This document shows, piece by piece, positions 1-33,989 of a stretch of DNA of 33,989 nt; within the stretch, counting starts at the first letter, position 1, and the number at the start of each line of letters is the position of its first letter. A program made the position numbers and the translations under genes. Below the pieces are notes generated by a model. The model was not told the origin of the DNA and ran no database searches. It saw only the letters and a list, made by a program, of their open reading frames with translations. The stretch is from Thermococcus sp. Its GTDB lineage: Archaea; Methanobacteriota_B; Thermococci; Thermococcales; Thermococcaceae. Where the stretch lies: assembly GCA_015520705.1 (NCBI GenBank), contig WAPO01000115.1, positions 1 to 33,989 of the forward strand. Reading direction: 5' to 3'.

Positions 1-807
1 ACTGTAGCGGGGCGCCCTGTGAAAAAGCGCCAGCAGTTTCGCTTTTGACTTTTCAGCCATCTCACACGCTTCTTCCACGGTTGTGTGATAGCTCTCGCCC
101 CTGTCTTTATCATCCAGATAAGTTGCTTCGTGAATCAGCAAATCGGCCCGCTCTCCGAAAAGCCTGACCCTATCACACGGCACGGTGTCGCCGGTATAGA
201 CAACTTTAACGCCCCTCCTCCGGGGCCCCGTAACATCCTCAAGGTGGACAACCCTCCCGTTGACCTCTATGCTGCCCTCCCTCTCAAGTTTTCCGAGGAT
301 TGGCCCTTCGCTCAGGCCATACTCAGCGAGCTTCTCAGGGAGGAACCTTCCCCTCCTGTCATCTTCCTTGAAAACATAGCCCAGAGCAGGGATGCCGTGC
401 TCCACCTTAAAGCTCCATATTTCGTAGCCCTTAAACCTGAGCCTTTCCTCCCCCAGCTCATGCACATGAATTTTAAATCCAGGTCTGAAAAAGCCGCTCT
501 TAAGGAAGTTCTGAATGAACTCAAATGTGTATTTCGGCCCGTAGATGTGGAGGGGCTTTTCCCTCTTCCAGAGGGTCATCGTCTGAATCAGAGCCATGAG
601 GCCGAGGTAGTGATCGCCGTGGAAGTGAGTTATGAAAATTTTCTCAATGCGCATGGGGCTCAGCTTTGCTGTGTTGAGCTGCCTCATCGTGCCCTCGCCG
701 GCATCAAAGAGGATTACCTCCCCCTCATGGCGGAGGGCAATTGAAGGAACGTTCCTTTCCGCCGTGGGCATGATGCCCCCAGTTCCGAGAAATATCACCT
801 CAAGCAT
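1..807 (-). CDS. rnz: Ribonuclease Z (tRNase Z), C-terminus runs off the left edge
   Basis: Minus-strand reading from ATG at 807: MLEVIFLGTGGIMPTAERNVPSIALRHEGEVILFDAGEGTMRQL...IFITHFHGDHYLGLMALIQT; HxHxDH metallo-beta-lactamase motif. Open to position 1. Confidence 0.93.
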   Translation of the reverse strand, partial: MLEVIFLGTGGIMPTAERNVPSIALRHEGEVILFDAGEGTMRQLNTAKLSPMRIEKIFITHFHGDHYLGLMALIQTMTLWKREKPLHIYGPKYTFEFIQNFLKSGFFRPGFKIHVHELGEERLRFKGYEIWSFKVEHGIPALGYVFKEDDRRGRFLPEKLAEYGLSEGPILGKLEREGSIEVNGRVVHLEDVTGPRRRGVKVVYTGDTVPCDRVRLFGERADLLIHEATYLDDKDRGESYHTTVEEACEMAEKSKAKLLALFHRAPRYS

Positions 808-970
808 GCTTTAGAATAAGATGGAGGGGTAAAAAGGTTATCGCCTGAGCTTCAGAAGGACAATAATGAGTCCAACTGCCGACGCCGCACTCAGGGAGAG
901 GGCAATCCAGGGAATATAGCTTTTCTCCTTGGGCTCCTTGGGAGCAGCGCAAACACAGCAGCCAGCTTCC

Positions 971-1960
971 TCATCGCCTCCACCTCAATACAAACACCAG
1001 CACGATCACTATGACCGCCGCGAGGAGAAAATTCCCCTGTCTCTCCGCTGATGTCTCAAAGAGCTCCGAAGGATTGCCCTCCACACCGCGGAAGCTCACA
1101 TTCCCCACGATTTTTCCGGAGCACGACTCACCAAGGGAAGCCAGATAGAGGGGATGCCTGACATGAACGGACTTCTCGAATACAATGCCACCCCTCAGGA
1201 GTCTGATCGAGAGATTGCCGTCCCTTAAACTGAGCCTGACTTTATACATGCCCGGAGAGAGAACCGTTTTCTCTCTATAACATGTGCAGTAGTCCTCTGA
1301 CAGGCACGGGCTTCCATTGTTTATGCTGAATATTGGACAGGGTGAGCTCTTCCAGCCGCTCACAACGTCTTTATAACCCCCCGTGTATATATAGGTGAAG
1401 TTCAGCTCAAACTCCCTCCAGTAGGTTTTGTTGGCGAACTCGAATGCTCCGATTTCCGGCTCTTTCCCCAAGCATCTACCGGGAGTTTCAGCCATGAGGG
1501 GCACTTTTCTCGGGTTTCTCTTCGAAGTGACAAATACAAACCTCTTTATTATGATCTCACAGTTTTTAGCGTTGAGCGTGATGTTCAAACTGTAGGGGCC
1601 TCTGCTGAGGTTGTAGTGAGGGAAGCCATATAAATCGCTCTCAAACAGAGGCATATACAGAGTTCCATTTGTCTCCGATGTTCCATATTCCACATAGAAC
1701 TTTCTTCCTTCCCCATCAACAAGCGCTATCTCAGTGTCAAATGTGCAGTTCCCCAGAGCGGAAACAAGGGCTCCAGCCCAGTAGAGGTAATCACTCGTAT
1801 TCAGCAGGTATCCGTTCCATCTGAAGGATGTATTCCCCATATCCGCCCACGCGAACGCTGGCATCTCAGTGATGTTGTAATTATCCGTAGAAAAGGTAAA
1901 GCTGTATGCGCTGGCCAGCGGAAGGATAAAAACCAGCAATACAAGCAGGAGTTTTCTCAT
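971..1960 (-). CDS. Putative secreted/membrane-anchored protein: N-terminal signal peptide and C-terminal TM helix followed by RWRR
   Basis: ORF 971..1999; internal Met (MRKLLLVLLVFILPLASAYS) is preceded by an aggtgag RBS, so the start is probably 1960. C-terminus FLLAAVIVIVLVFVLRWRR. Confidence 0.7.
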   Translation of the reverse strand: MRKLLLVLLVFILPLASAYSFTFSTDNYNITEMPAFAWADMGNTSFRWNGYLLNTSDYLYWAGALVSALGNCTFDTEIALVDGEGRKFYVEYGTSETNGTLYMPLFESDLYGFPHYNLSRGPYSLNITLNAKNCEIIIKRFVFVTSKRNPRKVPLMAETPGRCLGKEPEIGAFEFANKTYWREFELNFTYIYTGGYKDVVSGWKSSPCPIFSINNGSPCLSEDYCTCYREKTVLSPGMYKVRLSLRDGNLSIRLLRGGIVFEKSVHVRHPLYLASLGESCSGKIVGNVSFRGVEGNPSELFETSAERQGNFLLAAVIVIVLVFVLRWRR

Positions 1961-2022
1961 CGATCTCACCTTCAATAATTTCCAGATTACTTTAAGCAAT
2001 AAAACTTAAAAGCTTTGCTCAG

Positions 2023-2044
2023 GTGCATAAAGTTAAATATGCAC
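2023..2044. promoter_or_regulatory. Perfect inverted repeat GTGCATA-N8-TATGCAC in divergent intergenic region
   Basis: gtgcataaagttaaatatgcac; 7-bp perfect arms between divergent genes. Confidence 0.4.
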
Positions 2045-2071
2045 GGAACCAAAATATGATGAGGTGGAAAC

Positions 2072-3031
2072 ATGGAGGAGATACTCAAGGCAATAGAGGA
2101 GAGGGACACAAAAAAGGTTGCAACCCTTCTATACTATAAGATGGACGAGCTGAGCGATGAAGACCTGAATGAGGTTCTCGAAAAAGCCGAGAAGCTGGCC
2201 CTTGAAAGTGGAGATTTTGAGCTGTACAAGCTCGTTGTGTATTACTATCATGAGCTTCTGGAAACTGACAAGATAACCGAGTTTGAAAGGATTGCCGAAG
2301 AAACTGATTCTTTCAATGTTAAGTTCAACCTCGCAGACCTATACTTCCTGATCGGAGAATTTGAGAAGAGTCTCGACCTGTACAGACAGCTTCTGGAGGA
2401 GGAAACGGAGAAAGGCAACAGGGAGAACATCGCAAAGATATACTATAATCTGGGGCTGATTCATGAGGAACTGCAGGAATATGAGAAGGCCCTTGAGCTG
2501 ATGGAGAAGGCAGAGGAAATCCTCAAAGAGCTGGGGAAGGAAGATGAGCTCCTCCATGTGAAGATATACAGAGGTTATATCAAGTTTGAGATGGGTGAAA
2601 AAAGCGAGGCAAAGGCTGATCTTGCAGATGTCCTGAGACAGGTGCGCGATAAGCCCTCCCTGAAAGCACAGATACACCTGGCATATGAGGAAATCTTTGA
2701 AGATGAGGACAACTACGAAGCGGCCATTCAGGAATGCTTCTATGCCATGCTCGAAGCCAAGGGCTCCGAATATGAAGATGTGGCCTTCGATGCCTTCATA
2801 GACGTAATCTGGCAGCTTATGGTGGAGGATGATTTTGAAAGGATATACAGGAACATGGACATGTTTTCAAGGGGAATACCAGAGATGGCTGACTTTTTTG
2901 AGGCGGTGAAGGCGATAGCCCTCTATAAGGGCGGAAAAATTGGCCTTGAAAAAGCGAGCGAAGCAGTCTCCAAGGTTGAAGACAGGCGGCTGCTTGATCT
3001 CCTTGAGTTCCTCACCGAGGCTGAGGCATAA
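2072..3031 (+). CDS. TPR-repeat protein
   Basis: Helical repeats such as AKIYYNLGLIHEELQEYEKALELMEKAEEI; RBS gaggtgg upstream of ATG. Confidence 0.85.
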   Translation: MEEILKAIEERDTKKVATLLYYKMDELSDEDLNEVLEKAEKLALESGDFELYKLVVYYYHELLETDKITEFERIAEETDSFNVKFNLADLYFLIGEFEKSLDLYRQLLEEETEKGNRENIAKIYYNLGLIHEELQEYEKALELMEKAEEILKELGKEDELLHVKIYRGYIKFEMGEKSEAKADLADVLRQVRDKPSLKAQIHLAYEEIFEDEDNYEAAIQECFYAMLEAKGSEYEDVAFDAFIDVIWQLMVEDDFERIYRNMDMFSRGIPEMADFFEAVKAIALYKGGKIGLEKASEAVSKVEDRRLLDLLEFLTEAEA

Positions 3032-3043
3032 ATTGGTGGTTTT

Positions 3044-3961
3044 ATGGAGATAAGGTACGGGAGGCTTGAAGACACCGCCGGAATCACCGAAGTCCACTGC
3101 TCGGATGTGGATGAGTGGCACCACTACAAGAACGGCAAAAGAACTGTGAAGGCCACGTATGAAGAGCTGAGCATACTTGAAAGGTACCTCCACGGCGGGC
3201 CATGGATGAGCGTGGAGAGCTGTGCGGTTCATCTGAACAGCCTCCTGCTTGAGGGGAACATCATCGCCGTTGCTGAAATTGACGGAAAAATCGTGGGGGA
3301 GGCAGAGCTCCTCATAAGCGAGGAAATGGTTAATGGAGAGCCCCACATGGTAGGGCATGTAGATGTTATTGAAGTCCACAGGGATTTCAGAAAACGGGGC
3401 ATTGGAAGGGCACTTATGGAGTTTCTGGAAAAAACCGCGAGGGAGAGGGGCTGCGACATGCTGACCGTAACCCCAGAGGAGAGAGCACTCCCCTTCTATG
3501 CAAAACTCGGGATTACCGAGGTCATCCACAGGGGCATCATGGTGGATTTTAATCTCGAAGAGTTTCCATCCAGAGGGGTTAAAGTTCGGAGCAGAGGGCT
3601 TGAGTGGGAGGAACTCAGGAGAAAAGAAATGCTGCTGGGGAGGTTTCAGAGCTCATACGACCACTGGTTTACAGCATTCAGGGATAGAACGGCTGGAGTT
3701 GACGACAGGCTTTATTTCGAGAGCGGCGAATTTGGAGAAACACTCTACATCCTTGAGAGCAGCTTCTTCGGTGGAGATATCGCAACTGCCTATGCATGGG
3801 GAAACACTGCTCTGGAAGCTCTCCTGATTCTTGGAAGCAGGGCAAGGAAAGCAGGATTCAAAAAGCTGAGGACCCTCATAAGGGAGCGGGATTACGAATC
3901 CGTAAAAGGCCTTAAGCCCGCGGTGCTTGGAAAGAGCGTTATCCTCGCAAAAAGGCTCTGA
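3044..3961 (+). CDS. GNAT-family N-acetyltransferase
   Basis: GNAT acetyl-CoA motif VIEVHRDFRKRGIGRALMEFLEKTARERGCDMLTV. Confidence 0.85.
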   Translation: MEIRYGRLEDTAGITEVHCSDVDEWHHYKNGKRTVKATYEELSILERYLHGGPWMSVESCAVHLNSLLLEGNIIAVAEIDGKIVGEAELLISEEMVNGEPHMVGHVDVIEVHRDFRKRGIGRALMEFLEKTARERGCDMLTVTPEERALPFYAKLGITEVIHRGIMVDFNLEEFPSRGVKVRSRGLEWEELRRKEMLLGRFQSSYDHWFTAFRDRTAGVDDRLYFESGEFGETLYILESSFFGGDIATAYAWGNTALEALLILGSRARKAGFKKLRTLIRERDYESVKGLKPAVLGKSVILAKRL

Positions 3962-4032
3962 GCCGCTTCAGATCCCCCACTTATTCTATCTTAGAGTCCC
4001 CGATAAGTTGCATCAAAACCGATCTAAAGAGG

Positions 4033-4041
4033 GTTTATAAC
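4033..4041. promoter_or_regulatory. Candidate SurR-type site GTTTATAAC upstream of hypC
   Basis: Matches GTTn3AAC; followed by n5 then GAT (2/3 match to the third element). Confidence 0.45.
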
Positions 4042-4105
4042 CTTAGGATTACGTTTCCAAAGGTTTATTTTACCCCTCCTGAATTTAGATATAGAGGTGA
4101 GGGGA

Positions 4106-4330
4106 ATGTGTCTTGCAGTTCCAGCAAAGATTGTGGAAATCAAGGATAAAGTCGCCATCGTAGACTTTGGCGGCATCAAGAGGGAGGCGAGGCTCGACCT
4201 GCTGCCGAATGTTAAGGTCGGGGATTACGTTATAGTCCATACGGGATTTGCCATTGAGAAGCTTGACGAAAAACAGGCCCTTGAAAGCCTGAAAGCATGG
4301 GAAGAAATCATGCAGGTTCTGGGGGAGTGA
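4106..4330 (+). CDS. hypC: [NiFe]-hydrogenase maturation chaperone HypC
   Basis: MCLAVPAKIVEIKDKVAIVDFGGIKREARLDLLPNVKVGDYVIVHTGFAIEKLDE; invariant N-terminal MC; RBS gaggtg. Confidence 0.95.
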   Translation: MCLAVPAKIVEIKDKVAIVDFGGIKREARLDLLPNVKVGDYVIVHTGFAIEKLDEKQALESLKAWEEIMQVLGE

Positions 4331-4332
4331 GG

Positions 4333-5445
4333 ATGCTCGATCTGAAGGTCTTTGAAAACCGCGAGCTGGCCCAGAAGGTTCTTCAGGCCATCAGAAGAGA
4401 GGCCGGGAGGATAGAGAGGGAAGTCAGGCTGATGCATGTGTGCGGGACGCACGAGGACACGGTGACGAGGAGCGGAATACGCTCTCTCCTGCCCGAGAAC
4501 GTTAAAATCGTCAGCGGGCCGGGCTGTCCTGTCTGCATTACACCCGTCGAGGACATTGTAAAGATGCAGGAGATAATGAGGAAGGCCAGAGAGGAAGGAG
4601 AGGACATAATCCTGACAACCTTCGGGGATATGTATAAGATTCCAACGCCGAAGGGGAGCTTTTCAGACCTCAAAAGCGAGGGCTACGATGTGAGAATCGT
4701 CTATTCAATCTACGACACCTACAGGATGGCAAAGGAGAACCCAGACAGGCTTGTTGTCCACTTCTCCCCGGGTTTTGAGACAACAACAGCACCTGCAGCA
4801 GGGATGCTCGAAACTGCCGTTGATGAAAATCTGGAGAACTTCAAAATCTACTCCGTTCACAGACTGACCCCTCCGGCAGTTGAGGCCCTCGTCAAACAGG
4901 GGACGAACTTCGACGGCCTCATCGCTCCTGGCCACGTCTCTACTATAATTGGAGTCAAGGGATGGGAGTACATAACAAGGGAATACGGCGTTCCGCAGGT
5001 TATAGCCGGATTCGAACCCGTGGATTTCCTGATGGGGATTCTGCTCCTCCTCAGAATGATAAGGAAGGGAGAGGCTAAAATCGAAAACGAATACACGAGG
5101 GCGGTCAGATACGAGGGTAACGTAAAGGCACAGGAGCTCATAGGCAAATTCTTTGAGGTGAAAGATGCCAAATGGAGAGCCTTAGGCGTCATTCCAGAGA
5201 GCGGGCTTGAGCTCAGAGATGAGTGGAAGGAATTAGACATCCAGAATCTATATCCTGTTGATGTTCCAAAACTGCCCGACCTTGAGAAAGGCTGCCTCTG
5301 CGGGGCTGTTCTCAGGGGAATGGCTCTCCCAACAGACTGCAAGCTCTTCGGGAAGGAATGCACCCCGAGGCATCCTGTCGGGCCGTGTATGGTATCCTAC
5401 GAGGGAACATGCAGCATATTCTACAAATACGGTGCTTTGTTCTAA
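4333..5445 (+). CDS. hypD: Hydrogenase maturation protein HypD
   Basis: Met at 4333 (MLDLKVFENRELAQ); LMHVCGTHEDTVTRSGIRSLLPENVKIVSGPGCPVCITP; C-terminal Cys-rich region. Confidence 0.96.
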   Translation: MLDLKVFENRELAQKVLQAIRREAGRIEREVRLMHVCGTHEDTVTRSGIRSLLPENVKIVSGPGCPVCITPVEDIVKMQEIMRKAREEGEDIILTTFGDMYKIPTPKGSFSDLKSEGYDVRIVYSIYDTYRMAKENPDRLVVHFSPGFETTTAPAAGMLETAVDENLENFKIYSVHRLTPPAVEALVKQGTNFDGLIAPGHVSTIIGVKGWEYITREYGVPQVIAGFEPVDFLMGILLLLRMIRKGEAKIENEYTRAVRYEGNVKAQELIGKFFEVKDAKWRALGVIPESGLELRDEWKELDIQNLYPVDVPKLPDLEKGCLCGAVLRGMALPTDCKLFGKECTPRHPVGPCMVSYEGTCSIFYKYGALF

Positions 5446-5474
5446 GGCAACCTTTGGTTTAAAACTCCCCTCTA

Positions 5475-5491
5475 GTTTTTAACTTTTGGTT
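5475..5491. promoter_or_regulatory. Candidate extended SurR site GTTn3AACn5GTT just upstream of the hypF BRE/TATA
   Basis: GTTTTTAACTTTTGGTT matches the full extended consensus; the TATA-like cctataaatg follows at 5499-5508. A second GTTn3AAC (GTTTAAAAC) lies at 5457-5465. Confidence 0.7.
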
Positions 5492-5539
5492 TTAGAAACC
5501 TATAAATGCTCCAAAAGAGAAGAAAAAAGCGGTGAGAAG

Positions 5540-7852
5540 ATGAAAAGCTATCACATTCACGTGGAGGGCATAGTCCAGGGAGTTGGCTTCAGGCCCTTCG
5601 TTTATAGAATAGCGCATGAAAACGACCTCAGAGGATACGTTAAGAACCTCGGCGATGCCGGCGTTGAGATAGTGATTGAGGGGAAAGAAGAGGACATTAG
5701 GAAGTTTCTCAGAGATTTAAAGGAGAAGAAGCCGCCTCTCGCCAGAATTGAGAGGATAAAGAAAAAGGAAATCCCCCCACAGGGCTTTGACAGATTCTAC
5801 ATAGAAAAGAGCTCTCAGAAGGGAGCAGGTGGAGACTCCATAATCCCGCCTGATGTTGCTATATGCGATGACTGCATCAGGGAGCTGTTTGATCCGGCAG
5901 ATAAACGCTACATGTATCCCTTTATTGTGTGCACCAACTGCGGCCCGCGCTTTACCATAATTGAAGACCTCCCCTACGACAGGGAGAACACCACAATGAG
6001 AGAGTTTGATATGTGCGATTTCTGCGAGAGTGAATACAGAGACCCGCTGAACAGGAGATATCACGCCGAACCTGTCTGCTGTCCGGTCTGCGGGCCGAGC
6101 TACAGGCTCTACACGAACAGTGGAGAGGAAATAACAGGAGACCCCCTCAAAAAAGCCGCCCGGCTGATAGACGAGGGCTACATCGTTGCCATCAAGGGGA
6201 TCGGCGGAATTCATCTGGCCTGTGATGCGACGAACGAGCAGGCTGTTGAGGAGCTCAGGAGGAGGACGTTCAGGCCCCAGAAACCCTTCGCTCTGATGGC
6301 CAGAGATCTGGAGACCATCGAAAGTTTCGCCATACTCGATGAAGATGAGAGGACAGAGCTAACCAGCTACAGAAGGCCCATACTGATCCTCAGAAAGAAG
6401 GACCCATTTCCCCTTCCCGAGAAGCTCGCCCCGGGTCTGCACACAATCGGCGTTATGCTGCCTTACGCTGGAACACATTACATACTCTTCCACTGGTCAA
6501 AGAGCCCCGTTTATGTTATGACTTCGGCCAACTATCCCGGTCTGCCAATGGCGAAGGACAACGAGAGCGCATTTGAAGAGCTCAGGAATCTGGCAGACTA
6601 CTTCCTGCTCCACAACAGGAAGATTCTCAACAGAGCAGATGACAGCGTTGCCCGCTTCGTCAACGGAAAGAGGGCCGTTATAAGGCGCTCCCGTGGATTT
6701 GTTCCCCTCCCAATCGATATACCCTTCACCTACACAGGACTGGCGCTCGGGGCCGAGCTCATGAACGCCTTTGGGGTTGCCAAAAACGGCAGGGTCTATC
6801 CCAGCCAGTATATAGGCAACACAGGAAAATTAGAGGTGCTGAACTTTATGAGGGAGGCAATAGAACACTTTAAGAAGATACTCAGGGTCGGAAAGCTGGA
6901 TTTAGTAATAGCAGACCTCCATCCAACCTACAACACAACGAAGCTCGGCATGGAGCTGGCAGAGGAATCTGGCACGGAATTCCTGCAGGTTCAGCACCAC
7001 TACGCCCACGCAGCCTCGATAATGGCGGAGCACGGCCTTGATGAAATCATAGGAATAGCCCTCGACGGTGTGGGGTATGGAACCGACGGAAATGTATGGG
7101 GCGGAGAGGTGATATACCTCAGCTATGAGGATGTTGAGAGGCTTGCCCACATTGATTATTATCCGCTCCCCGGAGGCGATCTGGCGAGCTACTACCCGTT
7201 GAGAGCCCTCATGGGCGTGCTGAGCAAACTCTACCCAGTTGAGGAAGTGCGGGGGATAATTCAGAAGCACTGTCCCAGAGCCATTGAGAGCCTTAAATAC
7301 GGAGAGGTGGAGTTCAACGTCATACTGAACCAGCTCACAAGAGGGATAAACGTCTCATACGCCTCCTCAACGGGGAGAATTCTCGATGCCTTTTCAGTTC
7401 TCCTCAACGTCGCATACCGGAGAACGTATGAGGGAGAGCCCGCGATGAAGCTTGAGAGTCTCGCGCTCAAGGGCAAAAACGACCTCGGCTTCCGTGTGCC
7501 CGTTGAAGGAGAGACAATAAAAATCGAAGAGCTTTTCATACAGGCTCTGGAGAGCAGGGCAAACCCCGCTGACATAGCATACAGCGTTCATTTAGCCCTT
7601 GGAAGGGCTTTCGGAGAGATAGCAATTGAAAAGGCCGGGGAGTTCGGGGTCAGGGCAATTGGCATCAGCGGTGGAGTTGCCTACAACGAGCTGATTGTCA
7701 AGACCATCAGAAAGATGACCGAAACAAACGGCCTGAAGTTCTACTCGACATATGAGGTGCCGAGAGGTGACAACGGAATAAACGTCGGGCAGGCGTTCCT
7801 TGGAGGCCTATACCTCGAAGGGTATTTAAGTAGGGAAGACCTGATGATGTGA
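5540..7852 (+). CDS. hypF: Carbamoyltransferase HypF
   Basis: Acylphosphatase domain (HVEGIVQGVGFRPFVYRIA), CxxC zinc fingers (CDDCI...CTNCGP; CDFCE...CCPVCGP), YrdC and Kae1-like domains (QVQHHYAHAASIMAEHGL). Confidence 0.96.
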   Translation: MKSYHIHVEGIVQGVGFRPFVYRIAHENDLRGYVKNLGDAGVEIVIEGKEEDIRKFLRDLKEKKPPLARIERIKKKEIPPQGFDRFYIEKSSQKGAGGDSIIPPDVAICDDCIRELFDPADKRYMYPFIVCTNCGPRFTIIEDLPYDRENTTMREFDMCDFCESEYRDPLNRRYHAEPVCCPVCGPSYRLYTNSGEEITGDPLKKAARLIDEGYIVAIKGIGGIHLACDATNEQAVEELRRRTFRPQKPFALMARDLETIESFAILDEDERTELTSYRRPILILRKKDPFPLPEKLAPGLHTIGVMLPYAGTHYILFHWSKSPVYVMTSANYPGLPMAKDNESAFEELRNLADYFLLHNRKILNRADDSVARFVNGKRAVIRRSRGFVPLPIDIPFTYTGLALGAELMNAFGVAKNGRVYPSQYIGNTGKLEVLNFMREAIEHFKKILRVGKLDLVIADLHPTYNTTKLGMELAEESGTEFLQVQHHYAHAASIMAEHGLDEIIGIALDGVGYGTDGNVWGGEVIYLSYEDVERLAHIDYYPLPGGDLASYYPLRALMGVLSKLYPVEEVRGIIQKHCPRAIESLKYGEVEFNVILNQLTRGINVSYASSTGRILDAFSVLLNVAYRRTYEGEPAMKLESLALKGKNDLGFRVPVEGETIKIEELFIQALESRANPADIAYSVHLALGRAFGEIAIEKAGEFGVRAIGISGGVAYNELIVKTIRKMTETNGLKFYSTYEVPRGDNGINVGQAFLGGLYLEGYLSREDLMM

Positions 7853-7943
7853 GGAAAGGATTTAACTGAGAAACTCAGAATAAGGGTGGGGGATAACGGT
7901 TCCAATATGAGTCTAGGAGAATTGAAATACTGGGGGTGTGAGC

Positions 7944-8954
7944 ATGAAGATAAGACTCGAGCATGGTGCCGGCGGAGAGCTGATGGAAGAGCTCATAAGG
8001 AATATCATCCTGAAGAACCTCACGCTGAAATCAGCGGGCGGAATAGGACTTGATGCTCTGGACGACGGAGCAACGATACCCTTCGGCGACAGACACGTTG
8101 TTTTTACCATAGACGGGCACACCGTAAGGCCCCTCTTCTTCCCTGGGGGAGACATAGGTCGCTTAGCTATAAGTGGAACCGTGAATGATCTGGCTGTTAT
8201 GGGGGCAGAGCCTCTGGCCCTTGCGAATTCCATGATAATAGAAGCTGGCTTTGATGATACCAGCCTTGAGAAAATCCTCAAATCCATGGATGAGACGTCG
8301 AAAGAGGTTCCGGTGCCGATAGTCACGGGCGATACGAAGGTTGTTGAGGACAGGATAGGAATCTTTGTAATCACCGCTGGAATAGGCGTGGCTGAACGGC
8401 CTGTGAGCGATGCAGGCGCAGAGGTCGGTGATGCCATAATCGTAAGCGGGAGCATAGGGGACCATGGGATGGCGATAATGAGCTACCGTGAGGGGATTGC
8501 CTTCGAGAGCGACCTGAAGAGCGACGTTGCCCCGATCTGGGAGGTTGTTAAGGTCACTGCCGAGGCCGTTGGATGGGAGAACATCCACGCAATGAAAGAC
8601 CCGACAAGGGCCGGGCTGAGCAACGCTTTAAACGAAATTGCAAGGAAATCCGGGGTTGGGATTCTCGTGAGGGAAGGCGAGATACCAGTGAAACCCGAGG
8701 TCAGGGCGGCGAGTGAAATGCTCGGCATAAGCCCCTATGACGTGGCAAACGAGGGGAAGGTCGTGATGGTGGTGGCCAGGGAGTATGCGGAAGAAGCCCT
8801 CAAAGCCATGAGGAGAACAGAAAGAGGGAAAGATGCAGCAATAATCGGAGAGGTCATCGGCGAATACAGAGGAAAAGTGATCCTTGAAACAGGAATCGGC
8901 GGCAAGAGGTTTATGGAGCCCCCTGAAGGCGACCCGGTTCCAAGAATATGCTGA
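7944..8954 (+). CDS. hypE: Hydrogenase maturation protein HypE
   Basis: LEHGAGGELMEELI...; C-terminal PRIC ending in the substrate Cys. Confidence 0.96.
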   Translation: MKIRLEHGAGGELMEELIRNIILKNLTLKSAGGIGLDALDDGATIPFGDRHVVFTIDGHTVRPLFFPGGDIGRLAISGTVNDLAVMGAEPLALANSMIIEAGFDDTSLEKILKSMDETSKEVPVPIVTGDTKVVEDRIGIFVITAGIGVAERPVSDAGAEVGDAIIVSGSIGDHGMAIMSYREGIAFESDLKSDVAPIWEVVKVTAEAVGWENIHAMKDPTRAGLSNALNEIARKSGVGILVREGEIPVKPEVRAASEMLGISPYDVANEGKVVMVVAREYAEEALKAMRRTERGKDAAIIGEVIGEYRGKVILETGIGGKRFMEPPEGDPVPRIC

Positions 8955-9114
8955 AAACTTTGCACCCCTTCGTTCAGTTCCTGTTTCTGCATTTTCCAGC
9001 TTTCCTCGTCTTTTATTAGGGCAAAAGGACGAAATTACCGCCCTGTTCCAATAAGACTCCCGGGACTAAGAAGGATTTACAGAAATTAAAGAGAGCATGG
9101 CATAAAACCGAGTA

Positions 9115-9531
9115 TCAGACGAGGTGCTTCCCTGTTGTCGTCATGACGAGCTTTCCGTGCTTGACGCCTTTGAGGCTTATGAGTCTGTCGGCTATTTCCT
9201 TAACCCGCTTGGCTTTCCCTTTAACCACCACAACCTCAAGGCAGTTGTGTTCGTCCATATGCACGTGGAGGCTTGAGACGATTTCACAGACATAGTCATG
9301 CTGGAGGTCGAGGAGCTCCTTGACAACATCGGCCTCATCATGGTTGTAGACTATTGTGATTGTTCCAGCCACCTCTTCATCCCCTTCCTCCCACTCATGC
9401 CTCACAATGAAATCCCTGATGAGGTCTCTAATCGCTTCACTCCTGTTTGTATAACCCTTCCTTTCAATGATTGCATCAAACTCAGTGAGCAAATCATGGG
9501 GAATCGAAACACCAAAGCGCACTATCTTCAT
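9115..9531 (-). CDS. nikR: Nickel-responsive regulator NikR
   Basis: [41 protein letters not shown] (RHH) and [20 protein letters not shown] (HxH...C nickel ligands). Confidence 0.93.
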
Positions 9532-9586
9532 GGTATCACCATTACAGTGTAAGAAGGAGAGCTTAAAATATTTATGAAAAAAGAAA

Positions 9587-10492
9587 TCACTCAGCATAAT
9601 TTATCAGGATGTCTTTAAGCTCACTCACTTTCTTATAGGTTATCGAACTGGGATTTGAAAGGATGGCTTCCACTTCAGGATCATACTCCTCCACGAGCTC
9701 ATCGTACGGAATTATGGTTTTTGTCGTAAAATCATTAAAGCCGAGCTCACTCAGGATGTTTTCAACTTTCTCCAAGTGCGGATCCCTTTTTACCTTGTTA
9801 ATCACCAGATGTATATATTTGATCCCAAGCCCTCTGGCCAGTTTTGCTGCATCAACTGCGACCTGAACTGAATTGTATGTGGGCTCTGTAAGTATTACAG
9901 CCTGTTTGAATCCTCTTGCCAAAGCTCTGCCAAAATGCTCCAGACCTGCCTGGGTATCCATTAAAATAACCTCACCTTTGCGGAGATTTATGTATTTCAC
10001 CACAGCATCCAGCAGAGCGTTTTCAGGACACAGACAACCAGCAGCTGCCTGGACAACACTGCCCATTACAAGCAGCATGACATTATCGGGCCCAATAACG
10101 CCGAATCTCTCAACAACGTCCCTCACATCAGGTGTGAGCGAGAAATACAGCCCCCAGTTTGTTCCGGGTCTTGCTCCTGTCTTTTCCTCTATATAATCAA
10201 GATTCCTGTTTAGAGGAACTATCTTTTCTCTGATCTCCTTTGGAACTCCGAGTGCATGGGCAAGATTCATCTGGGGATCTTCATCCACAGCCAGAACCCT
10301 GTATCCCTCCCTGGCCAAAAGCCTTGCCAGGATAGCAGTCAGGGTTGTCTTCCCTACTCCACCTTTGCCTGTTATAACAACTCTGAATCCTTCTTCTTTT
10401 CTTTGCATTTGTGAGCGTTTACTTAACTCATCGGCTAGGCGAAATATCCTCCTTCTCCTCTCTTCTATTTCCGGCTTCAGTTTCTTCGACAT
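9587..10492 (-). CDS. cooC: CO dehydrogenase nickel-insertion ATPase CooC
   Basis: P-loop [43 protein letters not shown]; CxC motif [11 protein letters not shown]. The exact start is uncertain (10492 or 10504). Confidence 0.9.
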
Positions 10493-10538
10493 ATGATCCA
10501 CCATCTCAGTTATAAATACACTCTTATATATTGTTTTA

Positions 10539-10555
10539 GGTTTGAAAATCAAACC
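10539..10555. promoter_or_regulatory. Perfect palindrome GGTTTGA-AAA-TCAAACC upstream of cooC
   Basis: 7-bp perfect arms just upstream of a TATA-like tatataag on the minus strand. Confidence 0.5.
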
Positions 10556-10772
10556 AACCTTATGAACATACTATTCTTTTTTTAACCATCAATGACCAAC
10601 TATGAATTTTTACATTCATCAAAATACATGAAGGTCTATTCTTGTACAACTTCTGGTTTAACACCTTTGGTTAATTAACTTGATGTAATAGTTAAAAGCA
10701 TAAATCGAACATTTTAAATTATATAAGGGAATTAATGTCCAATTCTGGATATTTTTCAAGAGTTTTTGATTA

Positions 10773-10794
10773 AAACCGAAAATGGTTTATAAAA
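10773..10794 (+). promoter_or_regulatory. cooF operon promoter: TATA-like TTTATAAAA overlapped by inverted repeat AAACC-N6-GGTTT
   Basis: aaaccgaaaatggtttataaaa, about 30-40 nt before the ATG at 10826. Confidence 0.55.
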
Positions 10795-10825
10795 GAAAAT
10801 TGTATTGTATAAACGGTGAATTGCC

Positions 10826-11434
10826 ATGACATCCCTAAATGCAAAGCCCACTATTTTCATTAATCCAGCAAAGTGCATTGGTTGCAAACACTGTGAGATA
10901 GCATGTGCCGTTGAGCACTCCCAAAGTAAAGACCTCTTCTCGGCAATCTTTGAAGAACCCCTGCCTCTGCCCAGAATCCACATCCTTCCTATGGGAGCCT
11001 ATAACGTCCCGATGAACTGCCGTCACTGCAATGATGCACCCTGTGTGGAGGTCTGTCCGACAGGGGCTCTCTACCATGATGACGATGGCGCTGTAATGAT
11101 AACCCCGGAGAAATGCATAGGATGCAAGATGTGTGCCATAGTCTGTCCCTTTGGTATACCTGAATTTGATGCCCTCAACGGCGTGATGTTCAAGTGTGAC
11201 ATGTGCCCGGATAGGAGGGCCGAGGGCAGACCGCCAGCATGTGTCGAGGCATGTAAGACTGGAGCACTCCAGTTTGGAACCATCGACGAAATTGTTGCAA
11301 ATGTCAGGAAGGAAACCGCCGAGAAGATAATCAAGCTGAAAGAAGGTGAATACGAAGAGGAATACAACGGATGGGACCTGTTTAGGTCCATGAATGCCGA
11401 GATTATTAGGATTAATGAGGGGGAGTCAAAATGA
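10826..11434 (+). CDS. cooF: CooF-type polyferredoxin (electron carrier for CODH)
   Basis: Four Cys-rich [4Fe-4S] motifs (CIGCKHCEIAC, CRHCNDAPCVEVCP, CIGCKMCAIVCP, CDMCPDRRAEGRPPACVEAC); stop overlaps the cooS start. Confidence 0.9.
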   Translation: MTSLNAKPTIFINPAKCIGCKHCEIACAVEHSQSKDLFSAIFEEPLPLPRIHILPMGAYNVPMNCRHCNDAPCVEVCPTGALYHDDDGAVMITPEKCIGCKMCAIVCPFGIPEFDALNGVMFKCDMCPDRRAEGRPPACVEACKTGALQFGTIDEIVANVRKETAEKIIKLKEGEYEEEYNGWDLFRSMNAEIIRINEGESK

Positions 11435-13401
11435 AGAAGTATAAGGAAGTTTCCATCGATAGTACTACCCAGCAGATGTATGAACGGGCTCAGGAGCTGG
11501 GTATAGAAACGGTATGGGAAAGGCTTGAGAAGCAGCAGCCCCAGTGTGGTTACGGTCTCCTCGGAGTCTGCTGTAGGAACTGTATGATGGGCCCGTGCAG
11601 GATAAACCCATTCGGCGGTGAGCCGAGAAGGGGAGTCTGCGGTGCTGATGCCGACACAATCGTTGCGAGGAACCTCCTCAGAATGATAGCCGCAGGTGCT
11701 GCTGCCCACAGCGACCACGGAAGGCATGTCGCCCTAACACTTCTCATAGCGGCCGAGATGGCCGAGAAGTTCAAGAAGGAGGGGAAGCCAGTTCTTGAAC
11801 TGGATAACATGGCTTCAAGCACACTCCCCTATAGGGTTAAGGATGTTGAAAAGCTCAAGGCTGTGGCAAAGAAGCTGGGCATAGAGATTGAGGGTAAAAC
11901 CATAAGAGAACTGGCCAAAGAGGTTGCCGAGATAGCTCTAAGGGATTTCGGGAAGCAGGATGAGGAGGCTTTGAGCTTCCTGAAGGCATATCTCAACCCC
12001 AAGACCTATGAGATATTTGAGAAGGCTCCAGAGAAGGCTGGAATGCCATGGTTCGAGAACGGTATCCTACCGAGGGGAATAGACAGAGAAATCGTTGAGA
12101 GCTTACACAGGACACACATGGGGACAGACCACGACCCGGTGAGCATACTCCTGCATGGACTCAAAACTTCGCTCGGCGATGCATGGGGAGGATCGCTCAT
12201 AGCGACTGAACTCCAGGACATACTCTTCGGCACGCCGCAGGTCATAAAGGCAGAGGCTAACCTTGGTGTCCTCAAGGAGGACTACGTCAACATAGTTGTC
12301 CACGGCCACGAGCCTGTTCTTTCTGAGAAGATAGTCGAGGCAGCCCAAGACCCAGAGCTTATAGAGCTCGCCCAGAAGCTCGGTGCTAAGGGTATCAATG
12401 TCGTTGGAATGTGCTGTACAGGCCTTGAGGTTCTCATGAGGCACGGCATCCCCATAGCAGGAAACTTCCTCCAGCAGGAAATGGCCATCGTAACCGGCGC
12501 AGTCGAGGCAATGGTGGTTGACGTCCAGTGTATAATGCCCGCCACCGTTGATGTTGCCAGATGCTTCCACACCAAGATAATTGACACCAGCCCGATAGCC
12601 ACCTTCCCAGGAGCAATACACATAAAGTTTGACGAGCGCAGAGCTGATGAAATAGCTAAGGAGATTGTAAAGACCGCCGTCGAAAACTTCCCGAACAGGT
12701 CAAAGAAGAGGGTTGAGATTCCAAAGGAGAAGATGTCCGGCTACGTGGGCTTCAGTGTCGAGGCCATACTCAAGCACTTCGGAGGGAGCCTCAAACCTAT
12801 AGAGGAAGCCATCGTAGAGGGTAAGATTAAGGGTGTCGCCGGCCTCGTCGGCTGTAACAACCCCAAGATAAAGCAGGATCACAACCACATTAAGATAGCA
12901 AATGAGCTGATGAAGAGGGATGTTCTGCTAATTGGAACAGGATGCTGGGCTACCGCTGCCATGAAACATGGCATCTTCCTGCCTGAATATGCTGACACAG
13001 ACAACGTCGGCCCCGGCCTGAGAGAGTTCGCTAAGGAATGGGGAATACCACCGGCCATCAATATGGGTTCGTGTGTTGACTGCACGAGGATGCTTGTTCT
13101 GGCAGATTTGATAGCTAGGGACATTGGCGTTCCCATCTCAGCGTTGCCTGTTGTGGGTTCTGCCCCAGAGGCAATGACCGAGAAAGCAGTTTCAATCGGA
13201 ACCTACTTCGTCGCGAGTGGAATCACGACCCATCTCGGCATAGTGCCACCGGTTCTTGGAAGCCCAGCGGTAGTCAAGATCCTCACCCATGATCTCTATG
13301 ACATTGTTGGAGCGGCCTTTATAGTCGAACCAGATCCATACAAGGCAGCGAAGCTGATGTACGAGCACATAATGAAGAAGAGAAAGGAGCTCGGCATCTG
13401 A
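11431..13401 (+). CDS. cooS: Ni-containing anaerobic carbon-monoxide dehydrogenase catalytic subunit CooS
   Basis: CGYGLLGVCCRNCMMGPCRI (B/D clusters), VGMCCTGLEVLMRHG, GLVGCNNPK, LIGTGCWATAAMKHG, NMGSCVDCTR (C-cluster ligand regions). Confidence 0.97.
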   Translation: MKKYKEVSIDSTTQQMYERAQELGIETVWERLEKQQPQCGYGLLGVCCRNCMMGPCRINPFGGEPRRGVCGADADTIVARNLLRMIAAGAAAHSDHGRHVALTLLIAAEMAEKFKKEGKPVLELDNMASSTLPYRVKDVEKLKAVAKKLGIEIEGKTIRELAKEVAEIALRDFGKQDEEALSFLKAYLNPKTYEIFEKAPEKAGMPWFENGILPRGIDREIVESLHRTHMGTDHDPVSILLHGLKTSLGDAWGGSLIATELQDILFGTPQVIKAEANLGVLKEDYVNIVVHGHEPVLSEKIVEAAQDPELIELAQKLGAKGINVVGMCCTGLEVLMRHGIPIAGNFLQQEMAIVTGAVEAMVVDVQCIMPATVDVARCFHTKIIDTSPIATFPGAIHIKFDERRADEIAKEIVKTAVENFPNRSKKRVEIPKEKMSGYVGFSVEAILKHFGGSLKPIEEAIVEGKIKGVAGLVGCNNPKIKQDHNHIKIANELMKRDVLLIGTGCWATAAMKHGIFLPEYADTDNVGPGLREFAKEWGIPPAINMGSCVDCTRMLVLADLIARDIGVPISALPVVGSAPEAMTEKAVSIGTYFVASGITTHLGIVPPVLGSPAVVKILTHDLYDIVGAAFIVEPDPYKAAKLMYEHIMKKRKELGI

Positions 13402-13432
13402 GCTCTTTTCTATTATTTTTTGAGGTGATAAC

Positions 13433-13924
13433 ATGCTTGAACGCCTCAAGAGACTTCTGGGAAAGAAAAAGAACATTCCAGTTCAGGATATCGGGAGGGA
13501 AATAAAAGCACCTGAAGCTCCTGAAAAGAAGGAAGGCTTAAACGTAGATGCCTGCATAGGGTGCGGGCTATGTGCACAGCTCTGCCCTCACAACGCGATT
13601 TTTGTGATAGATGATGATAAGAAGGTCATCTCCTTCCACCCCGAGCTCTGCAAGGAGTGCAACTTTGAGTGCAACAGTATATGCCCGACCAAGGCCATTG
13701 AGGGTCATCCAGATAGAGTCGACCTTGAATTTGAATATGCCCACTGTCAGGTCTGCGGGAAGAAGCTTGATTATACTGTTAAAACCGCAGAATTCCTCTA
13801 CCACAAGCTCGAAAAGTTCTATGACCATCCCGAGATAGTTTTCATGTGTGATAAGTGCAAACATGATCGTGTTAAGGAGTTTCCAAGCGAATATCTCAGA
13901 TTCTTTGGGGGAATGCTGAAATGA
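13433..13924 (+). CDS. 4Fe-4S ferredoxin-domain protein with an additional C-terminal CxxC pair
   Basis: DACIGCGLCAQLCPHNAIFV, CKECNFECNSICPTKAIE; C-terminal CQVCGKK...CDKCKH. Confidence 0.88.
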   Translation: MLERLKRLLGKKKNIPVQDIGREIKAPEAPEKKEGLNVDACIGCGLCAQLCPHNAIFVIDDDKKVISFHPELCKECNFECNSICPTKAIEGHPDRVDLEFEYAHCQVCGKKLDYTVKTAEFLYHKLEKFYDHPEIVFMCDKCKHDRVKEFPSEYLRFFGGMLK

Positions 13925-14973
13925 GGGGCATAAAATTTTCCTTTCTCTGCAGGAGCAAACCCGAGCCAACAGGAAAGAGGGTTGCCATTGTTGGCGCCGG
14001 TCCTGCAGGATTGACGGCAGCAGGTTACCTCGTTTGCAAGGGACACGCTGTCGACATATACGACAAGATGCCCGAACCCGGTGGATTAATGCTCTTTGTA
14101 ATCCCAGAATTTAGGATACCCATAGAGAGAGTCAGACTCGGTGCGAAGGAACTTGAAGAAGAGTTTGAGGTAACCTACTATCCCAGAACCAAGGTAATGG
14201 AGGGAAGCAGAGAGGATGAGGGAGATGAGTTCTACGAGAGGACTGTAAGGCTCAGCGAACTCAGGGAGAAGTATGATGCTGTGCTGATATCAACGGGAAT
14301 ATGGAACGTGAGAAGGATAGGCATTCCCGGGGACGACCTTGATGGGATATTCTCACCTCTTGAGCTTCTATTCTGGATAAAGGGTCACAAGATGGGTTAT
14401 GTTCCAAAGGAAAAGGTTCCGGAGCTTGAGAACAAGAAAGTGGGGATAATAGGGGCCGGTTTGACTGCTGTTGATGTGGCTTTTGAGTGCAACAGACTTG
14501 GAGCAGAAGTTGAAATATTCTACCGCAGAACGATAAGGGAGGCTCCTGCTGGGGCTTATGAGATAAACCTCCTCAGGCGGAGAGGGGTGAAGTGGTTTGA
14601 GCTTGTGACACCGAAGAGAGTCATCGGTGAAAATGGTCGTGTCAAGGCAATAGAACTCCTCAGAACCCGTTTAGGTGAGCCTGACGAGAGCGGGAGAAGG
14701 AGGCCAATACCTATACCAGGTTCAGAGTTTCAGGTGGAACTCGATTATCTGGTCTTTGCCATCGGGATGGTTTCAACCCCACCGGTTAATGGAGGATATT
14801 TAGCAACAGACAGGAGGGGAAGATTAATCGTTGATGGAAGGCACATGACAAACGTCGAAGGAATTTTCGCAGCCGGTGATGTTGTCAACGGACCCACCAA
14901 AGTAGGGAGAGCTATAAAGGATGGCCTTTACACAGCTGTTTCAATTGACCGCTGGCTCAGGGGGGAGCTGTGA
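13921..14973 (+). CDS. FAD-dependent NAD(P)H oxidoreductase, GltD/FNOR-like
   Basis: Two dinucleotide-binding motifs (VAIVGAGPAGLTAAGYLVCKGHAVDIYDKMPEPGG; VGIIGAGLTAVDVAFECNRLGAEVEIFYRR) and GIFAAGDVVNGPTKVGRAIKDG. Confidence 0.9.
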   Translation: MRGIKFSFLCRSKPEPTGKRVAIVGAGPAGLTAAGYLVCKGHAVDIYDKMPEPGGLMLFVIPEFRIPIERVRLGAKELEEEFEVTYYPRTKVMEGSREDEGDEFYERTVRLSELREKYDAVLISTGIWNVRRIGIPGDDLDGIFSPLELLFWIKGHKMGYVPKEKVPELENKKVGIIGAGLTAVDVAFECNRLGAEVEIFYRRTIREAPAGAYEINLLRRRGVKWFELVTPKRVIGENGRVKAIELLRTRLGEPDESGRRRPIPIPGSEFQVELDYLVFAIGMVSTPPVNGGYLATDRRGRLIVDGRHMTNVEGIFAAGDVVNGPTKVGRAIKDGLYTAVSIDRWLRGEL

Positions 14974-15497
14974 TGGAGAGGGAATACCTCTATTTAGACT
15001 ATCTCACCTGCATAGGATGTGAAACCTGCGAGACTGTTTGTGGCTTCATCCATGATGGCAACCCTTACATAAGGATTTACGTGACAGAGAACAAGCAGTA
15101 TCTTCCCATAAACTGCAAGCACTGTGACGATGCTCCATGCCTACGTGTCTGCCCGACACATGCCATATATCGGGATGAGGAAGGTGCAGTTAGAATAGCG
15201 GAGAACAAGTGTATAGGCTGCCTAGTCTGCCTGCAGGTCTGCCCCTACGGGGTGCCCTTCTACAGTCTGAAGGTCAGGGCGATAACCAAATGCGACATGT
15301 GTGCCGAGAGAAGGGAGGAGGGTCTTGAACCCGCATGTTCCCTGATGTGCCCTGCCGAAGCTATACAATATGGCCCGCTGGAGATTGTTCTCGAACTCGT
15401 TAGAGAAAGACGCGCCAAGAACATACCTGAACATCAGAAGGAAGTGACAGAGGAGGAGCTCGCTAAGAGCGTTAGTTCAGGCTATATCTTTCTGTAG
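14973..15497 (+). CDS. Second CooF-like 4Fe-4S polyferredoxin
   Basis: MEREYLYLDYLTCIGCETCETVCGF..., CKHCDDAPCLRVCP, CIGCLVCLQVCP, CDMCAERREEGLEPACSLMCP. Confidence 0.9.
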   Translation: MEREYLYLDYLTCIGCETCETVCGFIHDGNPYIRIYVTENKQYLPINCKHCDDAPCLRVCPTHAIYRDEEGAVRIAENKCIGCLVCLQVCPYGVPFYSLKVRAITKCDMCAERREEGLEPACSLMCPAEAIQYGPLEIVLELVRERRAKNIPEHQKEVTEEELAKSVSSGYIFL

Positions 15498-15524
15498 TTC
15501 TCAAAATTTTTGAGGATGTTGCCT

Positions 15525-16010
15525 ATGGAACTCAATGAAATAATCGGAAATGCCAAGAGGATAGTTATCTGTGGTCTCGGAAATGAAAAATATGGGGACG
15601 AAGCTTTTGGGGTTATTGTTGCCAAGCTTTTAAAGCCCCTGATTCTCAATCCGGATGTCACTGTTATAGAATGCCATGAGATTCCCGAGAAACATGCAGG
15701 ACCCATAATCAGGTTTAAACCGGATTTACTCCTTCTGATTTCTCCCATTAACTATGGAGGGAAAGCCGGAAAGCTTGTGGTGGCTGATCCATGGGAAGCT
15801 CTCGAAGATCTACCTGAGACTCTCCAGCCACAGCTTAGAGTTACCCTTAATCATCTTAGAGAGCTGTTACCCGATACCAGATTTATGCTCCTCGGCTGTC
15901 AGATTAAAGACAAGAGAACATTCCGCAGATTAAGTCCTGAGGTAAAAGATAGTGCCAAAGCTCTTGTTCTTTCCCTCAAAAAGGAGCTTGAAAAAATTCA
16001 AACTTCTTAA
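15525..16010 (+). CDS. HycI-like hydrogenase maturation protease paralog, probably degenerate active site
   Basis: AKRIVICGLGNEKYGDEAFGVIVAK aligns with the intact paralog at 17258..17731, but the Asp and His ligand positions are Ser and Leu. Start could also be 15516 or 15510. Confidence 0.8.
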   Translation: MELNEIIGNAKRIVICGLGNEKYGDEAFGVIVAKLLKPLILNPDVTVIECHEIPEKHAGPIIRFKPDLLLLISPINYGGKAGKLVVADPWEALEDLPETLQPQLRVTLNHLRELLPDTRFMLLGCQIKDKRTFRRLSPEVKDSAKALVLSLKKELEKIQTS

Positions 16011-16017
16011 ACCAAAT

Positions 16018-16026
16018 GTTTTGAAC
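16018..16026. promoter_or_regulatory. Candidate SurR-type site GTTTTGAAC upstream of hypA TATA
   Basis: GTTn3AAC match immediately before the TATA-like tttttaag; hypA ATG at 16074. Confidence 0.45.
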
Positions 16027-16073
16027 TCCACAATTTTTAAGCTCCCAGGAATATTCTAAGTGGGGATGCAAAA

Positions 16074-16487
16074 ATGCACGAATGGGCCTTAGCTGATGGT
16101 ATTGTTAGAACAGCCATAGAATTTGCAAGGACGCACGGTAAGGATAAAATCCTCGGCATAAGGGTGGTTCTTGGGGAGCTTCAGGACGTCAATGAAGAGA
16201 TACTGAAGTTTGCGATAGACGAGATAAAGAAGGGCACTATTGCCGAAGATGCGGAGGTTGAGTTCGTCCTTGAGGAGGCCGAATTCAGATGCAGGAACTG
16301 CGGCCATGAATGGAAGCTCAGGGAGGTCAGGGAAAGCTTCAACGAGCGCATAAAGGAGGATATACACTTCATTCCTGAGGTGGTGCATGCCTTCTTGGCC
16401 TGTCCGAAGTGCGGGAGCAGGGACTTTGAGGTCGTTAAAGGTAGAGGGGTTTATCTCTCGGCCATAAAAGTCGAAGGGGAGGAGTGA
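16074..16487 (+). CDS. hypA: Hydrogenase nickel-incorporation protein HypA
   Basis: MHEWALADGIVRTAIEFAR; zinc motif CRNCGHEW...CPKCGS. Confidence 0.95.
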   Translation: MHEWALADGIVRTAIEFARTHGKDKILGIRVVLGELQDVNEEILKFAIDEIKKGTIAEDAEVEFVLEEAEFRCRNCGHEWKLREVRESFNERIKEDIHFIPEVVHAFLACPKCGSRDFEVVKGRGVYLSAIKVEGEE

Positions 16488-16490
16488 GCG

Positions 16491-17225
16491 ATGATAGGCG
16501 CTGTCGACCCCAGAATCAAGGCTATCGAAGCCCGTCTGGAGAAGGTCGGGAAAATAATCCCTGTCGTGAGCGGCAAGGGCGGCGTCGGGAAGTCGCTGGT
16601 CTCAACGACTCTGGCGCTGGCGCTGGCTGAGAAAGGCTACAGGGTGGGCCTCCTTGACCTCGACTTCCATGGAGCGAGCGACCACGTGATTTTAGGCTTC
16701 GAGCCGAAGGAGTTCCCCGAGGAAGATAAGGGCGTCGTTCCTCCGGAGATACACGGAATCAAGTTCATGAGCATCGTATATTACTCCGAGGACAGGCCAA
16801 CCCCGATGAGGGGGATGGAGATCAGCGACGCACTCATAGAACTCCTCGCCATAACGCGCTGGGACGAGCTTGATTATCTGGTCATAGACATGCCCCCAGG
16901 GATGGGCGATCAGCTCCTCGACATTCTCAGATTCCTGAGGAGGGGAGAGTTTCTGGTAGTTGCAACACCCTCAAAGCTGGCAGTTAATGTCGTCAGGAAA
17001 CTCATCATCCTTCTGAAAGAGCAGAACCTCAGGATTCTTGGGGTGGTTGAAAACCTCAGGCTCGATGATGAGGAGGACATCAGGAAGCTGTCGGAGGAGT
17101 TCGGCATTCCCTATCTGGCGGGGATTCCTCTCTACAGAGACCTCGAAGAGAAAGTCGGCAGTCCGGACGAGCTCCTGAGAACCGGCTTCGCGGAGAAGAT
17201 AAGGGAAGTCGCCGGGAGGATTTAA
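16491..17225 (+). CDS. hypB: Mrp/MinD-type P-loop ATPase, the archaeal Thermococcales-type HypB
   Basis: VVSGKGGVGKSLVSTTLALALAEKGYRVGLLDLDFHGASDHVILG; directly after hypA. Confidence 0.85.
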   Translation: MIGAVDPRIKAIEARLEKVGKIIPVVSGKGGVGKSLVSTTLALALAEKGYRVGLLDLDFHGASDHVILGFEPKEFPEEDKGVVPPEIHGIKFMSIVYYSEDRPTPMRGMEISDALIELLAITRWDELDYLVIDMPPGMGDQLLDILRFLRRGEFLVVATPSKLAVNVVRKLIILLKEQNLRILGVVENLRLDDEEDIRKLSEEFGIPYLAGIPLYRDLEEKVGSPDELLRTGFAEKIREVAGRI

Positions 17226-17257
17226 GGGCTTTTCTTTTTTCTTCTGGAGGTGGAAAG

Positions 17258-17731
17258 ATGAACATCACCGAACTCCTGAAAAACGCCAAGCGCATCGTCA
17301 TCTGCGGCATAGGCAATGAGAACAGAGGAGATGATGCCTTCGGTGTCGTGGTTGCGGAGAGATTAAAAAAGATTCTCCAGAAGCCCGGTATCATCGTGAT
17401 AAACTGCGGGGAAGTTCCGGAGAGCTACACAGGTGTCATAAAGCGCCACAGGCCGGATGTGGTTGTTTTCATAGATGCCATAGAATTTGGAGGAAAGCCC
17501 GGAGAGATTGTAACAGCAGACCCCGAGGGGACGCTGGGGAGTGCCGCCTCAACCCACAGCCTGCCTCTGAGGGTTCTGGTTCAGTATCTGAAGACAGAGC
17601 TGAAGGACACAGAATTTATCCTAATCGGCTGCCAGCCAAAGAGCACGGCCCTTTTCGGCGAGATGAGCGGGGAAATTAAAAAAAGCGCCGAAGAGCTCGT
17701 GAAAATGCTGGTCGATTCGCTGGAGGGCTAA
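17258..17731 (+). CDS. HycI-like [NiFe]-hydrogenase maturation protease
   Basis: IVICGIGNENRGDDAFGVVVAERL, FIDAIEFGGKPGEIV, ASTHSLPLRVLVQYL: conserved acid, Asp and His metal ligands present. Confidence 0.9.
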   Translation: MNITELLKNAKRIVICGIGNENRGDDAFGVVVAERLKKILQKPGIIVINCGEVPESYTGVIKRHRPDVVVFIDAIEFGGKPGEIVTADPEGTLGSAASTHSLPLRVLVQYLKTELKDTEFILIGCQPKSTALFGEMSGEIKKSAEELVKMLVDSLEG

Positions 17732-18627
17732 AAGGGAAGCTCGCCCTCCTCAACGTTTACAGTCTCGGTTGTTCTCGTAATGAGCGCGCCCCTGCCCTTA
17801 TGTACATGCCTCCTCATAGCCCCCGGAGGAACACCGTTGCTCTCATACACAACGCTCTGTATGTCCGGATCGGTGTAGAGGAGGAGCGTCGGCCCCGCAA
17901 TATTGAGAACAGAGTCAATAGCATACCTCGTCCCAAGGACGGTCAGCCTTTTCTTAACGGGCCTTGTCAGGAGGGGCATTGCGGCGCTCCCTGCAGTTGT
18001 GTAGGCCAGAACAGCAGCATCGTCGATTCCCACCATAACACCCCGCCTCTTTTCAACAGCCGCTGCGAGAACCAGAAAGGCAGTTCCCACCACAGATACG
18101 CTGTGGGCATCTCCAAGGTTCACCAGAATGCTCCTGCCAAGCTCCGGCGGCTCGCCCGTATAGAACGCCTCATCCAGCCCCGTGTAGCCTTCCATTATAA
18201 CCTCGCTGTATTTCTCACCTGCCTTAGCGGCTTCAGGGACGCTGGAAATCTTCCCGGATAGAACATCAACATAAAGCCTGTCGGTGAGAACCCTGTCCAG
18301 CTCATAGACTGTTTGAACAACCGTTGCTGCACTGTAGATGTCCATAAGTCCTTTTTTGGCCATCTTTATGGGGTCGAGGCCTGTGGGCTTTCCATCCTCC
18401 ACCTTTACAACTGTATCAAATCCCTCCTCCGTAAAGCTGCCGTGCGTGTCAAAAATCACAATTCCATAGCCGAGCTCGCGGTATTTCCCGGCCATGTATT
18501 CCAAGACGCTTATCGGGTCATCATCAATTCCAAAAACCTTCAGTGTTCTTCCATGGTAAACCGGATCATAGTATATGCTCTGCTCCTCATTCCTGAGAAT
18601 CTCAACAGCCAGTTTGCTGTATTTCAT
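17728..18627 (-). CDS. Uncharacterised protein, probably a HerA/VirB4-like P-loop fold lacking Walker A
   Basis: FGIDDDPISVLEYMAGKYRELGYGIVIFDTHGSF, GVMVGIDDAAVL and GALITRTTETVNVEEGELPF pattern-match HerA-type ATPases except for the missing GxxGxGKS. Confidence 0.5.
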   Translation of the reverse strand: MKYSKLAVEILRNEEQSIYYDPVYHGRTLKVFGIDDDPISVLEYMAGKYRELGYGIVIFDTHGSFTEEGFDTVVKVEDGKPTGLDPIKMAKKGLMDIYSAATVVQTVYELDRVLTDRLYVDVLSGKISSVPEAAKAGEKYSEVIMEGYTGLDEAFYTGEPPELGRSILVNLGDAHSVSVVGTAFLVLAAAVEKRRGVMVGIDDAAVLAYTTAGSAAMPLLTRPVKKRLTVLGTRYAIDSVLNIAGPTLLLYTDPDIQSVVYESNGVPPGAMRRHVHKGRGALITRTTETVNVEEGELPF

Positions 18628-18681
18628 AAACTTCACCGGTTTAATATCGCCCTTGAAGTATAAACGGCTTCTGGTTCAGGC

Positions 18682-19812
18682 TTAAATTACCCTCACCATC
18701 CTCTCAGCCCATGGACTTATGCGCACCCTCATATAACCTCTCAGCCTCTCATCAACCTCTCTGTTCCCTGTATAAACCCTCATCACTCCCTTTTCAATCT
18801 TAGAGGGCGTTGCAATGACGATTATATTGTCCTTCGGTATATGCTTCAGAACCTCGGCCGAGAACTGCTGGTTGCCCCTGCCGAAGAGGAAGTTCAGGCC
18901 TCCGATTACAGTGACGATGATCTTAGGATTTCTATCAACAAAGCGGAGAAGGTCTCTCTCCTGTGCGTCCTTAACGAGAAGCCTCGCCTTTCCGTCTCTA
19001 ACTTCCACAACATCCACGCCAAGGAGGGTTCCCTTTATACCGAGCCTGTCCTTCAGCCTTTTAACCGTTGAGCCGGCGCCGAGGAAGTATATGCCGTCTT
19101 CAAGCTCCTCTAAGAGGGCTTCAACTATCGCCTCAACATCCTCGACTTCGTTTGTTCTGCTCGGCTCCTTGGCCCCCTGAATGAGCAGCTCAACATAAGG
19201 AGTCAGCGCCTTCCCGTAATGTTTGGGCCTAACTTCATCATGCCTGAAGGCATCTTCATCCAGATCCATCACGTCCCTCTCAGTCACATTGGCATTTCCT
19301 TTCAGGAATTCAACGAGAATTCCGGCAGCATTCTCAGGAGAAGCCGCAAACACGCCGGAAAACATCTTAACTCCAGTCGGGATTCCAAGAAAAGGTTTCC
19401 TTCTGTCGATCGCAAGGTAGATATCCCTCGCAGTTCCATCCCCACCTGCAAACACTATAAGTTCAACCCTATCGGCCATCATTCTGGCGAGGGTTTTCGT
19501 GTCCTCATCCCTCGTATCAGGGATTTTAACCCCGAGAATATTCCTGTATCCAATCTCCCTATGCCTGAGAACCTCAAATGGAAAGCTGAAATCCTTCAGA
19601 GCATCTTCTCCAAGTCCATCAGGGCCTGTAAGAAACTCAACCTCCCGGCTCTCCGGGTAGTGGGAAAGTTCATGGAGGAAGAGCCTCGTCAGGTCAAGTG
19701 CCACAGGTCTGGCTCCTCTCCTGATTGCCTCCTCAACAACACCGTCAGTGCCCTTCAGGGCGACCTTTCCGCCCATTCCGGCGATTGGATTGATTATAAG
19801 TCCGATTTTCAT
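18682..19812 (-). CDS. ATP-NAD kinase-like protein (COG3199 type)
   Basis: MKIGLIINPIAGMGGKVALKGTDG...VELIVFAGGDGTARDIYLAI...FLGIPTGVKMFSGVFAASPENAA. Confidence 0.85.
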   Translation of the reverse strand: MKIGLIINPIAGMGGKVALKGTDGVVEEAIRRGARPVALDLTRLFLHELSHYPESREVEFLTGPDGLGEDALKDFSFPFEVLRHREIGYRNILGVKIPDTRDEDTKTLARMMADRVELIVFAGGDGTARDIYLAIDRRKPFLGIPTGVKMFSGVFAASPENAAGILVEFLKGNANVTERDVMDLDEDAFRHDEVRPKHYGKALTPYVELLIQGAKEPSRTNEVEDVEAIVEALLEELEDGIYFLGAGSTVKRLKDRLGIKGTLLGVDVVEVRDGKARLLVKDAQERDLLRFVDRNPKIIVTVIGGLNFLFGRGNQQFSAEVLKHIPKDNIIVIATPSKIEKGVMRVYTGNREVDERLRGYMRVRISPWAERMVRVI

Positions 19813-19813
19813 A

Positions 19814-20764
19814 TCATCCACCCCTGCTCTTCAGCTTCCTCATGTAGAACCTCTCCCCGCGGTATTCAATCTGAATAAGCTTCCCATCTCTTAAAAGCTT
19901 TTCAACGATGCTCCATTCAGCCCCGGCTTTCTCCAGAAGTCTTTTAACGGCATCCTCCCTCATGGGATGCACCGCTGTTATGCTGAGCAGGTCTTCCTCC
20001 ACATCACCCGTAAATGCAAATGCATTCCCCTCATAGCCTATGAGGTATTCCACCCTTCCCTCCCCGAGAACTTCAGTGAATGTCTGGAATGCGAGGTTTA
20101 TTGTCTCCTCATCCGCCGGTTTTACCCATTTCTCCCATGGAGGCCTCGTTGGAACAGCTATATAAGCCACATCCGGCTTGAGCAGCTTCAGAAAGCTGGC
20201 TATTCTCTCAAACTCATCCCCGTATTCAATCCCTCCAATTAGCATGGTCTCCGTTACAAGCTTCCCCTCGAAGGCTTTTCTGAACTCAAGCATTCCGTTG
20301 AGTATATCCTCCAGTCTGAGGCTCTTATGGGGTCTGTCAATTCTCCTCCACAGACTCTCTGTGACAGCATCGAGCTTGAGGGAGACAAAATCAAAGCTCT
20401 GCAGGTCATTTCTCACGTCCTCACGCCATATGAGGGAGGAATTTGTGAGGATTGCAAGGGGGATTCCGAGCTCCCTCAGGAGCTCCACCTCTTTCCCGAG
20501 GTTTATGTCCAGAGTGGGCTCACCGTCCGGCACGAATGTGAGGTAGTCAATCCTCTCACCCCTGCTCAGGGCTTCTTGCACCTTTTCTCTGACTTCATTT
20601 AGTATGAAGGTCGGTTCGTAGAAGTGCCTCCTTGCGGCTTCCATTTTCAGGGTTCTTCCTATCTGACAGTAGACACAGGCATATGAGCACACCTTATCGG
20701 GAATGTTGTTTATCCCGAGACTCCTTCCAAGCCGGCGTGAAGGGACAGGACCAAAGGCTATCAT
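19814..20764 (-). CDS. Radical SAM Fe-S oxidoreductase (COG0731-like)
   Basis: MIAFGPVPSRRLGRSLGINNIPDKVCSYACVYCQIGRT (CxxxCxxC); RBS ggtggtgat. Confidence 0.9.
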   Translation of the reverse strand: MIAFGPVPSRRLGRSLGINNIPDKVCSYACVYCQIGRTLKMEAARRHFYEPTFILNEVREKVQEALSRGERIDYLTFVPDGEPTLDINLGKEVELLRELGIPLAILTNSSLIWREDVRNDLQSFDFVSLKLDAVTESLWRRIDRPHKSLRLEDILNGMLEFRKAFEGKLVTETMLIGGIEYGDEFERIASFLKLLKPDVAYIAVPTRPPWEKWVKPADEETINLAFQTFTEVLGEGRVEYLIGYEGNAFAFTGDVEEDLLSITAVHPMREDAVKRLLEKAGAEWSIVEKLLRDGKLIQIEYRGERFYMRKLKSRGG

Positions 20765-20902
20765 ATCACCACCGGAATTAGGTTGCCCTAAAAGCGTATA
20801 AACCTTGCCCATCTGAATGCACAGCTTAGAGCGTCAGGCACATAAAGCGAACAGGAATCTTTATAAATCAAATTCCTTCCCCAGTGAGCCTAAGGTGGGA
20901 AA

Positions 20903-22168
20903 ATGAGCCAGAGGATAAATGCAAGTCTCCATGCAAAGAGAGTTGCAAATATTTACCACGGGATGAGCTCGCTCAGAACTCCCCGCTGGTTCTACTCATT
21001 CATACCCTTCAAGGTAGCAACCGGGGGCAGTTCGCTGCTTATACCCCTTTATCTCCTCAGCCTGAACGGCACTGCAAAAGACGCCGGACTGCTCGTTGCT
21101 CTTGCAAGCCTCAGCTCGATGCTCGGGAGCCTGTTCTGGGGAAAGCTCAGTGACAGGACTCTGAAGAGGAAGTTCTTTATAATAATCGGAATGGCCAGCA
21201 CCTCGGTTTTCCTCTCCACGATGGCATTCGTCAGAACACCCCTTCAGCTTATGATTGTGAATTCAGTTTATTCATTTTTCCTCGCTTCAACCATCTCCGT
21301 TCCCATAGTCCTCGTCCTGAGGAGCGTGAGGAAGTATCTCTGGGACTACGGCATAGGGAGGTTCAACCAGATTTCAGGGTGGGCATGGGTCGCCGGGCTG
21401 GTTCTAGGACTGGGCCTGATAAGGAGCATGTCAATCCAGATGCTACTCCTCGTCTTCGCATTCATCAATGTATTTTCGGTTTTGTGGGCGGCGAGAAGCA
21501 TAAGGGAAGCGCCGATATACGTCAGCAGGAGGAACATCAGGAACTTCGGAAACCACGTGGTCGAAAAGATGCGCTACATGCCGAGCTTCATCCTCCACAT
21601 GCCGACAAAAGTGAGAACCCTCAACCATAGGGAGTTCTATCTATCTGCGTTCCTCTTCTGGATTTCTTCGGGCATATACTTCACCCAGTTTCCGGTTTTT
21701 CTGACTCATGCAGGCATCGACAGGAGCCTGATTTATCTTGCAGCGGTGCTCAACTCCGGAATTTCAGCGTTCATGTATCTGCGTGTGGGTCTGCTGATGC
21801 AGAAAAGGGACGGCCTTCAGATTTTGAGAAAAGGGCTCATTATGCGTTTGATTGCAACTGGTATAATGGCACTCTCTCCGCTGGTGAGTCCAATCTTGAT
21901 CCTGCTGCCGCTTGCCCTCCTTTCCTATGCATTAGCTGGCTATTCATGGTCATTCATCGGGATTTCATCCACCTCAATAGTCGGAAAGCTTGCAGGAGAC
22001 GGAGAAAAGGGTTCAGCGATGGGGTTCCTGAACCTTGTGAATTCCCTCGGCTACATAGTCGGCAGCCTGATGAGCGGCTTCCTGGTGGATTACGGATTTG
22101 CGGGTGCGTTTTCAGTTGGTGCTCTCTTCGTGGCCCTCAGCATGGGGGCGCTGAAGAAAACAAAATGA
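20903..22168 (+). CDS. MFS-family transporter
   Basis: About 12 hydrophobic segments; GSLFWGKLSDRTLKRKFFIIIGM resembles the MFS loop 2-3 motif. Confidence 0.85.
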   Translation: MSQRINASLHAKRVANIYHGMSSLRTPRWFYSFIPFKVATGGSSLLIPLYLLSLNGTAKDAGLLVALASLSSMLGSLFWGKLSDRTLKRKFFIIIGMASTSVFLSTMAFVRTPLQLMIVNSVYSFFLASTISVPIVLVLRSVRKYLWDYGIGRFNQISGWAWVAGLVLGLGLIRSMSIQMLLLVFAFINVFSVLWAARSIREAPIYVSRRNIRNFGNHVVEKMRYMPSFILHMPTKVRTLNHREFYLSAFLFWISSGIYFTQFPVFLTHAGIDRSLIYLAAVLNSGISAFMYLRVGLLMQKRDGLQILRKGLIMRLIATGIMALSPLVSPILILLPLALLSYALAGYSWSFIGISSTSIVGKLAGDGEKGSAMGFLNLVNSLGYIVGSLMSGFLVDYGFAGAFSVGALFVALSMGALKKTK

Positions 22169-22183
22169 GCTGAAGCTAAAAGA

Positions 22184-23509
22184 TTAAAACTTCAGAACCC
22201 TTGCCAGAACCACGAGGGGATCCCAGACAGGGGCAAAGGGAGGAGCATAGGCCATATCCGCAAAGAACAGGTCTCTGACTGTGAAGCCCGCCTGAAGAGC
22301 GGCCGCAAACGTGTCTATCCTCGGGAGAATCTCAGCCCCGACAGCCTGAAGACCGAGAAGCCTTCCTGTTTCCCTGTCCGCAACCCCTTTCAGCCATATA
22401 TCCCTCGATCCAGGATAATAATGCGGCCTCGTCTTTGCCTTTATGAAGGCGGTTTTGACATCGTAGCCCTCCTTCATTGCTTCAGCCTCGGTAAGGCCGG
22501 TTTTCCCTATCTCAAGGTCGAAGAACTTTGTAATCGAAGTTCCCAGAACGCCTGGGAATGTAAGATTCATCCCCGCAATATTTGCCCCAGCAACGTAGCC
22601 CATCTTGTTCCCAGGGGGTGCAAGGGGAACCCAGACCCTTCTGCCGGTTATCAGATGCCTCGTTTCAGCGACATCTCCGGCGGCATAGACGTTCTCAGCG
22701 CTCGTCTGCATCCTCTCATTCGTCCATATCGCTCCGGTCTCACCGATTCTAACGCCAAGCTGACGGGCCAGTTCAGTGTTCGGCTTGATTCCCGTGGCTA
22801 TAACAACCAGATCGGCCCTGTATTCCCCAGCATCCGTTACAACCCTTTCCACCCTTTCATTTCCCTCAAACCTGAGCGTCAGCTCCTCCAGTCTGAGATT
22901 CAGCCGCTTTGAAAGTTTCTCCTCAACTATGGCTGTGATTTCCTCATCAAAGCTCTTCCTCAAAATCCTCTCGCTCCTTCCTATCAGGGTTACATTTTTT
23001 CCCTGAGCAGCAAACGCCTCGGCCATTTCTATGGCAATATAACCCGTCCCGATGACGACGACATCTTTCACATCCGTCTTTTTCATGTATTCCTTAATCG
23101 CAACTGCATCCGGAGGCAGATCTGCTGTAAATACACCCTCCAGATGGCATCCCTCAATCGCGGGAACCTTCGGTGATGCTCCGTTTGCAAAGAGCAGGTA
23201 GTCCCATTCATACTTATGCTCCCCATCACTTTCCCGAACCCTCACCTCGCCCTCCGACACCTCAACAACATGCGCATTCAGATGAAGGTCTATTCCCCTC
23301 TTTTTGATGAAGAACTCCGGGGGATAATGCATGAGCTTCTCCTCAGGTGAGATTCCCTCAACAACATAGGGAATGCCGCAGGGAGCATGACTCACCCATT
23401 CCGTCGCTTCAAAGACCTTAACATCCCAGCTGGGCTTTAAGCGCTTAACTCTCGAAGCGGCACTCATTCCCGCTGCTCCGCCACCTATAATAACGACATT
23501 CTTGGCCAT
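22184..23509 (-). CDS. CoA-disulfide reductase / CoA-dependent NAD(P)H sulfur oxidoreductase-like flavoprotein
   Basis: [49 protein letters not shown] (active-site Cys context), [47 protein letters not shown]. Confidence 0.9.
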
Positions 23510-23527
23510 AGTGCTCACCACCCAATG

Positions 23528-23544
23528 GTTCAGAACCATGGGTT
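23528..23544. promoter_or_regulatory. Candidate extended SurR site GTTn3AACn5GTT in the CoADR/NSR promoter, between TATA and start codon
   Basis: GTTCAGAACCATGGGTT matches the full extended consensus; minus-strand TATA-like ctttttaac at about 23541-23550; start codon at 23509. Confidence 0.7.
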
Positions 23545-23559
23545 AAAAAGATTAACGAC

Positions 23560-24720
23560 CTACTCCTTCCTCTCCCTGACGTAGTATCTGCTCCCGACCT
23601 TAATGAGCCTGTAGATCTCACCTTCCTTAAGCCCGGAATCAGGCCTTCCAAGCTCAAATGTTTCATAGCTCTCCATATCCATAAACTGGACATCTACGGG
23701 GGTTGAACTCGTCACCATAGCTTCTCTCTCTTCATATTCCACTTCATCCACCTTTTCCCTTCTCAGGGTTTTCCAGTCAAGATGCTCGATTCTCCGGGTG
23801 GAGAGGTTTCTCAAGCTCATCCCTCTGCCGCTGACCTCTTCGACCTCGTAGATGTTGCCCTTCCCATCGGCTACTATATCTCCCTTCCGGAACTTGGGCA
23901 GGCGCACGCTAACGCTCGTCCTGTAAACTTCCCTGCTCGTCTGTCTGTCCTGTCCAACAAGCTCGTAGGCTTCGCTTATGCTGCCGCCGAATCTCTCCCT
24001 TATCGCCTGAGCAAGCTTCCTCGCAGAGCTCGTTGAACCCATGTAAAAATCCAACCCCTCTTCCTTCTCAATCGTGTCCTGAATAAACCCCATTCTATCC
24101 TTACGCATTATTTCGTCGACCTTCTCCTCGACAAGCTTCTCAACCCCCTTCCTCTCCTCCTCGCTGAGAGGCCTGTCCTCTGCCCTGACCTGCAGAATCG
24201 CCTCGAAGTAACCCCCCAGAAACTTCTGGCATCTCGGACAGACCGTCTGCCTCACATACACCGTGACCCTCTTCTTCTCATCATGAAGCTCCCGCTGAAG
24301 CTCATGGAGTCTGGCTTTAACACGAACCTCATACGTGATTATAGCCGGAAAATGCTCGATATGCCAGCTCACAGCTTCAAACGATACACGTGCCTCTCCT
24401 ACCGGGAGCTCTTCCGTCGTCTCAACTTCCTCGGGAGACACTATGGCGACATGCTTAATCCGCTCATCGAGCCTGAGGTTTTCAGTCAGGGCACTGTCAG
24501 CAACCTCGAATACAAGCTCATCAAGTTCATACGTGCCCGGATCAACCCAGACCCCTCTCTTCTTGTAGCTGCCGCAGTTCTGACAGAGCTCTGTGTTTAT
24601 TTCATCCTCCATCAATAAAACGGGGTTCTCCTTTCTGAAGCACACCTGACACAAACCATCTATGAGTGGCCCACCTTCATCCTCGCTTATGCCACACCTG
24701 TAGCAGAATCTCCCCCCCAT
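23560..24720 (-). CDS. Nmd3-family protein
   Basis: N-terminal CYRCGISEDEGGPLIDGLCQVCF and CQNCGSYKKRGVW; VCPRCQKFLGGYFEAILQVR. Confidence 0.85.
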   Translation of the reverse strand: MGGRFCYRCGISEDEGGPLIDGLCQVCFRKENPVLLMEDEINTELCQNCGSYKKRGVWVDPGTYELDELVFEVADSALTENLRLDERIKHVAIVSPEEVETTEELPVGEARVSFEAVSWHIEHFPAIITYEVRVKARLHELQRELHDEKKRVTVYVRQTVCPRCQKFLGGYFEAILQVRAEDRPLSEEERKGVEKLVEEKVDEIMRKDRMGFIQDTIEKEEGLDFYMGSTSSARKLAQAIRERFGGSISEAYELVGQDRQTSREVYRTSVSVRLPKFRKGDIVADGKGNIYEVEEVSGRGMSLRNLSTRRIEHLDWKTLRREKVDEVEYEEREAMVTSSTPVDVQFMDMESYETFELGRPDSGLKEGEIYRLIKVGSRYYVRERKE

Positions 24721-24725
24721 AGCTA

Positions 24726-25025
24726 TCACCACAGGAGCTTTGCCATCTGGGCGTGGGGGATGCCCTCGATATAAAGAACTCTATCCTTATCAACATACCC
24801 GAGCTCGATTGCCTTGGATACACACCTTTCGCCCACGAGATTTGCTATCGTGGCCTCTGCCAGAAGCTTCTCCAGTTCATTAACATCTTTAAGCTCCCCA
24901 CCGTAAAAGCGCTCCCTGACCTCCAGCTTCAGCTCTCCTTCCCTGAAGGTTCTGCCGAGCAGTTCCTCATCGCATGCAGCGAGCAGAACCTCACCCTGAA
25001 CATTGTAAATCTTGACGTAAATCAT
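24726..25025 (-). CDS. DUF424 family protein
   Basis: MIYVKIYNVQGEVLLAACDEELLGRTFREGELKLEVRERFYGG...ANLVGERCVSKAIELGYVD. Confidence 0.8.
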   Translation of the reverse strand: MIYVKIYNVQGEVLLAACDEELLGRTFREGELKLEVRERFYGGELKDVNELEKLLAEATIANLVGERCVSKAIELGYVDKDRVLYIEGIPHAQMAKLLW

Positions 25026-25108
25026 CTCATCTCCCCTGAGCTCTGAAAGAACACAGGGGTTTAAAAGCTTAAGCTTCAGCCCGAAAACACAAAAAGAGAG
25101 AAAAGGGT

Positions 25109-28100
25109 TCAGCCCTTGAGGGCCTTTTCAAGTATCTTGCATGCCCTGTCCATGTCAAGATATGCCCGCCTCAGGTATATGAAGCTCTTCGAGTTTGAGA
25201 AGACTCCGCGGAGTGACACTTTCTCATAGAGGCTAACCGCTTTGTCTCTGTATTTGAGGGCCTCTTGAATCGTCTCGTTGCTGACGTTTGCGGCAAGCGC
25301 ATCCTTGTACAGCTTATCGAAGAGATGGGCTTTACCCAGATACTTCATGTAGAAGATATAGTTCAACAGTGAAACTCTAGCCTTTATAATTGAAGGCGTG
25401 AGATACTCAACGTAGACCTCTCCTGGAGAGTGTAGCTGTACCTTAATAGTCAAGAGGCTGTATGTATCGTATTGCGTGAGCTCCGTGCTTATAACATCGG
25501 CATCAACGGTTTTAACTGAATACTTGACGATATCCTTCGGAAGGATGACATAGAGGGTTGTGATTGCCTTGTGGGTTCCTTCAAGCTCCACGGTAATCTG
25601 AGCCTGTGTGCTCGAGGTTATGTTTTTGGCTTCCTTCACCTCTGCTGTTCCACCCTCTGTTTCGCCGATGAACACCGGTGCGCTTATTCCCTGTTCTTCA
25701 AGAGTCTTGGCGGCTTCAGGTGTGACCGGGGATTCTTCCTGTGTGCCGTAGGCCACCATCAATTTGGAGCCATTGTATACCCTGGCAGCTATCTTCAGGG
25801 TAACATTGTCTGGGAGGAATTCATAGGAGTATATTTCGCCGTTTGTTACGCTTACTGAGTAGAACGTCCTGTTCAGAGGCACATGAGCATACATTGTAAC
25901 AACAGCACCCTCATGAGCTGCAGCAAACTCTGCTATAATCGAACCAGTTGACACCGTTAAGTTCGTTACCTTAGCATAGCCAATGCTCTCCATCAATTTT
26001 GCAGTTTCAACTGACTGCTCTGGCCTAACACGCACAATGAAGCAGTTGTTGTCCATATTCACGTCATCACTGGCCTCAACAACAATCTTGTATGTGTGTA
26101 TGGAATCATCGACAATGGGTATCGTCAGGTTAGCTTCATAGGTTTCGCCAGCGTTTATCTGTGAAATTGTTTTGCCTATAACTTCCACAGGAGCACCGTC
26201 CCTGTACAGCAACACTTTGACTCCAGTAGCGTTATACGGCCCGTGATTTGTTATGTAGAGCGTTACTGTGTATGTGCCCCCAAGTTCAGGTATTCCTGTA
26301 GTATTGACGGCATCTATAGCGATGTCGTATGGAGACGGGGAAAGCGTTACCGGAACCTGGAAGAGCACCGGGTTCTTGCTGGTTCCAATTATAAGTATTC
26401 CTTGTAAGGGTTCTGTAGCGCTCAGATGCTCTGGAGTCAGGTTATACTTGACATTAATCTTGTATTCTCCGTTCTCCTGAGTAATGTTATTAACCCAGAG
26501 CTCATCTCCCTGAATTGTGGTTATCTCCAGATTATACGTGGCCTCACCAGGAGCAGGATTGTTGTAGGAGTAGACCTCAATTACATACTGTCCGGGGCGT
26601 GGGAAGTTTATGGTAACTCTCTCGTCTGCAGTTGGCGTTGTTGAGCTTCCAACAAGTTCAAGGGTGCCGTTGGCATTGTAATACACGTAGAGATCAAGGT
26701 CAAGTCCGACGAGGTCATCGTAGATGCTGTTCAGGTTGACATCGAGAATTGGAGAGTTGGTCACATTAACTGTATAGAAGTCTGAATCGCCGGTTTGTGG
26801 TGCCACAACATTGTTATATACCAGCGGAGTGCTGAATCCAACCGCAGTAACTGTTGGCTCTCCCGCCCACTCTGGCAGGTCAACTGTAAATGTCTTCTCC
26901 CCTGTCTGCGATGTGAGGACACCAACCCATTTCTCCGGATACATCTTTGCGAGTCCAACTTTTCCTGAGAATGTCCTGTAACTGGAGTTCCCATCAAAGA
27001 CGACGTTATGGAGCCACAGAGCGTTGAGTCCTTCGATTGCCTTACCGGCTATGAGCTCCTCGTTGCCTCCGCTTGAAGTCTGATACATGAACATGCCTCC
27101 GGCAACATAACCGTCGTCGCTTCTTGCAATCTCAGTGAGGCGATATGGTCCCATGACGTCCGGGAACTCAAAGCTCCACCCATCAACAGATGGTGCAAGC
27201 AGATGGAGGTTGATATCGGTTATCGTGCCATCCCATGCAACATCAGCAAGGACATATGTGCCCTTATCTACCTCCGGCACGTTGAAGTAGAAGAGTCTCC
27301 AGTCACCGCTTTCATATCTCCATCCCCAGTCCATATAGCCATAGACGTTGTTGTTGTCATACAAACCTGTTGCATTTGTGTTGCCTCCAAATTCAAAGTT
27401 CGGTGTGGGTGATGCAACCACTACACTAACCGGAATCGTTGTCTCAACACCGTCGTGTTTGAGGTATATAGCGCCCTCATACACACCATACTGAGCATTC
27501 TCCGGAACCGTTAATGTTGCTGTGAATGTGGCAGTGCCATTGGCTGAGATGTTTAGAGTGTTTTTGTCAATACTGACCCAGCTCCACGGAACTCTCTTAT
27601 AGAATTCAAGCTTGACTTTCGCCGGATATGTCTCTGTCTTTCCATAATAACGGAAGATATCCCTGATCTGGATCCACATGTCATCATGCATTTTCTTCAG
27701 CGGGTCTCCAATCATTGCGGAGGCTACTGTCCCTTCTTTTGCAGATTGCTGGAGCAGGTTAAGAGTTGGAACCGTGGAGTTTGTGTCAGGATCATAAACG
27801 TAGGTCACGTCATAGACCCTGAAGAAAGGATATGCATCTGGTGAGTAGTCCATGCCCTCATCAAAGTAGGTGTAATTAACATAAAGGGTTACCTTCATGA
27901 GCTCGGTTCCATTGGGTATCAGACTGCCTATCGGATAATAGTTCCATGAGTTTCCGACAACATCAAACTCCACTTCTCCTATCTTCTGGAAGACCTCTGC
28001 AGAGACATTGACCTCTTTGGCTGATGTTGAGTTCATATTCTCAACTTCGAAGACCTGAGTGTCATTCTCCCCAGGATACAGGACATTGGCAAGTCCCTTA

Positions 28101-31081
28101 TATTCTGTCTTTCCAGCCTGCCAGCTTGATGGTGAGACTACTATTCCATCCATGTGCATTGCTGCCTCAACAGCCCTGTAGGAGTTAAGGAATCCTGCAC
28201 CCTGACTGAAGACATCATGGTTGACGTTCTTTGCAGTGCTCATGAGAATATTCCTAACTTCCTGAGAAGTCGGCCAGACCCCGTATGTGTCGTAGTATGC
28301 TTCATAAACGAGCGCCGCTATACCTGCTGCCATGGGAGTTGCCAGACTTGTTCCCGCCCAGAGATCACTGGCCCAGAAGCCATCCCCGTACATATTAACC
28401 GGTTCACTTCCAAGCGCAAACTCTCCAACCGCCAGCACATCTGGGTCGGGCTGTCCGAGAGCGTTCGGGCCTCTGTTGGAGAAGTCTGCAACGTCACCAT
28501 AGTTTGCAAGCTCCATTGACCACGGGCCGTTATCATACCCGAAGAGTCCTCTGTATCCCCACTCCACGGAAGCTCCAACGGTTATTATGAAGGGTGATGC
28601 ACCTTCACTGGTCACCGTTCCATAGCCTGGCCCACCATTTCCAGCCGCGAAGAAGAATGTTGCTGTTGGAGCATAAACGTGAGTAACGTAGTATAGGAAT
28701 CTGTCAGCCCATGTGTAACCTTTGTTTATGACAGATGAGATACCATAGCTGTTGCTCGCTATCTGAGCCTCATCTCCAGTTCCCGGCTGCCCATCATAGC
28801 CTTCCACTGCAAAGAAGACATAGTCAATCCAGCTGCCTCCCTGATAGAGGGAACCTTCGGGGATTACCTTAGCGCCGATTGCATTACCAAATGTGAGGCC
28901 AAAGAATGTTCTGCCCCTCGCAGCCACTGCTGCAGCACATAGGGTTCCGTGATCTCCACCTGCGGTGAAGGGAGTTCCTATCATGAAGGCGACCAGCCCT
29001 CCATTCTCTGGAATCCTCAGAGGAAGTCCCCATCTCGCCGCAACTTCTTGAGAGTATGGAATCGGAGTGTGTCCATCAGCTATGAAGTAGATCAACCCTC
29101 CTGACAGATCAGCATACCCATCCTGACCATAGCTGTTTGTGAAGGTGTTCCAGAAGTCAAGCTGGATTACTGGATTGTCTTTGGTGTGCCCAACATCCTT
29201 GTTAAAGTCTATAACAGTTGCAGGTGCTATGTCAGCATAGACTGTATCGTAAGTCTGGTTTGCATGTGGGTCAGTTACGAGGACAAAGCCACCATACCAG
29301 TATGTCCACAATGCAAGATCTGGATGGAGACCAATTTTCATCGTTCCACTGACCGTTGGAACCTCCAGAGATTTGTTGAGCGGGAGCTTTATGTCCACAT
29401 AGATCCCATGAAGTTGGGGATCATAGGCATAGGCTGTGTATCCCACGATGAGAGGAGACGCATTGGCATCGGGGTATATGTAGTCTGCATTCAGGTCAGT
29501 TGGACTCTCATAAAGACCCCAGTAAACTTCTCCTCCATAGAAAGCATTGCCCGAATAGTCATAGATAACTGTCGGAACAGGGAAGTCCTCTAGAACAGCG
29601 GTTGTATTTACATGGAGGTAATCCACTGTAAAGTTGTACTTGACTGTCGTGTTGTTTAAACCTCCATCTTCCAAGTAGTCAGGACTTATAAGCCACAGCT
29701 TTCCGCCGTTCTTTAGGTAATCCGTCAGGTTCCCTATATCTGAATTTGTGAGGGTGTTGTTATCAGTTGCACCTGTGAACCATATGACGAGGCTGTAGTT
29801 GCTGAGCACAGTGACATTCGGGCCATTGGCAGTTTCGTTTGGAACTTCATAGTAGGTGTAGTTGACCCCAAGATTCTCAAGAGCCGTCATATAGAATGTC
29901 TCAAGGGAGTCCCCTCCGTCATCATCAACGAGAAGGACATTGGTGACATTACCAATCCAGTTCAGCGTGTCATTAACGAGAGTCGTTCTCTCAGTATCAT
30001 TGGGAATGTTTGCAAGGCTCATGCTTGTAAAGACCGTCGTAAAGTTCCCTTTATAACCGATTCCAAAGTATCCTCCCATCAAATACGGTTGCACGTCATA
30101 GCTGGTGTTTGCATACCAGGAGCCTAGATAACCCGTGAATGTTCCAAAATCCGCAAATGTGTATCCATACAAAAGATACGCCAGCAGTGAGTTGTCATCA
30201 AATGCAATTGGCCAGCCGTAGTATGGCGAATCCGGGTTTGTATCTACTGCATAGGCATCCTGAAGGTCTGGATTTCCGAAGTCAACACCGCTGTCAATCA
30301 CGGCCACCTTGACACCAGAACCGGTTATGCCGAGGTTAAACCACGTAGCCCAGGAGCCATGGTGATATATTGCGAAGTAGTCCTGTGGTTCAGGGGTTGT
30401 TTTGGCCTTTACTTTGGATTCGGTTATAGTTACATCTCCTTTTCTTGCAGGGCTCTGATCCTGAAGCTCTCTAAGCTTGCCTGAAAGTGTGTTTCTGAAA
30501 AGAAGAACCTTCTTTCCATCTAATGTGCCCTTTGGTTTCCACTCACTGATTCTTCCAGCAAATTTTGAGTGAGGTAGGGTTATCTTCTCCTTTGAAGATG
30601 AGTCCACAGTATCCTTTTTGGCTCCTATGGGTTCTACAGGATTTATCCTGGTAACTGCCTCGACCTGGGGGATCGAGGCTATTTTTATCAATGTCGGAAT
30701 GCTCTCCTTCTCAACCGGGAGCAGTGCCATGTAGATAACATTCCCAAGAATCTTTGTCTTTCCTACAACTTTAACTCCCCTCAATTTTTGAGATATATCC
30801 TCTTTTGCTATAATATGTATCATGATGAACTTCTGACCCTCTATTTCCATGACATTTTTTGATGTTTTACCGTTTAGAATGTCAAATAGAAGAGGTTCAA
30901 TCTTCTCTTTCGGTGAAATCTGGGTTTTTTCATGAGTTTTCCCTAAATTGACCTTTGATACTGAAACTGTGGCAGGGGTGGTTGTTGATGAAGTCCCTGC
31001 GCCCACATAGGGGAGGGCTAATGGAACCAGCGAAACTACCATTAAAAGAACTATCAAAAGACTCAGCGTTTTTTTATTCAT
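25109..31081 (-). CDS. Giant secreted subtilisin-like (S8) serine protease, pyrolysin-like
   Basis: Signal peptide; propeptide-like region; Asp motif VKVAVIDSGVD (D263), His motif GGDHGTLCAAAVA (H711), FFAAGNGG, Ser motif GTSLATPMAAGIAALV (S912); C-terminal CARDB-like repeats. Confidence 0.95.
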   Translation of the reverse strand: MNKKTLSLLIVLLMVVSLVPLALPYVGAGTSSTTTPATVSVSKVNLGKTHEKTQISPKEKIEPLLFDILNGKTSKNVMEIEGQKFIMIHIIAKEDISQKLRGVKVVGKTKILGNVIYMALLPVEKESIPTLIKIASIPQVEAVTRINPVEPIGAKKDTVDSSSKEKITLPHSKFAGRISEWKPKGTLDGKKVLLFRNTLSGKLRELQDQSPARKGDVTITESKVKAKTTPEPQDYFAIYHHGSWATWFNLGITGSGVKVAVIDSGVDFGNPDLQDAYAVDTNPDSPYYGWPIAFDDNSLLAYLLYGYTFADFGTFTGYLGSWYANTSYDVQPYLMGGYFGIGYKGNFTTVFTSMSLANIPNDTERTTLVNDTLNWIGNVTNVLLVDDDGGDSLETFYMTALENLGVNYTYYEVPNETANGPNVTVLSNYSLVIWFTGATDNNTLTNSDIGNLTDYLKNGGKLWLISPDYLEDGGLNNTTVKYNFTVDYLHVNTTAVLEDFPVPTVIYDYSGNAFYGGEVYWGLYESPTDLNADYIYPDANASPLIVGYTAYAYDPQLHGIYVDIKLPLNKSLEVPTVSGTMKIGLHPDLALWTYWYGGFVLVTDPHANQTYDTVYADIAPATVIDFNKDVGHTKDNPVIQLDFWNTFTNSYGQDGYADLSGGLIYFIADGHTPIPYSQEVAARWGLPLRIPENGGLVAFMIGTPFTAGGDHGTLCAAAVAARGRTFFGLTFGNAIGAKVIPEGSLYQGGSWIDYVFFAVEGYDGQPGTGDEAQIASNSYGISSVINKGYTWADRFLYYVTHVYAPTATFFFAAGNGGPGYGTVTSEGASPFIITVGASVEWGYRGLFGYDNGPWSMELANYGDVADFSNRGPNALGQPDPDVLAVGEFALGSEPVNMYGDGFWASDLWAGTSLATPMAAGIAALVYEAYYDTYGVWPTSQEVRNILMSTAKNVNHDVFSQGAGFLNSYRAVEAAMHMDGIVVSPSSWQAGKTEYKGLANVLYPGENDTQVFEVENMNSTSAKEVNVSAEVFQKIGEVEFDVVGNSWNYYPIGSLIPNGTELMKVTLYVNYTYFDEGMDYSPDAYPFFRVYDVTYVYDPDTNSTVPTLNLLQQSAKEGTVASAMIGDPLKKMHDDMWIQIRDIFRYYGKTETYPAKVKLEFYKRVPWSWVSIDKNTLNISANGTATFTATLTVPENAQYGVYEGAIYLKHDGVETTIPVSVVVASPTPNFEFGGNTNATGLYDNNNVYGYMDWGWRYESGDWRLFYFNVPEVDKGTYVLADVAWDGTITDINLHLLAPSVDGWSFEFPDVMGPYRLTEIARSDDGYVAGGMFMYQTSSGGNEELIAGKAIEGLNALWLHNVVFDGNSSYRTFSGKVGLAKMYPEKWVGVLTSQTGEKTFTVDLPEWAGEPTVTAVGFSTPLVYNNVVAPQTGDSDFYTVNVTNSPILDVNLNSIYDDLVGLDLDLYVYYNANGTLELVGSSTTPTADERVTINFPRPGQYVIEVYSYNNPAPGEATYNLEITTIQGDELWVNNITQENGEYKINVKYNLTPEHLSATEPLQGILIIGTSKNPVLFQVPVTLSPSPYDIAIDAVNTTGIPELGGTYTVTLYITNHGPYNATGVKVLLYRDGAPVEVIGKTISQINAGETYEANLTIPIVDDSIHTYKIVVEASDDVNMDNNCFIVRVRPEQSVETAKLMESIGYAKVTNLTVSTGSIIAEFAAAHEGAVVTMYAHVPLNRTFYSVSVTNGEIYSYEFLPDNVTLKIAARVYNGSKLMVAYGTQEESPVTPEAAKTLEEQGISAPVFIGETEGGTAEVKEAKNITSSTQAQITVELEGTHKAITTLYVILPKDIVKYSVKTVDADVISTELTQYDTYSLLTIKVQLHSPGEVYVEYLTPSIIKARVSLLNYIFYMKYLGKAHLFDKLYKDALAANVSNETIQEALKYRDKAVSLYEKVSLRGVFSNSKSFIYLRRAYLDMDRACKILEKALKG

Positions 31082-31251
31082 TCTGACACCTCCAGATTTT
31101 GGTATTCATTAATGCTATGAAAGTACCATGGATATAAATATTTCGTTCACTAATGTGGTAATTTTAGTTTGAATGTACTATCATGGGTAGTGATGATTCA
31201 TTTAGGACTTGAGTGTATATTTAAGGTGGTAGATAGTAAGTAGTAAAACTC

Positions 31252-32292
31252 CTATTCCACGTTCCTGAAAAGCAGAGCTGAGAGAATTAAAAGCAGGATG
31301 AATGCATCCATGCCGGTCTCAATTACATATATCATAAGTGACAAGACAAGAGCAAGGGTTTTTGGGTTTTCTTCAGCCAGTTTCAGGAAAACACCAAATA
31401 GATATGCCTCAGAAATCCCGAGAATCCCAAAATCAGCTATGGGCTGACCAAAGAGGAAATAAGTGTAGTGCATGCTTGTTCCAAAAAGCCTTCCAATGAG
31501 ATATCTCGGGTTATCGCTCATCAGCAGAGCACCATGAAAGAGTCCCAGGGGCATGGAAAGCCTGACTATATTGTGGAATACCAAGAATGTAAAACCTACT
31601 CTGATCATCAGGTCTTTAAAACCGTGACTCAAATAGAGAACTGCAAAAAGAATGGAAAGAGCAAGTGCAGCAGTTTTAACATCCAGTTTAAGCTTGTTCT
31701 CAAAATATAAACCAAAGATATAACCCAAAAACACCAGTATCATCAGGGAACGGAATGTCCCCAAGAACAGGAACATCTCAAAAATGATGAGAAGCAGTGT
31801 CTTAATTCCGATAGGAACATCCAGATATATTATGCTCACAAGAGCCAGGAATGCTGCCATAACCAGAAATCCAACGAGTCTGTACCTGAGAGAGGGATCA
31901 AAAAAAGGCACACCTGCTAGGAGATACATAAGCAGGAGGGTTGTAAGTGCAGAAAAAAGACACAGGGGAGCATGAAGGGTTGAGGGATTCACCCTGCGCC
32001 AGTAAGTAATCAAAAGGATGACAGCTATAGGCGGAGCCCACGGAAGTTCAAAAAATGAGAGAAGAAAAATTGAGAGCATGAGAACCCTATCATCCAGTTT
32101 AATAGGTTTCACATAACCGAAAATCATAGCAAGAAAGAAAATCAGCGAAATTGCTGTTCCGAGAAAAAGCATGGAGGAGGAAAATCCCTTTGCATAAATA
32201 AGTTCACGGAGGCTTTTATCAAAATAGTTTGAATAAAGAGCGAGTATCAGATAGCTGAAAAAAGCCAAACTAAAAATTTTTAACCCCCTCAC
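31252..32292 (-). CDS. Polytopic membrane protein of unknown function
   Basis: Many hydrophobic helices throughout 346 aa; GTG start; no recognised motif. Confidence 0.6.
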   Translation of the reverse strand: MRGLKIFSLAFFSYLILALYSNYFDKSLRELIYAKGFSSSMLFLGTAISLIFFLAMIFGYVKPIKLDDRVLMLSIFLLSFFELPWAPPIAVILLITYWRRVNPSTLHAPLCLFSALTTLLLMYLLAGVPFFDPSLRYRLVGFLVMAAFLALVSIIYLDVPIGIKTLLLIIFEMFLFLGTFRSLMILVFLGYIFGLYFENKLKLDVKTAALALSILFAVLYLSHGFKDLMIRVGFTFLVFHNIVRLSMPLGLFHGALLMSDNPRYLIGRLFGTSMHYTYFLFGQPIADFGILGISEAYLFGVFLKLAEENPKTLALVLSLMIYVIETGMDAFILLLILSALLFRNVE

Positions 32293-32382
32293 ATTACCAC
32301 CAATTAAGCTTGGAGCAAGAGGTTATAAAGATTAAAGGTTTTAGGTTTTAAGGGTGCAAAGGTCTGAAGGGGTGCTCAACTC

Positions 32383-33989
32383 ATGAAGGCGAAATACAGG
32401 ATATACCTCATGATGCTTCTCGTAGTGTCATTCCTGCTGAGGCTGGTTCCACATCGAACTCTGCTTCTGGCAACATACGACGAATACCTCCACAGGGAGA
32501 TAACGCTGAGGCTTGTAAGGGAAGGTCTGGGCTCTGTATCGCACGATATACTCTCCCTCCTCGGGCTCAGAGCCTACAGCTATCCTCCAATGTTCCACAT
32601 CATCGGGGCACTAACCTACCGTATTTTTCCATCGAATTATGTCTTCCTCGTGCTTCCAGCGGTGTATGGGACGGTAGCGGTTTTTGGTTTCTACCTGCTC
32701 TTCAATGAAGTGATTCGGGATAAAAAGAAGGCTCTACTTGCCACAGTTCTGCTTGCATTCGCCCCCAACTTCATATACAGAACAAGCCTGTTCATCCCCG
32801 AGAATCTTGGGCTGGTTCTCTTCTCCTTCAGCATGCTGTTTCTGATCAGGTTCCTCAGACAGAGAAAGATTTCCAATTTCATTCCGCTCGCTGCGGTCTT
32901 TGTTGTTTATACATTCACCCACAGAGGATGGGTTTTCTTTGCAATCGCCTCCACAATCATAGCAGCCTCTGTTCTCTGGCCGGTGCTCAGGAGAAACCTT
33001 CAGTATGTCATTCTCGGTCTCGTTATCGCATATCTGGTATATCTGAAGGTGGATTTTGTGCACTCTCTTGTGAGCGATTTCTTCCTCAGGATGCAGAAGA
33101 CGGAGGTTAGCTTTCTCGGATATTTCAAATGGATAGGCGTAATCCAGCTTGTTTTCGGAGTTCTGGCAACAAAAATGTATTTTAAGAGGGATCCAATTCG
33201 CAGGGGATTTGCCCTGTGGGCGTGGGCATTCATGCTCTGGGGAGGAATTTCGTTCAGGTTCAGAGACCCCTACGCGGCAATACCTCTCTCAGCTATGGCG
33301 GCGGAGTTCATGGTTGAAAGTGTCATCCCTAACATCAGGCATGTAACGGAGCTAATAACGAAAGATATTCAGGGATTTGGTGCTAACACAATAAGGAAAG
33401 CTGTGCTCAACAGGCACGTGCAGGCGGCGATTGTCATCTCCCTTCTCCTCCTCCCCGTCGCTCAGGGAGCTTACGGTGCGGCCAAATACATAACACCGCC
33501 TTCGGTTACAGATAAGGAAGCATACGACTGGATTAAGGAAAACACCCCCCAGAACGCCGTGTTTCTAGTCTGGTGGGATATGGGCTATCTCCTGATAGGA
33601 AACACCCACAGAAAGGATATTGTCATCTGGAAGAAGGTTTATCAGGGCTTCTTTGAGAAGGCGCCAACGCCGAAGGAGGCCATAAAGGCCTATGCTGATC
33701 ACGTTGTCATGTTCAGCTCCAACCAGAGAGAGAGGGCATATTACCTCATGAAGCTCTATAATGTGAGCTATGTATTCGTTGATAGAAAACGCCGGAGCTA
33801 CGGCCTAATAAAATACGGACTGATGGAATACGCCCCCTATGACACCCACTTCAAACTGGAGTTCTGCAACGGAAACGCGGAGATATACAGGTTCATACCC
33901 AATCCGCCGCTCCGGCCGTGGAACCTTAATCCCCTCAACTACACGGGAAGATACTCCCCGCTCGTGGGCTTTCTTGAGAAGTTCTGGAC
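32383..33989 (+). CDS. STT3/AglB-like oligosaccharyltransferase-related GT-C membrane protein, truncated at right edge
   Basis: Open frame from ATG 32383 (absent from the ORF track because no stop): MKAKYRIYLMMLLVVSFLLRLVPHRTLLLATYDEYLHREI...; QNAVFLVWWDMGYLLIGN carries a WWDxG motif. Confidence 0.75.
   Translation, partial: MKAKYRIYLMMLLVVSFLLRLVPHRTLLLATYDEYLHREITLRLVREGLGSVSHDILSLLGLRAYSYPPMFHIIGALTYRIFPSNYVFLVLPAVYGTVAVFGFYLLFNEVIRDKKKALLATVLLAFAPNFIYRTSLFIPENLGLVLFSFSMLFLIRFLRQRKISNFIPLAAVFVVYTFTHRGWVFFAIASTIIAASVLWPVLRRNLQYVILGLVIAYLVYLKVDFVHSLVSDFFLRMQKTEVSFLGYFKWIGVIQLVFGVLATKMYFKRDPIRRGFALWAWAFMLWGGISFRFRDPYAAIPLSAMAAEFMVESVIPNIRHVTELITKDIQGFGANTIRKAVLNRHVQAAIVISLLLLPVAQGAYGAAKYITPPSVTDKEAYDWIKENTPQNAVFLVWWDMGYLLIGNTHRKDIVIWKKVYQGFFEKAPTPKEAIKAYADHVVMFSSNQRERAYYLMKLYNVSYVFVDRKRRSYGLIKYGLMEYAPYDTHFKLEFCNGNAEIYRFIPNPPLRPWNLNPLNYTGRYSPLVGFLEKFW

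Follow-up and report, generated by a model that had tools for sequence, protein, structure and literature searches.

In this Thermococcus sp. contig, hypD and hypF are separated by 94 bp, within which two extended SurR-type sites lie in inverted orientation just upstream of the BRE and TATA box of hypF. The site pair is real, far above chance, and conserved, and it adds a further promoter to the already described SurR regulon. In all likelihood positions 5449-5491 form the SurR operator of hypF, and probably of hypF and hypE together, from which reduced SurR would activate transcription and sulfur would release it. Throughout, "the window" refers to the whole stretch of DNA analysed, 33,989 nucleotides in length.

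Results

A pair of inverted SurR-type sites precedes hypF

The features of the hypF promoter are as follows, the BRE, TATA, and ribosome-binding elements being assigned from the sequence.

5449-5491, no strand assigned: inverted pair AACn5GTTn3AAC-n9-GTTn3AACn5GTT; sole exact occurrence in the genome
5449-5465, minus strand: upstream extended SurR-type site, GTTTTAAACCAAAGGTT; exact match, core conserved in relatives
5475-5491, plus strand: downstream extended SurR-type site, GTTTTTAACTTTTGGTT; exact match, conserved in relatives
5493-5499, plus strand: BRE-like tagaaac of hypF
5501-5506, plus strand: TATA box of hypF, TATAAA
5531-5535, plus strand: ribosome-binding-site-like ggtga before the hypF ATG (5540); GGTG conserved in relatives
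5540-7852, plus strand: hypF, carbamoyltransferase for the cyanide ligands of [NiFe] hydrogenase (TIGR00143, E 1.9e-262)
7938-8954, plus strand: hypE, 85 bp 3′ of hypF (TIGR02124, E 1.9e-118)

A search of both strands of the window for GTTn3AACn5GTT recovered the downstream site as an exact match, and the sequences and coordinates that the preliminary description had given for it and for cctataaatg (5499-5508) are correct. The TATAAA begins 9 nt past the 3′ end of this site, which therefore occupies an activator-type position upstream of BRE/TATA. The second core reported earlier, GTTTAAAAC at 5457-5465, lies where it was placed but belongs to a complete extended site on the minus strand, which follows the hypD stop codon after 4 nt. 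The hypF promoter therefore has two extended sites on opposite strands, an inverted pair that spans 43 bp and whose cores are 18 bp apart. hypE is probably on the same transcript as hypF.

The sites exceed chance expectation

The window contains four exact extended matches, at 5449 (minus), 5475 (plus), 16010 (minus), and 23528 (plus), rather than the two counted previously; the shuffle mean is 0.17, and none of 100 shuffles reached four. Two of the four are at hypF, one precedes hypA, and one precedes the sulfur reductase candidate nsr. At least two extended sites arose in the hypD-hypF gap in 1 of 50,000 dinucleotide shuffles. The short core GTTn3AAC occurs 13 times in the window against 5.8 expected and is by itself weak evidence.

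The source genome, a draft of 209 contigs, was scanned by pattern searches with a reversed-pattern control. The bare extended motif gave 32 matches against 18 for the control, so that about half of the bare-consensus matches genome-wide are due to chance, and several fall inside genes. When GG is required before the last TT, 16 matches are left against 3 for the control; all except one (C62) lie outside credible genes, as judged by eye from the listing of open reading frames, and all four sites of the window belong to this strong class. The preliminary description would have been contradicted by a motif equally common in unrelated promoters, and on these counts it is not. Across the 2.27-Mb genome the inverted arrangement AACn5GTTn3AACn9GTTn3AACn5GTT occurs once with zero mismatches, and the runners-up have three, which is the level of the control.

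Conservation among hypF promoters of the family

Footprints were compared in the hypF promoters of 76 family genomes from six genera, the window genome included and the G025 promoter left out. The downstream long site is kept, at a conserved position upstream of BRE/TATA, in 75 of the 76, and these 75 promoters comprise 64 distinct blocks; in the sole promoter without it (L069), the core is interrupted by an additional T. This constancy of position supports the earlier proposal of a SurR-type activation site, such a position being tied to activation by published rules (PMC12162507). In 68 of 76 promoters a second core, GTTn3AAC, stands at exactly -18 relative to the downstream site, and 17 of 76 have the complete inverted pair of long sites. 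The consensus of the promoter is CCaaaGGTTnAAAACTCc.ct.t.GTTtTnAACTTTTGGTTTTngAAAnnTATAAA, and its arms are mirror images of one another (CCAAAGGTTnAAAAC / GTTTTnAACTTTTGG). Bases internal to the spacers are conserved as well (AACTTTTGGTT, CCaaaGGTT), and TATAAA with the preceding gAAA is among the most conserved columns of the 75 promoters. This conservation shows constraint, not the identity of the protein that reads the motif.

One genus group (g4: L145, L079, and L165) keeps the long site and lacks the upstream core in all three of its hypF promoters. In L145, apparently Palaeococcus pacificus, the long site is intact and the upstream core is broken (GTTTAAAAT). The named contigs of a second collection, which partly overlaps the first, have the same hypF block with the exceptions of L051 and L053. 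The long site before hypF is altered by one base in L053, and in L051 we found no recognisable SurR-like block upstream of hypF, which directly follows hypD; read-through from hypCD, driven by the hypC promoter, may be the source of hypF expression there.

The genome encodes a SurR ortholog

A SurR ortholog, whose presence the preliminary description had left to be verified, is encoded outside the window (L065:1196-1909, plus strand). Its best match in the PDB is 2qlz, "Transcription Factor PF0095" of P. furiosus (E 6e-89), and its CxxC is intact as CTEC in the N-terminal domain. The gene is divergent from a Pdo-like gene, pdo, for a glutaredoxin-like protein disulfide oxidoreductase (376-1056 of the same contig, minus strand), and this arrangement is reported to be conserved across Thermococcales (PMC12162507). 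Of 81 family genomes searched, 80 yielded a SurR, among them all 72 of good quality, and CxxC was present in 35 of 35 family SurR sequences read. The genome is rich in winged-helix regulators and has 31 HTH_20 matches; the first candidates among them (L032, L037, and others) are not SurR, and the ortholog turned up beside pdo.

In the surR-pdo gap of the window genome (L065:1057-1195; G000:C26), the long site upstream of surR looks degenerate (GTTTCGGGTCGGGTT; in relatives, for example, GTTTGCAACCTAAGGTT), and the core on the pdo side, GTTTATAAC, is retained. SurR may activate its own gene less strongly in this genome.

Other sites in the window and the genome

The remaining extended sites of the window and the genes beside them are these.

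16010-16026, minus strand: extended site upstream of hypA, ahead of TATA-like atttttaa (16033-16040); exact match, activator topology
16074-16487, plus strand: hypA, with genes for an Mrp/ApbC-like ATPase and a hycI-type protease after it
22184-23509, minus strand: CoA-disulfide reductase family gene, candidate NAD(P)H sulfur reductase (nsr); TIGR03385 above cut-off, E 4.7e-177
23528-23544, plus strand: extended site 19-35 nt before the nsr start codon; exact match, repressor topology

The upstream regions of hypA in relatives contain the extended site in 15 of 30 cases and the core in 24 of 30. The nsr site lies immediately downstream of a TATA-like ctttttaa (23543-23550, minus strand), with a 2-nt overlap, and in 29 of 30 loci, the window genome included, an extended site occurs at the corresponding position or close to it. 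The P. furiosus NAD(P)H sulfur reductase belongs to the CoA-disulfide reductase family. Curated models identify hypC, hypD, hypF, hypE, NikR, the CODH catalytic subunit, hypA, and hycI-type proteases, and several 4Fe-4S proteins are encoded between them. Beside the CODH cluster, hypA and the Mrp-like ATPase gene have a hydrogenase maturation protease gene on either side, and the two protease genes differ from each other (15510-17731).

Two further sequences in the window were considered. The core GTTTATAAC before hypC (4033-4049), weighed as a third hyp site, has no third half-site and may be either a SurR core or simply a TATA-like sequence (TTTATAA); it is also kept in L045, the only relative from which a hypC upstream region was recovered. 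Before cooF, at about 10657, GTTTAACACCTTTGGTT matches with one mismatch, and we make no claim for it because it is more than 100 bp from a TATA-like box. At 10655-10680, more than 100 bp upstream of the promoter of the CODH cluster, it is accompanied by GTTAATTAAC.

Elsewhere in the genome, extended sites adjoin MnhE-type first genes of Mrp-like membrane complexes (C15 and C102) and genes for a 2Fe-2S/FAD oxidoreductase (C108), a NuoE-like protein (C109), an iron-sulfur reductase subunit (C117), a DGC-domain protein (C121), and a radical SAM protein (C162); sites of the strong class precede MnhE-type first genes and redox genes. One promoter of an Mrp-type membrane complex (L003, C15:10732) has GTTTTTAACCTTTTGTTttagaaac followed by a TATA-like box and is nearly identical to the hypF block (GTTTTTAACTTTTGGTTttagaaaccTATAAA), but unlike hypF it has no inverted partner at -18, and its second site is 85 bp downstream, near the start codon.

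Discussion

The SurR regulon of Thermococcales, known from P. furiosus PF0095, is built on the motif GTTn3AACn5GTT; SurR activates hydrogenase operons and surR itself and represses nsr, pdo, and mbs/mbx. The locus described here resembles that regulon in its motif with a third half-site, in a SurR ortholog with CxxC and a divergent pdo neighbour, and in where the sites are placed, at hydrogen genes upstream of BRE/TATA and at nsr downstream of a TATA-like box. It differs in having two inverted extended sites at hypF, with cores 18 bp apart, and in the degenerate appearance of the long site upstream of surR. The founding SurR papers probably list hypF as a P. furiosus target already. In the later papers that we surveyed, we found no description of the paired operator, its fixed spacing, or its loss in g4.

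Published work on SurR associates sites upstream of TATA with activation and sites downstream with repression (PMC12162507; PMC12401011), a rule that predicts activation of hypF and hypA and repression of nsr when sulfur is lacking. Redox switch and position rule come from the literature; the sites, their positions, their conservation, and the SurR ortholog come from the present analysis. We envisage that, without elemental sulfur, SurR with its CxxC pair reduced would occupy both inverted sites upstream of BRE/TATA, most likely as two dimers or as one dimer with both winged-helix pairs engaged, and would promote hypF transcription by helping to recruit the basal machinery; hydrogenase-maturation capacity would then rise in step with hydrogenase. 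Sulfur would oxidise the CxxC pair, SurR would leave the DNA, and hypF expression would fall. SurR should also activate hypA, from its site upstream of TATA, and repress nsr, where the site is just downstream of, and overlaps, the TATA-like box. That SurR occupies the hypF promoter, that two dimers sit there next to each other, and which way the source organism responds are all points that we infer.

The suggestion that hydrogenase-associated genes are activated in the absence of sulfur finds agreement in one organism and disagreement in another. HypF falls on sulfur in T. onnurineus, with protein ratios of 0.26 (sulfur/CO), 0.41 (sulfur/formate), and 0.18 (sulfur/starch); the authors relate this drop to SurR, and hydrogenase-maturation genes are among the SurR-related, sulfur-down genes of their proteome study (PMC4463584). 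Palaeococcus pacificus hypF behaves in the opposite way, rising 10.8-fold on sulfur despite an intact long site; this species responds to sulfur unusually at other genes as well, MBH1 being up and pdo not (PMC6981617).

Three other explanations of the hypF block deserve to be weighed against activation by SurR. We give almost no credence to a chance match in an AT-rich promoter. The short core is indeed common, with 13 occurrences in the window, and matches to the extended consensus without GG are numerous in coding regions across the genome, but two sites in the gap were the outcome of a single shuffle in 50,000, and conservation in 75 of 76 promoters already refutes this reading. It is also very improbable that the conserved motif is read by a factor other than SurR, such as another ArsR-type or a TrmB-like protein, or that SurR shares it with such a factor. 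The motif alone names no protein, winged-helix regulators abound in the genome, and the sulfur response of Palaeococcus hypF is the reverse of that expected; against this, the hypF consensus is the published SurR motif, third half-site included, and the motif is found again between surR and pdo in relatives as well as before nsr and before MnhE-type first genes of Mrp-like membrane complexes, kinds of promoter published as SurR targets.

A more serious contender, possible in our view while still the less favoured reading, is that only 5475-5491 is functional and that the upstream site is a remnant or is kept for some other reason, for instance the shape of the DNA distal to BRE/TATA. The upstream arm is the more variable, with its outer half-site complete in only 17 of 76 promoters; its core is lost in all three g4 members, and a few other promoters have lost or altered the upstream block. 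Against this reading stand the core placed at exactly 18 bp in 68 of 76 promoters and the arm CCaaaGGTTnAAAAC, which mirrors the downstream arm GTTTTnAACTTTTGG. A further proposal strikes us as unlikely: that the inverted pair is a distinct SurR operator for two dimers, that its upstream half determines the sign or strength of the response to sulfur, and that loss of this half, as in the three g4 genomes sampled, rewires hypF from sulfur-repressed to sulfur-induced. The link between the lost upstream core and sulfur-induced hypF in Palaeococcus is suggestive only, as the correlation rests on one expression data set.

For SurR activation of hypF, the reading we prefer, the inverted pair and the Palaeococcus counter-example are the modestly interesting parts, and together they offer an inexpensive natural test of the wiring of archaeal activators. 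A single redox switch would tie hydrogenase maturation (hypF, hypA) to the sulfur reductase nsr, and since the sites take opposite positions within 18 kb, one locus would show both the activator and the repressor mode of SurR. Engineering of hydrogen production in Thermococcales would need to respect the control of hypF.

Close opposed pairs of extended sites occur in other settings. In the mbs promoter of T. barophilus, as at hypF, two long SurR motifs are close neighbours with opposite orientations; unlike those at hypF, they overlap, their published distances from the start being 87 and 95 bp, and their target is a repressed sulfur gene (PMC12162507, Table 2). In the window genome itself, a second close opposed pair (L019/L020, G000:C117:13999-14047) lies between the gene for the iron-sulfur reductase subunit and a small gene of unknown role, with its orientation reversed relative to the hypF pair.

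Follow-up and report, generated by a model that had tools for sequence, protein, structure and literature searches.

Maturation of nickel-containing carbon monoxide dehydrogenases (Ni-CODHs) is incompletely understood, and the known helpers differ between organisms. The CODH accessory proteins CooC, CooT and CooJ, encoded together with the catalytic subunit gene cooS, have a described role in nickel insertion. For [NiFe]-hydrogenases, maturation proteases are known, such as HycI and the hydrogenase-2 maturation protease HybD, the latter with an active metal site. Coordination of nickel by two conserved aspartates and one histidine has been proposed for this protease family (review, PMC12134894). 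Protease families may also conserve a branch that has lost catalysis but serves other functions, as exemplified by the iRhoms (PMC6451368).

Here we describe a comparable case from an archaeal CODH operon. The gene, hereafter hycI2 (15525..16010, plus strand), lies in a 33,989-nucleotide stretch of Thermococcus sp. DNA (the window) and encodes a 161-aa protein of the HycI type, in which the three ligand positions read Glu26, Ser73 and Leu100. Several lines of evidence strongly support the view that hycI2 is a conserved pseudoprotease, resembling in this respect the iRhoms, which, unlike hycI2, are eukaryotic membrane proteins of another fold. If hycI2 aids CODH assembly, it would be functionally comparable to CooC, CooT and CooJ; these, however, insert nickel, whereas hycI2 has lost metal ligands. 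The folds of CooC, CooT and CooJ are also unrelated to that of hycI2.

A HycI homologue at the end of a CODH operon

The operon comprises six genes in the order cooF-cooS-fdx-FNOR-fdx2-hycI2, all on the plus strand: a cooF-like gene for a 4Fe-4S protein (10826..11434), cooS for the anaerobic Ni-CODH catalytic subunit (11431..13401; TIGR01702, 695 bits), fdx for a 4Fe-4S dicluster protein (13433..13924), FNOR for a GltD/NfnB-like FAD/NAD(P) oxidoreductase (13921..14973; PRK12770, 494 bits), fdx2 for a second cooF/DmsB-like multi-4Fe-4S protein (14970..15497) and, finally, hycI2. The preliminary description, which had hycI2 sitting behind cooS at the end of the operon, was thus right as to the terminal position, but fdx, the oxidoreductase gene and fdx2 intervene. 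A 27-nt gap separates hycI2 from the preceding gene, and its ATG start codon is preceded by a GAGGA Shine-Dalgarno-like motif ending 9 nt upstream. The GltD/NfnB-like oxidoreductase, flanked by two further Fe-S proteins, appears to differ in type from the COG1251 FNOR named for bacterial CODH clusters (PMC6344411).

A cooC-like gene for a nickel-insertion ATPase (9587..10498, minus strand) is divergent from the operon, and its position is conserved. This arrangement matches that of CODH-I, for which the relevant passages of a 2026 survey of CODH gene contexts (PMC13056359) describe a cooC that is encoded on the other strand and is not part of the operon. Beside cooC lies a gene for the nickel-responsive regulator NikR (9118-9534, minus strand; PRK04460, 231 bits), with hypE further upstream (7938-8954, plus strand, noted together with the NikR gene), which makes the window an island of nickel-enzyme genes centred on the CODH operon. 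Downstream of hycI2, hypA and a gene for a HypB-like/Mrp-type ATPase (16074..17225, plus strand) are followed by the canonical hydrogenase maturation protease gene hycI (17258..17731, plus strand). The gene in the hypB position (16491-17225) encodes an Mrp/NUBPL-type P-loop ATPase according to Pfam PF10609. Thermococcales are reported to lack the bacterial HypB GTPase, and an Mrp-type ATPase in this position is to be expected for them.

Homology of hycI2 to HycI is far above chance. The alignment with the product of the canonical paralogue, proposed in the preliminary description to run along the entire protein, was borne out by 46% identity over 156 residues (E 7e-41), and the HycI of T. kodakarensis (5zby) was matched with an E value of 3.5e-31. 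The family model TIGR00072 recognised the window copy at 64.3 bits (cut-off 47.45) and matched all 15 intact hycI2 members, although the copy in genome G031 fell under the cut-off with 43.2 bits. Pfam HycI (PF01750) did not match the window hycI2 and matched, weakly, one of the 15 copies. The label 'hydrogenase maturation protease' that the NCBI family model attaches to the window hycI2 is misleading. The same genome carries a further hydrogenase maturation protease gene (G000:C2:11568-11918, L097), which scores 82.5 bits with Pfam HycI, better than the canonical hycI of the window.

Structure prediction likewise gave a confident HycI fold. For the window copy and one fully degenerate hycI2, AlphaFold models reached pLDDT values of 92.8 and 93.8, and in both cases 5zby was the top structural match (TM 0.84-0.88). 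The predicted fold is the same as that of the HycI proteins of T. kodakarensis and E. coli (2e85/2i8l), with which hycI2 also shares structural glycines, the PE motif and GxQ. HybD (1cfz, 5ija) belongs to the same fold superfamily (TM 0.68-0.73) at ∼20% identity. What sets hycI2 apart from HycI is the loss of the ligands, a rebuilt loop and linkage to a CODH operon.

Metal ligands and the former active site

Ligand positions are numbered here after the intact paralogue, in which they are Asp26, Asp73 and His100. Where the paralogue has FIDAIEFGG the window hycI2 has LISPINYGG, and where the former has STHSLPLRV the latter has ETLQPQLRV; the substitutions noticed originally, Ser for Asp73 and Leu for His100, are therefore exact. 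The losses extend to the other CODH clusters: Asp73 is absent from all 15 intact hycI2 copies, being replaced by Val, Ser, Thr or Ile, and so is His100, for which Phe or Leu is found. Retention of Asp and His by orthologues, which the preliminary description had named as pointing to local decay only, was thus seen in none of the 15. Its statement that the third acid is kept (GDE) holds for the window copy, with Glu at position 26, but not for the remaining 14 intact orthologues, 13 of which have Tyr and one Leu. The window hycI2 is accordingly the least degenerate of the intact copies. The hycI2 of G063, the sister genome of that of the window, also reads GDE, but it is frameshifted near codon 27. 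On the simplest reading of these sequences, the loss of Asp73 and His100 would have preceded that of the third acid. All three ligands are kept in each of the 38 canonical HycI proteins compared.

An active enzyme would be expected to have the metal ligands Asp/Glu26, Asp73 and His100, a set that hycI2 does not possess, and we infer that its product does not act by proteolysis. A rebuilt active site, serving for example a protease or amidase that acts on an operon protein, is the least probable of the explanations considered here. The fold is intact and both Cys50 and the cysteine of the GCQ motif are widely conserved, as such an enzyme would require; Cys50 is, however, equally conserved in canonical HycI, no invariant new catalytic set of Asp, His or Cys is present in hycI2, and the end of CooS is the same as in G044, a genome without hycI2. 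A cleavable CooS tail was rejected on the last of these grounds, since no C-terminal extension relative to the G044 CooS was found. A new metal or Fe-S site was rejected as well: across the 15 copies there is no CxxC motif and no invariant new set of His and Asp residues, a His at position 51 being Arg in five of them.

Among the positions that canonical HycI strongly conserves but hycI2 has lost are 26, 73, 74, 83, 90, 92, 98, 99, 100 and 103, namely the ligands and their neighbours in the sequence. At 24 positions a residue differing from the canonical consensus has become fixed in hycI2 (in at least 14 of the 15 copies, the window included), and many of these replace the active-site loop. 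They include Trp90, Ala92, Asp95, Pro97, Gln103, Val106-Thr107-Leu108 and Leu115-Pro116, and the segment standing in place of the catalytic loop reads DPWEA..D.PE....QL.VTL.H..ELLP.TR. The intact fold, together with an old active site that has been remodelled and put under new constraints, suggests that the binding function has altered.

Another idea is that hycI2 is a decoy, which would bind, but not cleave, either canonical HycI or the large subunits of immature hydrogenases and would thereby slow hydrogenase maturation during CO oxidation. Its HycI ancestry and the retained PE and GxQ motifs would suit this role, as would the presence of canonical hycI in every genome with hycI2 except the incomplete G051. 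A substrate decoy would, however, be expected to keep the cleft residues, whereas those at positions 74, 83, 90, 92, 98, 99 and 103 are replaced along with the ligands, and the genetic link of hycI2 is with the CODH operon rather than with operons for hydrogenases. We consider a decoy unlikely; along with a permanent subunit (see below), it is one of the two chief alternatives to an assembly role.

Distribution, origin and selection

Among 94 Thermococcales genomes, the cooS type of the window was found in 16 genomes in addition to the window's own (92-96% identical). In all 17, which belong to Thermococcus, hycI2 is the last gene of an operon of the same order, directly downstream of fdx2, and its genetic linkage to this cooS type is therefore constant. 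The hypA-hypB-hycI genes follow in just six of the 17, so that it is the CODH operon that is the constant neighbour of hycI2. No hycI2 was found away from this operon in the 94 genomes or in a search of the phylum, in which hycI2-type scores were confined to the same 17 genomes. When GTDB r220 was scanned with a hycI2 profile, in a search that reaches close relatives only, just five loci were retrieved, all from Thermococcus metagenome-assembled genomes. In the passages searched of the survey mentioned above, the CODH operons of Thermococcus sp. AM4 are described as specific to a small number of species of Thermococcus or Pyrococcus, and the hycI2 gene is not discussed (PMC13056359).

The operon of G054 is divided between two contigs, and both cooS and cooF look frameshifted in this draft (L068, 421-2981). 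In G044, where cooS is just 70% identical, fdx, FNOR, fdx2 and hycI2 are absent. The cooC-cooF-cooS set of this genome (L069, 3078-6619) faces a pyruvate-oxidoreductase-type operon, and the same operon flanks the full CODH operon in G031, G030 and G032; the G044 set may thus be a shorter or replaced form in what appears to be the corresponding location. No hycI2 is present near cooS in G021 and G026, which have a CODH type ∼60% identical. G033 carries both CODH types. In bacterial CODH-FNOR clusters, too, no such gene is listed in the figure legend that describes them (PMC4703632). Taken together, the bacterial clusters and the three archaeal genomes indicate that CODH as such does not need hycI2.

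In phylogenetic trees all hycI2 sequences fall into one clade (support 100/99), within which the window copy is split from the other 14 (100/99). hycI2 therefore appears to have had a single origin within Thermococcales, its ancestor being a [NiFe]-hydrogenase maturation protease of the HycI type. In the best tree it stands beside the hycI of the G000/G063/G052 lineage, with support of 95/77 (92/79 without outgroups), but alternative placements are not rejected (AU p ∼0.45).

The median pairwise dN/dS of the hycI2 copies other than that of the window was 0.115. Comparisons of the window copy with the others gave a median of 0.124, with dS close to saturation; values for the 15 pairs of lowest dS ranged from 0.07 to 0.27, and that for the window and G063 copies was 0.17. 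Since canonical hycI has a median of 0.129 (range 0.046-0.265), hycI2 is not decaying and, by this measure, appears to be held as tightly as the active protease.

It is nevertheless the fastest-evolving gene of the operon (dN/dS of 0.03-0.08 for cooS, FNOR and the ferredoxins among the genomes other than that of the window), and two of the 17 copies, both in draft genomes, are interrupted: that of G063 by its frameshift (L066, ∼2640-2730) and that of G062 by a TGA at codon 16, where relatives have Trp (L061, ∼8172). The interruptions may reflect assembly errors, or the gene may be dispensable in places. Together with the lost catalytic residues, these features are what a redundant, decaying copy carried along by the operon would display, an explanation that is nonetheless strongly disfavoured and very improbable. 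A decaying pseudogene would be expected to have a dN/dS near 1 and frequent disruptions, whereas hycI2 matches its active paralogue in dN/dS, is intact in 15 of 17 genomes and has newly fixed residues family-wide. Purely local decay was rejected because the ligands are lost in all intact orthologues while dN/dS remains low.

A possible role in CODH assembly

The preliminary description saw in hycI2 a repurposed scaffold, such as a nickel-site or assembly chaperone. Ligand loss, the position as last gene of the CODH operon and purifying selection agree with a non-proteolytic scaffold tied to this operon, but the nickel-site part finds no support: as most orthologues lack all three metal ligands, it is unlikely that the ancestral site still senses nickel. 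Very probably hycI2 has taken on a different task that involves no cleavage, perhaps in the construction of the enzyme that oxidises CO. An assembly or adaptor role is favoured by the constant linkage to the CODH operon and by the lack of an extra tail on CooS, and we give about even chances to hycI2 acting, without proteolysis, in the assembly of CooS and its Fe-S and oxidoreductase partners or as an adaptor for them. That a hydrogenase maturation protease was converted into a dedicated non-proteolytic Ni-CODH assembly factor is a more tentative proposal, to which we attach somewhat less than even odds. In such a course of events, a HycI-type ancestor would have lost its Asp/His metal site and become the fixed final gene of one CODH operon, keeping the fold while the former catalytic loop was swapped for a new conserved segment. 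The protein would then bind, but not cleave, one of the proteins encoded in the same operon, putting to new use the capacity of its parent for docking onto a nickel enzyme that is still immature.

Counting against a role in CODH assembly are the lack of such a gene in the described bacterial clusters and beside cooS in G044, G021 and G026, the interrupted copies in G062 and G063, the faster evolution relative to the other operon genes and the fact that no partner is singled out: evolutionary distances of hycI2 correlate significantly with those of every operon gene, and with those of canonical hycI as well, so that this analysis names no single partner. Part of the evidence could also be accommodated if hycI2 were a permanent structural or regulatory subunit of the CODH-ferredoxin-NAD(P) oxidoreductase complex, bridging, for example, CooS and fdx2/FNOR. 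The gene always directly follows fdx2 and occurs in precisely those genomes that have fdx, FNOR and fdx2, G044 lacking all four, and the residues newly fixed at the old active site would fit a binding surface. A dN/dS about twice that of the enzyme subunits or more would, however, be unusual for a core subunit, and the parent proteins are transient maturation factors; we regard a permanent subunit as rather improbable. We hypothesize instead that the client of hycI2 is the CODH complex and that its role is one of assembly.

An inactive member of the hydrogenase maturation protease family, or this gene itself, was not found to be described in the open-licence literature, in agreement with the initial impression that no role had been reported; an earlier mention elsewhere is possible. 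Judging from the sequences, hycI2 is a new, conserved dead variant of a known protease family, tied to one archaeal CODH operon. CooS and CooC have been detected in T. gammatolerans cells from rich medium with sulfur (PMC2718504). The presence of a conserved dead protease in one archaeal CODH operon points to a component that has so far gone unrecognised and that occurs in species amenable to culture. If the proposed role is true, hycI2 would represent a new class of CODH accessory proteins alongside CooC, CooT and CooJ, and would be an example of a maturation factor that has changed the enzyme it serves.
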